Below are positions 1-64,000 of a DNA stretch of 64,000 bases, in pieces. Origin of the DNA: Paraburkholderia sp. ZP32-5 (GTDB taxonomy: Bacteria > Pseudomonadota > Gammaproteobacteria > Burkholderiales > Burkholderiaceae); assembly GCF_021390495.1 (NCBI RefSeq), contig NZ_JAJEJP010000002.1:1922001-1986000 (forward strand). The letters run 5' to 3'. The position numbers were made by a program, and so were the translations under genes. The notes under the pieces were generated by a model. That model saw only the letters and a list, made by a program, of their open reading frames with translations. It was not told the origin of the DNA and ran no database searches. Within the stretch, counting starts at the first letter, position 1, and the number at the start of each line of letters is the position of its first letter.

Positions 1-44
1 CCGTTTTGCCGCGAGCGGAATCAGCGTGCGGTTCGCGTCGCTAC

Positions 45-1259
45 TCACGCTTTCTTCGTCACATCGAACGCGCCGCGATCGAAAGCATCGCAGTACGCCT
101 TCCAGTCTTCCGCGACCTGTTTCTCGCATTGGGTCGCGAGATCGATCAACGGCAATTGCCAGTCGCGCCGGTTGCCGAATGCGATCAGATCGTCGGCGAT
201 CGCCGACTTCTGCCGCCCGCCGCTGCGCAGATGCGCCCACGCGCTCAGCTCGGCCATGCTGTTGATCACCTCCTCCAGCCTCGGCAGCTTGCCGTCCCAG
301 TCGGCGAGCGCGACGCGGTCTTCCGATGGCTGCAGACTGCGCAACACATACGAGCGCCCGTCGAAATCGACGGCGCGCAAAAACGCCTGCGATACCCCCT
401 GATTGCGCCGCTGCACTTCGACGACGCGTTGCGCGTCGGTCTGCCATTTCGGCTGCGCAACGCGCACGTGTGGACTGACCGACGACGGCAGCGCCTCTTT
501 CAGATCGATCAGATAGTTGCCGTCCGGCGAGCCCTTGCCTTCGACCAGAATCACGTAGCGATCGACGCCAAGACTGCCGGTACCCGCGATGCGCCGCGCG
601 ACATCGAGCGTGCGATAGAACTCGGGATTCGGCTCCGCCGCCGCGAACCGCTGCATGAACTGCATGACCGCCGCGCGTTGTTCGTCGCTCACCGGCAACG
701 CCTTCTTGCCGTCGACCTTGAGCACACGGGTCTTGCCTTTGAGCACCGTACGCCGGTCGAGATGCGCGGCGCGCGTGCGGCTCGCGAGTCCGTCGAGCAG
801 CTCGCGCACCATGCCGACCGCGGTTTCCGCTTCGATCCAGCGCGATTTGCCGAACGCGAGCGCGGTGGCATATGCATCGAGCGCGGTGTGACATAACGCG
901 AGCGCCTGCGCGCGGCTCAGCTTCAGATCGGACGCGGCGACCAGCACGCTCGTCAGCAGACGCACGAGCTCGTACGGCACCGGCGCGAGACACGCTTCGT
1001 CGAAATCGTTGTTGTCGAAATAGATCAGGCGATTGTCGCCCTTGTAGCTGCCGAAATTCTCGAAGTGCATGTCGCCGCAGATCCACACGGGTGGCGCATC
1101 GTCGAGCACCTTCGTGCGCGGCAAGCGGTCATAGAACAGATGACAGGTGCCACGCAGAAACACGAACGGCGAGCCGCGCATGGCCTGGTATTTCATCGCG
1201 AGCCGTTCGGGGTCGCGGCCCGCGTTGAAACTGGCGATGATCTTCGCGATGTCGGACAT
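45..1259 (-). CDS. DUF2252 family protein
   Basis: A 404-residue protein of the DUF2252 family. Residues 61-68 read CGDMHFEN and residues 81-88 read FDNNDFDE, which together resemble the HGDxHxxN and DxD motifs of aminoglycoside-phosphotransferase-like kinases. From these motifs I infer a nucleotide-dependent phosphotransferase fold; no substrate is known for the family. No signal peptide or membrane segment is visible, so it should be cytoplasmic. The ATG at 1259 is the only reasonable start and the length is normal for the family. It stands alone: the next gene is divergent, 192 bases away. Family assignment is fairly sure, function is open. Confidence 0.85.
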   Translation of the reverse strand: MSDIAKIIASFNAGRDPERLAMKYQAMRGSPFVFLRGTCHLFYDRLPRTKVLDDAPPVWICGDMHFENFGSYKGDNRLIYFDNNDFDEACLAPVPYELVRLLTSVLVAASDLKLSRAQALALCHTALDAYATALAFGKSRWIEAETAVGMVRELLDGLASRTRAAHLDRRTVLKGKTRVLKVDGKKALPVSDEQRAAVMQFMQRFAAAEPNPEFYRTLDVARRIAGTGSLGVDRYVILVEGKGSPDGNYLIDLKEALPSSVSPHVRVAQPKWQTDAQRVVEVQRRNQGVSQAFLRAVDFDGRSYVLRSLQPSEDRVALADWDGKLPRLEEVINSMAELSAWAHLRSGGRQKSAIADDLIAFGNRRDWQLPLIDLATQCEKQVAEDWKAYCDAFDRGAFDVTKKA

Positions 1260-1451
1260 GGATGCTTCCTTCGATGGCGGTGGCAGTTAATTTTACGAAT
1301 GCAAATTGTCGTAAAGCTTACGGGTTCGAGGGCGGCAAATCTATTGCGGTGTGCAGAAGCACCGTGGCACGATCAGAACTCTCTTCGGAAGCACACTGTG
1401 CCATCCTGTCGAAGGCACATCACTATCCGCCTACGGCGTCTTGACCGTTCA

Positions 1452-1979
1452 ATGAAAAAAGCCTGCCTTGTCGCGTCCGGCGTGTTTGTACTGTTTGCGC
1501 TGGCTGGAGTTAGCGCGTTATGGTCAGAGCGAATCGGTGAATCGATCCTCGGTGTTTCGAATCCCGTCTGGCAACTTCTGGTTCGGGCGTATGGTGCCGA
1601 CACGGTCGATCAGAAGCTCGATCTCGTATTCGGTGTGTTGCTCATTGCCGGCATGGCGGCGATTGGTGGACTGATCGCCTATGGCTATCGCAGATGGCTG
1701 CGGTCGAAAGGCTCGGACTTCGAGTTTTACGCGCTACTGCTCGCGTTCAACAGCGCCGCGATTCTGTTGCTGGCGAATGCGCTCTGGTGGTTCGGCTACG
1801 CATGGCATTTCATCGATGCGTCGCACCCGTGCTGGACATGGCTGAAAGAAACCTACGGTGTCGATCGCGCGTACCGCATGCTCGACTGGGCCTTTCCGGC
1901 GACGTCCGCGATCATGCTCATGGTAATGGCAGGTACCGCACGCTGTGCGATCGCTCGTCATCGGCGTCCGCTCGCGTAG
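1452..1979 (+). CDS. Hypothetical four-helix membrane protein
   Basis: A 175-residue protein that I do not recognise. Four hydrophobic stretches, at about residues 5-24, 58-79, 92-113 and 147-163, predict a four-helix inner-membrane protein with a short arginine-rich C-terminus. The first helix follows a Met-Lys-Lys N-terminus typical of an uncleaved signal anchor. The frame is open further upstream, but the ATG at 1452 gives the membrane-type N-terminus and the upstream extension looks like non-coding sequence. The stretch around residue 110 is rich in Trp and Tyr. Its neighbours (a DUF2252 gene behind, a convergent AraC-type regulator ahead) give no clue to function. Confidence 0.65.
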   Translation: MKKACLVASGVFVLFALAGVSALWSERIGESILGVSNPVWQLLVRAYGADTVDQKLDLVFGVLLIAGMAAIGGLIAYGYRRWLRSKGSDFEFYALLLAFNSAAILLLANALWWFGYAWHFIDASHPCWTWLKETYGVDRAYRMLDWAFPATSAIMLMVMAGTARCAIARHRRPLA

Positions 1980-2042
1980 CGATTCTGTCATCGCGCAACG
2001 CGATCAGCGTGCAATAAGCGCGGCCACCGTAACCACTCCCCC

Positions 2043-3008
2043 TCACCCCGCCTCCACCACCCCAAACTTCCGCCGATACGCGCCCGGACTCGTCAACGCG
2101 ATCCGCCGGAAATGCCGCCGCAACGACTCCTCCGAGCCGAAGCCCGCGAGTTCGGCGACGCGCACCATCGGCATCGCCGCCTGTGCTTCGAGCAGCTCGC
2201 GCGCAATCGCGACGCGCTCGCGCACCAGCCACTCATAAGGCGCCATGCCGGTCGCGTCGCGAAACTGGCGCTGCAGCGTGCGCGGGCTCATCGCTGCGCG
2301 CTCGGCGAGCGAGCGCAGCGTATGCGGCTCGGCCGGATGGCCGCGCACCCAGTCCATCAGCTTCGCGAGCCGGCTGCTTTCGTCGGGTGGCACCGGACGC
2401 GGCACGAACTGCGCCTGGCCGCCCTCGCGATGCGGCGGCACCACGAGCCGTTGCGCGACACGATTGGCGACCGCGCTGCCGTGATCGCGCCGCACCAGAT
2501 GCAGCAGCATATCGAGCCCCGCCGCCGATCCCGCCGACGTGATGATCTGTCCTTCGTCGACATACAGCGCATCCGGCTGCACGCGCAGTTGCGGATAGCG
2601 CTGCTGCAATTTGTCCGCGTAGCGCCAGTGGGTCGTCACGGTCTTGCCATCGAGCACGCCGGCTGCCGCGAGCACGAATACGCCCGAGCAGATCGAACAG
2701 AGCCGCGCGCCACGCTCGTAGGCACGATGGATCTTTTTCAGCAGTGCGGCCGGCGGCACTTCATCCGCGTCGCGCCAGCCTGGAATCACGATCGTGTCCG
2801 CGCGCGCGAGCAGCGCCGGCGTATGCGGCGCGGCGATCGTGATGCCGCCCGCCGCGCGAATCGGCCCCGGCTCGGCCGCACAGACCGCGAAGCGATACCA
2901 CGGCACGCCGAGTTCGGGACGCTCGAGCGCGAACAGTTCGGTCACGCAGCCGAATTCGAAGGTGCAGAGCCGGTCGTAGGCCAGCGCGACGACAAGATGG
3001 TTTTGCAT
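2043..3008 (-). CDS. ftrA: GlxA/FtrA-type AraC-family transcriptional regulator
   Basis: A 321-residue regulator of the GlxA type. Residues 1 to about 190 form a DJ-1/PfpI-like amidase-fold sensor domain containing the nucleophile-elbow sequence CSICSGV at 104-110. Residues from about 215 to the end carry two AraC helix-turn-helix motifs (SPRTLQRQF and SEESLRRHF). Such proteins bind DNA through the C-terminus; the N-terminal domain is thought to sense a small metabolite rather than hydrolyse one. It is divergent from a rhodanese gene across 147 bases, an arrangement common for FtrA in proteobacteria, so it probably controls that gene. The symbol follows architecture and neighbour, not a proven ligand. 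Confidence 0.85.
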   Translation of the reverse strand: MQNHLVVALAYDRLCTFEFGCVTELFALERPELGVPWYRFAVCAAEPGPIRAAGGITIAAPHTPALLARADTIVIPGWRDADEVPPAALLKKIHRAYERGARLCSICSGVFVLAAAGVLDGKTVTTHWRYADKLQQRYPQLRVQPDALYVDEGQIITSAGSAAGLDMLLHLVRRDHGSAVANRVAQRLVVPPHREGGQAQFVPRPVPPDESSRLAKLMDWVRGHPAEPHTLRSLAERAAMSPRTLQRQFRDATGMAPYEWLVRERVAIARELLEAQAAMPMVRVAELAGFGSEESLRRHFRRIALTSPGAYRRKFGVVEAG

Positions 3009-3155
3009 GGCGCGATGTTACCGGAGATTGACGATTACGCCACTTATCCGCAGGCAGCGTGGCCTGCACAATCGAATCGCCTGAAGAAATATTTCAGCAC
3101 CAGCGATCTGCAACCCGCGACCCGCAACCCGATCAATTTGCCAACCCGGTACACC

Positions 3156-3584
3156 ATGTCCACTACCAGCCCGACTATCAAACCGTCTACCAACGCCGTC
3201 ACCGCGATCCCCGCCGCCGATAGCGCCGCGGCGCTCGCGCACTTTCACGCGTCGCTGCAATTCGAAACCGATTGCTCCGACGTCCATGCCGCGCTCGCGA
3301 GCGGTGCGCCCGGCTTCGTGCTGCTCGACGTGCGCAGCCCCGCGCTGTTCGCGCAAGGTCACGTGCCAGGCGCGCTCAACCTGCCGCACGGCAAGATCGT
3401 CGAGTCGAAGCTGACTGACTATCCCGTGGATACGCTGTTCGTCACGTATTGCGCAGGTCCGCATTGCAACGGCGCCGCGCGCGGCGCACTGCGGCTCGCG
3501 CAGCTTGGGCGGCCGGTCAAGTTGATGGCGGGCGGGATTACTGGCTGGATCGATGAAGGGTTGTCGTTGAGCCGGCTGGATTGA
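3156..3584 (+). CDS. Rhodanese-like sulfurtransferase
   Basis: A 142-residue single-domain rhodanese. Residues 55-60 (VLLDVR) and 69-76 (HVPGALNL) are the hallmark rhodanese strands, and Cys99 heads the active loop CAGPHC (99-104), the place where the persulfide forms. The loop ends in a second cysteine. The N-terminal 30 residues are Ser/Thr/Ala-rich and carry no clear signal peptide. The ATG at 3156 is preferred: the open frame runs far upstream, but that part antisenses the regulator gene and is not protein-like. It is divergent from and probably regulated by the FtrA-type gene. Confidence 0.85.
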   Translation: MSTTSPTIKPSTNAVTAIPAADSAAALAHFHASLQFETDCSDVHAALASGAPGFVLLDVRSPALFAQGHVPGALNLPHGKIVESKLTDYPVDTLFVTYCAGPHCNGAARGALRLAQLGRPVKLMAGGITGWIDEGLSLSRLD

Positions 3585-3656
3585 CTTGCCTGAACCCGTC
3601 GGCGGAAGCGGTATCGCACAACCGCGAGCCGCTTCTGCCGCTTCAATTTTCGGCCT

Positions 3657-3836
3657 TCGTCCGCGCTCGACCAGCGCCGCAAGCTGCTGACTCAACGCCG
3701 CACTCGCGCGCGTCTTCGGCATGCGCAGCGTTGCAGATTTCGCGCCTCATCCGCGCTCGACCAACTCCACAAGCCGCCGACTCAACTCATCACTCGCGCG
3801 CGTCATCGGCATACGCAACTCGTTGCTGATCCAGCC
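3657..3836 (-). repeat. Tandem duplication of the aldolase gene's 3' end (90-base period)
   Basis: The last 90 bases of the aldolase gene (3747-3836) are repeated in the same orientation and frame just downstream (3657-3746). The stop codon TGA of the true gene corresponds to CGA in the copy. Translating the copy gives a peptide with the same skeleton as the real C-terminus (both contain TRAS and end in LVERG), with about two thirds of residues identical. The copy lacks a start and is probably a remnant. Confidence 0.75.
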
Positions 3837-4661
3837 TTCGGCCGCGAGCAGCGCCTTCACCGGCGCGGGATTCGGTTCGGCGAACGCGAGCTGGATCTGA
3901 GGCACGAGCGTGTGGAAAATCCGCCGCCCTTCGGCGAGCCGCCCGTCGGCCAACGCGCGGTACATCGCGACGAAAGACTCTGGCCGCGAATGCGCGGAGG
4001 CAGCGATCGCACCGCTGCCTCCCGCGCACAACGTATTGAAGATCTCGAGGTCGTCGCCTGCGAGCACTTGCAAACGGCCGTCGCGAATCAACGCGAGCGT
4101 CGTATCGAGCGAGCCGGCGCAATCCTTGATCGCGTGAATCCGCGGATGCGCGGCAAGCGTCAGCAGCGTGTCGAGTTCGAGCCGCACGCCGGCGCGCTGA
4201 GGGATGTCGTACAGCACGACGGGATGCGCGCTCGCGTCGGCAAGCGCATTGAAATGCGCGACGATCCCCTGCTGCGCGGGCCGGATGTAATACGGCGCGG
4301 CGATCAGCAGACCCGCGAGCGGCAGCGAATTCAGTTGCTCGATCCGCGCGAGCATGCTCGCCGTGTGATTGCCGGACACGCCGACCAGCACGGGCAACGC
4401 ACGCGACGACGATGCGTCGGCGGCACCCGTACTGCCGGTTGCGCCGCCGACAGCCTGCGCAGCGTCGAGAATCGTCGCCAGCACCGCATCCTGTTCGGCG
4501 GCGTCGAGCGTCGCCGGCTCGCCGGTGGTGCCGAGCGCGACGAGACCGGCCACGCCGGCGTCGGCATAGCGGCGCACGAGCGCGCGCAACGCCGCGTGAT
4601 CGACCGCGCCGTCGGCGAACGGCGTAATCAGTGGAATCCAGATACCCGAGAAATCAGACAT
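3747..4661 (-). CDS. Dihydrodipicolinate synthase (DapA/NanA) family aldolase
   Basis: A 304-residue class I aldolase of the DHDPS/N-acetylneuraminate lyase family. It has GTTGE at 44-48, Tyr151 in LYDIPQRAG and the Schiff-base lysine Lys179 in AIKDC. It should condense or cleave pyruvate with an aldehyde. Which substrate is not clear; many Burkholderia carry several DHDPS paralogues, and no lysine-pathway gene is nearby. An unusual Gly/Ser/Ala-rich insert at about residues 72-88 separates two helices of the barrel. The ATG at 4661 begins the conserved MSDFSGIW N-terminus. The last 30 codons have a diverged copy immediately downstream (see findings). Confidence 0.85.
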   Translation of the reverse strand: MSDFSGIWIPLITPFADGAVDHAALRALVRRYADAGVAGLVALGTTGEPATLDAAEQDAVLATILDAAQAVGGATGSTGAADASSSRALPVLVGVSGNHTASMLARIEQLNSLPLAGLLIAAPYYIRPAQQGIVAHFNALADASAHPVVLYDIPQRAGVRLELDTLLTLAAHPRIHAIKDCAGSLDTTLALIRDGRLQVLAGDDLEIFNTLCAGGSGAIAASAHSRPESFVAMYRALADGRLAEGRRIFHTLVPQIQLAFAEPNPAPVKALLAAEGWISNELRMPMTRASDELSRRLVELVERG

Positions 4662-5121
4662 GTTTTCTACCTCGATGACGACCGTATCGAATCCGGTCAG
4701 CGGTGCGAGGGAGAAAACGGCAGAGAGCCGCAGGCGGGCGGTCGACCGGTCGTTCCGTCGCACATCTGACGACGGAACAGCATGCCCCGGTCAGATGAGC
4801 GACTGTTTTTTGGCTTTGGCTTTGGCGTTGCGCGGACACCGGTTCGCGCGTGCGACCGCCGCGCTCATCAGAGCGACGCGGGCGGTAGTCGACGAACGGA
4901 GTCGGAACGTTAAGCCGGAATGCATGAACGGCAGTGTAACCGCGAAGGCCGCGCAACGGGCAGCCCCACTACCTCCGAGCGGCGTTCGAACAACATTCAG
5001 CCCATCGCGACGCCCCCGTTCGAAAAAGCGCTTGACTTCCACCACGGGGAAACTAATATACGCACCGCGTACATTCAGTACCACAGCCCCCGCCGTCCCC
5101 TTCTTTCCGACAGGTGCCCTT
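4662..5121. other. 460-base divergent intergenic region upstream of pyrB
   Basis: No coding gene is supported here. The stretch separates the aldolase gene (minus strand) from pyrB (plus strand). It contains a good pyrB promoter at its right end (listed separately) and a short run of three TTTGGC units at about 4806-4825. Open frames across it are arginine- and serine-rich and look like shadow translation. Confidence 0.6.
5032..5059 (+). promoter_or_regulatory. Probable sigma-70 promoter of pyrB
   Basis: TTGACT at 5032-5037 and TAATAT at 5054-5059 are separated by 16 bases, a close match to the -35 and -10 consensus. Transcription would start near 5066, leaving a 5' leader of about 55 bases before the ATG at 5122. 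Confidence 0.6.
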
Positions 5122-6411
5122 ATGAGCGTTCCGCAGCAAGCCTTCCTACGCGATGCGATGCGTCGCATGAACATGACGCGCGATACGTTCGCGAGCCGCA
5201 TCGGCGTGTCGCGCCGGGCGCTCGATACATGGCTGCTGCCTGACGACTCGCAGGAATCGCGGGCGATGCCGGAAATCGTCGAGCGCTTCGTGTCGGAGAT
5301 CGTCAACGCCGAGCCGGGCGACCGATATACGCAAAGCGTAGACTCGCAATCGCTCGCGAGCCAGATGCTGTTCGAGGGCAGGCCGCAGTTGCTCTCGGTC
5401 GATCAGTTCTCGCGCGATTCAGTGGAGGCTCTCTTTCGCGTCGCCGACATCATGCAGCCGATCGCGCGACGTCGAAAAATCTCGCGCGTGCTGGAAGGCG
5501 CGGTGCTCGGCAATCTGTTCTTCGAAGCCAGCACGCGTACGCGTGTGAGTTTCGGCGCCGCGTTCTGCCGGCTCGGCGGCTCGGTGTGCGACACCACCGG
5601 CTTCACGTTTTCGTCAATGGCAAAGGGCGAATCGATTTACGACACGAGCCGCGTGATGAGCGGCTATGTCGACGCGCTGGTGATTCGCCATCCGGAGCAA
5701 GGCTCCGTGGCCGAATTCGCGCGCGCGACCAACGTGCCGGTGATCAACGGCGGCGACGGTCCCGGCGAGCATCCGAGCCAGGCGCTGCTCGATCTGTACA
5801 CGATCCAGCGCGAGTTTTCGCGGCTCGGCAAGATCGTCGATGGCGCGCATATCGCGCTGGTCGGCGACCTCAAATACGGACGTACCGTGCACTCGCTGGT
5901 CAAGCTGCTCGCGTTGTATCGCGGCATCAAGTTCACGCTGATCTCGCCGCCGATGCTCGAAATGCCCAGCTATATCATCGAGCAGATTTCGCGCAACGGT
6001 CATGTGATCGAGCAGACGCACGACCTGCACACCGGCTTGCGCGGCGCCGACGTCGTGTACGCGACGCGCATCCAGAAAGAGCGCTTCACCGACGAATCGT
6101 TCGAAGGCTATACGCCCGATTTCCAGATCAATCAGGCACTCGTCGACGGCGTCTGCGGCGCCGACACGCTGATCATGCACCCGCTGCCGCGCGACAGCCG
6201 CCCAGGCGCGAACGACCTGAGCACCGATCTGAATCACGATTCGCGGCTCGCGATTTTCCGTCAGACCGATAACGGCATTCCGGTGCGGATGGCGATTTTC
6301 GCGGTGCTGCTCGGCGTCGAGAAACTGGTCCAGCATTCGATGCGCGACGCCGCATGGCGCCCGCCCGTGTATCTCGGGCCGGACGACGCGGTGTTTCACG
6401 GCATCGACTAA
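5122..6411 (+). CDS. pyrB: Aspartate carbamoyltransferase, long form with N-terminal HTH-like region
   Basis: A 429-residue aspartate carbamoyltransferase, which joins carbamoyl phosphate and aspartate in pyrimidine synthesis. The carbamoyl-phosphate motif STRTR is at 137-141, followed by KGES at 168-171, HPSQALLD at 217-224 and HPLPR near 350. Typical PyrB is about 310 residues; here the catalytic body begins near residue 90. Residues about 10-62 resemble an XRE-type helix-turn-helix (TRDTFASRIGVSRRALDTW). The ATG at 5122 lies behind a strong promoter; the frame is open further upstream but without coding character. No pyrI or pyrC is adjacent. The enzyme assignment is sure; the role of the extension is unknown. 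Confidence 0.88.
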   Translation: MSVPQQAFLRDAMRRMNMTRDTFASRIGVSRRALDTWLLPDDSQESRAMPEIVERFVSEIVNAEPGDRYTQSVDSQSLASQMLFEGRPQLLSVDQFSRDSVEALFRVADIMQPIARRRKISRVLEGAVLGNLFFEASTRTRVSFGAAFCRLGGSVCDTTGFTFSSMAKGESIYDTSRVMSGYVDALVIRHPEQGSVAEFARATNVPVINGGDGPGEHPSQALLDLYTIQREFSRLGKIVDGAHIALVGDLKYGRTVHSLVKLLALYRGIKFTLISPPMLEMPSYIIEQISRNGHVIEQTHDLHTGLRGADVVYATRIQKERFTDESFEGYTPDFQINQALVDGVCGADTLIMHPLPRDSRPGANDLSTDLNHDSRLAIFRQTDNGIPVRMAIFAVLLGVEKLVQHSMRDAAWRPPVYLGPDDAVFHGID

Positions 6412-6457
6412 GCGACTGCGTGGCCTAAGTGGCCACTGCTGCCACGTTGCCGGCTGC

Positions 6458-7306
6458 TCAGATCGTGGCGCCGTTCGCCGCGCGCACCGCGCGTCTGAAC
6501 GCGCCGGCAAAGAACAGCACCTGGTACTTCACCGCGTTCGACCAGTACTTCCACGTGTGGCCGCCGGGCCGCTCCGCGTAATCGTGCGGCACGCCGAGTT
6601 CGACGAGCCGTTCGTGCAGCAGGCGGTTCGACTGCACCAGCGAGTCGTTGACCCCGCAATCGATCGTCAGCGCAATATGTTCGCGGCCGAAATCCTGTGC
6701 GTCCGCGACGATCGCTTCGCTGCTCCAGAAGTCGGCATCGCGTGACGGATCGCCGAATACCTGCTCGATGCCCGGCTCGTCCTCGCTGCCGCGCGGATCC
6801 ACCGCGCCGCTGATACTGCCCGCCGCGCCGAATACGTCGGGCCGGTCGAGCGCGATTCGCAACGCGCCGAAGCCGCCCATGCTCAAGCCCGTAATCGCGC
6901 GTGCGCGCTTCGTTGCGATCGTGCGGAAATGCTGATCGATATAGGCGACCACTTCGGTGCCGACATAGGTTTCGTAGCGGCTGCTCGGATCGACGGGACT
7001 GTCGATATACCAGCTCTCATGGCCGCCGTCAGGCATTACCAGAATCATGTGATAGCGGTCCGCGAGCTTGCCGATATTCGAGTTCGTGGTCCAGTCGGTA
7101 TAGTCGCCGCCCGAGCCATGCAACACGTAGACGACCGGAAAGCGCGCAGCCGTATTGCCGCGCATGTATTGATCGGGCAGCACGACGGTCGCATCGAACG
7201 AGCGATTCATCGCCGCGCTCGGAATCGTGACGACGCGTGACTGAAACGCCCACGCCGGTGACGCGATGAGCATCAGAATGAGCCAGAACGCACGAACTGG
7301 ATTCAT
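6458..7306 (-). CDS. Secreted alpha/beta-hydrolase esterase (esterase D/feruloyl-esterase-like)
   Basis: A 282-residue alpha/beta hydrolase with a clear Sec signal peptide (residues 1-20, ending AWA before Phe21), so probably periplasmic. The nucleophile Ser142 is in GLSMGG (140-145), the oxyanion region is VLHGSGG at 61-67, and the likely catalytic His is in GGHTW near residue 251. It belongs to the putative-esterase family that includes S-formylglutathione hydrolase, antigen 85 and feruloyl esterases, but most cytosolic S-formylglutathione hydrolases have no signal peptide. It probably cleaves a small ester. It is convergent with pyrB and has no obvious operon partner. Confidence 0.8.
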   Translation of the reverse strand: MNPVRAFWLILMLIASPAWAFQSRVVTIPSAAMNRSFDATVVLPDQYMRGNTAARFPVVYVLHGSGGDYTDWTTNSNIGKLADRYHMILVMPDGGHESWYIDSPVDPSSRYETYVGTEVVAYIDQHFRTIATKRARAITGLSMGGFGALRIALDRPDVFGAAGSISGAVDPRGSEDEPGIEQVFGDPSRDADFWSSEAIVADAQDFGREHIALTIDCGVNDSLVQSNRLLHERLVELGVPHDYAERPGGHTWKYWSNAVKYQVLFFAGAFRRAVRAANGATI

Positions 7307-7525
7307 GGTGGGTCGCTCTCCCGCTTCTCTTCCGCCGGCCTGTGGTTGGTTGCGCCGTCAGCCATCCGAATGAAAACGCTATCGCGTGCATCACGCAAAT
7401 CTTCGTCGACGACTCTACCAACAGCCACTTACAACCAAATTTCAGCGAAGCATACGATCCGTCAGGCTCCAGCCATCGAACGACAATCGACGCGCGGATA
7501 GCGGCCTACGCCGCTATCCATCCAG

Positions 7526-8350
7526 TTATGCGTCGGACATCAACGCCGCTTCGGGCGCCTTGACTTCGTCGGCATGCTGGATGTGCGCGGCAAAGCCTGC
7601 CTGCCCCGGCGCAAAATCGTCCCGCAATGTGAGCGCGGGAATCGCATAGGCGCCGCCGTTCTGCGGCCGGAACGCGATCGGCGCGGTGGTCCATAGATCA
7701 TCGAGACGCTGCCCGAGTGCGTCGCGTGTGGCGGCGTATTTCGCATCGTCGACCCGGCTCGTCCGATAGACGACGAACGGCGGCACGACGTCGAAGCCCG
7801 GGTAATAGAGAATGCCGTGCTGGATCGGAAACAGCACGTCGTCGATCGGCCCGTTGATACCGCGCGCGCTGTAGTGCGATTCCCACCCGCCCGTCGTGAC
7901 GACCAGCATCGCGCGTTTGCCGGCAAAACGCCCTTCGCCATAACGTTCGCCCCAGCGCGCATCGGAATGCTCGCCGACCCCGTACGCGAGACCATACGCA
8001 TAGACGCGCTCCACCCAGCCCTTCAGGATCGCGGGCATCGAAAACCACCACAACGGAAACTGCAGGATCACCGCATCCGCCCAGATCAGCTTCTGCTGCT
8101 CGCGCGCGATGTCTTCGCTTTGCAGGCCGTTCTCGAATGCATGCCGCGATTCGAGCGACGGAAAAAAGCGCTCGCTGCCGTGGCGCTCGACGGTGTCGTT
8201 TGCATCGAGCGAGGCCTTCCAGTTCATTGCGTACAGATCGGAAACCTGCACCGTATGTCCGGCGCGTTCGAGATGCTGGACGGTGAAATCCTTTAAGGAC
8301 CCGTTCAAGGATTTGGGTTCGGGGTGCGCATAGACAATCAGGACGTTCAT
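7526..8350 (-). CDS. NAD(P)H:quinone oxidoreductase, flavodoxin-fold (MdaB/KefF-like)
   Basis: A 274-residue flavodoxin-fold oxidoreductase. The FMN/FAD-binding segment YAHPEPKSLNGSL lies at 7-19, and the second flavin loop, FPLWWFSMPAILKGW, at 98-112. VVTTGG at 150-155 contacts the isoalloxazine ring in this family. It should carry out two-electron reduction of quinones or similar compounds using NAD(P)H. The ATG at 8350 gives the conserved N-terminus. A LysR regulator is divergent 70 bases away and probably controls it, a common redox-response arrangement. Confidence 0.85.
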   Translation of the reverse strand: MNVLIVYAHPEPKSLNGSLKDFTVQHLERAGHTVQVSDLYAMNWKASLDANDTVERHGSERFFPSLESRHAFENGLQSEDIAREQQKLIWADAVILQFPLWWFSMPAILKGWVERVYAYGLAYGVGEHSDARWGERYGEGRFAGKRAMLVVTTGGWESHYSARGINGPIDDVLFPIQHGILYYPGFDVVPPFVVYRTSRVDDAKYAATRDALGQRLDDLWTTAPIAFRPQNGGAYAIPALTLRDDFAPGQAGFAAHIQHADEVKAPEAALMSDA

Positions 8351-8420
8351 GACGATACCTTCGTGGCTGAAAGCAACCACGATAGGTGTCGCCGAGGTAT
8401 AGTGGAAATGAATTCCCAAT

Positions 8421-9329
8421 ATGTCAGGTATTACGATGGTTAATCTCAGAAGATTGGACCTCAACCTGCTCGTCACGCTCGACGTGCTGCTCGCCGAGCA
8501 CAACGTGACGCGCGCCGCCGAGCGGCTGAACTTTTCGCAGCCGTCGGTCAGCGTGCATCTGGCGAAGTTGCGCGACGTGTTCGGCGATCCGCTACTGCTG
8601 CCGGGACCGCGCGGCATGCGGCCCACCGCGAAGGCCGAGACGTTGCGCGAGCCGCTGCGTGAAGCGCTCGAAGCACTGGAGCGCGCGGTCGCGCCCACGA
8701 GTCCGTTCGATCCGGCCGCGGCATCGCACACGTGGCGCATTGCCGCGACCGACTACGCGGAATCGACGATCATCCTGCCGATGCTGGCAGGCTTGCGCGC
8801 GACGGCACCAGGCACGCGTGTCGCGATCGTCGAAGCAGTTCCGCCGCGCCTCGCGCGGCAGGCCGAACAGGGCGAGATCGACATCGGCTTTCATACCAGC
8901 GAAGGCGCGCCCGAGGGTTTGCGGCGCCGCGTGCTGTTCGCCGAACGCTATGTGCTGGTGGGCCGCGCCGGTCACCCGAAGCTGAAGCGCCGGCCGACGC
9001 TCGCGCAGTTCTGCAAGCTCGAACACGTGATCGTGTCGCCGGATGGCGGCGGCTTCGTCGGCGTGACCGACGAAACGCTCGCGCAAGCGGGACTGACGCG
9101 CAAAGTCGTGCTGTCCGTGCCGCACTTTCTGTTCATGCAATCGGTGCTCGCGAACACCGACCTCGTCGGCATGTTGCCGGCGCGCCTCGTGCGCGGCTCG
9201 AACGCACTGCGGATGGTCGAACCGCCGGTCGACGTGCCGGGCTACGAAATGGCGATGCTGTGGCATGAGCGCGTGCATCGCGACCCCGCGCATCAATGGT
9301 TGCGGGAGTTCATTGCGGCTTCGGTGTAG
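8421..9329 (+). CDS. LysR-family transcriptional regulator (quinone reductase neighbour)
   Basis: A 302-residue LysR regulator. The N-terminal winged helix-turn-helix covers roughly residues 6-65 (NVTRAAERLNFSQPSVSVHLAKLR). The effector-binding domain fills the rest, in the style of NodD/NahR relatives. There are two in-frame ATGs, at 8421 and 8436; the second gives MVNLRRLDLN, the usual NodD-like beginning, and is equally plausible. The gap to the divergent quinone reductase holds a loose dyad, GGAAATGAATTCC, near 8404-8416 that could be part of a LysR box. It probably activates the reductase gene. Confidence 0.85.
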   Translation: MSGITMVNLRRLDLNLLVTLDVLLAEHNVTRAAERLNFSQPSVSVHLAKLRDVFGDPLLLPGPRGMRPTAKAETLREPLREALEALERAVAPTSPFDPAAASHTWRIAATDYAESTIILPMLAGLRATAPGTRVAIVEAVPPRLARQAEQGEIDIGFHTSEGAPEGLRRRVLFAERYVLVGRAGHPKLKRRPTLAQFCKLEHVIVSPDGGGFVGVTDETLAQAGLTRKVVLSVPHFLFMQSVLANTDLVGMLPARLVRGSNALRMVEPPVDVPGYEMAMLWHERVHRDPAHQWLREFIAASV

Positions 9330-9379
9330 ATGGCGCGGTGTTTTGCAGCGTAATTTGCACCGCGCCTGCCATCACGTTT

Positions 9380-10267
9380 TCAGTGCTGGTGATCGCCGCC
9401 ACTCTTACCGATCGCATCCAGTTCGCCGAGCACGTCATCGCTCAGCTTCAGTTGCGCCGCCTGCAGATTTTCACGCAGATGCCCGACCGACGAAGTACCC
9501 GGAATCAACAGAATATTCGGCGCCCGATGCAGCAGCCACGCGAGCGCGAGTTGCATCGGCGTTGCGCCGAGCTTCGCCGCGAGGTCAGACAGCGCGCCCG
9601 ATTGAATCGGCGTAAAGCCGCCGAGCGGAAAGAACGGCACGTACGCGATGCCCTGCTTCGCGAGACTGTCGATCAACGCATCGTCTTCGCGGTGCACGAG
9701 GTTGTAATGGTTCTGTATGCACACGATCTTCGCGATGCGCTGCGCCTCGGCGAGCTGCGTGGCCGTCACGTTGCTCAGGCCGATATGACGCACGAGCCCG
9801 CGCTGCTGCAGTTCGGCCAACGCGCTGACCTGCTTTTCGATCGAGCCTTCGCTCGGCGCATGCACATTGCCCATCACGCGCATATTGACCACCGCGAGCG
9901 AATCCAGCCCGAGGTTGCGCAGATTGTCGTGCACCGCACGTTCGAGGTCGGCCGGCTCCTGCGCCGGCACCCATGCGCCGGCGTTGTCGCGCACCGCGCC
10001 GACCTTGGTGACGATCGTCAGATCGTCCGGGTACGGATGCAACGCTTCGCGGATCAACTGGTTGGTCACGTGCGGCCCGTAAAAATCGCTGGTATCGATG
10101 TGATCGACGCCCGACGCAATCGCTTCGCGCAACACCGCAAGCGCCGCGTCGCGATCTTTCGGCGGCCCGAACACGCCGGGGCCGGCCAGTTGCATCGCGC
10201 CATAGCCCATGCGCTTCACCGGGCGGCCGGCGAGTTGAAAGGTATCCGCGGTACTGAAGTTCGACAT
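9380..10267 (-). CDS. Aldo/keto reductase (YdbC-like)
   Basis: A 295-residue aldo/keto reductase with a TIM-barrel fold. Of the catalytic tetrad, Asp58, Tyr63 (in DFYG) and Lys88 (in TIVTKVG) are visible. The position normally held by His is Asn128 (VVNMRV), as in the YdbC branch of the family. The C-terminal NADPH-binding segment IPGTSS is present at about 258. It would reduce aldehydes or ketones such as pyridoxal or methylglyoxal; the substrate cannot be told from sequence. A LysR gene is divergent 102 bases away and is likely its regulator. Confidence 0.85.
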   Translation of the reverse strand: MSNFSTADTFQLAGRPVKRMGYGAMQLAGPGVFGPPKDRDAALAVLREAIASGVDHIDTSDFYGPHVTNQLIREALHPYPDDLTIVTKVGAVRDNAGAWVPAQEPADLERAVHDNLRNLGLDSLAVVNMRVMGNVHAPSEGSIEKQVSALAELQQRGLVRHIGLSNVTATQLAEAQRIAKIVCIQNHYNLVHREDDALIDSLAKQGIAYVPFFPLGGFTPIQSGALSDLAAKLGATPMQLALAWLLHRAPNILLIPGTSSVGHLRENLQAAQLKLSDDVLGELDAIGKSGGDHQH

Positions 10268-10369
10268 GACTTTCTCCGTGAGAAGGGATGTGCGGCAGTA
10301 TGGCCGGATTGCGTTGTTGAATAAACAGGTCTAACGTGCACGGGTTGTTTAAAAAAATGCACAGTCGAC

Positions 10370-11272
10370 ATGGAACTGAATGATCTCGCCGCCTTCGTTT
10401 CGGTCGCCCGCGCGGGCGGCTTTCGCGACGCCGCGCGCGTCGCCGGCGTGTCCGCGTCGAGTCTGAGCGTTGCCGTGCGCCGGCTCGAAACGAAGCTCGG
10501 CCTGCGGCTGCTGAACCGCACCACGCGCAGCGTCGCGCCGACCGAGGCGGGCCTGCGTCTGATCGAGAAACTGACGCCGCTGTTCGGCGAAATGGAAGCG
10601 GCGCTCGATGTGCTCAACGGCTTTCGCGACAAGCCGACCGGCACGCTGAAGCTGAACGTGCCGTCGAGCGCCGCGCGCATCGTGCTGCCCGACGTGGTCG
10701 CGCGCTTTCTGAAGCAGTACCCGGATATCCGCGTCGAAGTGGTGGTGGAAGACGGTTTCGTCGATCTGCTATCGATCGGCTGCGATGCGGGCATCCGTTA
10801 TGACGAGCGCCTCGAACAGGACATGATCGCGGTGCCGATCGGCGCGCGCGTGCAACGTTTCGCGACCGCCGCGTCGCCCGCCTATCTCGATGCGCACGGG
10901 CGCCCCGAGCATCCCAGCGAACTGTTGTCGCACGCGTGTCTGCGCGGGCAGTTCGCGAGCGGCGCGACGCCGACCTGGTACTTCGAGCGCGACGGCGAAC
11001 TGCTGCAACTGAACCCGACCGGGCCGCTGCTGGTGCGGCCCGGCGCCGCGATCGATCTCGCGATCAGCTGCGCGGCCGCGGGCGTCGGCATCATTCATCT
11101 GTTTGAAGACATGCTGCGTCCGCAGCTCGACAGCGGCGCGCTCGAACCGATTCTCGAACCCTGGTGGCAGCGCTTTTCCGGGCCGTTTCTGTACTACCCG
11201 GGACACCGCCACGTCCCCGCGCCGCTGCGCGCGTTCGTCGATTTCCTGAAGACCGATTCACAGGCTTCCTGA
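10370..11272 (+). CDS. LysR-family transcriptional regulator (aldo/keto reductase neighbour)
   Basis: A 300-residue LysR regulator with its DNA-binding domain at residues 1-60 (GFRDAARVAGVSASSLSVAVRRLE) and an effector domain starting near 90. It resembles the LysR group that sits beside oxidoreductase genes. The start ATG at 10370 is well placed for the conserved MELNDLAAF N-terminus. It is divergent from the aldo/keto reductase gene. The gap between them holds the inverted hexamers TAAACA and TGTTTA 18 bases apart, possible operator halves. It is convergent with the following response-regulator gene. Confidence 0.85.
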   Translation: MELNDLAAFVSVARAGGFRDAARVAGVSASSLSVAVRRLETKLGLRLLNRTTRSVAPTEAGLRLIEKLTPLFGEMEAALDVLNGFRDKPTGTLKLNVPSSAARIVLPDVVARFLKQYPDIRVEVVVEDGFVDLLSIGCDAGIRYDERLEQDMIAVPIGARVQRFATAASPAYLDAHGRPEHPSELLSHACLRGQFASGATPTWYFERDGELLQLNPTGPLLVRPGAAIDLAISCAAAGVGIIHLFEDMLRPQLDSGALEPILEPWWQRFSGPFLYYPGHRHVPAPLRAFVDFLKTDSQAS

Positions 11273-11290
11273 CGAATGGCGCGATCTGGC

Positions 11291-11653
11291 TCAGTGTTCC
11301 GGCCCGCATAACCGCGCAATCGTCGTCAGGAACAGATCCGCGCCGGTCGGCTTGAGCAAGCAGACATTCCATGGCTTCGATGCGATATTGGCCGGCGGCA
11401 CGGCGGTGTGCAGCAGAATCGGCACGTTGACGAGTTGCGGCATCGACTTCAGCCGGCGGCAGAATTCGGCGCCGTCCATGATCGGCATCATCCAGTCCGT
11501 GACGATCAGATCGGGAACGTGCGCGGCCACGCACGCGAGCGCTTCGACACCGTTGCGCGCGCAACACACGTCATACCCTTCGCTTTCGAGAATCAGGCGC
11601 CAGGCGGCCAGAATTTCCGGTTCGTCGTCGACCAGCAGGATTGAACGCATCAT
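11291..11653 (-). CDS. Single-domain response regulator (CheY-like receiver)
   Basis: A 120-residue stand-alone receiver domain. Residues 9-10 are the acidic pair (VDD), Asp53 in VTDWMMP is the phosphoacceptor, Thr83 is the switch threonine and Lys101 in LLKPTG is the conserved lysine. There is no output domain. The ATG at 11653 is chosen because it places the DDE motif at the usual position; the longer open frame adds a non-conserved N-terminus. It is divergent from a histidine kinase gene 215 bases away, which is its probable partner. Such regulators act by protein contact or as a phosphate sink. Confidence 0.85.
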   Translation of the reverse strand: MMRSILLVDDEPEILAAWRLILESEGYDVCCARNGVEALACVAAHVPDLIVTDWMMPIMDGAEFCRRLKSMPQLVNVPILLHTAVPPANIASKPWNVCLLKPTGADLFLTTIARLCGPEH

Positions 11654-11868
11654 TTTTCGCGGACCGAATGCGCAGTTTGTCTGATCAGAGTGCGCAAGAC
11701 GTATTCCACGCGCATCAATTACGCGGATAATGTGCGGCATCGCCCGAACCTGTTGATCCGCTCGCCCGTCGGGCGGCGAAACGAGGGCCGTAGCGCCGCG
11801 AAGTCGATGTGACAGACCCGGCGCGTGCGTCCGTCCGTTGTAGAAACTTCTTCATTGCCGGATTCATC

Positions 11869-13086
11869 ATGACCGACACACGCGTAAGCCCGCTGCGCGG
11901 CTTCGCCAGCTTCGTCAGAGCAGAGCAGGACCGCCTGACGAACCAGTGGATGCACGCCGTCGCCATCGACGCCGATCTCGTCGAAGCGGACAAGCTGACT
12001 TACCAACAACTCGCCGACCATCTGCCGGAAATTCTCGAAGGACTGTGCGCGGCGCTCGACATGGAAGATCTCGAATACGTCGAAACGTCGATCGAGCGCA
12101 ACGCGAGAAAGCACGGCGAGGTCCGCTGGCGCCAGGGCTACCGGATCGAAGAACTGGTGCGCGAGCTGGATCTGTTCCAGCAGGTGCTCGCCGACGCGCT
12201 CGAGGAATTCGCCGGGCGGGAAAGCCGATTCACGCGCCGCCATGAAAGCCGCGCGCGGCGGCTGATTGCCGAAGCATTCAGCGTGGTCACGTTTGCGTCG
12301 ATCAAGGAAGTGGTCAGCGAACGGGATCGCAAGATCGATGAATACACCGGCCAACTCGAGCGCGCGAATCACGCATTGACGGTGCAACAGCATCTGGTCG
12401 GCGAGCTGCACGAATCGCGGATGCAAATCACGCGCAGCGTCGTGCACGATCTGCGCAATTTCCTCAACGCTTTTTCGATCGCTTTGCAATTGATCGCGCG
12501 TGCGCCGTCCAAAGCGGAAACCGCGTTGACGCTCGCGAACCGCCAGGCCGCCGATATGAAGCAGCTTGTCGACCAGATGGTCGAATACTCGGTCGTGCTC
12601 GGTGACGCCGCGCCGCTCGAGCTCGAATCCGTCGATTTGCGCGAACTCTACGACGAACTCGTTGCGTCGACGCAGCCATCGATCGAGGCCAAGGGGCTGA
12701 CGTTGCGTACCGCGTTCGACGCGGCGTTGCCGGCCGTTACGTCCAATCGGCTGAAGCTCAAGCAGATCGCGGTCAATCTGCTGTCCAATGCAATCAAGTA
12801 CACGAAGTCGGGACAGGTCGAACTGCAGTTCATGCTGCGTGATGCCGGGCATTGGGCGATCCGCGTGTCCGATACCGGCGTCGGCATTGCGCCGGCGGAC
12901 GCGGATCGCGTGTTCGATGAATTCGAACGTGCGGCCGGCGACGATATCCCGGGCACGGGGCTCGGCCTTGCGATCGTCAGGGAGCTATGCCGCGTGCTGG
13001 GCGGGCGCATTGACTTTACGTCAAGCGAGGGCGTGGGCACGACGTTCGAGATCCGGTTTCCAGTACAGACCTCTTCAATCGCATGA
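11869..13086 (+). CDS. Sensor histidine kinase with RsbRD-type N-terminal domain
   Basis: A 405-residue soluble histidine kinase. Residues about 14-150 match the helical RsbRD_N domain first known from stressosome co-antagonists. A short linker leads to the HisKA region with phosphoacceptor His193 (VVHDLRN) and an HATPase domain: N box 303-310, DTGVGIAP at 335-342 and GTGLGLAIV at 362-370. There are no membrane segments, so it senses an internal signal or a partner protein. The ATG at 11869 fits the conserved start better than the upstream one. Its stop overlaps the start of the GNAT gene by four bases, and the single-domain response regulator is divergent. Confidence 0.85.
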   Translation: MTDTRVSPLRGFASFVRAEQDRLTNQWMHAVAIDADLVEADKLTYQQLADHLPEILEGLCAALDMEDLEYVETSIERNARKHGEVRWRQGYRIEELVRELDLFQQVLADALEEFAGRESRFTRRHESRARRLIAEAFSVVTFASIKEVVSERDRKIDEYTGQLERANHALTVQQHLVGELHESRMQITRSVVHDLRNFLNAFSIALQLIARAPSKAETALTLANRQAADMKQLVDQMVEYSVVLGDAAPLELESVDLRELYDELVASTQPSIEAKGLTLRTAFDAALPAVTSNRLKLKQIAVNLLSNAIKYTKSGQVELQFMLRDAGHWAIRVSDTGVGIAPADADRVFDEFERAAGDDIPGTGLGLAIVRELCRVLGGRIDFTSSEGVGTTFEIRFPVQTSSIA

Positions 13087-13574
13087 TCCGTATCCAGACC
13101 GCCCGTTTCCCCGCACAAATCGATATCGTCCGAACCATCTTCCGTGAATACGCGGAGAGCCTGGGCATCGATCTCGGCTTCCAGCAATTCGACGATGAAC
13201 TCGCCGGTCTGCCCGGCAAATTCGCCGCGCCGCAAGGCTGCGTGCTGCTCGCGAGTAACGACGATGGCGAGGTCGTCGGCTGCGTCGCGATGCGTCCGAT
13301 AGACGAAACGATCTGCGAAATGAAGCGGCTTTATGTGCGCCCGGCCGGACGTGGTCTGCATGCGGGCCGGCAGCTCGCGACACGGATCTGCGAGGCGGCA
13401 AAACAGGCCGGCTACCAGCGCATGCGCCTCGACACGCTGCCGACCATGCACGCGGCACTGGCACTGTATGCGTCGCTCGGTTTCGAACCGATCGACGCTT
13501 ACGTGTTCAATCCGATCCCCGGCGCGATTTTTCTCGAGTGCGATCTGACGCGGCAGCGCGAGCCGGCGGCGTAG
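13083..13574 (+). CDS. GNAT-family N-acetyltransferase
   Basis: A 163-residue GNAT acetyltransferase. The acetyl-CoA loop is RPAGRGLHAGRQL (87-99), followed by the helix that starts LATRICEAA. It transfers an acetyl group from acetyl-CoA to an unknown amine; the family includes protein and small-molecule acetylases. The start overlaps the histidine kinase stop in an ATGA arrangement, so the two are almost certainly cotranscribed and translationally coupled. The pairing suggests a role in the same response, but that is inference. Confidence 0.85.
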   Translation: MIRIQTARFPAQIDIVRTIFREYAESLGIDLGFQQFDDELAGLPGKFAAPQGCVLLASNDDGEVVGCVAMRPIDETICEMKRLYVRPAGRGLHAGRQLATRICEAAKQAGYQRMRLDTLPTMHAALALYASLGFEPIDAYVFNPIPGAIFLECDLTRQREPAA

Positions 13575-13620
13575 TCACGCCTTAGTTACGCCTTAGTTAC
13601 GCGTTAGTCGCCCGTTACTC
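13572..13620. repeat. Short tandem repeat between convergent genes
   Basis: About four degenerate copies of an 11-base unit (consensus ACGCCTTAGTT) fill the 44-base gap between the convergent GNAT and hypothetical membrane genes. The middle two copies are nearly identical. No terminator-like hairpin is seen. Confidence 0.5.
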
Positions 13621-14050
13621 ACCGCGACACCGGGCCGCCACGAGCGACCGGCAGGCATTCACTCATCGCGCCGCCCTGCTCGCTCAAGCCACGCACGACC
13701 ACCTCCGACGATTTACCGTCACGCCGCGCGAGTTCGGCAAGATCGAGCAAGGCCGCGTAGCGCGCGGAACAGTCGCGCGGTGTTGCACTCGTGTGATTCG
13801 TGTCGTGCAGGCCGCCATCCGCAGCGACGAATGCGTTGATCGCCAGCAGTGTCGCGATGACGATCGCCGCGAATACGGCGGCTTTGCAGACTGCGCGCCG
13901 TGGCGACGTTTCGAGCGGTGTGCGAAGCGCCACGCTATGCCGCGGTGCTGGCGTCGTGGCACTGCTTGCGTCACACCGGCGCGCACCAAGCACACGACGC
14001 AAGCGCAACGATTCGACGCAGCTTCTGATACGCATCGCCGCGCTCATCAT
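13619..14050 (-). CDS. Hypothetical single-pass membrane protein coupled to the repeat protein
   Basis: A 143-residue protein that I do not recognise. One hydrophobic helix at about residues 56-75 follows a basic, Ser/Thr-rich N-terminus of 55 residues, so most of the C-terminal 65 residues should lie in the periplasm. That part carries two cysteines, in PRDCSAR and SECLP. The ATG at 14050 overlaps the stop of the upstream repeat-protein gene in a TGATG arrangement, so the two are translated together. The coupling suggests that it serves the same process as the repeat protein, perhaps as an anchor or an accessory factor. Confidence 0.55.
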   Translation of the reverse strand: MMSAAMRIRSCVESLRLRRVLGARRCDASSATTPAPRHSVALRTPLETSPRRAVCKAAVFAAIVIATLLAINAFVAADGGLHDTNHTSATPRDCSARYAALLDLAELARRDGKSSEVVVRGLSEQGGAMSECLPVARGGPVSR

Positions 14051-15072
14051 CAGGCCCAGTGCGCCGGCACCCAGACGCGGCCAACCCAATGGCCCGGCAC
14101 CCACACGGCCGGCCGCGGCGCGACATACACGGGGCGCGGTGCGACGTACACAGCAGGCGGCGGCGCATAGACGACCGGCGGCGGAACGTAGGCCGGCACC
14201 GGCGCCACAACCACCGCGGGCTTCGGCGGCACATACACGACCGGCGGCGGCACCACCACCGGCGCCGGCGCGACCACGACCGGCTTCGGTGCGACGACGA
14301 CCGTCGTGCCGGTCGTCGTGCCACCCGCCACCACGACGCCGCCAGTAACAACCGTGCCGCTCGACGTCACCGTGTTGCCATGCGTGCCGGTGACGCTCGT
14401 CGATGTCGTCACGACGCCCGGTGCAACGCGCGTCGCCGTACCCGAGTGATAGACGCTGCCGTTATCGGGACCCGTCACGGTGCCCGAGCGCGAGCAGGTC
14501 GAGCCCGCGCAATTCGTCGACGCCGAATGGTTGTACGTGTTGCCGTTCGACCCCGTCACCGTGCCCGACGACGAATACTGACCCGGCGCGGTGCGCGTCA
14601 CGTCGCCCGACGTGGTCGCCGTCTTGCCGTCCGGGCCGGTCAGCGTGCCGGTGTGCGAACAGGTGCCGCCCGCGCAGCTGGTGTCGCCCGAATGCTGCAC
14701 CGTGTTGCCGTAGCGGCCGGTCGCGGTGCCCGAGTTCGAAAACTGGCCCGGCGCGGTACGCGTGACCGTGCCGGTGTTGCTCGCGAAGCCGCCGTAGGGG
14801 CCGGCGACGCCGCCCGTATGCGAGCAGCTGCCGCCGCCGCACGAGCCGTAGTGCGCGCCGTTATAGGTGCCGCGCGACGTGTACGCGGTGCCATGGCTCG
14901 ACCACGCGAACGCCGATGCGCTGCCGAGTGCGAGCACGGCGGCGGCCGCGCCGAGTACGAGTTTGCGCAACGCGCCGCGCGCGCTGCAAAGGTCAGACGA
15001 TGCTGCAACAGGAGCGGCGCCAGCCACATTGGCCTCGGCCTTCACGGAACCTGCGAATGAACGATTTTTCAC
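14050..15072 (-). CDS. Secreted protein with three 55-residue CX4C repeats and a Pro/Val-rich WXXGXW tail
   Basis: A 340-residue secreted protein with a long basic N-terminus and a hydrophobic stretch at 37-56 that ends SAFA, a probable signal peptide. Residues 77-131, 132-186 and 187-241 are three repeats of exactly 55 residues. Each starts with a CX4C motif (CGGGSC, CAGGTC, CAGSTC) and is rich in Gly, Ser and Thr, with TGP and APG signposts. Residues 242-340 are Val/Pro/Tyr-rich and end in WVPGHW and WVPAHW, the WXXGXW type of Burkholderia surface proteins. GTG at 15072 follows AAGGAC at a good spacing and is preferred over the ATG at 15108. The stop overlaps the next gene's start. Confidence 0.7.
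   Translation of the reverse strand: MKNRSFAGSVKAEANVAGAAPVAASSDLCSARGALRKLVLGAAAAVLALGSASAFAWSSHGTAYTSRGTYNGAHYGSCGGGSCSHTGGVAGPYGGFASNTGTVTRTAPGQFSNSGTATGRYGNTVQHSGDTSCAGGTCSHTGTLTGPDGKTATTSGDVTRTAPGQYSSSGTVTGSNGNTYNHSASTNCAGSTCSRSGTVTGPDNGSVYHSGTATRVAPGVVTTSTSVTGTHGNTVTSSGTVVTGGVVVAGGTTTGTTVVVAPKPVVVAPAPVVVPPPVVYVPPKPAVVVAPVPAYVPPPVVYAPPPAVYVAPRPVYVAPRPAVWVPGHWVGRVWVPAHWA
14350..14844 (-). repeat. Three in-frame 165-base repeats inside the CX4C repeat protein
   Basis: Units lie at 14680-14844, 14515-14679 and 14350-14514. All are exactly 165 bases with no indels relative to each other, so the repeat expanded by whole units in frame. Units 1 and 2 are the closest; unit 3 is the most diverged and has lost the HTG sequence after its cysteine pair. 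Confidence 0.75.
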
Positions 15073-15342
15073 GGTATGTCCTTGCTGGATTCGGGCCACT
15101 CGGGTCACTGCTGCGTGGCGACGAACGGACTATAGAAGGACCTGCCGGGCAAATCATCCGGGAAGATATGTCGCGCTATGTCATCGGGACGGAGGCCCGC
15201 TGGAGGGTTGCGGGACAAGGGTTTGCGGGCGTCGGGCGAGTACCGCGACATATTTCGACATAGTTTGCCGAGGGTGGACGGAGGCGAAATGACACAAATG
15301 CGGGGGACGCAAATGCGGAGATGAAAGCGTGAAGATGCAAAC

Positions 15343-15368
15343 GCGGGCGCCGCTGCAGCGCCGCCCGC
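15343..15368. other. GC-rich inverted repeat between divergent/tandem genes
   Basis: Two 13-base arms meet without a loop and pair with a single mismatch (left arm GCGGGCGCCGCTG). It lies 24 bases past the stop of the minus-strand periplasmic protein gene. No strong T-run follows, so it may be a weak terminator or simply a repetitive extragenic palindrome. Confidence 0.35.
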
Positions 15369-15391
15369 GGCTCGTCGCTTTCGTCAGATGT

Positions 15392-15964
15392 TCACTGCCC
15401 CGCCGGTGTCACCTGCACCGCCGCGGCCGACACGAACACCGCGTGCACGGTATCGCCGACCTTCACGTCGCTCAGATCGATGTCGGGCGCCGCCTGGAAC
15501 GTTTGGGTCTGGTACGCGCCGCGCAATGTCACGAGGCGCTGCTTGCGATCGATCTTCAGCACGGTCGCGAGCACTTCAGTCTGACGCGCCGATTCGTAGC
15601 CGCCGGAAGCCGGCGTGTACGACTGTTTGTCGATCCGCTCGCGAATGCCCTTGCCGCTGACCTTCTCGGCCTTCGTCAGCAGCGCATTCTTGTAGAGCAC
15701 ATCGACACGATCGCCGACCTTCAACTGATCGAAGCCGGCGACCTGCTGGCTCACCAGCACGACCGCGACATTGCCGTGCTCGCCCTTTAATGTGAGCGAG
15801 CGGTTGCCTGGATCGATGCCGACGATTTCCGCCTTCATATGCACGGGCTGTACCGCGCCGAGCACCGCTTGCGCGGTACTCGCCATGTCATCCTGCGCGC
15901 GCGCCGGCTGGGTTGCGGTCATCGCCGCGATCATCAGCGCTGCGCCAATCGTCGCTGTCTTCAT
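15392..15964 (-). CDS. Periplasmic protein with two similar OB-like domains
   Basis: A 190-residue exported protein. Residues 1-23 are a Sec signal peptide ending ARA before Gln24. The mature part consists of two similar halves: about 43-105 (AEIVGIDPGNRSLTLKG ... KVGDRVDVLY) and about 128-185 (ATVLKIDRKQRLVTLRG ... KVGDTVHAVF). Both look like small beta-barrel, OB-type domains of the kind seen in periplasmic metal- or nucleic-acid-binding proteins, but I cannot name a family. The ATG at 15964 follows AAGGAGA and gives a perfect signal peptide. It appears to stand alone. Confidence 0.65.
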   Translation of the reverse strand: MKTATIGAALMIAAMTATQPARAQDDMASTAQAVLGAVQPVHMKAEIVGIDPGNRSLTLKGEHGNVAVVLVSQQVAGFDQLKVGDRVDVLYKNALLTKAEKVSGKGIRERIDKQSYTPASGGYESARQTEVLATVLKIDRKQRLVTLRGAYQTQTFQAAPDIDLSDVKVGDTVHAVFVSAAAVQVTPAGQ

Positions 15965-16148
15965 TTGCGTTCTCCTTGAGAAAGTATTCAAGCCGGCGTC
16001 GGCCCTCTCACTGCGCATTCGCTTCGCGCGGCGCACTGTTCGTGCCCGACGCGATGAATGCCCGCATCTTCAGAACAACTACTTCAAATGGTATGACGCG
16101 AATGATTGTACTCGTGCGAGGAATGCGGCTAGTCCGCTTTCGCGAGGC

Positions 16149-16181
16149 GAAAAAAAGCCCCACCGCCGAAGCGATGGGGCT
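16149..16181 (-). terminator. Rho-independent terminator of pcaF
   Basis: On the minus strand, AGCCCCATCGC pairs with GCGGTGGGGCT around a TTCG tetraloop and is followed at once by a run of seven T. It lies 83 bases beyond the pcaF stop codon. Confidence 0.8.
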
Positions 16182-16263
16182 CTGTTCTGGATGAAGCTCT
16201 CGAAACGCGGCGATGCACAGTACACGCGTCGAACCGCGTGCCGCGCCTGCCGCGCTAAAACGA

Positions 16264-17466
16264 TTACACGCGCTCGATCGCGATCGCGATGCCCTGGCCG
16301 ACGCCGATACACATCGTGCACAGCGCGAAACGGCCTTGCGTGCGCTGCAGCTGATACGTCGCGGTCGTCACCAGACGCGCGCCGCTCATACCGAGCGGGT
16401 GGCCGAGCGCAATCGCGCCGCCGTTCGGGTTCACGCGAGGATCGTCGTCGGCGACGCCGAGCGCGCGCAGCACCGCGATGCCCTGCGACGCGAACGCTTC
16501 ATTCAGCTCGATCACGTCGAACTGATCGATCGTCATGCCCAGACGCGCGAGCAGCTTCTGCGTGGCGGGTGCCGGTCCGATGCCCATCACGCGCGGCTCG
16601 ACACCGGCGGTAGCGACGCCCAGCACGCGGGCGCGCGGCACGAGGCCGAAGCGCTTCGCGGTTTCTTCGTTCGCGAGCAGCAGCGCGGCCGCGCCGTCGT
16701 TCACGCCCGATGCGTTACCGGCCGTGACCGTACCATCCGGACGCACGACGCCCTTCAGCTTCGCGAGCGCTTCGAGGCTGGTCTCGCGCGGATGCTCGTC
16801 CTGCGACACCGTGATCGGATCGCCCTTCTTCTGCGCGATCGTCACGCCGACGATTTCCTGCGCGAGCGTGCCGTCACGCTGCGCGCGCGCGGCCTTCTGC
16901 TGGCTGCGCAGCGCGAACGCATCCTGATCGGCGCGGCTGATGTTGTAGTCCGTTGCGACGTTCTCGCCGGTCTCCGGCATCGAGTCGACGCCGTACAGCT
17001 TCTTCATCAGCGGATTGACGAAACGCCAGCCGATCGTCGTGTCGTAGATCTCAGCCTGACGCGAGAACGCGCTGGTCGCCTTGCCCGTCACGAACGGCGC
17101 GCGGCTCATGCTTTCGACACCGCCCGCGACCATCAGCGCGGCCTCGCCCGACTTGATCGCGCGCGCCGCGATACCGATCGCGTCCATGCCCGAGCCGCAC
17201 AGACGGTTCACGGTCGAGCCCGGCACGTCCTTCGGCAAACCCGACAGCAGCAGCGACATGCGCGCGACGTTGCGGTTGTCTTCGCCAGCCTGGTTCGCGC
17301 AGCCGTAGATCACGTCGTCTATCGCGCTCCAGTCGACGTTCGGGTTGCGCTCCATCAGCGCCTTCAGCGGCACCGCGCCGAGGTCGTCGGCGCGCACCGA
17401 CGACAGCGAACCCGCATAGCGGCCAATGGGGGTGCGAATCGCGTCGCACAGGAATGCTTCGGTCAT
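16264..17466 (-). CDS. pcaF: 3-oxoadipyl-CoA thiolase
   Basis: A 400-residue thiolase that cleaves 3-oxoadipyl-CoA to succinyl-CoA and acetyl-CoA, the last step of the beta-ketoadipate pathway. The acyl-accepting Cys90 ([10 protein letters not shown]), His356 (ALGHPLG) and Cys386 ([10 protein letters not shown]) lie at the positions expected for PcaF, and the length of 400 is exact for the family. The ATG at 17466 begins the conserved [18 protein letters not shown] terminator lies downstream and a dyad resembling PcaR sites upstream. PaaJ is the closest alternative, since the two are hard to separate by sequence. No other pca or paa structural genes lie in the window. Confidence 0.85.
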
Positions 17467-17819
17467 GAGATGCCTCCAGTTGAGATGCTGCGTGCGCCGC
17501 GCCGCTGCCGCCTTGCCGCGATCACGCGGATGCGATGCGCTGACGCATCGCCCGGCGGGCGGGTGCCAATGCACCAGGCGGCGGCACGGCGGCCGTCGCG
17601 TCAAAGCAGCTTAGCGCAGGTCGTGAACGATGGGCTCGCAAAGCCAATGATCGCGGTATTTGCGTTTCCTCAGCGAGCTCAAAAGTTCTTTACACGAACA
17701 CTAGGTCATATATCGAACAAAACAGGCTCGATAATGGCGCGTGCGCGGAAGCATGTCAAGCACGGCCGGACCGATGCGACCCGATACCAGGGAATACGCG
17801 CAGCTTCGTGCAACGGACT
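17467..17819. other. 353-base region upstream of pcaF
   Basis: No gene is supported between pcaF and denD. It holds the pcaF leader and the PcaR-like dyad described separately. The left part is GC-rich and featureless, and the part around 17650-17735 is markedly richer in A and T, as expected for a promoter. Confidence 0.6.
17704..17740. promoter_or_regulatory. Candidate PcaR operator (two opposed 15-base sites)
   Basis: The minus strand carries GTTCGATATATGACC (17718-17704) and the plus strand GCTCGATAATGGCGC (17726-17740). Both resemble the PcaR site of Pseudomonas putida as I recall it, GTTCGATAATCGCAC, and they face away from each other across seven bases. The site lies about 240 bases upstream of the pcaF start, and a pcaR-like gene is 6 kb away. 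Confidence 0.45.
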
Positions 17820-18800
17820 TCAGCGCACCGCGATCCCCTCATCCTCGATATAGGCGCGGATCACATCCGCGAAGCTGCGCTCGCCGGTGAGCCCCAGCCG
17901 CTCGGCGCGCGACGTATCCCACGCACCCGGCCAGCTGCCGACGATCTTCTCGATGCGTTCATCCGGCTGCCGCGCGATGCGGCTCACCACCGCATCGCCC
18001 GCCACCTCGCGCAGCGCCGCGATCATCTCGTCGACACTGACCGAAATGCCCGGCAGATTCACCACGCGTTGCCGGCCGAGCGCGGCGCCGTCGAGTTCGA
18101 GCCCGGCGATCAGACTTTCAATCGCCTTGCGCGGCGACAGCAGCCACAAGCGCGTGGCCCCCGCGACCGGACATACCGCCTCTTCGCCATTCAGCGGCTC
18201 GCGAATGATGCCGCTCGCGAACGACGAAGCCGCCGCATTCGGCCGCCCCGGCCGCACGCTGATCGTCGGCAGCCGCAGCACGCGGCCGTCGACGAAACCG
18301 CGTCGCGAATAGTCGTTGAGCAGCAATTCGGCGATCGCCTTCTGCGCGCCATACGACGATTGCGGATTGAGCGCGGTATCGTCCTGCACGACGTCGGGCA
18401 GATCGCCGCCATACACCGCGACCGAACTCGTGAACACGACACGCGGCCGGTGCCCACGCTGTCGGCAGATTTCGAGCAGCAGGCGCGATGCATCGAGATT
18501 GATGCGCATGCCGAGATCGAAATCCGCCTCGGCCTGGCCACTGACGATCGCGGCCAGATGGAAAATCGCCGCAGTGTCGTCGGCGATCGCGCGTTCAAGC
18601 ACGCTGCGCTCGGCAATATCGCCGACTTCGGTGCGCACGCGCGAGTCGCCGAAATCGTTGGCGCGCACGACGTCGAGCAACACCAGTTCGGAGATCGCTT
18701 GCGGCGCGCCATGTGGGTCTTTCAGCGAACCGCGCGCGAGCAGTTCGCGAGCAAGACGCTGGCCGAGAAAACCCGCGCCGCCGGTGATCAGTACTTTCAT
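17820..18800 (-). CDS. denD: D-erythronate dehydrogenase (extended SDR/epimerase family)
   Basis: A 326-residue extended short-chain dehydrogenase. The NAD-binding motif GGAGFLG lies at 7-13, Ser125 and the Tyr150-X3-Lys154 pair (SSYGAQK) form the catalytic site, and VRPGRPNAAASSF near 203-215 is typical of the DenD group. It oxidises D-erythronate (2-hydroxyl) with NAD. The 2-oxo product is then processed by OtnI, OtnK and OtnC, all encoded upstream on the same strand. It is the last gene of the operon, 39 bases after otnI. Confidence 0.85.
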   Translation of the reverse strand: MKVLITGGAGFLGQRLARELLARGSLKDPHGAPQAISELVLLDVVRANDFGDSRVRTEVGDIAERSVLERAIADDTAAIFHLAAIVSGQAEADFDLGMRINLDASRLLLEICRQRGHRPRVVFTSSVAVYGGDLPDVVQDDTALNPQSSYGAQKAIAELLLNDYSRRGFVDGRVLRLPTISVRPGRPNAAASSFASGIIREPLNGEEAVCPVAGATRLWLLSPRKAIESLIAGLELDGAALGRQRVVNLPGISVSVDEMIAALREVAGDAVVSRIARQPDERIEKIVGSWPGAWDTSRAERLGLTGERSFADVIRAYIEDEGIAVR

Positions 18801-18839
18801 GGTTGCGTGTCCGTGATGGTTGAGGGTGGTGTGCGACGT

Positions 18840-19628
18840 TCAGTTCGCCGCGTCCAGATAAGGACGGATCCAGCCGAGCCCGGCCGAAGTCCCCGCGCGC
18901 GGCCGGTATTCGCAGCCGATATAGCCGTCGTAGCCGAGCGAATCGATCAGTTCGAACAGATACGGATAATTCAATTCGCCGATATCCGGCTCGTGCCGCT
19001 CCGGCACACCGGCAATCTGTATATGGCCGATGCCCGGCATATCGCGCCGCAGTTTCATCGCGAGATCGCCCTCGACGATCTGGCAGTGATAGCAGTCGAA
19101 CTGCACCTGCAGATTCGGCGCGCCGACTTCCGCGCGGATCGCCTGCGCGTCGTCCTGACGATTGAGGAAATAGCCGGGAATATCGCGCGTATTGATCGGC
19201 TCGATGACCACGGTGATCTGTTCGGCTTGCGCCGCCTGCGCGGCATACGCGAGATTCTTCAGATAGACGTCGCGGTGTTTGTCGCGCGATTGATCGGCGG
19301 CAATCAGGCCCGCCATCACATGCAGCTTGCGATTGCCGAGCACGCGCGCGTAGTCGAGCGCCGTATCGACGCTACGCTTGAATTCGTCTTCGCGGCCGGG
19401 CAACGAAGCAAGCCCGCGCTCGCCTCGACTCCACTCGCCCGGCGGCGCATTGAAAAGCGCCTGCGTAAGCGCGTTTGCGTCGAGCCGCGCTTTCAATTCG
19501 TCTGCGCGAAACTCGTACGGAAACAGGAATTCGATCGCCTTGAAGCCGTCGCGCGCGGCTGCGGCGAAGCGATCGAGGAACGCGTGCTCGGTGTACATCA
19601 TCGACAGATTGGCAGCGAAGCGAGGCAT
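18840..19628 (-). CDS. otnI: 2-oxo-tetronate isomerase (hydroxypyruvate isomerase family)
   Basis: A 262-residue TIM-barrel isomerase of the xylose-isomerase-like/Hyi family. The sequence [14 protein letters not shown] at the N-terminus, metal ligands in VIEPIN (about 140-145), the DCYHCQ motif near 174-179 and GCEYRPR near 237-243 are hallmarks. It interconverts 2-oxo- and 3-oxo-tetronate so that erythronate-derived 2-oxo acid can enter the OtnK step. The ATG at 19628 has CAAGGAGT nearby upstream. It lies 85 bases after otnC, a gap containing a repeated hairpin, and 39 bases before denD. Confidence 0.85.
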
Positions 19629-19655
19629 AGCGGCAACTCCTTGAAAAGCGGGTGA

Positions 19656-19722
19656 TAGGCGTGCGGCAGCGCGGCTGCTACCAGCGAGTGTTAGGCGTGC
19701 GGCAGCGCAGCCGCTACCAGCG
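19656..19722 (-). repeat. Pair of 31-base repeats at the 3' end of otnC
   Basis: A 31-base sequence at 19692-19722 (containing the last codons and stop of otnC) recurs at 19656-19686 with two differences, period 36. Each copy can form its own GC hairpin: GCAGC with GCTGC in the left copy and GCGGC with GCCGC in the right. Confidence 0.6.
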
Positions 19723-20376
19723 CGCGCCGAACGCGGCGCGCAGTTCTTCGATAGCGGATTCATCGAGCGGCGCGGGCCGCGGATTCGTCATCAGCCATAA
19801 CCGCGCGGTTTCCTCGAGTTCCTCCAACGCGTACGACGCCTGCGCGACCGAGCGCTCCCACACCACCGGCCCCAGACGTTCGAGCAACACCGCGCGCACC
19901 TGGTCGGCAAGCGTCGCAATCTGCGCCGCCACTTGCGGATCGCCGGGCCGTCGGTAGCGAATCAGCGGCACGTGGCCCACTTTCATCACGTAGTACGGCG
20001 TCAGCGGCGGCAATACATCGGTCTCGCTCCACACACCGGCGAGCGTCAACGCAACCAGATGCGTCGAGTGCGTATGGACGATCCCGCGTGCGTCGCCATT
20101 GCGTTCATAGATACCGCGATGCAGCGCGAGCGTTTTCGATGGCCTCGCGCCCGACACCGCACGGCCATCGCTATCGACCTTCGCGATATCGGCGGGGTCG
20201 AGCCGGCCGAGGCATGCGTCGGTCGGCGTGATCAGCCAGCCGTCGTCGAGCCGCGCGCTGATGTTGCCGGCTGTACCGACCGTATAGCGACGTTGATAGA
20301 GGCTCGCGCCGACCGTGCAAATTTCCTCGCGCACACGTGTTTCAGATGAAAGATGGAGTGCGGGGGCGTCGCTCAT
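19714..20376 (-). CDS. otnC: 3-oxo-tetronate 4-phosphate decarboxylase (class II aldolase family)
   Basis: A 220-residue class II aldolase/adducin-family protein. The zinc ligands His101 and His103 are in VHTHSTH, with GTAGNIS at 35-41 and the phosphate-binding PSK at 79-81. It decarboxylates 3-oxo-tetronate 4-phosphate to dihydroxyacetone phosphate. The ATG at 20376 follows AAGGAGA and overlaps the otnK stop by four bases, so the two are translationally coupled. It is the usual partner of OtnK, and length and motifs are normal for OtnC. Confidence 0.88.
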
Positions 20377-21725
20377 CGTGCGTCTCCTTCAAGATGACGC
20401 AGTGCTTTTTCGAAGAAATCGGTCGTGCCGAAATTGCCGGACTTCAATGCGAGCGCAAGCGGTTCCGCGCCGGTCGTCGCGGTTGCCGGCACGCCCGGAT
20501 CGATCTGCGCGCCGATACGCAGCGTGCGCACGTCGAGTGCCTGCACGACCGCGCCCGAGGTCTCGCCGCCCGCCACCACGAACTTGCGCACGCCACGCTC
20601 GCGCAGCCCGCGCGCGATCGATGCCAGCGTCGCCTCGACCAGCTGCCCAGCCTTGTCGACGCCGAGTTCGCGCTGCACAGCCTTTACTTCATCGGGCGAT
20701 GCGGTCGCATAGATCAGCACCGGCTCCGCGCGATCGAGACTCGTCTGCGCAAACGCGAGCGCCTGATCGACGACGGGCTCGCCGCGCGCAGCCGCGAGCG
20801 GATCGACGCGAAACGCCGGCCGCGTCGCGCACCATGCGGCGACCTGCGCGTTGGTCGCTTTCGACGCGCTGCCCGCGAGCACCGCGGACAAGCCCTCGAC
20901 GCGCGGCAATTGCGCGGCATCGCCGCGCTCGCCGAGCACACCGGCGCGCCGGAAGTTGGCCGGCAAGCCGAGCGCGATGCCGGAGCCGCCGGTGATCAAT
21001 GCAAGTTCCGCGCATGCGCTGCCGAGCGTGTGCAAGTCGGCATCGGACACCGCATCGGCGATCGCAATGCGCACGCCGTCCGCACGCAACGCATCGAACG
21101 CGGCCTGCACGGCCGGCGCGCCTTGCGCAAGCGTGTCGTAACGCACGAGCCCGACTTTCGATGCGGTCTGCCGTTGCAGCACCCGCACGAGGTTCGCGTC
21201 GCGCATCGGCGTGAGCGGATGATTCTCCATGCCCGATTCGTTGAGCAGCGTATCGCCGACAAACAGATGGCCGCGAAAGATCGTGCGGCCGTTCTCGGGA
21301 AACGCCGGACACGCAATCGTGAACGATGCGTGCTCGGCAAACTCAGCGGACAGTGCGTTCAGCAACGCATCGGTCACGGGGCCGATATTGCCCGCATCGG
21401 TCGAATCGAAGGTCGAGCAGTACTTGAAGAAGAACTGCCGGCATCCTTGCGCGCGCAGCCAGTCGAGCGCGGCCAGCGATTGAGCGACTGCATCGGCGGC
21501 GACGATCGTGCGCGACTTCAGCGCGACCACCAGTGCATCGGCCTGGACCGTTTCATTCGACGCTGGCACGCCGATCGTCTGTACCGTGCGCATGCCGCCG
21601 CGCACGAGCATATTGGCGAGGTCGGTGGCCCCGGTGAAATCGTCGGCGATGCAGCCGAGCAGCGCGCCGTTCGTGCCGGCCTTCGTGCCGGCCTTCGTGC
21701 CAGCCGATTGTGTGCTTACCGTCAT
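20373..21725 (-). CDS. otnK: 3-oxo-tetronate kinase (DUF1537/OtnK family)
   Basis: A 450-residue four-carbon acid sugar kinase. The N-terminal signature LGCIADDFTGATD is at 23-35 and the C-terminal nucleotide-binding part contains VAGGETSG near 390-397. It phosphorylates 3-oxo-tetronate for OtnC. ATG at 21725 is preferred over a GTG one codon earlier because GGGAG lies eight bases before it. Residues 9-18 contain repeated AGTK units encoded by a 12-base tandem repeat, so the N-terminus is probably variable between strains. It starts 15 bases after ltnD. Confidence 0.88.
   Translation of the reverse strand: MTVSTQSAGTKAGTKAGTNGALLGCIADDFTGATDLANMLVRGGMRTVQTIGVPASNETVQADALVVALKSRTIVAADAVAQSLAALDWLRAQGCRQFFFKYCSTFDSTDAGNIGPVTDALLNALSAEFAEHASFTIACPAFPENGRTIFRGHLFVGDTLLNESGMENHPLTPMRDANLVRVLQRQTASKVGLVRYDTLAQGAPAVQAAFDALRADGVRIAIADAVSDADLHTLGSACAELALITGGSGIALGLPANFRRAGVLGERGDAAQLPRVEGLSAVLAGSASKATNAQVAAWCATRPAFRVDPLAAARGEPVVDQALAFAQTSLDRAEPVLIYATASPDEVKAVQRELGVDKAGQLVEATLASIARGLRERGVRKFVVAGGETSGAVVQALDVRTLRIGAQIDPGVPATATTGAEPLALALKSGNFGTTDFFEKALRHLEGDAR
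21672..21711 (-). repeat. 12-base tandem repeat in the otnK N-terminus
   Basis: About three in-frame copies of a 12-base unit (CCGGCCTTCGTG on the plus strand) encode the AGTK repeats near the OtnK N-terminus. The unit length keeps the frame, so gain or loss of a unit would change length without breaking the gene. Confidence 0.55.
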
Positions 21726-21740
21726 CACAGATGCTCCCGC

Positions 21741-22631
21741 TTATTTCGACGCCGGCAGTTCGATGCCGGGGAAAATCTTCACGACGGCCGAGTCGTCTTC
21801 GCCGCCGTGGCCTGCCGTCGACGCCATCATGAACATCTGATGCGCGGCCGCCGAAAGCGGCAGCGGAAATTTCGTGCGGCGCGCGGTGTCGAGCACGAGG
21901 CCGAGATCCTTGACGAAGATATCGACGGCGGACAGCGGCGTGTAGTCGCCCGCCAGAATGTGCGGCACGCGGTTCTCGAACATCCACGAATTGCCCGCGC
22001 TGTGCGTGATCACGTCGTATAGCGCAGCGGGGTCGACGCCTTCGCGCAAGCCGAGCGCCATCGCCTCGGCGGCCGCCGCGATATGCACGCCCGCCAGCAA
22101 CTGATTGATGATCTTGACCTTCGAGCCCACGCCATGCGCGGTACCGAGCCGATACACGTTGGCGGCGATCGCGACGAGCACATCCTCGCAAGCGGCATAG
22201 GCCGCCGCCGGACCCGAGGTCATCATCGTCATCTGGCCCGACGCGGCGCGCGCCGCGCCGCCGGACACCGGCGCATCGAGCATCTGCAAACCGGCCGCTT
22301 CGACGCGTTTGCCCAGATCGATCGCGAACTCCGGCGCGACCGTTGCACTCGCAATTACCACGCTGCCCGGCTTCATCGCCGCAAGCGCGCCGTGTTCGCC
22401 GAACAGCACAGCTTCGGTTTGCGCGGCATTCACGACCAGCGTGATGACGACCTCGCACTGTGCACCCAGCTCGGCGGGATTCGCGCAGCCCACGCCGCCC
22501 TCGCCGACGAATGCCTGCAGCACGTCGTCGCGCAGATCGCACGCGTGAACCCGAAAGCCCGCGCGCAACAGCGAGCGCGCGACGCCGAGCCCCATGGCTC
22601 CCAGCCCGATGACACCGACATTTCTCGACAT
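21741..22631 (-). CDS. ltnD: L-threonate dehydrogenase (3-hydroxyisobutyrate dehydrogenase family)
   Basis: A 296-residue member of the beta-hydroxyacid dehydrogenase family. GLGAMGLG at 9-16 binds NAD, the substrate motif DAPVSGGAARA is at 119-129, and Lys173 in the GVGSKVKIINQ segment is the predicted catalytic lysine. LtnD oxidises L-threonate to 2-oxo-tetronate. It is the first structural gene of the operon, with the FCD regulator 83 bases upstream on the same strand. The name rests on gene context, since 3-hydroxyisobutyrate and tartronate-semialdehyde enzymes share the fold. Confidence 0.85.
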   Translation of the reverse strand: MSRNVGVIGLGAMGLGVARSLLRAGFRVHACDLRDDVLQAFVGEGGVGCANPAELGAQCEVVITLVVNAAQTEAVLFGEHGALAAMKPGSVVIASATVAPEFAIDLGKRVEAAGLQMLDAPVSGGAARAASGQMTMMTSGPAAAYAACEDVLVAIAANVYRLGTAHGVGSKVKIINQLLAGVHIAAAAEAMALGLREGVDPAALYDVITHSAGNSWMFENRVPHILAGDYTPLSAVDIFVKDLGLVLDTARRTKFPLPLSAAAHQMFMMASTAGHGGEDDSAVVKIFPGIELPASK

Positions 22632-22714
22632 ACATGACCTCGATCAAGTGTGCTGCGTTCGTCGTGTTCGGCGGGTGGCATGGCCCGCCGGTTCAACTTT
22701 GCGCGTAAGTCAAA

Positions 22715-23434
22715 TCAGGCGATGCCCGCTTCGGCGAGCCGCCGCGCCGCGTTGTACAGATGCGTCTGCGCGGCGTCGCGCGCCGCGGTCGAATCGCCCG
22801 CGCGAATCGCCGCGGCAATCGCCGCATGCTCGTCGCGCACCTGGCGCGAAAAATCCTCGCGCAGCGCCTCGTTGCGGCGCGTAACGACCGTGCCCGCCTC
22901 CAGGTACTGATTGAGGAACGTCAGCGTCTTCAGAAAATAAGGATTACCGGTAGCCGCCGCGATGGCGCGATGAAACGCGACGTCTTGCGCGACGCCGTCA
23001 TCGCCGTCGGCCACGGCCCGATCGATGTCGGCAAGCGCGGCGTCGATCGCCGTCATGTCGGCGGCGCTGCGGCGTAGCGCGGCTTCGGCGGCGACCTCGG
23101 CTTCGATCGCGCGGCGCAGCGCGAGAATCTGCACGACCGCGCCCGGCTCGATCGCCTCCGCGTAGTCGATCCGCAGCGGCCGGATCGCGCCGTGCCCCGC
23201 GACGAACACGCCGCTGCCCTGGCGCGGCTCGACCACGCCCTCGTTCTTCAGCCGCGAGATCGCCTCGCGGATCACCGTGCGGCTCACGCCGAACTGCTCC
23301 GCGAGCACCGCTTCGGTGGGCAGCTTGCCGCCGCGCGCAAACGTGCCCTTGTCGATCTGCTTGAGCAATTGCTGCGCAACGGTGTCGCTCAGCGCGCGCG
23401 CTGGAATCTTTTCGAACATGGCGATAGACGGCAT
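22715..23434 (-). CDS. GntR/FadR-family (FCD) regulator of the threonate operon
   Basis: A 239-residue GntR regulator. Residues about 10-75 are the winged helix (LPTEAVLAEQFGVSRTVIREAISRL). Residues about 95-230 form an all-helical FCD ligand domain with metal-binding histidines in DVAFHRAI. The usual ligands are small hydroxy acids, which suits an operon for threonate and erythronate. Two starts are possible, ATG 23434 and ATG 23419; the second begins MFEKIPARALSD and fits the family better. The gene lies at the head of the operon and is divergent from the pcaR-like gene. Confidence 0.85.
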   Translation of the reverse strand: MPSIAMFEKIPARALSDTVAQQLLKQIDKGTFARGGKLPTEAVLAEQFGVSRTVIREAISRLKNEGVVEPRQGSGVFVAGHGAIRPLRIDYAEAIEPGAVVQILALRRAIEAEVAAEAALRRSAADMTAIDAALADIDRAVADGDDGVAQDVAFHRAIAAATGNPYFLKTLTFLNQYLEAGTVVTRRNEALREDFSRQVRDEHAAIAAAIRAGDSTAARDAAQTHLYNAARRLAEAGIA

Positions 23435-23651
23435 CAGGCCGATTCAACTAGTCGGGTTATCGGGTCATCATACAAATTTGAGATAAGAATCGCATCCGCG
23501 CAAACCCTGGGATTTTTAAGCGGCCGTACATCATTTGGCGAAACGGAAGGCTTAAGCTATCGTCTCGCCTTTGCGCCACGTGCATCGCGAGGCAACGCGT
23601 CAACCAGCGCGAGCGTCGTGTGCATTCCTTCGAACGCATCCTTCAAGGTCC

Positions 23652-24488
23652 ATGAGCAAAGCCCTGCCGCCGTCTTCCGCGCCGTCTTCCGCTGTGCCCG
23701 CCAACGCCGAATCGGCCGCGGAGAAACCGGGCGACTCATACGTGCAGTCGTTCGCGCGCGGCCTCGCGGTGATCCGCGCGTTCGATGCGACGCGCCCCGA
23801 GCAGACGCTCACCGACGTCGCCGCCGCGACCGGCCTCACACGCGCGGGAGCGCGCCGGATTCTGCTGACATTGCAGACGCTCGGCTACGTGGAAGCGGAA
23901 GGACGCCTGTTCCGTCTGACACCGAAGATTCTCGACCTCGGCTTTGCGTATCTGACTTCGATGCCGTTCTGGAATCTCGCGGAGCCGGTGATGGAAAGCC
24001 TGTCGGCACAAGTGCACGAAAGCTGCTCGGCGGCCGTGCTCGACCGCACCGAGATCGTCTACGTGCTGCGCGTGCCGACGCACAAGATCATGACGATCAA
24101 TCTGTCGATCGGCAGCCGTCTGCCCGCGTATTGCACGTCGATGGGCCGCGTGCTGCTCGCCGCGCTCGACGACGAAGCGCTCGACGCGACGCTGAATCTG
24201 TCGCCGCTTCACGCGCACACGCCGCGCACTGTCACCGACAAGGAAGAGTTGAAGAAGCTGATCGCTCAGGTGCGCCGCCAGGGGTGGGCAATCGTCGATC
24301 AGGAACTGGAGGGCGGGTTGATTTCGCTATCCGCGCCGATCCGCAATCGCCAGGGGCGCGTGATCGCCGCGATGAACATCAGCGGCAACGCGCAGCGCAA
24401 TTCGGCGAAGCAGATGGTGAAGGCGTTTCTGGATCCGCTGCAGGAAGCCGCGCAGACCGTCTCGGAGATGGTCGCGCGGCGCGGGTGA
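23652..24488 (+). CDS. pcaR: IclR-family regulator, PcaR/PcaU/PobR type
   Basis: A 278-residue IclR-family regulator of the group that controls protocatechuate and beta-ketoadipate genes. After a Ser/Pro/Ala-rich N-terminus of about 28 residues, the winged helix covers 30-95 (LTDVAAATGLTRAGARRILLTLQTLG), and the effector domain contains GSRLPAYCTSMGRVLLAA (about 156-173), a sequence typical of PcaR and PobR. The ATG at 23652 follows AAGG. The likely target is pcaF about 6 kb away, in front of which a matching dyad is seen. Which member of the group it is stays uncertain, as pca structural genes other than pcaF are absent. Confidence 0.78.
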   Translation: MSKALPPSSAPSSAVPANAESAAEKPGDSYVQSFARGLAVIRAFDATRPEQTLTDVAAATGLTRAGARRILLTLQTLGYVEAEGRLFRLTPKILDLGFAYLTSMPFWNLAEPVMESLSAQVHESCSAAVLDRTEIVYVLRVPTHKIMTINLSIGSRLPAYCTSMGRVLLAALDDEALDATLNLSPLHAHTPRTVTDKEELKKLIAQVRRQGWAIVDQELEGGLISLSAPIRNRQGRVIAAMNISGNAQRNSAKQMVKAFLDPLQEAAQTVSEMVARRG

Positions 24489-24513
24489 CGCGGTGCAGGT
24501 GATGTAGCGCGCC

Positions 24514-25704
24514 TTATTGCGCCAGATACCGCTCCACCAGACGAGCCCAGAACGCCGCGCCGATCGGCAGGCTGTGGTCGTTGAAGTCGTAGTGCGGGTT
24601 GTGCACCATGCAGCCATCTTCACCGACGCCGTTGCCGATACGCAGGAATGTGCCCGGCCGCTTCTGCAGCATGAACGCGAAGTCTTCGCTGCCCATCAGG
24701 ATGCCGGTCTGCTCGACCACCTTGGCGTCGCCGACCAGTTCGCGCGCAACCTGCACCGCGAAATCGGTCTCCGCGTCGCTATTAATCACGACCGGATAGC
24801 CTTCGATGTACTCGACGTGCGCCTTGCCGCCATAACTCGCGGCCTGCGATTCAGCCAGTTCGGTGATGCGCTTTTTCAGCAGCGCGCGCACTTCCGGGCT
24901 GAACGAACGCACGCTCAACTCCAGCTTCGCGCTACTTGAAATCACGTTGTTCGCGGTGCCCGCGTGCATCGAGCCGACCGTTACGACCGCCGGCTGCGAC
25001 GGATCGACATTGCGCGCGACGATCGTCTGCAGCGCCATCACGATGCTGGCTGCCACCACCACCGGATCGACGGTCAGATGCGGACGCGCCGCATGGCCGC
25101 CGACGCCTTCGATCGTGATGATCGCCTTGTCGCCCGCCGACATGAACGGCCCCTTGCGAAACAGCAGCACGCCCGGTTCCGCGCCCGGATGATTGTGCAA
25201 ACCGAATACGGCATCGCACGGGAAGCGTTCGAACAGGCCGTCGTTGATCATTTTCATCGCGCCGCTGTCGATGCCGCTTTCCTCGGCCGGCTGGAAATAC
25301 AGATGCACGGTGCCTGAGAAATTGCGCGTTTCGGCAAGCCGTTGCGCGGCACCGAGCAGAATCGTCGTGTGGCCGTCATGGCCGCATGCGTGCATCTTGC
25401 CGTGCGTGCCGCTCGCATATGGCAGGCCGGTTTGCTCGATGATCGGCAGCGCATCCATGTCCGCGCGAATGCCGATGCTGCGCTTGCCGTCGCCCACCTT
25501 CAGCGTGCCGACCACACCGGTCTTGCCGACGCCGCGCGTAACCTGCCAGCCCCAGCTCTCCAGCTTGTCCGCGACCAGCGCGGCGGTTTGCACCTCTTCG
25601 TAAGCGAGTTCGGGATGGTGGTGAATGTGATGGCGAATCTCGCGCAGGCTCGCGGCGGCGGGTTCCAGATCGGACACTTCGGTCAGACGCGGGGTCTCGT
25701 TCAT
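24514..25704 (-). CDS. M20 family amidohydrolase (hippurate hydrolase-like)
   Basis: A 396-residue dizinc amidohydrolase of the M20D family. HACGHDGH (106-112) supplies metal ligands, EE in the AEESG motif supplies the base and a further ligand, and VGGHAARPH near 205-213 is the dimer-domain histidine. Such enzymes release amino acids from N-acyl or N-aroyl conjugates, for example hippurate. The ATG at 25704 gives the conserved N-terminus; the frame upstream is not protein-like. A LysR regulator is divergent 160 bases away and probably controls it. Confidence 0.85.
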   Translation of the reverse strand: MNETPRLTEVSDLEPAAASLREIRHHIHHHPELAYEEVQTAALVADKLESWGWQVTRGVGKTGVVGTLKVGDGKRSIGIRADMDALPIIEQTGLPYASGTHGKMHACGHDGHTTILLGAAQRLAETRNFSGTVHLYFQPAEESGIDSGAMKMINDGLFERFPCDAVFGLHNHPGAEPGVLLFRKGPFMSAGDKAIITIEGVGGHAARPHLTVDPVVVAASIVMALQTIVARNVDPSQPAVVTVGSMHAGTANNVISSSAKLELSVRSFSPEVRALLKKRITELAESQAASYGGKAHVEYIEGYPVVINSDAETDFAVQVARELVGDAKVVEQTGILMGSEDFAFMLQKRPGTFLRIGNGVGEDGCMVHNPHYDFNDHSLPIGAAFWARLVERYLAQ

Positions 25705-25864
25705 TTGTTTTGTTGCTCCAGGTTCAGAGGCCGGCAAGCGGGCGGCGAAAAAAAACGGCGAAAAAGGTATCGAACAGCCTCGCACTATAGCCACGCCGTC
25801 AGGTTCGAATAAGATGCTATTTTTTTCACCCTGATTAACAGGCTTTATATACGGGGTTTCCCTT

Positions 25865-26773
25865 ATGAAGCTGCAACAGTTGCAAGCCTTCGTCGCCGCC
25901 GCGCATCACCGCAGTCTGCGGGCCGCCGCGCGCGAACTGGGCGTGACGCAGCCGGCCGTCACTCATACGATTCGTGAGCTCGAAAGCGCGCTGAATGCGG
26001 AACTGATGGTGCGCAGCGTGCGCGGCATCGAACTGACCGCATGCGGCCTCGCGCTGCTGCCGCGCGCCGAGCAGTTGCTGGGCGACATGCGCCGCACCGT
26101 CGAAGCCGTCGAACAGGTGAAGGGCGAACTGGCCGGCAAGGTCAGCGTCGGCACGATGCCGTCGCTCGCGCTGACCGTATTGCCGCATGCGGTATCGAAC
26201 TTTCGCAACAAGATGCCGCTCGTGAATCTGCATCTGGAAGAAGTGACGGTGCCCGATGCGCTCGCGCGTCTGCGCAACGGCACGCTCGATCTCGCGGCGA
26301 TCCATCACGTGCAGGCTCTGGATGCGGACCTCGTGCAGGTGCCCCTCTACTCGACGCAATTCGTCGTGACGATGCGCGACGGCCATCCGCTCGCGAATGT
26401 CACGCGTTTGCATCAGTTGCTCGACGCCGAGTGGATCGTAACGGTCGGTGCCGATCATTTCCCACACAGCGTGATGATGGCGATGTTCAGCGCGCATGGC
26501 CTGCCGGTGCCGAAGCGGATGTTGCGCGCGCCATCATCGTTTGCGGTGACGCTCGGGCTCGTGTCGCAAACCGACGTGATCGGTTGCTTCACGCAGCCGC
26601 TTGCGCAGATGGTCGCGCCGCTCGGCATCCGCGTCGCGCAGATCGAAGACGCGATGCCGAATTACGATCTGAGCATCATCTCGCGACGCGACCTGCTGCC
26701 GACGCCGGCGGTGCAGCAGTTCGTCGCGTGTTTGCGGCAAGCGACGCGCGACAGGATGGGCAGTGTGCAATAA
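25865..26773 (+). CDS. LysR-family transcriptional regulator (amidohydrolase neighbour)
   Basis: A 302-residue LysR regulator with the DNA-binding domain at residues 1-60 (SLRAAARELGVTQPAVTHTIRELE) and an effector domain of about 90-295. The ATG at 25865 begins MKLQQLQAF, the standard LysR opening. It is divergent from the M20 amidohydrolase, which it is likely to regulate. It is convergent with phnN at its 3' end; a GCACGC/GCGTGC hairpin with a TTTT loop at 26800-26815 lies in the 45-base gap. Confidence 0.85.
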   Translation: MKLQQLQAFVAAAHHRSLRAAARELGVTQPAVTHTIRELESALNAELMVRSVRGIELTACGLALLPRAEQLLGDMRRTVEAVEQVKGELAGKVSVGTMPSLALTVLPHAVSNFRNKMPLVNLHLEEVTVPDALARLRNGTLDLAAIHHVQALDADLVQVPLYSTQFVVTMRDGHPLANVTRLHQLLDAEWIVTVGADHFPHSVMMAMFSAHGLPVPKRMLRAPSSFAVTLGLVSQTDVIGCFTQPLAQMVAPLGIRVAQIEDAMPNYDLSIISRRDLLPTPAVQQFVACLRQATRDRMGSVQ

Positions 26774-26799
26774 CGCGTGTCGGACGGCTTGTTGTTAGC

Positions 26800-26815
26800 G
26801 CACGCTTTTGCGTGC
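26800..26815. terminator. Possible short hairpin between LysR and phnN
   Basis: GCACGC and GCGTGC pair around TTTT in the 45 bases between two convergent genes. There is no long T-run, so termination is uncertain. Confidence 0.35.
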
Positions 26816-26818
26816 CTG

Positions 26819-27370
26819 TCAGACGCTCACGGATTCCTTCAACGCGGCGATCAACGCGAGCCCCGCGTCTTCGAGCGCGCCGGAATTATCGATGGTCGTG
26901 CAACGCACGCTATCGGGCAACGAAAACGGCGCGCGCCGCGCAAGCCGTGCCGCGACCTGCTCCGCCGATTCGCGCGCCCGCGCGCCGAGCCGCGCTTCGA
27001 GAATATGCGCGGCGGCGTTCACATGAACCACTTCCGCCCGCGGATAACGCGCGAGCGCATGCTGCACATACTGCCGCGAACCATTGACAACCACCGTGCA
27101 ACCGCGCGCAAGCCACGCATCGAGTTCGATGCCGATGCCGTAGCGCAGCGAATGACTCGACCATTCGAGCGCAAACAGTCCCTGCACCGAGCGCGCGGCG
27201 AATTCCTCGACGCTTAGCGCGACATGCGCCTCGCCATTGCCGCTCGGCCGCGTGATGTAGCGATGCGCGAAAACGATCGGCTCACCGACGAGCCGCTGAC
27301 GCGCGAATTCGAGCAGCGAATCCTTGCCCGCGCCCGATGGCCCCATCACATAGATCAAACGCCCTGTCAT
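26819..27370 (-). CDS. phnN: Ribose 1,5-bisphosphate phosphokinase
   Basis: A 183-residue P-loop kinase with GPSGAGKDSLL at 10-20. It phosphorylates ribose 1,5-bisphosphate, the product of C-P lyase cleavage after PhnP, to PRPP. The guanylate-kinase-like core is clear (HRYITRP near 36-42). The ATG at 27370 is preferred. The gene is at the end of the divergent arm phnF-DUF1045-phnN, 55 bases after the DUF1045 gene. Its presence supports full phosphonate use, yet no phnP is in the window. Confidence 0.88.
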   Translation of the reverse strand: MTGRLIYVMGPSGAGKDSLLEFARQRLVGEPIVFAHRYITRPSGNGEAHVALSVEEFAARSVQGLFALEWSSHSLRYGIGIELDAWLARGCTVVVNGSRQYVQHALARYPRAEVVHVNAAAHILEARLGARARESAEQVAARLARRAPFSLPDSVRCTTIDNSGALEDAGLALIAALKESVSV

Positions 27371-27425
27371 TGTCAGTTCACCTCGTTGCGCTGTTGTCGT
27401 TGCGATCAATTGCGATCATTTGCGA

Positions 27426-28148
27426 TCATGCGCGGGGCGCCGCACTGCCGAACGGCAGGCGCTCCCACAACACGAACGGCTCACCCGGCGCCGGTTCGAC
27501 GAAGAGCGCGGCCCGATCGATCGCGAGCGGCCCGAGTTCGGTCGTGCGCTGCCGCCACCATGCGAGCAGCGTCGCGCGTTCGTTGGCATCGGCAAGCGAG
27601 TTGGACAGCGTCATATGAAAACGGAATTCGTCGAGCACGTACGGGTAACCCCATTGGAGCAGCAACGTACGTTGCCGTTCACTCAAGGGCGCGGCGAGCC
27701 GGCGTGCGAGATCGGCCGCCGATGGCTGCGCGCGCAACGTATCGAGCGATTGCAGCGCGCTCGCCGCGACTTCGCGCATACGCGCATCGCCATGCGCATC
27801 GGCGGGCCGCAACGCGACGAAATCGCCGAGCGTCGCGGCTTCGATCGGCAGCGCAAACGGCTGTTGCGTGAGCGCCCACGCACGCGCCACTTCGAGCACG
27901 TCTGCCTGCGTGATGCTGGCGTCGAGCCTGAACGGCGCAACCAGCGTGCCATGCCAGCCGTAGCGGCGCGGCGCATCGGTCAATGCCGCCAATGGACGCG
28001 TCAATCCCGGCAGTTGCGGTGGCACGCAATCCTTGCCGCTTTGCGCGTCGCGGCCGAGCCATGCGGAGCCTGCCTGCCACCACATCGATTCATGCGACGG
28101 CGCGTAGTAGACGGCAAAGCGCGCCTGTGCGTCCCACGCGCCGCTCAC
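27426..28148 (-). CDS. DUF1045 phosphonate-locus protein
   Basis: A 240-residue DUF1045 protein, a family found almost only in C-P lyase loci and predicted to have a 2H-phosphoesterase fold. Two HxT/S-type motifs are seen: YGWHGTL near 64-70, and FHMTLSN near 180-186. If active, it could act as a phosphodiesterase on a cyclic phosphate, possibly replacing PhnP. GTG at 28148 overlaps the phnF stop in a GTGA arrangement, so the start is well fixed. Function is inferred from fold and context only. Confidence 0.82.
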   Translation of the reverse strand: MSGAWDAQARFAVYYAPSHESMWWQAGSAWLGRDAQSGKDCVPPQLPGLTRPLAALTDAPRRYGWHGTLVAPFRLDASITQADVLEVARAWALTQQPFALPIEAATLGDFVALRPADAHGDARMREVAASALQSLDTLRAQPSAADLARRLAAPLSERQRTLLLQWGYPYVLDEFRFHMTLSNSLADANERATLLAWWRQRTTELGPLAIDRAALFVEPAPGEPFVLWERLPFGSAAPRA

Positions 28149-28903
28149 AGATCGTGCTCCACGAGCAGTTGCACACGATCCGCGGCGAAATGCGTGAAGC
28201 CGTATTTGACCGGAGTCCCCTGCATATCGACGTCGACGTTTTCGACCCACAGCACCGGCTGCTGACGATTGATGTTCAGGCGTCGCGCCACTTCGGGCTC
28301 GGGCAGCACGCTGCCGATACGGCTCCACTTGCGCAGATAATCGGTGACGCCGAATTCGGCCAGTGCTTTCGTCATGCCGCCGACCCGCTGCACCACGTCC
28401 GGCAAATCGGTGAAACGCATCGCCGGATACCAGCTGCGCGCAAATGTGAGCGGCACGCCGTCGGACTCGTTCAGCGATTCGATGCGATACACCGCGGTGC
28501 CGGCACGCAGCCCCAGCGCCTTCGCCACGCCCGGTTCGGCCTTCACGCGCGCGGCCGACAGCATCTTGCCGGCCGGCGCATGATGCTGCTGCCGCAGGTT
28601 TTCGGTGAAGCGCGTACGGCGGCCAATCGTATAGTCGATCGCACCGGGCTGCACGAACGTGCCGCGCCCCTGCTCGACGCTGACGAGACCGAGCGCGGCG
28701 AGGCCGAGCATCGCGCGGCGCACGGTATGGCGGTTGACGTCGAAGCGTTTGGCCAGTTCACCCTCGCTCGGCAGCCGGCCCTCGTCGCCGAAACCACTGG
28801 CCGCTATCTCGGCCGCGAGGATCTGTTCGATCTGCCGCCAGACGGCCACGCCCGCGCCGCGTTCGAGTGTCGTGGCCGGCGCCGCGCTGTCGTTCGATGT
28901 CAT
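28145..28903 (-). CDS. phnF: Phosphonate regulon transcriptional regulator, GntR/HutC family
   Basis: A 252-residue regulator with a GntR winged helix at about 20-85 (LPSEGELAKRFDVNRHTVRRAMLGL) and a UTRA effector domain at about 100-245. It is divergent from phnG across 180 bases that contain an 18-bp perfect palindrome with GTCTAGAC at the centre, the form recognised by HutC-type regulators. It is therefore the probable repressor of phnG-M and of its own arm. The gene is followed in a 4-base overlap by the DUF1045 gene. Confidence 0.88.
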   Translation of the reverse strand: MTSNDSAAPATTLERGAGVAVWRQIEQILAAEIAASGFGDEGRLPSEGELAKRFDVNRHTVRRAMLGLAALGLVSVEQGRGTFVQPGAIDYTIGRRTRFTENLRQQHHAPAGKMLSAARVKAEPGVAKALGLRAGTAVYRIESLNESDGVPLTFARSWYPAMRFTDLPDVVQRVGGMTKALAEFGVTDYLRKWSRIGSVLPEPEVARRLNINRQQPVLWVENVDVDMQGTPVKYGFTHFAADRVQLLVEHDL

Positions 28904-29017
28904 GGTGCTGTCATTCCCCCAGGTTCAAATGATCGCCATGAAGGCATTGTAGTGCGCAAGCCATGATGGAAATATGAAATGGCCGCCACACGCGGAATTG
29001 CGCGCAACACACGACTA

Positions 29018-29035
29018 TAAACGTCTAGACGTTTA
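29018..29035. promoter_or_regulatory. Candidate PhnF operator, 18-bp perfect palindrome
   Basis: TAAACGTCTAGACGTTTA is a perfect palindrome, with GTCTAGAC in the centre matching the GT-N-TA-N-AC form of HutC-subfamily operators. It sits 48 bases before the phnG start and overlaps a TATAAA (29016-29021) that may serve as a -10 element. Confidence 0.65.
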
Positions 29036-29083
29036 GATGAATAGATGGTTGAATGTCTACTCGCTGAATCGACAGGAATTCCG

Positions 29084-29581
29084 ATGAGCGTCACCTCCCC
29101 CTCCTCTTCTTCCGCCGTGCCGTCATCGACCCGGCGCGCCTGGATGGCCGTGCTGGCCCGCACGCCGCGCGCCGACCTCGAAGCCGCGTTCGAGCATCTG
29201 TTACGCGACCTCCCCGCTCCCTCCTACGACTGGCTGCGCCCGCCTGAAATCGGTCTCGCGATGGTACGCGGGCGCATCGGCGGCAGCGGCGATCCGTTCA
29301 ATCTCGGCGAAGCAACGGTCACGCGCGCGACGCTGCGCTTGCGTACCAACGATGGCGCGAATGCGACCGTCGGCGTCGCCTGTCATCTGGGCCGCGACCG
29401 CCGCCGCGCCGAACTGGCCGCGCTTGCCGACGCGTTGCTGCAAATGCCCGAGCATCACGATCGCTTGCATCGTCAGTTGATCGAGCCATTCGCCGCACGG
29501 CAGCAGGCACACCATGCGCAACAACGACAGGACGCGGCGTCGACGCGCGTCGAATTCTTTACGATGGTGCGAGGCGACTGA
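29084..29581 (+). CDS. phnG: Phosphonate C-P lyase system protein PhnG
   Basis: A 165-residue PhnG, a core subunit of the PhnGHIJ complex. The family segment RRAWMAVLARTP is near 17-28 and the LRPPEIGLAMVRGRIGG stretch near 51-67. With PhnI and PhnH it attaches phosphonate to ATP as ribose-triphosphate derivative. The ATG at 29084 is the natural start after the operator. The stop overlaps the phnH start (TGATG). The first 15 residues are a Ser-rich extension compared with the usual PhnG. Confidence 0.9.
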   Translation: MSVTSPSSSSAVPSSTRRAWMAVLARTPRADLEAAFEHLLRDLPAPSYDWLRPPEIGLAMVRGRIGGSGDPFNLGEATVTRATLRLRTNDGANATVGVACHLGRDRRRAELAALADALLQMPEHHDRLHRQLIEPFAARQQAHHAQQRQDAASTRVEFFTMVRGD

Positions 29582-30192
29582 TGGAAAGCGCACAGATTGC
29601 TTTATCGACGCTGACGCCGGGCTTCGCGGATCCGGTCCACGATACGCAGGCGGTCTTTCGCACGCTGCTCGATACGCTGTCGCGGCCGGGCACGATCGGC
29701 TTGATCGGCGACGTGCTGCCCGAGCCGCATCGCGCGCGCGCCGAACCCGCCGCGTTCGCGGCGCTGCTGACGCTCTGCGATTACGCGACGCCCGTCTGGC
29801 TCGCGCAACCCGACACCGCGCTCGCATCGGCGTTGCGCTTTCATACCGGCGCGCCCCTCGTCGATACACCGGCCAACGCCGCGTTTGCCTATCTGCACGA
29901 TGCCGAAGCACTGCCGCCGCTGGAAAGCTTTGCGCCCGGCAGCGCCGAATCGCCCGAGCAGTCGGCCACGCTGCTGATCCGCGTCGATGCATTGACAGGC
30001 GGTGAACCGATCGCGCTGCGCGGCCCCGGCATCCGCGATACCGCGACGATTTCGCCAGTCGGCTTGCCCGCGCGATTCTGGCGCGAACGCGCGACGCTCG
30101 CGCCGCTGTTTCCATCCGGCATCGACTGTTATCTGGTTTGCGGTACGCGCCTGATCGGCTTGCCGCGCACAACTGAAGCAAAGGTGAACTGA
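29581..30192 (+). CDS. phnH: Phosphonate C-P lyase system protein PhnH
   Basis: A 203-residue PhnH, a subunit of the C-P lyase core. The N-terminus LTPGFADPVHDTQAVFRTLLDTLSRPG (written here by ends only: LTPGF to SRPG) and the C-terminal FPSGIDCYLVC region are typical. PhnH is PLP-transferase-like in fold but binds no cofactor. ATG at 29581 overlaps the phnG stop in TGATG, and its own stop overlaps phnI likewise, so translation is coupled along the operon. Confidence 0.9.
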   Translation: MESAQIALSTLTPGFADPVHDTQAVFRTLLDTLSRPGTIGLIGDVLPEPHRARAEPAAFAALLTLCDYATPVWLAQPDTALASALRFHTGAPLVDTPANAAFAYLHDAEALPPLESFAPGSAESPEQSATLLIRVDALTGGEPIALRGPGIRDTATISPVGLPARFWRERATLAPLFPSGIDCYLVCGTRLIGLPRTTEAKVN

Positions 30193-31334
30193 TGTACGTT
30201 GCAGTCAAAGGTGGAGAGCGCGCGATCGAAGCATCGTGGCGCCTGCTCGACAAGGCACGCCGCGGCGATACGCAAATCGCCGAACTCAGCGTCGCGCAGA
30301 TTCGCGAGCAGTTGCGTCTCGCGGTCGCACGCGTGATGACCGAAGGCTCGATCTACGACGAAGAACTCGCCGCACTCGCGATCAAGCAGGCCGCCGGCGA
30401 TCTGGTCGAAGCGATCTTTCTGCTGCGCGCATATCGCACCACGTTGCCACGCTTCGGCTATACGCGCGCCATCGACACCGAAACGATGCAGGTCGAGCGG
30501 CGCATTTCGGCAACCTTCAAGGACGTGCCGGGCGGTCAACTTCTGGGCGCGACCTACGATTACACGCAGCGTCTGCTCGATTTCGCGCTGCTTGCCGACG
30601 CTCAGCATGAAGCGACAGCGCTGTATGGCGATGCATCGACTCCGCGCGAAACACCCGCAACGGAGCCGATGCCGCGCGTCGTCTCGTTGCTCGACAAGGA
30701 AGGTCTGATCGAACAGGAACGTCCGACGCTCGATGGTACGGAGCCGGGCGATCTGTCGCGCGAACCGCTGGCCTTTCCGGCCAGCCGTGCGACGCGCTTG
30801 CAGAATCTCGCGCGCGGCGATGAAGGCTTTCTGCTCGCGATGGGTTACGCGACGCAACGCGGCTACGCGAATTCGCATCCGTTCGCGGGCGAGATCCGCT
30901 TCGGCACGATCGCGGTCGAGATGGATCTCGACGAACTCGATGGACCGGACCGCGCGGTCGATATCGGCGACATCGACATCACCGAATGCCAGATGATCAA
31001 CCAGTTCGCGGGCAGCAGCACGGTAGCGCCGACCTTTACGCAAGGCTACGGCCTCGCGTTCGGCCACTCGGAGCGCAAGGCGATGGCGATGGCACTCGTC
31101 GATCGCGCGTTGCGCGCGGAAGAACTCGGCGAAACGCTGGCGTCGCCAACCCAGGACATCGAATTCATGCTGTCGCATAGCGATAACGTCGAAGCGTCGG
31201 GCTTCGTGCAGCATCTGAAATTGCCGCATTACGTCGACTTCCAGTCGGAGTTGGAACTGGTGCGGCGTCTGCGCGCGCAGCATCAATGCAACGACGAAGC
31301 CGGCGAGACCAGCGACAGGGAGCACGCAGCATGA
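30192..31334 (+). CDS. phnI: Phosphonate C-P lyase subunit PhnI
   Basis: A 380-residue PhnI, the purine nucleosidase-like component that joins methylphosphonate to the ribose of ATP with loss of adenine. MYVAVKGGERAI opens the protein as in all PhnI, and RGYANSHPFAGEIR near 226-239 is a conserved core. It is coupled to phnH by TGATG and overlaps phnJ by four bases. Length is close to that of other PhnI. Confidence 0.92.
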   Translation: MYVAVKGGERAIEASWRLLDKARRGDTQIAELSVAQIREQLRLAVARVMTEGSIYDEELAALAIKQAAGDLVEAIFLLRAYRTTLPRFGYTRAIDTETMQVERRISATFKDVPGGQLLGATYDYTQRLLDFALLADAQHEATALYGDASTPRETPATEPMPRVVSLLDKEGLIEQERPTLDGTEPGDLSREPLAFPASRATRLQNLARGDEGFLLAMGYATQRGYANSHPFAGEIRFGTIAVEMDLDELDGPDRAVDIGDIDITECQMINQFAGSSTVAPTFTQGYGLAFGHSERKAMAMALVDRALRAEELGETLASPTQDIEFMLSHSDNVEASGFVQHLKLPHYVDFQSELELVRRLRAQHQCNDEAGETSDREHAA

Positions 31335-32281
31335 ACGCACCGGATACCGCTCTTTCTTCCGCCACGTACGACAGCGCCGCGCACGGCTACAACTTCGCGT
31401 ATCTCGACGAGCAGACCAAGCGCATGCTGCGCCGCGCGCTGCTCAAGGCGGTGGCCGTGCCGGGCTACCAGGTCCCGTTCGCTTCGCGTGAAATGCCGCT
31501 GCCATTCGGCTGGGGCACCGGCGGCATCCAGGTGACGGCCGCGATCATCGGCAAACAGGACACGCTGAAGGTGATCGATCAAGGCTCCGACGAAACCACC
31601 AACGCGGTCAATATCCGCCGCTTCTTCGCGCGCACGACCGGCGTCGCGACCACGCGCCGCACGAGCGACGCGACGATCATCCAGACCCGTCACCGGATTC
31701 CCGAAACGCCGCTGACCGAGCAGCAGATTCTGGTCTATCAGGTGCCGATGCCGGAACCGCTGTACCGGCTCGAACCGCGCGTCACCGAATGCAAAAAGCT
31801 GCATGCGCTCGCCGACTATGGGCTCATCAGCGTGAAGCTTTACGAGGACATCGTGCATCACGGCAGCATCGCGACCACGTACGACTATCCGGTGATCGTC
31901 AACCATCGCTATCTGACGTCGCCGTCGCCGATCCCGAAGTTCGACAACCCGAAGATGCATATGAATGCCGCGCTGCAGCTGTTCGGCGCGGGCCGCGAAC
32001 GCCGGATTCACGCGATTCCGCCGTACACCCATGTGCGCAGTCTCGACTTCGACGATCACCCGTTCGAAGTGCAGAAATGGCAGCACGCGTGCGCGCTGTG
32101 CGGATCGAAAGAGAGCTTTCTCGACGAGATGATCGTCGACGACGCGGGCACGCGCATGTTCGTCTGCTCGGATAGCGACTATTGCCACGAACGGCGCGAT
32201 GGCGGTGAAATCGATAGCGCGACAGGCACCGAAGCGCAGCAGCCGCTGCCGCACCGCGCACGCGAAGGAGAATCCGTATGA
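31331..32281 (+). CDS. phnJ: Alpha-D-ribose 1-methylphosphonate 5-phosphate C-P lyase
   Basis: A 316-residue radical-SAM C-P lyase. The four essential cysteines are in the exact spacing known for PhnJ: Cys254-X2-Cys257-X21-Cys279-X5-Cys285. The first three are cluster ligands and the last is the catalytic thiyl cysteine in the family. It splits the C-P bond to give methane (or another alkane) and the ribose cyclic phosphate. The ATG at 31331 overlaps the phnI stop by four bases. Confidence 0.95.
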   Translation: MNAPDTALSSATYDSAAHGYNFAYLDEQTKRMLRRALLKAVAVPGYQVPFASREMPLPFGWGTGGIQVTAAIIGKQDTLKVIDQGSDETTNAVNIRRFFARTTGVATTRRTSDATIIQTRHRIPETPLTEQQILVYQVPMPEPLYRLEPRVTECKKLHALADYGLISVKLYEDIVHHGSIATTYDYPVIVNHRYLTSPSPIPKFDNPKMHMNAALQLFGAGRERRIHAIPPYTHVRSLDFDDHPFEVQKWQHACALCGSKESFLDEMIVDDAGTRMFVCSDSDYCHERRDGGEIDSATGTEAQQPLPHRAREGESV

Positions 32282-33048
32282 CGCCGCTGCTGAGCGCTCG
32301 CGCGCTCACCAAACAGTATGGCGGCCGCAACGGTTGCCGCAACGTCAGCTTCGATCTGTATCCGGGCGAGGTGCTGTGCATCGTCGGCGAATCGGGTTCG
32401 GGCAAGACCACGCTGCTCAACACGCTCGCGTTGAAGACCGAAGCCGATAGCGGCTCGCTGCATTACACCGCGTCGCACGGCGACGTGCTCGATCTGCGCG
32501 CGCTGTCCGAGCCGCGCCGCCGTCTGCTGATGCGCACCGAGTGGGGCTTCGTGCAGCAAAATCCACGCGATGGTTTGCGCATCGGCGTATCGGCCGGCGC
32601 GAATATCGGCGAGCCGCTGATGGCGGTCGGCGCACGCCACTATGGCGACATTCGCCGCACTGCGACGCAGTGGATGGAGCGCGTCGAGCTGGACCCTACC
32701 CGTATCGACGAATTTCCCACCGCGTTTTCGGGCGGCATGCAGCAGCGTTTGCAGATCGCGCGCAATCTCGTCACCGGTCCACGGCTCGTCTTTATGGACG
32801 AACCGACCGCCGGCCTCGACGTGTCGGTGCAGGCACGTCTGCTCGATCTGTTGCGCACGCTGAGTTCGACGCTGCATCTGTCGGTGCTGATCGTTACGCA
32901 CGATATCGGCGTGGCGCGTCTGCTCGCGCATCGGTTGATGGTGATGCAAGCCGGCGAAGTCGTCGAAGCCGGCTTGACCGATCAGGTGCTCGACGATCCG
33001 CAGCATCCGTATACGCAAACGCTGGTTTCCTCGGTTCTGCCGGTTTGA
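32278..33048 (+). CDS. phnK: Phosphonate C-P lyase ATP-binding protein PhnK
   Basis: A 256-residue ABC-type ATPase. Walker A GESGSGKT is at 37-44, the signature FSGGMQQRLQIAR near 146-158 and MDEPTAGLD near 174-182. PhnK binds the PhnGHIJ core and powers its cycle rather than energising a transporter. The start overlaps the phnJ stop in ATGA, with GAAGGAG upstream. It sits in its usual place between phnJ and phnL. Confidence 0.92.
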   Translation: MTPLLSARALTKQYGGRNGCRNVSFDLYPGEVLCIVGESGSGKTTLLNTLALKTEADSGSLHYTASHGDVLDLRALSEPRRRLLMRTEWGFVQQNPRDGLRIGVSAGANIGEPLMAVGARHYGDIRRTATQWMERVELDPTRIDEFPTAFSGGMQQRLQIARNLVTGPRLVFMDEPTAGLDVSVQARLLDLLRTLSSTLHLSVLIVTHDIGVARLLAHRLMVMQAGEVVEAGLTDQVLDDPQHPYTQTLVSSVLPV

Positions 33049-33056
33049 GGCTCATC

Positions 33057-33806
33057 ATGCAATCCACTGAAACAGGCGCCGAACCCGCTTTCGCCACCAA
33101 CCCGGCGCTGATGCTGCGCGCCGCCGGCATCGGCAAGACCTTTACGCTGCACGGCCAGGGCGGCGTCCAGATCGAAGCGCTCGCGGACGTATCGCTCGAC
33201 GTCGAGCGCGGCGAATGCGTGGTGCTGGTCGGGCCGTCGGGCGCGGGCAAGAGCACGCTGCTGCGCTGTCTGTATGGCAACTATGTCGCGAGCGCGGGTT
33301 CGATCGATATCCGCGATACCAGCGATGATGGCCAGCCGGTGTCGATCACCGGCGCGCAACCGCGCGACGTACTGCGTTTGCGCCGCAATGTCGTGGGCTA
33401 CGTGAGCCAGTTTCTGCGCGTGATCCCGCGCGTGCCGACGCTCACGCTCGTCGCCGAGCCGCTGCTGTTGCACGGCGTCCCCGAGCACGAAGCGCGTGAG
33501 CGCGCCGCCGCGCTGCTCGCGCGCCTGAACGTGCCCGAGCGGCTGTGGGCGCTCGCGCCCGCGACGTTTTCCGGCGGCGAACAGCAGCGTGTGAATATCG
33601 CACGCGGCTTGATTGCCGAGCATCCGTTGCTGCTGCTCGACGAACCGACCGCGTCGCTCGATGCGCAAAACCGCGACACGGTGGCCGAACTGATCGTCGA
33701 TGCGCGCGAGCGCGGCGCGGCGATCGTCGGCATCTTCCACGACGAGGAAACGCGCAACAAGGTGGCGACCCGTCGCATCGAACTGCGGCCGCCACGGCGC
33801 CATTAA
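33057..33806 (+). CDS. phnL: Phosphonate C-P lyase ATP-binding protein PhnL
   Basis: A 249-residue ABC-type ATPase with Walker A GPSGAGKS at 59-66, signature FSGGEQQRVNIARG near 170-183 and LDEPTASLD near 193-201. PhnL joins PhnK on the C-P lyase core. The ATG at 33057 lies eight bases after the phnK stop, with TTGAGG upstream. Its first 18 residues are a short extension compared with other PhnL. Confidence 0.92.
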   Translation: MQSTETGAEPAFATNPALMLRAAGIGKTFTLHGQGGVQIEALADVSLDVERGECVVLVGPSGAGKSTLLRCLYGNYVASAGSIDIRDTSDDGQPVSITGAQPRDVLRLRRNVVGYVSQFLRVIPRVPTLTLVAEPLLLHGVPEHEARERAAALLARLNVPERLWALAPATFSGGEQQRVNIARGLIAEHPLLLLDEPTASLDAQNRDTVAELIVDARERGAAIVGIFHDEETRNKVATRRIELRPPRRH

Positions 33807-33822
33807 GCGCGATCGAGCGCGC

Positions 33823-33851
33823 TTGACACAAAGCGGCGCCACACTGATACA
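33823..33851 (+). promoter_or_regulatory. Possible internal promoter before phnM
   Basis: A perfect -35 hexamer TTGACA (33823-33828) is followed 17 bases later by GATACA (33846-33851), a weak -10. It lies in the only sizeable gap of the phnG-M run (73 bases), so phnM may be separately transcribed. Confidence 0.35.
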
Positions 33852-33879
33852 AAGCCCGACTGACTACGGAGCAAGTCGA

Positions 33880-35013
33880 ATGTTGATCAGCAATGCTCGC
33901 GTCGTGACGCGAGACGAAGTATTCACCGGCGTGGTACGCGTCGAGGACGGCGTGATTCGCGATATCGAACGCGGCGCGACTTCCGCGCGCGATGCCGAAG
34001 ACTGGGACGGCGACTATCTGCTGCCTGGCCTGATCGAATTGCACACGGACAACCTCGAAAAGCATCTGGCGCCGCGTCCGGGCGTCGAATGGAACACCGA
34101 CGCCGCGTTCGTGATTCACGACGCGCAGGTCGCCGCGGCCGGCATCACGACCGTCTTCGACGCGCTCGCGATCGGCACGCGCTGGAGCGTCGGCGTGCGC
34201 GGCCGCGACACGCAGACCCGATGCGCGGATTCGTTGCAACGGCTCGCCGCGCGTCAATTGCTGCGCGCCGAGCACTTTCTGCATCTGCGCTGCGAGGTCG
34301 CGACCGCCGATGTCGTCGAGGTCTTCGATTCGTTGTGCGAGCACCCGCTGCTGCGGCTCGTATCGGTGATGGATCACACGCCCGGCCAGCGTCAATGGCA
34401 TGACCGCGAGCAATGGCGCCGCTACCAGGAGCGCAACGGCAAGATGACCGACGAACGCGTGGCCAGCGCACTCGCCGAACTCGCGGTCGAACAGGAACGT
34501 TACGCGGATGCGCACCGTCACGAAATCGTGTCGCGCTGCAAGACGCTCGGCATTCCGGTCGCGAGTCACGACGACACGCTGATCGAGCACGTCGAACAGG
34601 CGAAGTCCGAGGGCATCGTGCTGGCCGAATTTCCGACTACGCGTATCGCCGCCGAGGCCGCGCGCGAGCACGGCATCGCGACGATCATGGGCGCGCCGAA
34701 CGTGGTGCGCGGCGGCTCGCACTCGGGCAACGTATCGGCTCTGGAACTCGCGCGCGCGGACCTGCTCGACATTCTGTCGTCGGACTACGTGCCGTCGAGT
34801 TTGTTGACCGCGGTATTCGATCTGGTCGAAAAAGCCGATTGGACGCTGCCGCGCGCGATGTCTACGGTTTCGGCCGAGCCGGCCCGCACAGCCGGTTTGA
34901 CCGACCGCGGCGCGATCGAGCCAGGTTTGCGCGCGGACCTCGTACGCGTGACGATGCTCGGCGCGCTACCGGTGCCGCGCGCGACGTATCGGGGTGGCGT
35001 GCGGATCGTTTGA
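33880..35013 (+). CDS. phnM: Alpha-D-ribose 1-methylphosphonate 5-triphosphate diphosphatase
   Basis: A 377-residue amidohydrolase-superfamily enzyme. Metal ligands start with HTD at 55-57 (LIELHTDNLEKH), a later lysine/His set follows, and ASHDD near 228-232 completes the site. It releases pyrophosphate from the ribose triphosphate intermediate made by PhnI. The ATG at 33880 is 73 bases after phnL, behind a possible promoter. It closes the operon; nothing else for phosphonate use lies downstream. Confidence 0.92.
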   Translation: MLISNARVVTRDEVFTGVVRVEDGVIRDIERGATSARDAEDWDGDYLLPGLIELHTDNLEKHLAPRPGVEWNTDAAFVIHDAQVAAAGITTVFDALAIGTRWSVGVRGRDTQTRCADSLQRLAARQLLRAEHFLHLRCEVATADVVEVFDSLCEHPLLRLVSVMDHTPGQRQWHDREQWRRYQERNGKMTDERVASALAELAVEQERYADAHRHEIVSRCKTLGIPVASHDDTLIEHVEQAKSEGIVLAEFPTTRIAAEAAREHGIATIMGAPNVVRGGSHSGNVSALELARADLLDILSSDYVPSSLLTAVFDLVEKADWTLPRAMSTVSAEPARTAGLTDRGAIEPGLRADLVRVTMLGALPVPRATYRGGVRIV

Positions 35014-35084
35014 ACGGGCTGTGGCCTACGCGGGATGTGCGCCGGGCTTACCGTATTGGATTGAATAAGCGCGAGCGGCCCGCG

Positions 35085-36992
35085 TCAGGCAGTCGGCTCC
35101 GCTTCGCGCCCTTCCACACCGGCTACCGCGCCTTCCGCGGCACGTGCGCGCGCTGCGTCGTTTCTCGCGGCCTCTCCGGTGGCTTCGGCGTCCCGCGCAT
35201 CCTGCACCTCACCTGCCTCGCCGGCCTCATCAGCCTCATCGGCAGATTCATGCTGACGCGCGTCGCGCAGATCCCGATAGCGCAAATACGCGCACCGTCC
35301 GCCCGATTTCGCCGCATACATCGCCGCATCGGCATTCAGCAGCAGTTCCTCGGCATTGCCGCTATCGTGCGGGAATTCGCTGATGCCGATGCTCGCGCCG
35401 ACCGTCATGCTGTCGCCGTCGATCGTCAGCGTTTCGTTCAGCGCATCCATGATGCGCGCGGCGATCGTCGGCGTCTGCTCTTCGATGCGCTCCCCCTCGA
35501 TCAGCACGATAAATTCGTCGCCGCCGAGCCGCGCGACCACATCGCCGGAATGAAGCACGTGCTTCAGGCGACCCGCGACCGCAACCAGTACCTTGTCGCC
35601 GACCGAGTGACCGAACTGATCGTTGATCTGCTTGAAGCGGTCGAGATCGACGAACAGCACCGCGAGCCCGTCGTGATGCCGCTTCGCATTGACGATCGCG
35701 CTCTCCAGCTTCTGCATGAACAGCATGCGGTTCGGCAGCCCGGTCAGCACATCGTGCGAGGCCAGATGCGCGAGTTCGCTCTGCTTGCTGTGCAGCGTAT
35801 CCATCTGCGCGCGGATTTCGCGCCGCAGCCGGTCGAAGCAACGCGCCAGCACGCCGATTTCATCCGTGCGTTTGAGCGGCAACGTGTTCATCGCGTGGTC
35901 GGCGAACTGATGGGTCGCCGCATACGCGAGCAGATGCAGCGGCTTGGTCAGCGCCCGCGCGAACAGAATCGCCAGCAAGACCGACAGCGCGCTGAAGACG
36001 AGCACCATGCGAATGATCCGCGTGCCGAGCTGATGCGCGCCGGCCAGCACATCTTCGAGCGGCTTCGCGAGACCGAGCACGATAAAGCGGTTGCCCTCCG
36101 AGCCGCTGAACGGGCGGCGCACGAACGCGAGGACCTGCCCGTCCGCCTGACGCGGGCTCGCGAGCCCGTTAGCCAGCACCGAACCCCGAGTCTGGTCGAA
36201 CAGCGGCTTCGTAACCGGGAAGCTGTCCTGCATCAGCACGCGCCGGCCGCGGTCGAAGCCAAAGGTTTTCGACGGATCCGGATGAATCAGGAAGTCGCCC
36301 CATTCATTGGCGAGATAGACCTGGTAGTCGCTCGGCAGATCGCTCTGCAAGCGTCGCAGCATGCCGCCCAGATCGATATCGATCACCACGACGCCGACCA
36401 CCGTGCCGTTCGCGTCGGCGATCGGCGTGCCGAGGCGCAACGTCGGTTTGCCCTGCGCGGCGTGCGTACCGTATTCATGATTGACGCCGATCGGCGACGT
36501 ATAGATACGGCCCGGCGCGAACGTCAGCGTATCGAACACATAGGCGAACTGGCCTTTTTCCTGCAGATCGTCGCCCTCCACGCGCACCAGACCATCGCGG
36601 TCGCGATCGAAGCGGATCAGTTCGAGCCCATGATGCTGGCGCGTAATCAAGCGCACCTGCAGATATTCCGGGTGATGCATCATGAAGCTCGAATACACCT
36701 GCGCCAGACGTTCACGCGTCGGGTTCCGGCCCATGCCGTCGTCGCTCTGCGCGACGCCCACCGAAGACGGCATCGTCGCGAGCACGAGTGCGTCCGCCGC
36801 AACGTCGTCGATCGAAACCGCAATGCGCTGGCCGAGCAGTTCCGTCGACGTCAGCAGGCTGCGCTCCGCTTCGTTGACGAGCATCGTGCGATTCGCGCGA
36901 TACGCGTAGTAGCCGGTCGCGCCCGAAGCGAGCACGCCGATGCAGGCGAGCAGCACCGAGAGCTTGAAGGTCAGGCCGCGCCGCCACTTCAT
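35085..36992 (-). CDS. Membrane diguanylate cyclase with Cache-like sensor, HAMP and GGDEF
   Basis: A 635-residue inner-membrane protein. A first helix at about 10-30, a periplasmic Cache-type sensor of about 300 residues, a second helix (VFSALSVLLAILFARAL), a HAMP-like linker and a GGDEF domain follow in order. GGDEF is at 490-494 in RLGGDEF, so cyclase activity is likely. The inhibitory I-site five residues before it reads HSGD, not RxxD, so product feedback is probably lost. From about 578 the C-terminus is an acidic, Ala/Glu/Asp-rich tail. ATG at 36992 overlaps the upstream solute-binding protein stop (TGATG), so both are translated together. Confidence 0.88.
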   Translation of the reverse strand: MKWRRGLTFKLSVLLACIGVLASGATGYYAYRANRTMLVNEAERSLLTSTELLGQRIAVSIDDVAADALVLATMPSSVGVAQSDDGMGRNPTRERLAQVYSSFMMHHPEYLQVRLITRQHHGLELIRFDRDRDGLVRVEGDDLQEKGQFAYVFDTLTFAPGRIYTSPIGVNHEYGTHAAQGKPTLRLGTPIADANGTVVGVVVIDIDLGGMLRRLQSDLPSDYQVYLANEWGDFLIHPDPSKTFGFDRGRRVLMQDSFPVTKPLFDQTRGSVLANGLASPRQADGQVLAFVRRPFSGSEGNRFIVLGLAKPLEDVLAGAHQLGTRIIRMVLVFSALSVLLAILFARALTKPLHLLAYAATHQFADHAMNTLPLKRTDEIGVLARCFDRLRREIRAQMDTLHSKQSELAHLASHDVLTGLPNRMLFMQKLESAIVNAKRHHDGLAVLFVDLDRFKQINDQFGHSVGDKVLVAVAGRLKHVLHSGDVVARLGGDEFIVLIEGERIEEQTPTIAARIMDALNETLTIDGDSMTVGASIGISEFPHDSGNAEELLLNADAAMYAAKSGGRCAYLRYRDLRDARQHESADEADEAGEAGEVQDARDAEATGEAARNDAARARAAEGAVAGVEGREAEPTA

Positions 36993-38227
36993 CAGAAGCG
37001 CCCCGAGCGGTCGCCCGACACGATCCGCGTCCACAGATCCTCGCGCCGCTGGATGTCTTCGACCGGGCCGATCCAGACGATATGCGCATTGGCACTCGTT
37101 TCCGCCGGCTCCGTCAGCGTGTTCGCGAGCCCCTGGCGTTGCGTGAGCAGTGCGCTGACGCTCGGTTCGAGCATGTAGTTGATCCATTCGAGCGCGAGCG
37201 GTTTATCGCTCGCCGCGCGCGTCATCGACCAGCAATCGAGCCATGCAAGCACGCCTTCATCGGGAATCACGTAGCCGACGTCGGCGCCCGCGCGGCGCAG
37301 CAACTGAAGCTGCTGCGTGCCGTAGTTGCCGAACATCAGCGCGACCTTGTGCTGAACGAAGAACGCGGTCGCCTCTTCCGGCAGCGTGTAGTACGTAAGC
37401 AGGTTGCGGCGCAAATCGACCAGCTTGTGCGCGATCGCGCGCATCTGTTCGGGGTCGAGCTGGAACGGATGCGGATAGCCGAGCGCGAGCGCGGTGAACG
37501 AGAAGTTGTGCTGCGCGCTGTTGAAGTCGAGCACCTTGCCGCGATAGCGCGGGTTCCATAATTCACGCATCGAGTGCGGCGCGACCGGAATCTGCTTGCG
37601 ATCGTAGATCAGCCCCATCGTCGAATACGTGAACGGAATCGCGTACACGTTGCCGCCCGAGGTCAGCCCATGGATCGAGCCGAGCGCCTGGAAACGCGGC
37701 AATTGCCGGCGCGTATTCGGCAGCTTCGTCAGATCGAGCGGGGCGAGCAGATTCGCGTCGGCGTAGCGGCTAATTTCGGCGGTGTTGGCGGCGAGCACGT
37801 CGAACCGCGGCGCGTCCTTGTTATGCATCTGCGACCACAACGCCTCGTCGGAATCGACCAGCGTGACTTCGACCTTCGCGTCATAGCGCGTTTCGAATGC
37901 CTTGACGACATCGGGATCCGCATAGCCGGGCCACGCAAGCACGCGCAGCACTTTTTCGGCGGCCGCGGCGGGCCTTGCGACGCCCAAACCGGCGCAAAAA
38001 AGCATGCCGATCAAAAGCGGCAAAAGCGCTGAAAAAACAATGGATAAAGCAGCCGCATAAAAACCGGCGCCAGACACCGACAAAAATGTTGACGGAAAAA
38101 TACTAAAAACGCCGCGGCGCAATAACGGAACGCGCACCGGGGAAGATACGACTGGAATTCGCCGTTGAAAAACCTGCTTACAACAGTTCTTTTCATCCAC
38201 CATCAACATCGTGTGCATGGATAACAC
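36992..38227 (-). CDS. Periplasmic solute-binding protein (PotD-like) coupled to the diguanylate cyclase
   Basis: A protein of up to 411 residues. A hydrophobic stretch and signal-like sequence lie at about 58-90, ending ARPAAAA before the mature EKVLRVLAWPGYADP. The rest is a type II periplasmic binding fold like spermidine/putrescine-binding PotD. The start is uncertain: GTG 38227, ATG 38218 or a later one would fit; I keep the longest. No permease or ATPase is nearby. The stop overlaps the start of the GGDEF gene, so the binding protein probably serves as the sensor that presents a ligand to the cyclase's periplasmic domain. Confidence 0.78.
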   Translation of the reverse strand: MLSMHTMLMVDEKNCCKQVFQRRIPVVSSPVRVPLLRRGVFSIFPSTFLSVSGAGFYAAALSIVFSALLPLLIGMLFCAGLGVARPAAAAEKVLRVLAWPGYADPDVVKAFETRYDAKVEVTLVDSDEALWSQMHNKDAPRFDVLAANTAEISRYADANLLAPLDLTKLPNTRRQLPRFQALGSIHGLTSGGNVYAIPFTYSTMGLIYDRKQIPVAPHSMRELWNPRYRGKVLDFNSAQHNFSFTALALGYPHPFQLDPEQMRAIAHKLVDLRRNLLTYYTLPEEATAFFVQHKVALMFGNYGTQQLQLLRRAGADVGYVIPDEGVLAWLDCWSMTRAASDKPLALEWINYMLEPSVSALLTQRQGLANTLTEPAETSANAHIVWIGPVEDIQRREDLWTRIVSGDRSGRF

Positions 38228-38863
38228 CGTTTAGCAGAAGGCCTTTTTTGACCCGGCGCAAACGCGCGGCAGTTTAAATCGACGGCTACCCGGCGACTTT
38301 CTTCAGACCGATACGCCGGATGCGAAGCCACCGGCGACGAACACACGGAGCAACGATGATAGCGCCAAAGCCCGCATTTTTTTGCCCCTGTCGAAATGGT
38401 TTCGAAAAAAATCTCCGACGCCGGTTATAACGGGTAATACGCGGATGAGCGCGGTGTCGTTAATTAACGGCAGCTTATCCAGAATCTTTAACTGCCCGGT
38501 TTCGCTCCAGTTCACAAATGTACGCCAATCGTAATCCCCGAAAAAAATCCTTGAATATGCGCTGATTACGCGCGCGGCCTTGATTTTTATGGCTTTCCCA
38601 TTACGGTCCCATTACGCAAACACCAGACGGCGGTGTACGATTCGAGCCACACCGATTCGCACGCGGCGAAACTTTAGAGGACCTCCTCGCTTGCCATCCG
38701 GTGTTTTACTAGCTTCCCAATTTTTTTGAACTGATAAGCTTGCCCCGCGCTGTTGGCCACTCCGGCCGGCAGCATGAACGAAGCCCGTCGCGAATCGCGC
38801 CGGGCCACCTGCGGCGGCACAACCGCCGCGGGCGTAATTGAACTACACCGAGGAGTAAAAACA
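38228..38863. other. 636-base AT-richer intergenic region
   Basis: Divergent region between the binding-protein/cyclase pair and a plus-strand amino-acid binding protein. It is visibly richer in A and T than the neighbourhood. It contains a 12-base palindrome CGTTAATTAACG at 38458-38469, a GGTTATAACG motif near 38423, twin CCCATTACG units near 38596 and 38606 and a GAGGACCTC inverted motif near 38678. Open frames here are short and lack coding character. I assign no gene. Confidence 0.55.
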
Positions 38864-39646
38864 GTGAAAAAACTGCTAGCGGCTTTGACGGTTGCTCTGA
38901 TTGCCACCGTCTCGATTGGCGCACACGCTAAAGATTGGTCGACGATCCGTTTTGGCGTTGACGCCAGCTATCCCCCGTTCGAGTCGAAAGGCGCGGACGG
39001 CAAGCTCGTTGGCTTCGATATCGACCTCGGCAACGAAATCTGCAAGCGCGTGGGCGCGAAGTGCGTGTGGGTCGAGAACGACTTCGACGGCATGATCCCG
39101 GCGCTGAAGGCGAAGAAGTTCGACGGCGTGCTGTCGTCGATGTCGATGACGCCGCAACGTGCCGAACAGGTCGCGTTCTCGTCGAAGCTGTTCAACACGC
39201 CGACGCGCCTCGTCGCGAAGAAGGGTTCGGGCATCCTGCCGACCGCTGATTCGCTGAAGGGCAAGTCGGTCGGCGTCGAACAGGGCACGATCCAGGAAAC
39301 CTACGCGAAGACCTACTGGGAGCCGAAGGGCACCAAGGTCGTGCCGTATCAGAACCAGGACCAGGTCTATGCCGACCTGATCTCGGGCCGTCTGGATGCA
39401 GCACTGCAAGACGCGGTGCAGGCTGAGCAAGGCTTCCTGAAGACGCCGCGCGGCGCGGGCTTCGACTTCGTCGGCAAGAACCTCGACGATCCGAAGATCC
39501 TCGGCAATGGCGCGGGCATCGGCATGCGCAAGGAAGACACCGATCTGAAGGCGAAGGTCGACAAGGCGATCGCCGACATGATCAAGGACGGCACCTACAA
39601 GAAGATCGAACAGAAGTACTTCGACTTCGACGTGTACGGCAGCTAA
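38864..39646 (+). CDS. Polar amino-acid ABC transporter substrate-binding protein (ArgT/HisJ-like)
   Basis: A 260-residue periplasmic binding protein with a Sec signal peptide at 1-22 (AHA before Lys23). WSTIRFGVDASYPPFESK is the family N-terminus, GFDIDLGNEI lies near 48-57, and the QGTIQETYAK region is typical of lysine/arginine/ornithine- or histidine-binding proteins. GTG at 38864 follows AGGAG at nine bases and is the start. No permease or ATPase genes follow, so it probably works with a transporter encoded elsewhere. A strong terminator lies 45 bases after the stop. Confidence 0.88.
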   Translation: MKKLLAALTVALIATVSIGAHAKDWSTIRFGVDASYPPFESKGADGKLVGFDIDLGNEICKRVGAKCVWVENDFDGMIPALKAKKFDGVLSSMSMTPQRAEQVAFSSKLFNTPTRLVAKKGSGILPTADSLKGKSVGVEQGTIQETYAKTYWEPKGTKVVPYQNQDQVYADLISGRLDAALQDAVQAEQGFLKTPRGAGFDFVGKNLDDPKILGNGAGIGMRKEDTDLKAKVDKAIADMIKDGTYKKIEQKYFDFDVYGS

Positions 39647-39966
39647 ATCGGTCGAGCACGCCGCACGGCGTGCCGGCTGATCTGATTGCCCCAAAACGGG
39701 CTCCGCGTCGCGGGGCCCGTTTTGTTTTGGTCCGCGCGCAAGCGGGCATCGCGAGCCGCGTTGCTGGGTACATCGCGGTCCAGATTCGGCTAAGATCGTG
39801 CGACACGCGGGACTCATGACACCACCCCGGAGACAATCCCGCAGCGCGCCACCCGCCCGGATATCCCCCGGTCGAGCCTGAAACCGGCCCGTCGCGGCGC
39901 GCATCTTTCCCCATGCAATCAACTACATAGCGCGGCTCACTACACTGAACCGCGAAGCCAAAAATC
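39647..39966. other. 320-base gap between the amino-acid binding protein and the M14 gene
   Basis: It contains the terminator at 39692-39729 and then about 235 bases without a supported gene. TGCAATCAACTACATAG near 39914 lies before the next gene, but no clear -10/-35 pair is seen. Confidence 0.5.
39692..39729 (+). terminator. Rho-independent terminator of the amino-acid binding protein gene
   Basis: CAAAACGGGC pairs with GCCCGTTTTG around a second GC stem, followed by TTTGTTTTGG. It lies 45 bases after the stop. Confidence 0.85.
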
Positions 39967-41082
39967 ATGCAAACGCAAAATCATCCGCTGATCGCCCCAT
40001 CGCTTGGCACCGCCCGCAGCCTGACGAGTTTTCACTACGGTCCCAGCGGCGGACAGAAGATCTACATCCAGTCGTCGCTGCACGCGGACGAGCTGCCCGG
40101 CATGCTGGTGTCGTGGGCACTGCGCCGCAAGCTCGCCGCGCTCGAAGCCGCGGGCAAGCTGCGCGGCGAAGTCGTGATCGTGCCGGTGCCCAATCCGGTC
40201 GGCCTCAATCAGCATCTGCTCGGCCATCTGATGGGACGCTTCGAAACCGGCACCGCGCAGAACTTCAACCGCAACTTTTACGACCTCGCGGCGCTCGTGC
40301 TGCCGGTCATCGAATCGCGTCTCAGCGGCGACATCGACGCCAATCGCAGCGCGATTCGCGCGGCGATGCGCGAAGCGCTCGACGCGCAGGAACCGACCAC
40401 CGAACTCGCATCGCAACGCCTCGCGCTGCAGAAGCTGTCGTACGACGCCGACGTGGTGCTCGATCTGCATTGCGACTGGGAAGCCGCGATGCACATCTAT
40501 ACGAACCCCGATCTGTGGCCGGACGTCGAGCCGCTCGCGCGCTATCTGGACGCGAAGGCATCGCTGCTCGCGCTCAATTCGGTGGGCAATCCGTTCGACG
40601 AGATCCACAGCTTCTGCTGGTCGGATCTGCGCGGCCGGTTCGGCGAGCGCTTCCCGATTCCGAACGGCGGCATCTCGGTCACGGTCGAACTGCGCGGCCA
40701 GCGCGAAGTGTCGTACGAGTACGCGGAGCAGGACTCGCAGGCGATCATCGAATATCTGACCTCTCGCGGCGTGATCGACGGCGAAGCGGCCCCGCTGCCG
40801 CCGCTCGAATTCGCCGCGACGCCGCTCGCCGGCACCGAGCCGCTGGTCGCGCCGATCAGCGGCGTGCTCGTGTACCGCTGCGAAGTCGGCACCTGGGTCG
40901 ACGCGGGCCATCCGATCGCGGACATCGTCGATCCGTTGACGGACCGCGTCGTCACGATCAAGAACAGCGTGGCCGGCGTGCTGTACGCGCGGCATCTGGC
41001 GCGCTTCGCGACCGCCGGGCTCGAGTTCGCGCGCATTGCCGGCGCGAAGGCGTTCAGAAGCGGTTCGTTGTTGAGCAATTGA
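39967..41082 (+). CDS. Succinylglutamate desuccinylase/aspartoacylase-family (M14) zinc deacylase
   Basis: A 371-residue M14-type zinc hydrolase. His39 and Glu42 in LHADE and His168 in DLHCD are the metal ligands; NFNRNF (99-104) holds the substrate arginine and Glu near 238 (VTVELRG) is the general base. The C-terminal 100 residues form a beta-rich extension that ends with a barrel-like domain. It probably removes an acyl group from an amino acid or similar compound. The family name is sure, the substrate is not. The ATG at 39967 fits the family start. It may act on compounds taken up by the binding protein upstream, but a terminator separates the two. Confidence 0.8.
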   Translation: MQTQNHPLIAPSLGTARSLTSFHYGPSGGQKIYIQSSLHADELPGMLVSWALRRKLAALEAAGKLRGEVVIVPVPNPVGLNQHLLGHLMGRFETGTAQNFNRNFYDLAALVLPVIESRLSGDIDANRSAIRAAMREALDAQEPTTELASQRLALQKLSYDADVVLDLHCDWEAAMHIYTNPDLWPDVEPLARYLDAKASLLALNSVGNPFDEIHSFCWSDLRGRFGERFPIPNGGISVTVELRGQREVSYEYAEQDSQAIIEYLTSRGVIDGEAAPLPPLEFAATPLAGTEPLVAPISGVLVYRCEVGTWVDAGHPIADIVDPLTDRVVTIKNSVAGVLYARHLARFATAGLEFARIAGAKAFRSGSLLSN

Positions 41083-41530
41083 CACATAGCCGGCGCACAA
41101 TTCGCGCAACTGACGCGCCATGCAGTCGACCGGAAAGCTGATCCGACCAACTGCGAAAGAAAAATGGAAGCCACTCGTTTAAACACGTAAGCGAATCCAT
41201 TGATTGACAAAAAAAATCGCCTACCGCCCGGTAGGCGATTTTCTTTTATGCAACCGAAGAGCCGCACCACGCCACGCGCTCCGCAACGCTGCGCGAAAGA
41301 CCCCCACTGTTCACTCGTCTCCCCTCTGTGCCGCAACACCCCGCAAGCAAGCACATTCTTCCGTGACAGGTCCTCCAACTCGGCAAATGTGTCGCATCGG
41401 CACGACAATTCTTCAAAAAATTCTATCTGTCACATAGCATTCGCAGCGCCCGCTTAAATTCCCGGCCATCGCGCGACATTGCCGAAGAGCAACGCGTCGC
41501 GATCGCCTAATTTCCTAACTGGAGAGTGTT
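41083..41530. other. 448-base region upstream of the porin gene
   Basis: It contains the bidirectional terminator at 41213-41247. Its right part is the porin leader, ending in GGAGAG before the TTG start. No reliable promoter hexamers or coding frame were found in the rest. Confidence 0.5.
41213..41247. terminator. Bidirectional Rho-independent terminator
   Basis: AAAATCGCCTACC and GGTAGGCGATTTT form a 13-bp perfect stem around GCCC. T-rich runs follow in both directions (TTTTCTTTT on plus, TTTTTTTTG on minus). It closes the M14 gene and insulates the porin. Confidence 0.88.
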
Positions 41531-42664
41531 TTGAACAAGAAAATCCTGACCGCCGCTACGTTTGCCGTTTTCGCGAGCGCCGCTCACGCACAAAGCAGCG
41601 TCACGCTGTACGGCATCATCGATGCTGGTATCAGCTACGTGAACAATTCCAAGACGGCTACCGGCCATGACAACCTGACCAAGTACGACGACGGCGTCGC
41701 GCAAGGCAGCCGTTGGGGCATCAAGGGCCAGGAAGACCTGGGCGGTGGCCTGAAGGCGCTGTTCACGTTGGAGAACGGCTTCAACAGCGGTAACGGCACG
41801 CTTGGCCAAGGTGGCGCGATGTTCGGCCGCCAGGCTTATGTCGGTCTGTCGAAGGACGGTATCGGCTCGCTGACGTTCGGTCGCCAGTACTCGTTCACGA
41901 CCGATATCCTCGGCAGCAACTACTCGACCGGTAACCTGACCGTCGCGGGTAACTACGCTTACCACATCAACGACGTCGACCAGCTGACGTCGAGCCGTAT
42001 CAACAACTCGGTCAAGTTCAGCAGCGCGAACTTCTCGGGTCTGACGTTCGGCGCAATGTACGGCTTCTCGAACCAGGCTGGCGAATTCGCAGGCTCGAAT
42101 GCAGTCGGCACGACGGCGGGTTCGTCGCGCGCATACAGCTTCGGCGCGAACTACGCGAACGGCCCGTTCTCGGTCGGCGCTGCATACACCGACATCACCT
42201 ATCCGGGTCAGGCAACGCCGGCATTTTCGACGTCGCTGGCTAACTTGTCGTTCAGCGTGCGCGATCTGCGTGCATTCGGCGTCGGCGGCCGCTACTCGAT
42301 CGGCCCGGCTACGCTGTGGGCGTTGTACACGAACACCCGCCTCGAACAGATCACGGGTCCGTCGGCAACGTTCAGCGCGTACGAAGCAGGCGCGAAGTAC
42401 GCGATCACGCCGGCTATCACGGCAGGCGCTGGCTACACCTACATGCACCTGAACAACAGTCTCGGCCACTGGAACCAGGTGGACCTGAGCGCCGACTACG
42501 CACTGTCGAAGCGTACGGACGTGTACGTGCTGGGTATCTACCAGGACGCATCGGGCCACAACCTGCAAGCGCAGATCGGTTCGAGCACGAGCTACTTCAG
42601 CACGTCGGGCGTTGGTGCTGACGACCAGCTCGCATTCCGTGTCGGTATCCGTCACAAGTTCTAA
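41531..42664 (+). CDS. Outer-membrane porin, OmpC/gram-negative porin family
   Basis: A 377-residue porin typical of Burkholderia-group bacteria. The signal peptide is 1-20 (AHA before Gln21), the mature N-terminus is SSVTLYGIIDAGISYVNNS, constriction-loop signature sequences such as EDLGGGLKALFTLENGF and GRQAYVGLSKDGIGSLTFGRQYS occur in the first third (quoted by sense, not in full), and the last residue is Phe, as needed for BAM recognition. It should form trimers of 16-stranded barrels. The start is TTG at 41531, behind GGAGAG; no ATG lies near. Codon usage is strongly biased to preferred codons, as expected for an abundant protein. Confidence 0.92.
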   Translation: MNKKILTAATFAVFASAAHAQSSVTLYGIIDAGISYVNNSKTATGHDNLTKYDDGVAQGSRWGIKGQEDLGGGLKALFTLENGFNSGNGTLGQGGAMFGRQAYVGLSKDGIGSLTFGRQYSFTTDILGSNYSTGNLTVAGNYAYHINDVDQLTSSRINNSVKFSSANFSGLTFGAMYGFSNQAGEFAGSNAVGTTAGSSRAYSFGANYANGPFSVGAAYTDITYPGQATPAFSTSLANLSFSVRDLRAFGVGGRYSIGPATLWALYTNTRLEQITGPSATFSAYEAGAKYAITPAITAGAGYTYMHLNNSLGHWNQVDLSADYALSKRTDVYVLGIYQDASGHNLQAQIGSSTSYFSTSGVGADDQLAFRVGIRHKF

Positions 42665-42719
42665 GCGGCTTGTTGCCGGTGGGGAACGCTTGCGTTCCTC
42701 GCTGGACCGCTTTGATGCG

Positions 42720-42747
42720 AAAACGCCCCTACGTGGGGCGTTTTTTT
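42720..42747 (+). terminator. Rho-independent terminator of the porin gene
   Basis: AAAACGCCCC and GGGGCGTTTT form a 10-bp stem around TACGT, followed by TTT and G. A smaller GGAACGC/GCGTTCC hairpin at 42683-42698 precedes it. Confidence 0.88.
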
Positions 42748-42798
42748 GTTTTGACGCGCGTTTTTTCGCGCGATGCGTTTGTATCAAATGCGTTCGTA

Positions 42799-43713
42799 TC
42801 AATCGAGCAGCGCCGGATCGTCGATCGCGCCGGTCAGCAGTTCGACGAACGCCTGCATCACGCGCGGCAACGTGCGGCCCGCCATCGTCTGGACCTGCAA
42901 CGTACGCTGATGAAGCTCCGGGTTACTGATCGGGATCGCCGCGAAGCCATCCGTGCCGAGCCGACCGCGCACGGTCAACAGGCCGGTGATCGTGACCGCG
43001 TCGGTGTGCAACACGAAATTCTGCAGCGCCGCGTGATAGTTGCTGACGAACACCGGATCGAACACGAGCCCTTCGAGACTGCACGCGATATCGAATAGCT
43101 GACGGATCGTCACCGTCGGGCCGCTGATCGCGAGCGGCCATGGCAGCAGATCCGCGATCGACACCGAATCGCGCGCACCGAGCGGATGATCGTGGCGCAC
43201 CAGCGCGAAGATCGGCGCGCGCTGCGAATGCACGACATTGATGTCCGCCTCGGGTGCCATGCTGAAGCACACCGCGATATCGGCGGTACCGTCGCGCACG
43301 CGTTGCGTCGCGATCGACGGCGCGGACACGTCGAGCTGAAAATGCGTGGCGGGATGCGTCTTCAGAAACCGCGCGAACACCTGCGGCAAGAAATGCGGCG
43401 CGATGCCTTCCGAACTCGCAATGCGAATCGTCGCCCGCCCGCCGTTGCTCAAACCGCGAATCTCTTCGGTCACGCGTTCCGCGTCGAGCAGGCTGCGCCG
43501 CGCGTAATCGGCGAGCAGCCGGCCCGCATCGCTCAACACCATGCCGCGAGGCCGCCGCTCGAACAGCGCGGCGCCGACCTCCTCTTCCAGTTTCGCGATC
43601 TGCCTGCTCAATGCGGACACCGCGACATACAGGTTGCCCGACGCCTTGCTGAGCGAACCGCTGCGCACAACTTCGAGAAAGTAGCGCAGCGCGGTGTTAT
43701 CCATCTGAGTCAT
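42799..43713 (-). CDS. LysR-family transcriptional regulator (MFS neighbour)
   Basis: A 304-residue LysR regulator with the DNA-binding domain at about 5-62 (SGSLSKASGNLYVAVSALSRQIAKLE) and an effector domain from about 92. The start is ATG 43713 or ATG 43704; the frame upstream is not conserved. It is divergent from the MFS gene across 153 bases containing AT-rich sequence around TTGTAATTGTCTAG, which may hold its operator. It probably controls the MFS transporter and the hydrolase behind it. Confidence 0.85.
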   Translation of the reverse strand: MTQMDNTALRYFLEVVRSGSLSKASGNLYVAVSALSRQIAKLEEEVGAALFERRPRGMVLSDAGRLLADYARRSLLDAERVTEEIRGLSNGGRATIRIASSEGIAPHFLPQVFARFLKTHPATHFQLDVSAPSIATQRVRDGTADIAVCFSMAPEADINVVHSQRAPIFALVRHDHPLGARDSVSIADLLPWPLAISGPTVTIRQLFDIACSLEGLVFDPVFVSNYHAALQNFVLHTDAVTITGLLTVRGRLGTDGFAAIPISNPELHQRTLQVQTMAGRTLPRVMQAFVELLTGAIDDPALLD

Positions 43714-43866
43714 CACAATTCCGCTTTGCCGTTTCGGCAACGATATCTGCCAAATATTGTAATTGTCTAGAAATATCGGCCACGCCAAGATCCTGACAAA
43801 AGAAGCGCCCCACGCCGCGGCTGAGACACCGCCGGCACACCCTACACGCCGCCACAGGACTTCGTC

Positions 43867-45159
43867 ATGAGCACAGACTCCGCCACCACGGCCGACACGA
43901 TTGCCCAGCATGCGTCGCGCTCAAGCATCTCGCGTCTGATCCTTGCCACCTCGATCGGCAATGCGCTCGAGTTCTACGACCTCGTCGTATACGGCTATTT
44001 CGCGGCCATCCTGTCGCGCACGTTCTTTCCGGTCCACGACCGCACGGTGTCGTTGCTGCTTGCGCTCGGCACGTTCGCGCTGTCGTATCTCGCGCGGCCG
44101 GTCGGCGCGCTCGCGCTCGGCTCGTTCAGCGACCGCAAGGGCCGCAAGGCGTCGCTGACTCTCTCGATCGCGATGATGACGCTCGGCACCGGCATGATCG
44201 CGCTGATGCCGTCGTATGCGACGATCGGTGTGCTCGCACCGATCGGCGTATTCGCGTCGCGGCTGTTGCAGGGCTTCTCGGCCGGCGGCGAATTCGGCAG
44301 CTCGACCGCTTTTCTGATCGAACACCAGCCGCAACGCAAAGGCTTTATGGCGAGCTGGCAGTTCTCGAGCCAGGGCGCGAGCACGCTGCTTGCGTCGCTG
44401 TTCGGCGCGGTGCTGACCGGTGCGCTCACGCAAACGCAACTGCAGGAATGGGGCTGGCGCATTCCGTTCCTGTTCGGTCTGTTGATCGGCCCGGTCGGTT
44501 TATACATTCGCCGCCGCATCGACGAAACGCCGGAGTTCGAACGCGCGGAAAAATCCGCGGCGCCGGTGCGCGAACTGCTAGCGTCGCAGAAGGAAGCGGT
44601 GATCGTGTCGATTGGCGCGCTCGTGCTGACCACCACCGCCAACTACATGCTGCTCTATATGCCGACGTATGCGGCGCGCCAGCTCGGTCTGTCGCCGTCG
44701 TCGGGTTTTATCGCGACGCTGGCGGCCGGCCTGATCATGATGGTGCTGACGCCGCTCGTCGGTCATCTGTCCGACAAGGTCGGGCGCGTGCGCATCATGC
44801 TCGGCGCCGGCGTGCTGTTTTTCGTAACGGTCTACCCGGCCTTCGTGTTGATGAACGCGCATCCATCACTTGGCACCTTGCTCGCCGCGGTCGTGTGGGT
44901 CGCGCTGCTGAAGACCACCTACTTCGCGCCGATTCCCGCGCTGATGTCCGAACTGTTCCCGACTCGCACCCGTACGACCGGCATGGCGCTCGGCTACAAC
45001 ATCGGCACGACCGCTTTTGGCGGCTTTACGCCGCTCGCCGTCGCCGCGCTAATCGCGGCGACCGGCAACAATCTCGCGCCGGGGCTTTATCTGATGCTCG
45101 CGGCCGTACTCAGCCTTTTCGCCGTAACGTGGGCGCGCGTGCGCCTGCATGTGCGCTAG
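43867..45159 (+). CDS. MFS transporter, metabolite:proton symporter family
   Basis: A 430-residue major facilitator of the metabolite:H+ symporter (MHS) group, with 12 predicted helices. The inter-helix 2-3 loop GSFSDRKGRKASL near 92-104 and the FSAGGEFGSSTAFL segment near 139-152 are characteristic. Members take up dicarboxylates, tricarboxylates, betaine, shikimate and similar acids; I cannot select one. It is followed after 19 bases by a serine hydrolase gene, which may process the imported compound. Confidence 0.88.
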   Translation: MSTDSATTADTIAQHASRSSISRLILATSIGNALEFYDLVVYGYFAAILSRTFFPVHDRTVSLLLALGTFALSYLARPVGALALGSFSDRKGRKASLTLSIAMMTLGTGMIALMPSYATIGVLAPIGVFASRLLQGFSAGGEFGSSTAFLIEHQPQRKGFMASWQFSSQGASTLLASLFGAVLTGALTQTQLQEWGWRIPFLFGLLIGPVGLYIRRRIDETPEFERAEKSAAPVRELLASQKEAVIVSIGALVLTTTANYMLLYMPTYAARQLGLSPSSGFIATLAAGLIMMVLTPLVGHLSDKVGRVRIMLGAGVLFFVTVYPAFVLMNAHPSLGTLLAAVVWVALLKTTYFAPIPALMSELFPTRTRTTGMALGYNIGTTAFGGFTPLAVAALIAATGNNLAPGLYLMLAAVLSLFAVTWARVRLHVR

Positions 45160-45178
45160 AACCAACAGGACCTTCTCG

Positions 45179-46234
45179 ATGCAAGACCGTTTGCAGCAAG
45201 CCGTACAGTTCTCCGTCGATCACGAATCGCTTTGGGATCGCCATGTGGATGGCGCATGGGGCGTACACGTCAACGACCCGCCGCCGTGGAACCGGCTGCT
45301 CGGTCCTGTGCACGATCGCGGCCCGGTGTCGGGCGCGATTGCGCTCGACGGCCGCGTGCTGACCACGTGGGGCGAGCCCGAGCGCGCGGACCTGACGTTC
45401 AGCGTCGCGAAGATGTATCTGGCGCTGCTCGCCGGGGTCGCGCACGATCGCGGTCTGCTGCCCGACGTCGACGAGCCGGTGCGCGCGCGCGTGCCCAACA
45501 TCGGCTTCGACGACGAACACAATGCACCGATCACCTGGGCGCATCTGCTGCAGCAAACCAGCGAATGGCGCGGCACGTACTTCGGTTTATCGGATCAGGC
45601 GGACCACTATCGCGCGGTCAATTTCGCGGCGCCGCCCGATGGAAAAAAAGGCGACCTGCGGCCGGCGCAACGCCCGGGCACGTACTGGGAATACAACGAC
45701 GTGCGCATCAACCAGTTGTCGCTCGCACTGTTGCATCTGTTTCGGCAGCCGTTGCCCGAGGTGTTTCGCGACGCGATCATGCGCCCGTGCGGCGCGAGCG
45801 AAAACTGGCAATGGGTCGGCTACGACGACGCGTGGGTCGATATCGACGGGCGCCGCATGCAGTCGGTGCCGGGCGGCACGCACTGGGGCGGCGGCATGTC
45901 GGTCAGCGCGAACGATCAGTTGAAGGTCGCGCAGATGCTGCTCAACGATGGCGTCGCGCACGGCCGGCGCGTGCTGTCGTCCGAATGGATCGCGCGCATG
46001 CGCACACCATGTGGCATCGCGCCGTTCTATGGCTACCTCGTGTGGCTCAACACGGATCAGAAGGTGTTTCCGAGCGTGCCGGCATCGAGCTATTTCGGTG
46101 TCGGCGCGGGCAGTTCGTTTACGTGGATCGAACCTGAGAGACGCATGACAGTCGTCGTGCGATGGTTGAATCCAGCCGCCGCGAATGAGTTTTTCGGGCT
46201 CGTGCTCGATGCGGTGGATGCAATCGGCAGATAA
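45179..46234 (+). CDS. Serine beta-lactamase-like hydrolase
   Basis: A 351-residue beta-lactamase/class C-like serine hydrolase. The SxxK motif is at 75-78 (FSVAKMYL) and YND at 172-174 (EYNDVR), replacing the usual YxN triad by Y-N-D; the third motif is less clear, near GAGSSF. There is no signal peptide, so it is cytoplasmic, which speaks against antibiotic resistance and for an esterase or amidase on an imported metabolite. The ATG at 45179 follows AGGACC. It is cotranscribed with the MFS gene. Confidence 0.8.
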   Translation: MQDRLQQAVQFSVDHESLWDRHVDGAWGVHVNDPPPWNRLLGPVHDRGPVSGAIALDGRVLTTWGEPERADLTFSVAKMYLALLAGVAHDRGLLPDVDEPVRARVPNIGFDDEHNAPITWAHLLQQTSEWRGTYFGLSDQADHYRAVNFAAPPDGKKGDLRPAQRPGTYWEYNDVRINQLSLALLHLFRQPLPEVFRDAIMRPCGASENWQWVGYDDAWVDIDGRRMQSVPGGTHWGGGMSVSANDQLKVAQMLLNDGVAHGRRVLSSEWIARMRTPCGIAPFYGYLVWLNTDQKVFPSVPASSYFGVGAGSSFTWIEPERRMTVVVRWLNPAAANEFFGLVLDAVDAIGR

Positions 46235-46306
46235 GGCAATAAGCCGATAGGCGGGCAATGCCGGAGAGCATCGCCCACACGTTCAGCTCACGATAGAGGT
46301 TGAACA

Positions 46307-46335
46307 CCGTTGCGCTGTGATCGACAGCGCAACGG
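46307..46335. other. Perfect 12-bp hairpin between convergent genes
   Basis: CCGTTGCGCTGT and ACAGCGCAACGG pair perfectly around GATCG, in the 132-base gap between the hydrolase and the dehydratase. No T-run follows on either strand, so termination would not be intrinsic. Confidence 0.6.
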
Positions 46336-46366
46336 CAATGCATTGGCACATCAGCGCATCAACGCA

Positions 46367-48100
46367 TCAATGCGAATGACGTGGCACTTCGGCGCCGCGG
46401 CAGCCGACGAGGAAGTCCAGGTCGCAGCCCTCATCGGCCTGCAGCACGTGATCGACATAAAGGCGCCGGTAGCCGCCGCCTTCCGGCGGTTCCGGCAGCG
46501 CATACTCGGCGAGACGGCGCTCGATTTCCGCATCGCTGATATCGACGTGCAGCGTGCCCGCGTCGCAATCGAGTTCGATCCAGTCGCCGTCCTGCACGGC
46601 GGCAAGCGGACCGCCCGCCGCCGCTTCCGGCGTCACGTGCAGCACCACGGTGCCGTAGGCGGTGCCGCTCATGCGTGCATCCGAAATGCGCACCATGTCT
46701 TTCACGCCCTGACGCAGCAGCTTCGGCGGCAGCCCCATGTTGCCGACTTCGGCCATGCCCGGATAACCCTTCGGGCCGCAGTTCTTCATCACCAGCACCG
46801 AGTTTGCATCGACGTCGAGCGCTTCATCGACGATGCGTGCCTTGTAGTGCTCGAGGTTTTCGAACACAACCGCGCGCCCGCGATGCTTCAGCAATTCGGG
46901 TGTCGCCGCCGACGGCTTCAACACCGCGCCGCGCGGCGCGAGATTGCCGCGCAGCACGCGGATGCCGCCGTCGGCGACGAGCGGCTTGTCGAGCGGACGA
47001 ATCACTTCGTCGTTGGTGTTCGGCGCATCCTTGACGTTGTCCCACAGCGATTTGCCGTTGACGGTCAGCGCGTCCGGATGCGGCAGCAGGTTCGCTTCAC
47101 CGAGGCGGCGCAGCACTGCCGGCAAACCGCCCGCGTAATAGAACTCTTCCATCAGGAAGCGGCCCGACGGCATCAGGTCGACGATCGTCGGCGTATCGCG
47201 GCCGATACGCACCCAGTCCTCGAGTTCGAGATCGACGCCGATGCGCCCCGCGATCGCCTTCAGATGAATCACCGCATTGGTCGAACCGCCGATCGCGGCG
47301 TTCACGCGAATCGCGTTCATGAACGCATCGCGAGTCAGGATCTTCGACAGCTTCAGATCGTCATGCGCCATCTGCACGATACGGATGCCTGACATATGCG
47401 CGAGCACGTAACGGCGCGAGTCGACCGCGGGAATTGCCGCGTTGTGCGGCAACGACGTGCCGAGTGCTTCGGCCATGCAGGCCATCGTCGACGCGGTGCC
47501 CATCGTATTGCAGGTGCCCGCCGAACGCGACATGCCCGCCTCGGCCGACAGGAACTGATGCAGATCGATCTCGCCGGCCTTCAGCGATTCGTGCAGTTGC
47601 CACACCGCGGTGCCCGAGCCGATGTTCTTGCCGTCGAGCTTGCCATTGAGCATCGGGCCGCCGGTCACGACGATCGCCGGCACATCGCAGCTCGCGGCAC
47701 CCATCAGCAACGCGGGCGTGGTCTTGTCGCAACCGGTGAGCAGCACGACCGCGTCGATCGGATTGCCGCGAATCGCTTCCTCGACATCCATCGCCGCGAG
47801 ATTGCGCGTGAGCATCGCGGTCGGACGCAGATTCGATTCACCGTTCGAGAACACCGGAAACTCGACCGGGAAGCCGCCCGCTTCGTAGATACCGCGCTTC
47901 ACGTGCTCGGCGAGCTTGCGAAAATGGGCATTGCACGGCGTCAGTTCCGACCACGTGTTGCAGATGCCGATCACCGGGCGCCCGTCGAATTCGTGATCGG
48001 GGATGCCCTGATTCTTCATCCAGCTTCGATACATGAAGCCGTTCTTGTCAGCCGTGCCGAACCATTCGGCTGAGCGCAGTTTCCGCTTTTTATCCGACAT
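46367..48100 (-). CDS. IlvD/Edd-family dehydratase, L-arabonate dehydratase type
   Basis: A 577-residue sugar-acid dehydratase. Cys56 (LTPCNAHF), Cys124 (LTGCDKTTPA) and Cys197 (GTCNTMGTAST) are the iron-sulfur ligands at spacings typical of the [2Fe-2S] L-arabonate/D-xylonate group, and the N-terminus LRSAEWFGTADKNGFMYRSW is that of L-arabonate dehydratase. It would convert L-arabonate to 2-oxo-3-deoxy-arabonate, and may accept other sugar acids. The ATG at 48100 gives the conserved MSDKKRK start. No other arabinose-pathway gene is next to it. Confidence 0.82.
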   Translation of the reverse strand: MSDKKRKLRSAEWFGTADKNGFMYRSWMKNQGIPDHEFDGRPVIGICNTWSELTPCNAHFRKLAEHVKRGIYEAGGFPVEFPVFSNGESNLRPTAMLTRNLAAMDVEEAIRGNPIDAVVLLTGCDKTTPALLMGAASCDVPAIVVTGGPMLNGKLDGKNIGSGTAVWQLHESLKAGEIDLHQFLSAEAGMSRSAGTCNTMGTASTMACMAEALGTSLPHNAAIPAVDSRRYVLAHMSGIRIVQMAHDDLKLSKILTRDAFMNAIRVNAAIGGSTNAVIHLKAIAGRIGVDLELEDWVRIGRDTPTIVDLMPSGRFLMEEFYYAGGLPAVLRRLGEANLLPHPDALTVNGKSLWDNVKDAPNTNDEVIRPLDKPLVADGGIRVLRGNLAPRGAVLKPSAATPELLKHRGRAVVFENLEHYKARIVDEALDVDANSVLVMKNCGPKGYPGMAEVGNMGLPPKLLRQGVKDMVRISDARMSGTAYGTVVLHVTPEAAAGGPLAAVQDGDWIELDCDAGTLHVDISDAEIERRLAEYALPEPPEGGGYRRLYVDHVLQADEGCDLDFLVGCRGAEVPRHSH

Positions 48101-48330
48101 GCTATGTCCTTGATGCATAGGCCGGGACACCAACACCGGCCAGTTTGACCGAACCGGCGCGGCGCGACCGGCATACGACGGAAGGCTGTCGCTCAGGCTC
48201 TGGGGATGGTGAAGTGTACGGAGCGGGTTGATATCTTTCCAATTATATTTTTGGCGATATCAATATCAGTTCTGGTATCTGGCGGCGGGCCGTACGGACG
48301 TTGGCTTGCGGGCTTGACTCGGGTTCACGG

Positions 48331-48744
48331 TCATACAGTCTTACTTTTAGCTTTCGCCTGCGCTGGCCGTGCGTTTTTCTTCAGATGGGCCCGGTTGTAC
48401 TCGATCGCGGCGCGAATCAGCGCCTTCAGCGCGCGCTCATCGATGCTGTCGTTCTCGAAGAAATCGATCGCGCGGCGGGCATTGCCTTCGAGGCCCGCGT
48501 TGAACAGCTTGTCGGGATCGGCCAGGCCCGCACCGTGAGCAAAGGTCAGCTTGACCTTGCCCTTGTGCGCATTGGCCACCGCGATCATGCCGTCGCGCGA
48601 CCAGACCGGGCTGCCCATCCACTTCCATTCCTCGACGATGTCCGGATCCGCCGCGAGCACGCACGCACGAATGCGCGCGAAGATTGGGCCGCGCCAGTCG
48701 GAGAGTTTCGCGATCATCTCGTCGATACGTTCGGATGCGTTCAT
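48331..48744 (-). CDS. DUF1801 family protein
   Basis: A 137-residue DUF1801/YdhG-like protein. EEWKWMGSPVW near 38-48 and VKLTFAHGAGLADP near 64-77 are typical. The C-terminus is Lys/Ala-rich (AQAKAKSKTV). The family binds no known ligand and has no established activity. The start is ATG 48744. It is 43 bases downstream of the LuxR-type giant on the same strand, but a functional link is not shown. Confidence 0.8.
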   Translation of the reverse strand: MNASERIDEMIAKLSDWRGPIFARIRACVLAADPDIVEEWKWMGSPVWSRDGMIAVANAHKGKVKLTFAHGAGLADPDKLFNAGLEGNARRAIDFFENDSIDERALKALIRAAIEYNRAHLKKNARPAQAKAKSKTV

Positions 48745-48787
48745 CGCAGTGGTGCCTCGCAAACGGTGGGACGTGTGCCCGGTTTGA

Positions 48788-51589
48788 CTACATCGCGACG
48801 CGGCTCTCTCTAAGGCCGAGGCCGAGAACGCTTTGTACCGCTTCGATTCTCGAACTCACATTGAGCTTTTCGAAGATGTTCTTCAAGTGCCACTTGATGG
48901 TCTCGGGGGCCAGCTTCAACGACCGTGCGATTTCCTTGTTCGACAGTCCGAGTGCAACGCAATTGATGATCTCCATCTCCCTGGCACTCAGGATATCCGA
49001 CGACATCGCCGCCACCCCAGCCGATCTCGCGGGCTCGGGTCGTGCACCATCGCGCTCGGCAAACACCGTCAGCAATCTGTCGGCATAGGCGGCTTCGGCT
49101 GTGCCGGTGTTACCTGCGATCTGGCGAAAGCGCAGCAATAGCTCGCGTATCGGCTGCCCTTCGTCGACAAAGCTGTTGACGAGGCCGATCGCCGCGCCAA
49201 TACGTAGCGCGCGGCCGAGTGCGGCGACCGCCTTGTCCGCGTCGCCACATTGTTCGAATGCACGGGCAAGCAGCAATGCAACGGACGCTTCCGAAGGACG
49301 CCAGCTCATCGCGTTCAGCGTATCGAGCGAGCCTTCGAGAAACCCGATCGCCTCGCCAGCCTGATTCCCGGCCAGCAGAACCCTGGCTCGCAGCACGCAA
49401 TAGTAAGTCCAGGCCTCGATCGCAGATCCGGGCCGGCCTTCGCATCGCGCCGGCACGCTTTCGCTCAGTTCGTCCGCGATCTGCTTCGCCTGTGCGACGT
49501 CGCCGCCATCGATCAGCAAGCGCACCGTTTCGGCATCGCACGCCAGTTTCAGACGCAACCAATCCCGCTCGACGGCAATCTGACGGCAGTCTTCGAGAAC
49601 CGCCAACGCCGAGCCGGTCTCGCCGTCGCGCCATAGTACCCGCGCCGCCGCAAGCACATGCCGCATCAGCGTGCCCAGCGGAGCAGTCGCCAGCACGATC
49701 GCCGAGCGGCCGGCAAGCATCTGCCGCGCGTTCGGCAGCTCGTTGCACTCGTAGTAGATCGACGCGAGGCAACTGGCCAAACCGGCCACGCCCGCCGACG
49801 AACGTCCCACCATGATTTCGGCGCGCTGCAGTGTCGCTTCGAAGGTTCGTCTCGCGCCGCTTAGCTCTCCATGCGCCAACGCGGCCAAAGCGTACATCGC
49901 GTCGCGCAGGATATCCGAGTAGTGCGCGCGAACACCCTGTTCGGCACGATCCTTGGCGGCAGTCAACGTTCGCAGGATCTGCTCGAATCCTCCCCGATAC
50001 ATCAAGCCGAAGAATTGCGTCGATTGCGCGTAGCGCCTCGCCCACGGTGGCAGCGCCGCACTCGATGCTTCCGCCGCGCGCCCGAGTTCGAGCGCGCGTT
50101 CGCTGTCATCCGACGTGCCGGCGATGAATGCACCGACCGCGTTGACCTCGGCCAGGACAGCTTCGTCGATGACACTTCCCTGCTCGTTACCCGCGCGCTC
50201 GAGATCGTCGACAACGGCATTGATTTCGCTCGACGCCTGGGCCGTTTGCAGCGAGAACGCGAGCCCCCAGGCTTTCGCGAGACGCAAACGCAGCCGTCCT
50301 CGAACGGCATCGGGCGGAAGCCTGTTGATCCAACCCAGCATCGTGTAGGGGTCGCCGCGCTCCAGCATGTCGATCGCGCAATTCTCTACCCACTGCGTGG
50401 CCAGTTCGGAATCGCCGGCGGCGAGCGCATGACGAACCGCCTCGGGCCACAGACCTTCCGCGGCAAACCATTGGCATGCACGGCGATGCAGCACCGGAAC
50501 CTGTAGCGGCATCTGCCGCAACAGACGCCGTCTCAGTCCTTCCGACAGCAATGCGTGATAGCGATACCAGCCCTGGCTTTCATCCAGTGGCTGGATGAAC
50601 ACGTTGTGCATCTCGAGCCAGTGAAGCTTTTCGCCGCTATTGCCGCTCTCTTCGCCGTCGCTCTCTTCGCCTGCCATGATCGCGTCGCATACGCCCGGAT
50701 TGAGTCGTTCGAGAATCGACGTGTTCAGCAGGAACGTCAGAATCGGCGGCGGCAAATGCGCAAGCACCGTATCGTTCAGATAAAGGTCGATGCCCGACCG
50801 TGGGCTGGCGAGATGCTTCGCCAGTTTCTCGGCATCGTCCGCCTGCACCAGCGTAAGCGAAGCCAGTTGCAAACCAGCTACCCATCCCTCGGCGGCATCG
50901 TTCAATAGCGCGACGCTGTTTCGATCGAGCGGCACCGTGCCCGTGCAATCGAAAAACGACTGCGCGTCGTCGAGCGAAAACCGCAGATCGTCGGCACCGA
51001 TACGCCTCAGCTTTTCCGGCGAGCGAAGTTGACCGAGCATCAGCGCGGGTTCGGCGCGCGCACCAAGCAGGATGTACAGGTTCTCGGGCGCGTAGCGAAG
51101 CAAACGGGAAAGCGCGGCGAGCACTGGTGTCGCACTGAGGCGATCGACCTCGTCGAGTACGAGGAAAACACTGCGCCCGCATTCGGCGATTCCGTTCAAC
51201 AGCACGGAAATCACCATTCTGATCGGCGTCAGTGCATCGTGGCTCAGCAGTTGCTGCGCTTGCCTTGCGATGTCCTGCGCGGCACGCGACAGTGCCGCCA
51301 CCAGATAGGCGCCGAACTGCTGCGGGTCGTCGTCTTCTTCATCGAGACTGAGCCACGCAACCGGATGCTTTTTCTCAGCAAGCAGTTTGCTCCAGCCGGC
51401 CAGCAACGTCGTCTTGCCGAAACCCGCGGGCGCGGTGACGAGGACGACGCTAGCGGGTCGCAGCGCCTCGAACTGGTTCAGCAGTGCAGGCCGTTGCACG
51501 TAACCGGACGGAGGACGCGGCGCGATCATCTTGGTCTGAATCAGCGATACGCTCCATTCGCGACCGGTACTGGTCAAAGAGGCTTCCAT
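48788..51589 (-). CDS. Large MalT-type LuxR-family transcriptional regulator (LAL)
   Basis: A 933-residue LAL/STAND regulator. Walker A APAGFGKTT is at 53-61, followed by a MalT-type NOD-ATPase region, a long TPR-like helical array (about 400-830) rich in Ala, Glu and Leu, and a LuxR helix-turn-helix at about 865-925 (LSAREMEIINCVALGLSNKEIA, here by ends only). ATG at 51589 has GGGGA six bases before it; an ATG at 51595 is less likely. Such regulators are activated by an inducer and ATP. The 370 bases before it hold three inverted repeats, and an OmpR-type regulator gene lies upstream on the same strand. Confidence 0.88.
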   Translation of the reverse strand: MEASLTSTGREWSVSLIQTKMIAPRPPSGYVQRPALLNQFEALRPASVVLVTAPAGFGKTTLLAGWSKLLAEKKHPVAWLSLDEEDDDPQQFGAYLVAALSRAAQDIARQAQQLLSHDALTPIRMVISVLLNGIAECGRSVFLVLDEVDRLSATPVLAALSRLLRYAPENLYILLGARAEPALMLGQLRSPEKLRRIGADDLRFSLDDAQSFFDCTGTVPLDRNSVALLNDAAEGWVAGLQLASLTLVQADDAEKLAKHLASPRSGIDLYLNDTVLAHLPPPILTFLLNTSILERLNPGVCDAIMAGEESDGEESGNSGEKLHWLEMHNVFIQPLDESQGWYRYHALLSEGLRRRLLRQMPLQVPVLHRRACQWFAAEGLWPEAVRHALAAGDSELATQWVENCAIDMLERGDPYTMLGWINRLPPDAVRGRLRLRLAKAWGLAFSLQTAQASSEINAVVDDLERAGNEQGSVIDEAVLAEVNAVGAFIAGTSDDSERALELGRAAEASSAALPPWARRYAQSTQFFGLMYRGGFEQILRTLTAAKDRAEQGVRAHYSDILRDAMYALAALAHGELSGARRTFEATLQRAEIMVGRSSAGVAGLASCLASIYYECNELPNARQMLAGRSAIVLATAPLGTLMRHVLAAARVLWRDGETGSALAVLEDCRQIAVERDWLRLKLACDAETVRLLIDGGDVAQAKQIADELSESVPARCEGRPGSAIEAWTYYCVLRARVLLAGNQAGEAIGFLEGSLDTLNAMSWRPSEASVALLLARAFEQCGDADKAVAALGRALRIGAAIGLVNSFVDEGQPIRELLLRFRQIAGNTGTAEAAYADRLLTVFAERDGARPEPARSAGVAAMSSDILSAREMEIINCVALGLSNKEIARSLKLAPETIKWHLKNIFEKLNVSSRIEAVQSVLGLGLRESRVAM

Positions 51590-51959
51590 GATCATTCCCC
51601 ATCCCGCCGCCCTACTGCCGAAAGGAGGCTTTCGCTGTCTTCGCGGGAAATTCTTTATAGAAACGTTGAACCGCGCAGATTCGCTGCGCGAATTGCCCGT
51701 CATCTTAATCCGCGGAAATGGCAATTGTGAATCAATTGCTAAAACGTATGCGCGACAGAATTGTGACCGACAGGCCGGCGCAGTCGCAGACGACGCGAAA
51801 TAGAGAGGATTCGACGAATGGAAAGTGAAAAGATTGCAAACGTTAGGCGATTTTTGAAATGTTCATATCGCGCCATGAACATTCCAATAATGTCGCGCTT
51901 TGCATAAAACGACGCCACCTGCCGATATAAAAGCCCGGTGGTAAATGCTCAAAAAATAG
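51590..51959. promoter_or_regulatory. LAL upstream region with three inverted repeats
   Basis: Three dyads lie here: CGCGCAG-N5-CTGCGCG at 51672-51690, GCAATTG-N5-CAATTGC at 51721-51739, and AATGTTCAT-N8-ATGAACATT at 51858-51883. None has a T-run that would make it a terminator. They are candidates for binding sites of the LAL protein or of the OmpR-type regulator. No gene is supported in the 370 bases. Confidence 0.55.
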
Positions 51960-52682
51960 CTAACGCGGATGATAGATCGCGGCGTTCTTTTCCGCGCCAC
52001 TGATCGAGAACTCGTCCAACCGATATCCGTGCGTATAGACGGTAGTGAGCCGCACGCCGTTTTCGGGGTGCAGGGACAGCTTTCGCCGAATCCGATAGAT
52101 ATGGGTATCGACGGTACGCGACGAGCTATCGAGTTCGCGCCCCCACGCCAGTTTCGCCAGCAGGTCCCTGGAAACCGAGCGGCCGACATTCGCAAAGAGG
52201 AACGCGGCAACCTCGAACTCTTTGGCCGTCAACTCGACTGCGTTGCCGTGAAGCGAGACGTTGCGCCGCGTCACATCGAAAAGATAAGGTCCGACAGTAA
52301 TGTCCGTCTTTTCATGGCGACCGGTACGACGCAACAACGCACCAATTCGGGCCGCCAGTTCGATCTCGCGGAATGGCTTGACGACGTATTCGTCCGCTCC
52401 GGCTTCGAGTGCCCGCGCAATGTCGACCTCGAGCACCCTGCTCGTCAGGAACAGCACGGCCGGCTGAGAACCCAGATTGCTGCGTATCCAGTGTAGAACC
52501 TCGAATCCGCTGATACCGGGCAATTGCCAGTCGAGCACCACGAGATCGATTTCATTGTTCTTCAGAAAGCGCACCGCATTTTCGCCGGAGTCGACCCGGC
52601 TTATCTGGTGGCCCGATTGCAGCATAACTTTTTCGACCGCCGCGGCTTGCGCGAGATCATCTTCTACCAACAGGATATTCAT
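51960..52682 (-). CDS. OmpR/PhoB-family response regulator (orphan)
   Basis: A 240-residue response regulator. Acidic pocket EDD is at 7-9, phosphoacceptor Asp51 in VVLDWQLPG, conserved Lys102 in YVVKPF, and the OmpR winged helix occupies about 130-225 (WGRELDSSSRTVDTHIYRIRRKL in part). There is no histidine kinase next to it. It is followed by the LAL gene in the same direction after 370 bases. The C-terminus is extended after the winged helix by about 12 residues. Its kinase must be encoded elsewhere. Confidence 0.88.
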   Translation of the reverse strand: MNILLVEDDLAQAAAVEKVMLQSGHQISRVDSGENAVRFLKNNEIDLVVLDWQLPGISGFEVLHWIRSNLGSQPAVLFLTSRVLEVDIARALEAGADEYVVKPFREIELAARIGALLRRTGRHEKTDITVGPYLFDVTRRNVSLHGNAVELTAKEFEVAAFLFANVGRSVSRDLLAKLAWGRELDSSSRTVDTHIYRIRRKLSLHPENGVRLTTVYTHGYRLDEFSISGAEKNAAIYHPR

Positions 52683-53041
52683 ATACCACCCCTTTCTTTC
52701 GAGCCGAAAGACCCGTCGACCCGAGCATCCGGTGGAACGAGCCGGAGGGCATGAGTCAGACCATCGCGTGTGGATAGCTGGGTCAAACCAGGCGCGAAAA
52801 GAGCCCCATACAGGACAAATGTCCAGCGAAAGCTCAGGAATCGGGTTCCTGGCAAACGCCGTCGTTCCGCGTGAATTTTGTGAACTGCCGGGACGTGAAG
52901 ATACGCGGTGGGAGCTCTCGACATAGCCCCCCGGGTGGGGGGCACAGCCGGTCTTTGGCGGGGGTGTGGCGGGGGGTGAGCTTTTTTCCGTGCGAGAGCT
53001 TCACGGATTATGTCGTGATCGGCGCGAAACGCCGACGCCCG
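52683..53041. other. 359-base region upstream of the OmpR-type regulator, with a G-rich tract
   Basis: It holds the regulator's promoter region and, at 52926-52978, a hairpin and a run of G tracts that could form a G-quadruplex on the plus strand (see findings). A T-run follows at 52982-52987. No gene is supported. Confidence 0.55.
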
Positions 53042-53239
53042 TCATAGCACCTTGCAATTGTGCGCGGCGGCGTCGCGATTAGCCCGCTTCTCGTCCAGCA
53101 CGCGATGAGCCTCGCGATGAACCGCCAGAACGCCGAACGAACCCTCATCAAGGCCCACCGCGCGCGCGGCCAGCTTGAAGGCCGCGTAATCTTCCGGGTG
53201 AAATGAAAGCGTTACTTGAACCTGATGCGGTTTTGTCAT
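53042..53239 (-). CDS. Small hypothetical protein
   Basis: A 65-residue basic protein that I do not recognise. It begins MTKPHQVQVTLSFHPEDYAAFKLAAR, a pattern that hints at a short beta-strand followed by helices as in ribbon-helix-helix proteins, but the later sequence does not support this clearly. ATG at 53239 is preferred over an upstream non-conserved start. It lies alone, divergent from the next genes. Confidence 0.4.
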   Translation of the reverse strand: MTKPHQVQVTLSFHPEDYAAFKLAARAVGLDEGSFGVLAVHREAHRVLDEKRANRDAAAHNCKVL

Positions 53240-53382
53240 GGATAGCTCCAGTCTCATTCGGTGTTTGCCGTGTGCTCGCAAGAACACTTACGGTCGAATG
53301 TAACCGGATCATCGCATCGGAGTTGGCAAGAATTGTCACATTACAGCCTGATTCTCGGCGTGTAACCTGTCGATGCAAGCCG

Positions 53383-53583
53383 TCAAATCGGCTCACCCGA
53401 GCGCGCCTCAGGTGACTCATCGCAAGCCTGCCGGTTTGCAGGACCATCCCCTTGCTCCGGTTCGATGGCCGCGCTCAAGCCGATGTCCGGGCTCGTGCGA
53501 CGTTCCAGTAACGCCAGCAGTTCGGGCCGCAACCCATCGCCGCGTTGTGCCGCGAGCGCATGAAACGATAGCAATGGCAACAT
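53383..53583 (-). CDS. Small hypothetical protein with a strong ribosome-binding site
   Basis: A 66-residue protein starting MLPLLSFHALAAQRGDG. I do not recognise it. What supports it is a very good GAGGGAG seven bases before the ATG at 53583. The sequence has a short leucine-rich N-terminus, not long enough to be a membrane segment, and an acidic, Pro/Glu-rich C-terminus. It is antisense to nothing known; ogt is divergent 263 bases away. Coding status is uncertain. Confidence 0.35.
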   Translation of the reverse strand: MLPLLSFHALAAQRGDGLRPELLALLERRTSPDIGLSAAIEPEQGDGPANRQACDESPEARSGEPI

Positions 53584-53846
53584 GATTCGACTCCCTCAGT
53601 TCGATACGCGGCGCGGCGGAATTGACGCGTCTGCAGTGAACGATATGGATCGTCGTGGGCCGCCGCCATCCGCTTCTTGCGGTCAAATTCGCTTGGGCCG
53701 GTTCGCCGCGCCGCAAGCCATCCGCACGTCGAATTCGACAGCAAGAAACAGAGCGAAACAAACCACTCAACGATCTATCGTGTCTATCGAGGAAGGCGCT
53801 TCGTCTTCTACCGTCCATTCGGCTGCGAACGCCGATTCGAGGAGCG

Positions 53847-54392
53847 ATGCAGATCATGGAACTGCTTATTGCGCAGATCGACTCGCCGCTCGGCGACATG
53901 CTGCTTGTCACCGATGCGCAAAACGTCATACGTGCGCTCGATTTCGCCGATCATCGCGCGCATCTGCGGCGCGCGCTGCGTGACCACTACGGCGACCCGC
54001 GATTGACCGACGCCGAGGCACCGGCCGAAATCGTCGACGCGACGCACCGTTACTTCGCCGGTGATTTCACCGCGCTCGGCGGCCTGCGGACCGCCATCGC
54101 CGGCACCGAATTGCAACGCAAGGTCTGGGCCGAGCTACGCCGTATTCCGCCCGGCACCACGACAACCTACGGCAAGCTCGCGAAACAGCTCGGTTTCGAC
54201 GATCCGCGCGCGGCGATCGATATCGGCGCGGCGAATGCGGCTAATCCGATCGCGATCGTCGTGCCCTGCCATCGCGTGATCGCGAGCGACGGCACACTCA
54301 AAGGTTACGCGTGGGGATTGAAACGCAAGCGCTGGCTGCTGGAGCACGAGAAGGCGATAGCGCCGCAGGCGGCCGAAAATCTTTTTTCATAA
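53847..54392 (+). CDS. ogt: Methylated-DNA-[protein]-cysteine S-methyltransferase
   Basis: A 181-residue O6-alkylguanine-DNA alkyltransferase. The acceptor Cys141 lies in the PCHRVI motif (140-145), and the helix-turn-helix that binds DNA is around 100-130 (RIPPGTTTTYGKLAKQL). The protein takes the alkyl group from O6-methylguanine onto itself in a suicidal repair step. It has no AdaA domain, so it is of Ogt rather than Ada type. The start could be ATG 53847 (used here) or ATG 53856; GAGGAGCG precedes the first. Confidence 0.88.
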   Translation: MQIMELLIAQIDSPLGDMLLVTDAQNVIRALDFADHRAHLRRALRDHYGDPRLTDAEAPAEIVDATHRYFAGDFTALGGLRTAIAGTELQRKVWAELRRIPPGTTTTYGKLAKQLGFDDPRAAIDIGAANAANPIAIVVPCHRVIASDGTLKGYAWGLKRKRWLLEHEKAIAPQAAENLFS

Positions 54393-54522
54393 CACGTGCG
54401 CGGCACGCGAAGCGCGACCGCGCGCCGCCGACACGACTCAAAGCCCGCCACGTCCGAATGTAAAAAATCGCGTGACTCGACTCGTTTCTCCGATAATCAG
54501 CATCAGCAACCGGGAGATGACG

Positions 54523-54966
54523 ATGAACGCGATTCGTGAAGTCTATGCGTACCTGCGCGTGCGCAACGCCGCTCAGGCTATCGAGTTTTACGCACAGGCA
54601 TTTGGCGGCGTCGAACAATTCCGGCTCACCGAGCCAAGCGGCCGCATCGGGCATGCCGAAGTGAAGATCGGCCCCGCGATCGTGATGCTGTCGGACGAGT
54701 ACCCCGAGCACGGCATGCTTGGACCGGGCGCCGACAGCACGACGAGCGTGCTGCTGCATATTCATTGCGACGATGTCGATCAACTCGTCGAGCAAGCGGT
54801 GAATGCCGGCGCAACGCTAATCAGGCCGCCGACCGATCACTTTTACGGCGAACGCTCGGCGACCTTGCGCGATCCGTTTGGTCACGAGTGGATGCTCGGC
54901 TCGCAGATCGAGGCGTTGACGCCCGAAGAAATGCAGCGCCGCTATACGGCGCTGTTTGATGAGTAA
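54523..54966 (+). CDS. VOC-superfamily (glyoxalase/PhnB-like) protein
   Basis: A 147-residue glyoxalase/bleomycin-resistance-type protein with two beta-alpha-beta-beta-beta motifs. YLRVRNAAQAIEFYAQAFGG at the N-terminus, HAEVKIGPAIVMLSDEYPE and RSATLRDPFGHEWMLGSQ in the second half match the PhnB/DUF1428-type group (quoted by segments). It probably forms a dimer with metal or ligand sites between the halves; no substrate is indicated. CGGGAG is six bases before the ATG at 54523, favouring it over ATG 54517. Confidence 0.82.
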   Translation: MNAIREVYAYLRVRNAAQAIEFYAQAFGGVEQFRLTEPSGRIGHAEVKIGPAIVMLSDEYPEHGMLGPGADSTTSVLLHIHCDDVDQLVEQAVNAGATLIRPPTDHFYGERSATLRDPFGHEWMLGSQIEALTPEEMQRRYTALFDE

Positions 54967-55016
54967 GCGAGCCATGTAGTCGCCCGATGCGGGCGACCGG
55001 CAAACCGAAGCCGCGT

Positions 55017-55478
55017 TTACTGCTGCGACGCGTGGGACTTCAGGAACGGCACATAGCCGTTCTGCGTCTTCAGGATTTTCTCCGCGCATTCGTCATAGTC
55101 GGAGCCTTTCGCGCTGTCCGGACCATACATACCGCGGCACTGCGCGAACAGCGTGAGCGTCGCGCCACCGCCGCTCTTTGCTTCGCGGGTTGCCGAGAAA
55201 GCGGCCTTGCCGGAATCGTCGGGAACGTCGGTATCGATCGCAACCGCGTTGGCACTCGTGATATGGGTATCGGAATGCTGCTGGATATAGGTCTTCGTCA
55301 ACGCCCAGGCGGCATCGCAATTGGCCGGTGTGCAGTCGATGACCGCGCCGCGTTGCGCGGCGGCAAGATTCGGTTCGCTATGAAGGATTTCTTCCTGCGC
55401 CCGCCGCGCCTGCTTTTCCGGAGACGAGCAAGCGGCGAGTGCAAACGCAACGAGTGCCAAGGCAGCGATCTTTTTCAC
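55017..55478 (-). CDS. Small periplasmic lipoprotein
   Basis: A 153-residue lipoprotein. The signal peptide ends at the lipobox LAAC with lipidated Cys17 followed by Ser-Ser, so it should be sorted to the outer membrane. The mature protein has four further cysteines (in DCTPANC, AQCRG and DECAEK), likely to form two disulfides. I recognise no domain. The start is GTG at 55478. It is divergent from the NlpC/P60-like gene 71 bases away. Confidence 0.75.
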   Translation of the reverse strand: MKKIAALALVAFALAACSSPEKQARRAQEEILHSEPNLAAAQRGAVIDCTPANCDAAWALTKTYIQQHSDTHITSANAVAIDTDVPDDSGKAAFSATREAKSGGGATLTLFAQCRGMYGPDSAKGSDYDECAEKILKTQNGYVPFLKSHASQQ

Positions 55479-55549
55479 GAGTGACTTTCCTGAACATGTT
55501 CGAGCGGGATTATAGCCGCGAGGGGCCACGCGCTCACAGATTCGCCCGA

Positions 55550-56203
55550 ATGCCGCACGAGGTGTCGGATAAACTGAAGCAAGCCCGCCTTCCCGCAATT
55601 GGACCGCTCACACTCACGATCATGCCCTTTCGTATCGCCGAAGCCACCATGTGGCAACTCGTGCAGCGTCATACCGGCCGGGTTGGCTACCGCAGGGGCG
55701 TCAAAGCCGAAGGATTGTCGGCAACGCCCGCGGTGATCGACTGCTCCGGCTGGGTCGCGCTGCTTCTGAACGACGCCATGCAGGCGGAAAACGAAGCGGC
55801 GAGCCGCCCATTGTTTCGCGCCGACGATATCCGCGCGCTGCATACATGGTCGGATCGCATTATCGAGGCGATAGAAACGCGCACCGCATTCGTTCTCGCA
55901 GGGCCGCAGATCGCGACGCACAACCTGCCGCGCTGCGCGACCCTCGGATTGAAAATGGGCGAACCGGCGTGGGCAAATAATCATCCGCGGCCGCGCGGCA
56001 TCACGCATATCGTTCAGGTGGTTCGCCGGCCGGAGGACGATGCGCCATTCGTGTCGGAATCTTTCGGCGGTTCGGCTGCGCCCGGCATTGGCCTTACGCC
56101 GCTTGCCGAATGGCTTGCGCGTATGCAGCCTTATCTGTGCAGCGGTGCAATGTGGGCAGTCGACCCTTTCCGCCTCGCTGACGATGCCGCCCCGCCGCCA
56201 TAA
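55550..56203 (+). CDS. NlpC/P60-like putative cysteine amidase
   Basis: A 217-residue protein. Cys65 in AVIDCSGWVALLL closely resembles the DCSGxV catalytic-cysteine motif of NlpC/P60 peptidases, and His153 in GITHIVQVVR fits the position of the catalytic histidine. No signal peptide is visible, and the sequence between these motifs is unusual for the family, so it may belong to a divergent amidase group. ATG at 55550 is chosen; upstream codons are not protein-like. Divergent neighbour is a lipoprotein. The family is plausible but unproven. Confidence 0.6.
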   Translation: MPHEVSDKLKQARLPAIGPLTLTIMPFRIAEATMWQLVQRHTGRVGYRRGVKAEGLSATPAVIDCSGWVALLLNDAMQAENEAASRPLFRADDIRALHTWSDRIIEAIETRTAFVLAGPQIATHNLPRCATLGLKMGEPAWANNHPRPRGITHIVQVVRRPEDDAPFVSESFGGSAAPGIGLTPLAEWLARMQPYLCSGAMWAVDPFRLADDAAPPP

Positions 56204-56209
56204 CAAACG

Positions 56210-57070
56210 CTACGTATTCGCAACCAGCAATTCCTCGGCATTGCCCGGCGGCCGCAAGCCATCGGTTCTACCCGCGAAATAGCGCTGCGTCAGATCTTCC
56301 GCCGACACATGGCGCGCGTCGCTGAAGCCGGCCTCGCGTGCCATCGTCGTGATCTGTGGCGGCGTGAAAAAGCTGATAAACGGCGTGCCGCTCGCGCGAG
56401 CCCCCTTCTCCGCCATTTCGAGCCCCGGCCGCACGTCCGGGTCCGCCATCTCCAACGGCAACAGGAACGTCATCGCGAACGTCGAGCCGCGCGCGAGCCC
56501 GGCCACTTCACGCAGCGTCGCCGCGTTCGCTTCCTTGGTCAGATACATGCTGACGCCGGTCGATACGACGATCGCCGGTTTGCTCTGATCGAAGCCCTCG
56601 GCCGCGAGACGCTGCCGCCAGCTATCGCCTGCTTCGAAATCGACGGACACGAACCGCAGCCAGTCCGGCACGCCGAAGCCAAGTTCGAGCAGACGCTGAC
56701 GCTTCCATGCCTGCGGTTCCGGTGGATCAACTTCGAACACCGTCAATCGCGATGCGACTTCGGGCCGACGTTGCGCAAAGCTGTCGAGACCGGCGCCGAG
56801 AATCACATATTGATCGACACCGCGCCCCGCCTGCTCGACGACCAGATCCTCGATAAAGCGTGCCCGCGCAACGATCGACGCGCGAAACGGCCTCGTAAAA
56901 CCCGGGTCCATATCGCCACGGCTGCGCCAGTCCTCGGATGGTGCCAACAGTTGCAGACCGATTTCATCTTCGAGCACATGCGGCGGCGCATCGGCCTGTA
57001 CATGCAACGCGCGCCACAACGCGACGCGCGCGGCGGTGCTATCGGGTGTCGCCTGTCGTTGAGCGGTCAT
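56210..57070 (-). CDS. Class I SAM-dependent methyltransferase, PPM1/LCMT-like
   Basis: A 286-residue methyltransferase of the leucine carboxyl methyltransferase-like (TIGR00027) family. VILGAGLDSFAQR near 88-100 is the SAM-binding motif I, FEVDPPEPQAWKRQRL is motif II and VSTGVSMYL near 168-176 is typical of the family. The target is unknown; bacterial members include O-methyltransferases of secondary metabolism. The stop is seven bases from the convergent NlpC-like gene. Confidence 0.82.
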   Translation of the reverse strand: MTAQRQATPDSTAARVALWRALHVQADAPPHVLEDEIGLQLLAPSEDWRSRGDMDPGFTRPFRASIVARARFIEDLVVEQAGRGVDQYVILGAGLDSFAQRRPEVASRLTVFEVDPPEPQAWKRQRLLELGFGVPDWLRFVSVDFEAGDSWRQRLAAEGFDQSKPAIVVSTGVSMYLTKEANAATLREVAGLARGSTFAMTFLLPLEMADPDVRPGLEMAEKGARASGTPFISFFTPPQITTMAREAGFSDARHVSAEDLTQRYFAGRTDGLRPPGNAEELLVANT

Positions 57071-57089
57071 AGGTTCACCTCGTTACAAT

Positions 57090-58292
57090 TCAATGCAAAA
57101 ACGGCAATGCGAGAAACAGCTTGATGACGACCGCGTTGACGATGTCCATGAAGAACGCGCCCGTCATCGGCACGATCAGAAACGCGATATGCGAATGGCC
57201 AAAGCGATTGGTGATCGCCTGCATGTTCGCGATCGCGGTCGGCGTTGCGCCGAGGCCCAGTCCGCATTGCGCCGCGCACAGCACGACGGCGTCGTAATTG
57301 CGGCCCATCAGCGGGAACGTCACGAATATCGCGTAGAGCGCCATCAGCACCGTCTGCGCGGCGAGGATCGAGATGATCGGCACCGCGAGCGCGGCCAGTT
57401 CCCATAGGTCCAGCCGCATCAGCGCCATCGCGAGAAAGAGCGCGAGACTGACGTTGCCGACCAGCGCAACCGCATGCTGGTCCAATTTCACGCGTACCAG
57501 CGCAAGCACGTTGTTCAGCAGCACGCCGATAAACAGCACGCACACGAACGTCGGTAATTCGAATACCGTGCCGGCCAGCCAGTCGGCGAACACTTCGCCG
57601 CCGGCGAGGCAGATCGAAATCAGCGTAAGCGTCGTGATGATCGCCGCGGGCGTGGTGGCCTGCTGCGCCTTCGGTTCTTCGAAGACCAGCGTTTCATCCG
57701 CGCGCTGCCTGACGCGTTGCAACTCTTCAGCGCTGAGCCTGCGCATCAGCAGCCGCGCGATCGGACCGCCGAGCACGCCGCCCATCACGAGCCCGAACGT
57801 CGCGCAGCCGATCGCGATTTCGGTCGCCGACGCAATTCCGTGATGCTCGGTGAAGACCTGGCTCCACGCGGCACCGGTGCCATGGCCGCCCGACATCGTG
57901 ACCGAACCGCCGAGAATGCCGAGCAGCGGGTCGACGCCGAGCACGAACGCAAGCGCAATACCGACAACGTTTTGCAGGATCAGCAAGCCGCTGACCAGCG
58001 CGAGGAAGCGTACCAGTACCGGGCCCCCTGCCTTCAGGCTCGAGATGTGCGCGTTGAGACCGATCGTCGAGAAGAACGCGAGCATCAGCGGCGCCTGCAT
58101 CGTCGCGTCGAATTTGAACTCGACATGGGTCGTTACGCGCGCGAGCAGCACGCAGATGGCGACGATGAGCCCACCCGCGACCGGCGCCGGAATCGAATAC
58201 GTGCGCAGCACACCGATCCATTGAACGAGCTTTTCGCCGAGCAGCAGCACGAGCGACGTCGCGACCAGCGTCGCATAGATGCCGATTGTCAT
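57090..58292 (-). CDS. gltS: Sodium/glutamate symporter
   Basis: A 400-residue GltS-family glutamate:Na+ symporter. About ten hydrophobic helices and the two re-entrant GGHGTG motifs, here GGHGTGAA near 134-141 and, in the second half, a CGLGLGATPTA segment near 336, are the substrate- and sodium-site features of the family. It imports glutamate. The length is standard. The next minus-strand gene, the methyltransferase, starts 19 bases after its stop, so they may be cotranscribed, though a link is not obvious. Confidence 0.88.
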   Translation of the reverse strand: MTIGIYATLVATSLVLLLGEKLVQWIGVLRTYSIPAPVAGGLIVAICVLLARVTTHVEFKFDATMQAPLMLAFFSTIGLNAHISSLKAGGPVLVRFLALVSGLLILQNVVGIALAFVLGVDPLLGILGGSVTMSGGHGTGAAWSQVFTEHHGIASATEIAIGCATFGLVMGGVLGGPIARLLMRRLSAEELQRVRQRADETLVFEEPKAQQATTPAAIITTLTLISICLAGGEVFADWLAGTVFELPTFVCVLFIGVLLNNVLALVRVKLDQHAVALVGNVSLALFLAMALMRLDLWELAALAVPIISILAAQTVLMALYAIFVTFPLMGRNYDAVVLCAAQCGLGLGATPTAIANMQAITNRFGHSHIAFLIVPMTGAFFMDIVNAVVIKLFLALPFLH

Positions 58293-58560
58293 GAATGGCC
58301 TCCGGACAGGAGTTCGACGATATTGTTATTTCCCTGATGCGGCGCCATCGATCAGGTGGCGCAGGCTTCGGCAGACAAGGCGGGCGAGGCTTCCGATATG
58401 GCAGCGAATCGGAGCAGGCGCAACCATCCGCCATCTTAGCCAATCCGATCGCCCAAAGTATGAATTTCCTTGACCTGGTACGGGGCGCGCGTCACATCGC
58501 GTGACTGACGGCGGTTGAAGTCTGCTACGCTGCGTCCTTCACTATCCTTGCATTGAATCG

Positions 58561-58950
58561 ATGGACAACCCTTTCAACGATCGTGGCGTGTCGGTGACGC
58601 GCAATGCGCTGTCATCCGCGGGCCAGGTTTTTCCGCTGCGCGATATCGTCGACGTGCAGGTCGTCACCGTGCAGAAGAACAAAACCGTGCCGGTTGTGAT
58701 CTCCGTCGCCGGCTTGATCGGCGCGATTGCCGGTGGCGTGTTGCATTCCTCGGCGGGGCTCGTCTGTGGGATCATGCTGATCGTGGTCGGCTGGCTGACC
58801 TGGGTAACGCAGGACATCACGCATCGGCTGATGGTGAAAACAGCCGACGGCGAGCGCGAAGCGCTCATGAGCACCGATCGCGAGTTCGTCGAACGCGTCA
58901 GCGCCGCCGTGCAGCAGGCGAAGACTGCGGCGGCAGTGCCGAAGGCGTGA
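58561..58950 (+). CDS. DUF6232-family membrane protein
   Basis: A 129-residue protein with the DUF6232 pattern: a beta-strand-rich N-terminus (GVSVTRNALSSAGQVFPLRDIVDVQV, by ends), then two hydrophobic helices at about 44-62 and 66-82, then a cytoplasmic tail. The family has no known function. ATG at 58561 follows a typical leader. It sits alone between gltS (divergent) and a small hypothetical gene. Confidence 0.75.
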   Translation: MDNPFNDRGVSVTRNALSSAGQVFPLRDIVDVQVVTVQKNKTVPVVISVAGLIGAIAGGVLHSSAGLVCGIMLIVVGWLTWVTQDITHRLMVKTADGEREALMSTDREFVERVSAAVQQAKTAAAVPKA

Positions 58951-59090
58951 GGTCACTGCTCGGTTCCCTCTCGTTCGTTAACACAAATTTGATTCCGCGC
59001 ACCGGGTTTATTTTCATGCTGTTGACGCACGCGCGGCTACAGTAGGCAGGTCTCGACAACGCGCGCCGCCGCATCGGGTGGCGCAACCCT

Positions 59091-59432
59091 ATGCTTACGT
59101 CAGCTGCCCCGTCCGACACTCCCCTTGCTCGCATTACCCCGATTCGCCGTGCGACGCATACCAGCGTTCCGCTGGTCGTTATCGACGTTACGGTTCCCGG
59201 CACATCGTCGGCCGAAGGAAGGCGGGCATTGCATACCGCGCTCGGCGATGATCTGCGACTCTACATCGTGACCGTCGACCGTCAACGCGAGTGCGTGACC
59301 TTTCGCGTCGAAGTGACGTCGCACACGCTCGACGACGTGATCGGCCTGCTCACCAGCGCGCTCGATCGCGCGACCCTCGGCCACGCGCAGGCCAGCACGC
59401 TGCGGCGCCCGCGTCATCGCGCGATGACCTGA
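59091..59432 (+). CDS. Hypothetical protein
   Basis: A 113-residue protein that I do not recognise. The central part (PLVVIDVTVPGTSSAEGRRALHTALGDD, by ends) reads like a strand-helix unit and ends in a basic, Arg-rich tail. Coding-type GC3 is good, and a terminator follows at 59470-59514. ATG at 59091 is the first start. It is convergent with glgP. Confidence 0.5.
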   Translation: MLTSAAPSDTPLARITPIRRATHTSVPLVVIDVTVPGTSSAEGRRALHTALGDDLRLYIVTVDRQRECVTFRVEVTSHTLDDVIGLLTSALDRATLGHAQASTLRRPRHRAMT

Positions 59433-59469
59433 CTTCACCAGGCTTGCGTCGATTCGGCCATCGACAAAT

Positions 59470-59514
59470 AAAAAGCCGTGCGCGACTGCACGACCCGCAG
59501 TCCGCACGGCTTTC
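59470..59514 (-). terminator. Terminator shared by glgP and the convergent hypothetical gene
   Basis: AAAGCCGTGCG pairs with CGCACGGCTTT with an inner GACTGC/GCAGTC stem; a T-rich run (TTTTTATTT) follows on the minus strand. It lies 41 bases after the glgP stop. Confidence 0.8.
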
Positions 59515-59554
59515 TGCTTCAATCGCCCAAGCCGCCTGCTACGACACGTTTCGC

Positions 59555-62008
59555 TCACTCCATATCGAGCGGACTGACACGCCAGATATTGCGCGCGTAT
59601 TCGCCGATCGTGCGATCCGACGAGAATTGCCCCATGCCCGCGACGTTCTCGATCGCGCTTTCGGTCCACGCCTGCTTATCGACGAAACGCGCATCCACGT
59701 CGTCCTGCGCCTTCGCGAATGCGGCGAAGTCGGCGAGCACCATGTAGTGATCGCCCCAGTCGACGAGCGTGTGGAAGATATCGGAAAAGCGCAACGGGTC
59801 GTCCGGTGAAAAGAAACCCGAGCGGATCTGATCGAGCGCGGCGCGCAATTCCGCGTTCTCCTCGTAGATCTGCCGCGGCCGGTAGCCGCTCGCGCGCAGC
59901 GTATCGACTTCGTCGGCGGTATGGCCGAAGATAAAGATGTTGTCGCGACCCACCGCGTCGCAGATCTCGATGTTCGCGCCATCCATCGTGCCGATCGTCA
60001 ACGCGCCGTTCAGCGCGAGCTTCATATTGCCGGTGCCCGATGCCTCGGTGCCGGCCATCGAAATCTGCTCGGACAGATCGGCCGCCGGAATAATCAACTC
60101 GGCCACGCTCACGCCATAGTTCGGCACGAACACGACCTTCAGCCGATCGCCGATCACCGGATCGTGATTGATCTTCTGGCTGACGTCGCCGATCAGTTTG
60201 ATGATCGTCTTCGCCATCCGGTACGCGGACGCGGCCTTGCCCGCGAACAGCACCACGCGCGGCACCCAGTCATGCTCGGGGTTCGCGAGAATCCGGTTGT
60301 AACGCACGATCACATGCAGCACGTTCAGCAATTGCCGCTTGTATTCGTGAATGCGCTTGACCTGCAGATCGAATAGCGCGTCCGGATTGAAATGCAGCTT
60401 CGTGTGATGCGCAAGCCGATGCACGAGACGCAGCTTGCTTTGCCGCTTCGCGTCGCGGAATGCTTCGATAAACGCGTCGTCCTTGCGCAGATTGCGCAAT
60501 TGCTCGAGTTCGAACAGATTGCTGCGCCAGTGCGTGCCGATGCGCGCATCGATCAGCGACGACATCGACGGGCTCGCCTGCGCGAGCCAGCGGCGCGGCG
60601 TGATGCCGTTGGTCACGTTCGTGAAGCGGTCCGGATAGACCCTCGCGAAGTCGGCGAAGATATCGCGCGTCATCAGTTGCGAATGCAACTTCGACACGCC
60701 GTTCACCTTATGACTCGCGACGATCGCCAGATACGCCATGCGCACGCGCCGCTGCCCGTATTCATCGACCAGCGAAATGCGGCGGATCATCTCGCCGTCA
60801 TGGCCCGATTGCTCGCTCACATGCTTCAGAAACTGCGCATTGATCTCGAAGATGATCTCGAGATGCCGCGGCAGCAGCCGCGCCAGCATTTCGACGTCCC
60901 ACGTTTCGAGCGCCTCGGGCATCAGCGTGTGATTCGTGTACGAGAAGATCTGCGTGACATGCTTCCATGCCTTGTCCCACGGCAAATGATGCACGTCGAC
61001 GAGCAGCCGCATCAGTTCGGGAATCGCGAGCACCGGGTGCGTATCGTTCAGATGCACCGCGACCTTTTCGGAGAAACGCCCGAACGTGCTGTGCGTGCGC
61101 TGATAGCGGCGAATCAGATCCTGCATCGTCGCCGAAACGAAAAAGTACTCCTGGCGCAGCCGCAGTTCGCGGCCGGCCGGTGTCGAGTCATCCGGGTACA
61201 GCAGCCGCGACACGTTCTCCGACATGTTCTTTGTATCGACCGCATTGCGATAGTCGCCGCGATTGAATGCGCCGAGATCGAGTTCTTCGGTTGCGCGCGC
61301 CGACCACAGCCTCAACGTGTTGGTCGCATCGGTCGCATAGCCGGGGATCACGGTGTCGTACGCGGTCGCGTTCACATGCTCGGTGTCGATCCATTCGACG
61401 GTGTCGCCGCGCTGCACCGTGCGTCCGCCGAAATGCACCATGTACTTGATTTCGGGGCGAGGAAACTCCCATGGGTTGCCCGCGCGCAGCCAGTAGTCCG
61501 GTGCCTCGACCTGCTCGCCGTTGATGATTTCCTGACGGAACATCCCATACTCGTAACGGATGCCGTAGCCGAAGCCCGGAATGCCAAGCGTCGCCATCGA
61601 GTCGAGAAAACATGCGGCGAGGCGGCCGAGACCGCCATTGCCGAGCGCGGCATCGGGCTCGATATCGATCAGCGCATCCATATCGACGCCGAGACTCGCA
61701 AGCGCCTCCTTCATCTGATCGTGAATGCCGAGCGCGAGCAGCGCGTTGCTAAAGGTCCTGCCGATCAGAAACTCCATCGACAGATAGTAGACCCGCTTCA
61801 CATCCTGCTCGTATTGCAGGCGCGTGGTCTTCATCCAGCGCGCGACGAGCCGGTCGCGCACGGCCAGCGCGGCCGCGTGCAGCCAGTCATGTGGATGGGC
61901 GGTGACGGCGTCCTTGCCGACGCCGTACATCATGCGATTCGAAATTGAGCGCCGTAGCGCGTCGACGGTACTGTTGAGCTGGTCGAATTCCAGATCGACG
62001 GCTGTCAT
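59555..62008 (-). CDS. glgP: Glycogen/starch/alpha-glucan phosphorylase
   Basis: An 817-residue glycogen phosphorylase that releases glucose 1-phosphate from alpha-1,4-glucans. The PLP lysine is Lys663 in [11 protein letters not shown], and the substrate region EASGTGNMK is intact. The N-terminus is short compared with muscle enzyme but normal for GlgP. No glgA, glgB, glgC or glgX is adjacent, which is unusual, since Burkholderia often cluster them. A terminator lies after the stop. Confidence 0.93.
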
Positions 62009-62743
62009 CGAAGCCTCCGGGATAGAACGACATGGCAGACGCGAACCGCACGGTTGACGGACGGGAGGCGCGTGCCTGTCTGGCGGATTAAGAAAACAGA
62101 GTAGGACATTTTACGGCTCGCGCACACCTGCAACGCGAGCGGATTCCCACGCACATGTCATGCCCGGCCTCGCTGCCCGAGGCGATCTACGTGGTGCGAA
62201 AACAGATGAATGCGCGATGCGCTCAGGTATCGACGATGCCGGTCGACTCACGACTCCGCATCGTTTACGTCGATTATTTTTTCGGCGCATGACGGACGCG
62301 TGACGAGCGGATGCATCGGCGGATCGGCGCGATGCGCGGTCGAATTCGCGGTCGCTTTGTGGTCGAATCCGCGCAGTTCTTCTGCCGAACCGAATTGCTA
62401 TAGAGACGCGCATTACTCCGACCTGATGCGCCGAGCAGTTCGACAGCGCCGCGCGAGGTTGACAGTTAGTTGCCTATGGATCCCCGCATTGAACAGAGTG
62501 TTCACGGTGCACTGTCATGCACCCGTTATGCACGTATCCCTGCACGTTTACCCGGTCTCTGTAACAATCGCGGATGTTATTGCGTCGCGCCCAATCACCT
62601 TTCGTATTGCCTTCACGTCTTGACGAAAGGACAACGCAGCGCGCGCATCCTTCCGAACACAACCCGCTGCTCACGCGCACCCGCCTCCGCTTTCCAACCA
62701 GAGACCGGCCGCGCGCCGGCATGTATAACCGACGAGCCACGCC
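62009..62743. other. 735-base region between glgP and the MFS gene
   Basis: No coding gene is supported; open frames here are Arg- or Ser-rich and lack coding periodicity. It contains the glgP promoter region on the left and, at 62508-62545, four TGCAC units at 10-12 base spacing (see findings). A perfect -35 TTGACA occurs at 62459-62464 on the plus strand without a clear -10 partner. Confidence 0.5.
62508..62545 (+). promoter_or_regulatory. Phased TGCAC repeats
   Basis: TGCAC occurs at 62508, 62518, 62529 and 62541, spaced 10, 11 and 12 bases, that is, on about the same face of the helix. It lies about 200 bases upstream of the MFS start. This is the kind of array expected for a cooperatively binding regulator, but no family is suggested. 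Confidence 0.4.
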
Positions 62744-64000
62744 TTGTCCGATAAGCTCAGCCCTTCCGTCGACGGCCACGCGCCCGCCCTTCCGGCCAAC
62801 GACAAAATGTCCGCCGCCAACCGCCGCGCGATGTTCGCGATCATGCTCGCGGTCACGCTCGCCACGCTCGATACCGCAATCGCCAACACCGCGCTGCCGA
62901 CGATCGGCGCCGATCTGCACGCGACGCCCGCGGCGTCGGTCTGGATCATCAACGCCTACCAGCTCGCGATGGTCGCGACGCTGCTGCCGCTTGCCGCGCT
63001 CGGCGATATCGTCGGGCATCGGCGTATTTACGTCAGCGGCATCGCGCTATTCACGCTGAGTTCGCTCGGCTGCGCGATTGCACCGACGCTGCCGCTGCTC
63101 ACCATCGCGCGTATCGTGCAGGGCGTCGGCGGGGCCGCGATCATGAGCGTGAACGCCGCGCTGATCCGCCATCTGTATCCGCCGCATCGGCTCGGTCGTG
63201 GACTCGGCACCAATGCGCTGGTCGTCGGCGTTTCGTTCGCGATCGGACCGACGGTGGCTTCGCTGATCCTGTCGGTTGCGACGTGGCCGTGGCTATTCGC
63301 CGTCAACGTGCCGCTCGGCGTGCTCGCGCTGACGTTCGCGTTACCGGCTCTGCCGCATACCGCGCAAGGCAAGCATCAGCTCGACCCGATCGCGGCGGTG
63401 CTCAACATCGTGACGTTCGCCGCGCTGATCTTTGCGCTCGGCGAGGCGGCCCAGCGCGCACCGATGCAGATCGTGCTGAGCTCCGCGGCGCTCGCGCTCG
63501 TCTGCGGGCTGCTGCTGATTCGCCGCGAAGCAGGTCATCCCGCACCGATGCTGCCCGTCGATCTGTTCAGGCGGCCGGTGTTCGCGCTATCGGCGGTGAC
63601 GGCCATCTGCTCGTTCGCCGCCCAGGGGCTCGCGTTCGTGTCGCTGCCGTTCTATTTCGAAGACGTGCTGATGCGCAGTCAGGTCGAAACCGGCTTCCTG
63701 ATGACGCCGTGGTCCGCCGTGGTCGCGCTCGCCGCGCCACTCGCGGGCCGTCTGTCCGATCGCTATCCACCGGGTCTGCTCGGCGCGATCGGGCTCGCGA
63801 TACTGTCGGCGGGGATGGCCTCGCTCGCGCTATTGCCCGCGCATCCTGACGTGCTCGACATCAGCATCCGCATGGCGATTTGCGGCGCGGGCTTCGGCTT
63901 CTTCCAGTCGCCGAATCTGAAGGCGATCATGGCAAGCGCACCGCCGGAGCGCAGCGGCGGCGCGAGCGGCACCATCGCGACTTCACGGCTGCTCGGACAG
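62744..64000 (+). CDS. MFS transporter, DHA2-type (3' end outside window)
   Basis: An incomplete major facilitator of the 14-helix drug:H+ antiporter type, with 419 codons in the window and no stop before the end. The motif LDTAIANTALPTIG near helix 1, the GDIVGHRRIYVSG loop between helices 2 and 3, and the RIVQGVGGAAIMSVNAALI segment identify the DHA2 group (EmrB-like). Start is uncertain: TTG 62744 keeps the protein-like N-terminus, ATG 62807 (MSAANRRAMFAI) is the conservative alternative. The substrate is unknown. Confidence 0.85.
   Translation, partial: MSDKLSPSVDGHAPALPANDKMSAANRRAMFAIMLAVTLATLDTAIANTALPTIGADLHATPAASVWIINAYQLAMVATLLPLAALGDIVGHRRIYVSGIALFTLSSLGCAIAPTLPLLTIARIVQGVGGAAIMSVNAALIRHLYPPHRLGRGLGTNALVVGVSFAIGPTVASLILSVATWPWLFAVNVPLGVLALTFALPALPHTAQGKHQLDPIAAVLNIVTFAALIFALGEAAQRAPMQIVLSSAALALVCGLLLIRREAGHPAPMLPVDLFRRPVFALSAVTAICSFAAQGLAFVSLPFYFEDVLMRSQVETGFLMTPWSAVVALAAPLAGRLSDRYPPGLLGAIGLAILSAGMASLALLPAHPDVLDISIRMAICGAGFGFFQSPNLKAIMASAPPERSGGASGTIATSRLLGQ

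What the first reader, a model, noticed from the sequence alone, without database searches (positions are those of the whole stretch)
35085..38227. Solute-binding protein translationally coupled to a Cache-GGDEF diguanylate cyclase
The stop codon of a PotD-like periplasmic binding protein overlaps the start codon of a membrane diguanylate cyclase with a large periplasmic sensor (TGATG at 36990-36994). No permease or ATPase gene lies near. Seen: the overlap, domains and signal sequences. Known: binding proteins can act as co-sensors for chemoreceptors and some kinases. Inferred: the binding protein reports its ligand, possibly a polyamine or related amine, to the cyclase, linking nutrient or host signals to c-di-GMP. 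The apparent loss of the inhibitory RxxD site (HSGD) suggests output without product feedback.
Basis: partly seen in the sequence, partly recalled or inferred. Interest (0 to 1): 0.72.

Follow-up and report, generated by a model that had tools for sequence, protein, structure and literature searches.

The report
Binding protein paired with c-di-GMP synthase
In Paraburkholderia and related bacteria the gene for a PotD-like binding protein overlaps the gene for a membrane enzyme predicted to make the signal molecule c-di-GMP, and the two stay side by side in nearly every examined relative that has the enzyme, so the binding protein likely serves as the enzyme's detector for a ligand that is still unknown.

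Summary
A PotD-like solute-binding protein (SBP) and a dCache-GGDEF protein share one base (TGATG, 36990-36994), and the pair is no accident. In the genus, 99 of 144 genomes carry both genes, always adjacent; 44 carry neither; one holds only a cyclase remnant. Stop and start overlap in 70 of 73 loci. All 72 named loci with a cyclase matched over its sensor (down to 42% identity) have the SBP directly upstream although flanking genes change, and none shows a Pot permease. The genome has a separate PotF-PotGHI set. A co-receptor is the best reading (0.7). The polyamine guess is weakened: of 13 recalled PotD contact positions four keep PotD's residue. RxxD is lost here (HSGD) but intact in 12 of 73. 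Against: 11 of 26 SBP-bearing genomes in an order-wide search lack the cyclase beside it; nearby SBP and kinase genes elsewhere proved unlinked; the sensor family is not clearly richer in SBP neighbours than a control (4 of 30 against 1 of 30). Docking, ligand and sign are untested.

The parts
36992..38218 (-). PotD-like solute-binding protein gene (408 aa from ATG 38218; 411 aa if GTG 38227 is used); N-terminal hydrophobic stretch ending ...RPAAAA-EK, read as a signal peptide
36990..36994 (-). TGATG, one-base stop/start overlap
   Evidence: stop and start overlap in 70 of 73 loci, gap of 2 in 3
35085..36992 (-). Membrane sensor-GGDEF protein gene (635 aa)
36039..36896 (-). Periplasmic dCache sensor domain (about residues 33-318) between two predicted membrane helices
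35811..35966 (-). HAMP-like linker (residues 343-394), below Pfam cut-off
   Evidence: 19.5 bits, cut-off 25
35295..35762 (-). GGDEF domain (residues 411-566)
   Evidence: 163 bits
35541..35552 (-). HSGD in place of the RxxD inhibitory site
   Evidence: RxxD intact in 12 of 73 members
35511..35525 (-). GGDEF active-site motif, intact
   Evidence: GGDEF in 70 of 73, SGDEF 2, HGDEF 1

Best explanation
The two overlapping genes encode a PotD-like binding protein, predicted to be periplasmic, and a membrane protein predicted to be a diguanylate cyclase, and they likely form a two-part receptor in which the loaded binding protein would dock on the cyclase's periplasmic dCache domain and change c-di-GMP synthesis. 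Shown: the overlap, the domains, the predicted folds and the tight linkage across relatives. Inferred: export of the SBP, docking, that loading switches the cyclase on (by analogy with norspermidine-loaded NspS raising c-di-GMP through MbaA), and that it feeds no ABC importer. The ligand is unknown. It likely places a cationic group near the conserved Trp/Tyr/Asp of the pocket, but is probably not spermidine or putrescine held as in PotD or PotF. Loss of RxxD in this clade would free the output from product inhibition.
For: Genus: 99 of 144 genomes have both genes, 99 of 99 adjacent on one strand with the SBP upstream, 0 SBP only, 1 cyclase fragment only (G130), 44 neither. Named genomes: 72 of 75 loci match over sensor and GGDEF and all 72 have the SBP directly upstream, down to 42% identity; the other 3 match in the GGDEF domain only and have no SBP. 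Overlap of stop and start in 70 of 73. The flanks change while the pair stays (phnM near in 19 of 72, ArgT in 39 of 72) and no PotB, PotC, PotH or PotI hit lies in the 72 loci, flanks up to 5 kb. The own genome has a PotF (48% identity, 397 bits) with PotG, PotH and PotI beside it. Order search: 15 of 26 SBP-bearing genomes have the cyclase sensor directly downstream. Six of 29 class-level loci of related sensors have an unrelated PhnD-like SBP directly upstream; four of these receptors, scanned, are histidine kinases. Precedent: NspS-MbaA.
Against: No binding, complex or c-di-GMP data. 11 of 26 SBP-bearing genomes in the order search have no cyclase beside the SBP, and 5 of these 11 have only a weak sensor match elsewhere, so the SBP has, or had, another use. 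The nearest relatives on plasmids outside Burkholderia (33-35% identity) belong to ABC transporter gene sets in Rhizobium and Phaeobacter. In P. aeruginosa three SBPs of the same Pfam family coded next to sensor kinases gave no evidence of acting on them (PMC11113362). SBP neighbours are not clearly commoner for PF21623 sensors (4 of 30) than for dCache_1 controls (1 of 30).
Confidence: 0.7

Rival explanations
1. It is a polyamine sensor like NspS-MbaA, tuned to spermidine, putrescine or a relative. This is a narrower form of the best explanation.
For: PotD/PotF-type proteins are the closest solved relatives by sequence and fold; W34, Y37, W255 and D257 of PotD are kept in 73 of 73; same arrangement as nspS-mbaA. 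Position E171 is not strict: the genome's own PotF has Q there. In two orphan-SBP genomes the family SBP lies about 3.4 kb from a PotF gene and its permeases (L157, L166).
Against: E171 is H, W229 N, Y293 L, T35 P and S83 N in 73 of 73, and nearly so in 22 order-level members, so most of the recalled contacts are gone. Equivalents of NspS D90 and D236 are N and, in the window, T; this is mapped through PotD numbering, not from an alignment with NspS. SBP_bac_8 proteins predicted to bind polyamines can prefer GABA (PMC11113362).
Confidence: 0.25
2. The cyclase senses a small ligand directly through its dCache domain; the SBP is merely co-expressed and feeds a transporter coded elsewhere.
For: dCache domains of several solved relatives bind small ligands directly, e.g. 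7k5n with proline and 6f9g with putrescine (titles). SBP genes next to receptors are not always linked in function. The SBP exists without the cyclase in 11 of 26 genomes and its distant kin are transporter parts.
Against: No SBP without cyclase in 144 genomes of the genus; overlap in 70 of 73; no Pot permease near in 72 loci; the genome's PotGHI have their own PotF.
Confidence: 0.2
3. The overlap is only compact gene packing: two independent genes that share a promoter.
For: Short overlaps are common in bacteria (recalled). No sigma-70-like promoter was found anywhere in 34900-38800, so the transcript itself is not established.
Against: The pair stays together while both flanks change and across 42-100% identity; co-occurrence in the genus is nearly perfect.
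Confidence: 0.1

Closest known systems
NspS-MbaA (Vibrio cholerae, Sinorhizobium meliloti)
   Same: PotD/PotF-like SBP gene directly upstream of, and overlapping, a membrane receptor with a periplasmic domain and a GGDEF output; no transporter role needed; RxxD absent (as in the window).
   Different: MbaA has SGDEF plus EAL (EVL) and acts as phosphodiesterase as well; ours has GGDEF and no EAL-like motif in 73 of 73. Different pocket residues; different clade: the S. meliloti paper's survey found 222 of 16,076 proteobacterial genomes, and the word Burkholderia does not occur in its main text. Sequence kinship with NspS or MbaA was not tested.
PotD / PotF / SpuD / SpuE polyamine-binding proteins
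   Different: 21-25% identity to E. coli PotD and PotF and to the own PotF; most recalled contacts replaced; no permease partner nearby.
[not shown]
   Different: The relatives scanned in the class search are mostly histidine kinases without this SBP.
LuxP-LuxQ, TorT-TorS, ChvE-VirA and other SBP-activated receptors (recalled, not from a call)
   Same: Periplasmic binding protein reports its ligand to a membrane receptor.
   Different: Other SBP families and kinase outputs.

Membership tests
NspS-MbaA systems | PotD/PotF-like SBP gene directly upstream of and overlapping the receptor gene | tested here: met
NspS-MbaA systems | Receptor with periplasmic domain between two membrane helices and a GGDEF-type domain | tested here: met
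   HAMP is below cut-off
NspS-MbaA systems | Tandem EAL (phosphodiesterase) domain behind the GGDEF domain | tested here: not met
   Pfam shows none; no EAL-like motif behind GGDEF in 73 of 73; no EAL family listed for the 120 best of 677 homologues
NspS-MbaA systems | Ligand contacts of NspS (W41, D70, D90, F131, Y233, D236, W261, D263) | tested here: inconclusive
   Mapped through PotD numbering only: W41, W261 and D263 equivalents kept; D90, Y233 and D236 equivalents are N, N and T in the window; D70 and F131 not mapped
NspS-MbaA systems | Response to polyamines through the SBP | not testable with these tools
   needs binding and c-di-GMP assays
NspS-MbaA systems | Orthology of SBP and receptor with NspS and MbaA | not tested
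   no NspS or MbaA sequence was fetched
Polyamine ABC importer SBP (PotD/PotF) | PotD-like fold | tested here: met
Polyamine ABC importer SBP (PotD/PotF) | Permease and ATPase genes of the importer next to the SBP | tested here: not met
   no PotB, PotC, PotH or PotI hit in 72 loci, flanks up to 5 kb
Polyamine ABC importer SBP (PotD/PotF) | Full set of polyamine contacts | tested here: not met
   4 of 13 recalled PotD positions kept, Q327 in a gap
dCache sensor, PF21623 | Profile over cut-off and dCache fold | tested here: met
Active diguanylate cyclase | GGDEF domain with intact motif | tested here: met
   catalysis itself not testable here
Feedback-inhibited diguanylate cyclase | RxxD inhibitory site | tested here: not met
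   HSGD in the window; intact in 12 of 73 members

The most novel reading that the evidence does not exclude
Burkholderiales own an undescribed branch of SBP-gated c-di-GMP receptors: a GGDEF-only cyclase whose dCache domain is built to be docked by a partner rather than to bind a small ligand, read by a PotD-derived SBP with a rebuilt pocket (invariant HN, NYG-QQ and GL-NT motifs) for a non-polyamine ligand. Kin of the same sensor took a wholly different, PhnD-like SBP and a kinase output, so binding protein and output would be interchangeable parts around one docking module.
Probability: 0.3. Interest if true: 0.72.

Novelty: new variant of a known kind. Interest (0 to 1): 0.52.

Why it matters
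Ligands are known for few of the many c-di-GMP enzymes. An SBP is soluble and can be screened by thermal shift, so this pair offers a direct route from an orphan cyclase to its signal in plant- and soil-associated Paraburkholderia, Caballeronia, Burkholderia and relatives. It would extend the SBP-to-c-di-GMP principle from the GGDEF-EAL receptors of Vibrio and Sinorhizobium to a pure synthase, and would test whether one dCache module can work with unrelated binding proteins.

Tried and rejected
Rejected: chance overlap. Rejected: a functional tie to the neighbouring phn or ArgT genes; phnM is near in 19 of 72 loci and ArgT in 39 of 72, some loci being cut short by contig ends. Not supported as a general rule: that PF21623 sensors sit behind SBP genes. 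Of the 30 best loci of each class search, 14 (PF21623) and 18 (dCache_1) had a same-strand upstream ORF by my criterion, and 4 and 1 of these matched Phosphonate-bd; three of the 4 are genes already seen's set. The profile of our own sensor gave 6 of 29, with 1.5 kb of flank only.

Led nowhere: Rfam, 0 matches in the window; sigma-70 scan, 0 sites; NCBIfam equivalogs, for the cyclase and SBP all shown were below cut-off except the generic GGDEF domain model. Ligand from the neighbours of distant kin: the Rhizobium and Phaeobacter loci hold sugar-acid-type enzymes and, in Phaeobacter, a tyramine oxidase, too mixed to use. Direction of change between orphan and paired SBPs: paired rows need one change, support only 59/88, root-dependent (FastTree gave 83 paired rows with no orphan inside, support 0.83).

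Papers: PMC9993111 passages and its sequence-and-phylogeny section; PMC8079147, PMC8846402, PMC9602780, PMC11113362 passages only; all others search listings only. That no paper describes a GGDEF-only SBP-cyclase pair in Burkholderiales rests on searches of an open-licence library and is no proof.

Full report

Linkage. In 144 genomes of the genus the SBP (E up to 1e-60) is found in 99 and the sensor (E up to 1e-30) in 100. The handles agree: 99 both, 0 SBP only, 1 sensor fragment only (G130, 89 residues), 44 neither; in 99 of 99 the genes are adjacent, on one strand, SBP upstream. In G107 the sensor matched in two pieces. A family-wide search found the sensor in 86 of 349 genomes and 5 of 25 genera. 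A search of named genomes kept 75 loci, the best of 578 candidates; 72 match over sensor and GGDEF and all 72 have the SBP directly upstream, down to 42% cyclase identity in beta-proteobacterial genomes such as Thiobacillus and Azovibrio; the remaining 3 match in the GGDEF domain only and have no SBP. Many of these species recur in the genus search, so the two sets are not independent. Over the window and 72 loci the stop and start overlap in 70 of 73 and are 2 bases apart in 3.

Context. The flanks change while the pair stays: phnM near in 19 of 72, an ArgT-like SBP and an AstE/AspA-like gene in 39 of 72, no PotB, PotC, PotH or PotI hit in any (up to 5 kb each side, less where contigs end). 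The genome holds 30 SBP_bac_8 matches. Its PotF counterpart lies at C1:2356748-2357845 (48% identity, 397 bits) with PotG, PotH and PotI homologues beside it, while the window SBP scores 41 bits against PotF.

Breadth and counter-evidence. In 379 genomes of the order the SBP profile (E up to 1e-60) hits 26; 15 have the sensor directly downstream, 11 do not. In those 11 genomes the sensor profile gives at best weak matches elsewhere (5 of 11, best E 2.5e-20), and no Pot permease adjoins the SBP itself, though in L157 and L166 a PotF gene with permeases lies about 3.4 kb away. Paired SBPs need one change on the tree, with weak support (59/88). So the cyclase keeps the SBP, but the SBP can live without the cyclase. 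The best plasmid-borne kin outside Burkholderia (33-35% identity) are parts of ABC transporter gene sets.

Pocket. Aligned with E. coli PotD and PotF, the family keeps W34, Y37, W255 and D257 (PotD numbers) in 73 of 73, and replaces T35 by P, E36 by G, S83 by N, E171 by H, W229 by N and Y293 by L in 73 of 73, and Y85 by A in 71 of 73. The 22 further order-level members agree except Q for H in one and H for P in two. The position list is recalled. E171 alone is not decisive, because the genome's own PotF has Q there. I conclude that an ordinary polyamine pose is unlikely; the ligand is open.

Output. GGDEF is intact in 70 of 73 (SGDEF 2, HGDEF 1) and no EAL-like motif follows in any; the 120 homologues listed of 677 show no EAL family. 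RxxD is intact in 12 of 73, among them all members under 50% identity, and lost in the window (HSGD) and most Paraburkholderia and Caballeronia.

The sensor's kin. In 369 genomes of the class the sensor profile hits 44 at E up to 1e-20. None of the 29 foreign loci fetched has the family SBP within 1.5 kb, but 6 of 29 have a PhnD-like SBP directly upstream (5 confirmed as Phosphonate-bd), and four of these receptors, scanned with Pfam, are histidine kinases. This suggests that the module can work with unrelated SBPs. The control tempers it: 4 of 30 PF21623 loci against 1 of 30 dCache_1 loci have such a neighbour.

Comparison. The closest known system is NspS-MbaA: PotD-like SBP, overlapping genes, membrane receptor, no RxxD, but SGDEF plus EAL or EVL and proven phosphodiesterase action. 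The S. meliloti survey found it in 222 of 16,076 proteobacterial genomes; the section read names Vibrio, Pseudomonas, Sinorhizobium and others, and the word Burkholderia does not occur in that paper's main text. Because the EAL domain is missing, I do not file this pair as an NspS-MbaA member; it works like one. A caution comes from P. aeruginosa, where SBPs of the same Pfam family coded beside kinases gave no evidence of acting on them.

Verdict. Observation confirmed; interpretation partly supported. Co-receptor 0.7, polyamine ligand 0.25. New variant of a known kind.

Noticed in passing
window 28145-35013: Phosphonate (C-P lyase, phn) gene cluster on the + strand, read from translations; its last gene ends 72 bases from the cyclase end. 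A phnM hit is near the pair in 19 of 72 loci.
   Followed up: partly
window 38753-42664: Lys/Arg/Orn-type SBP (TIGR01096 over cut-off) starting divergently from the pair, then an AstE/AspA-like deacylase and a porin-like gene; I saw no amino-acid permease between them. ArgT and deacylase recur in 39 of 72 loci.
   Followed up: partly
L143, L145, L147-L155: SBPs of the same family, same pocket, with neither cyclase sensor nor Pot permease directly beside them; their partner is unknown.
   Followed up: partly
L103, L105, L107, L108, L109, L112: PhnD-like SBP genes directly upstream of PF21623 receptors in class-level relatives; those scanned are histidine kinases.
   Followed up: partly
L180 5926-9785, L181 5935-10868: Rhizobium and Phaeobacter plasmid ABC transporters whose SBP shares the W-x-D-x-W motif with this family, beside sugar-acid-type enzymes and, in Phaeobacter, a tyramine oxidase.
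   Followed up: no
P0123, P0146, P0178, P0199, P0216: Homologues of the cyclase are named deoxyuridine 5'-triphosphate nucleotidohydrolase in public records although their listed domains are dCache, PF21623 and GGDEF: a likely misannotation.
   Followed up: no
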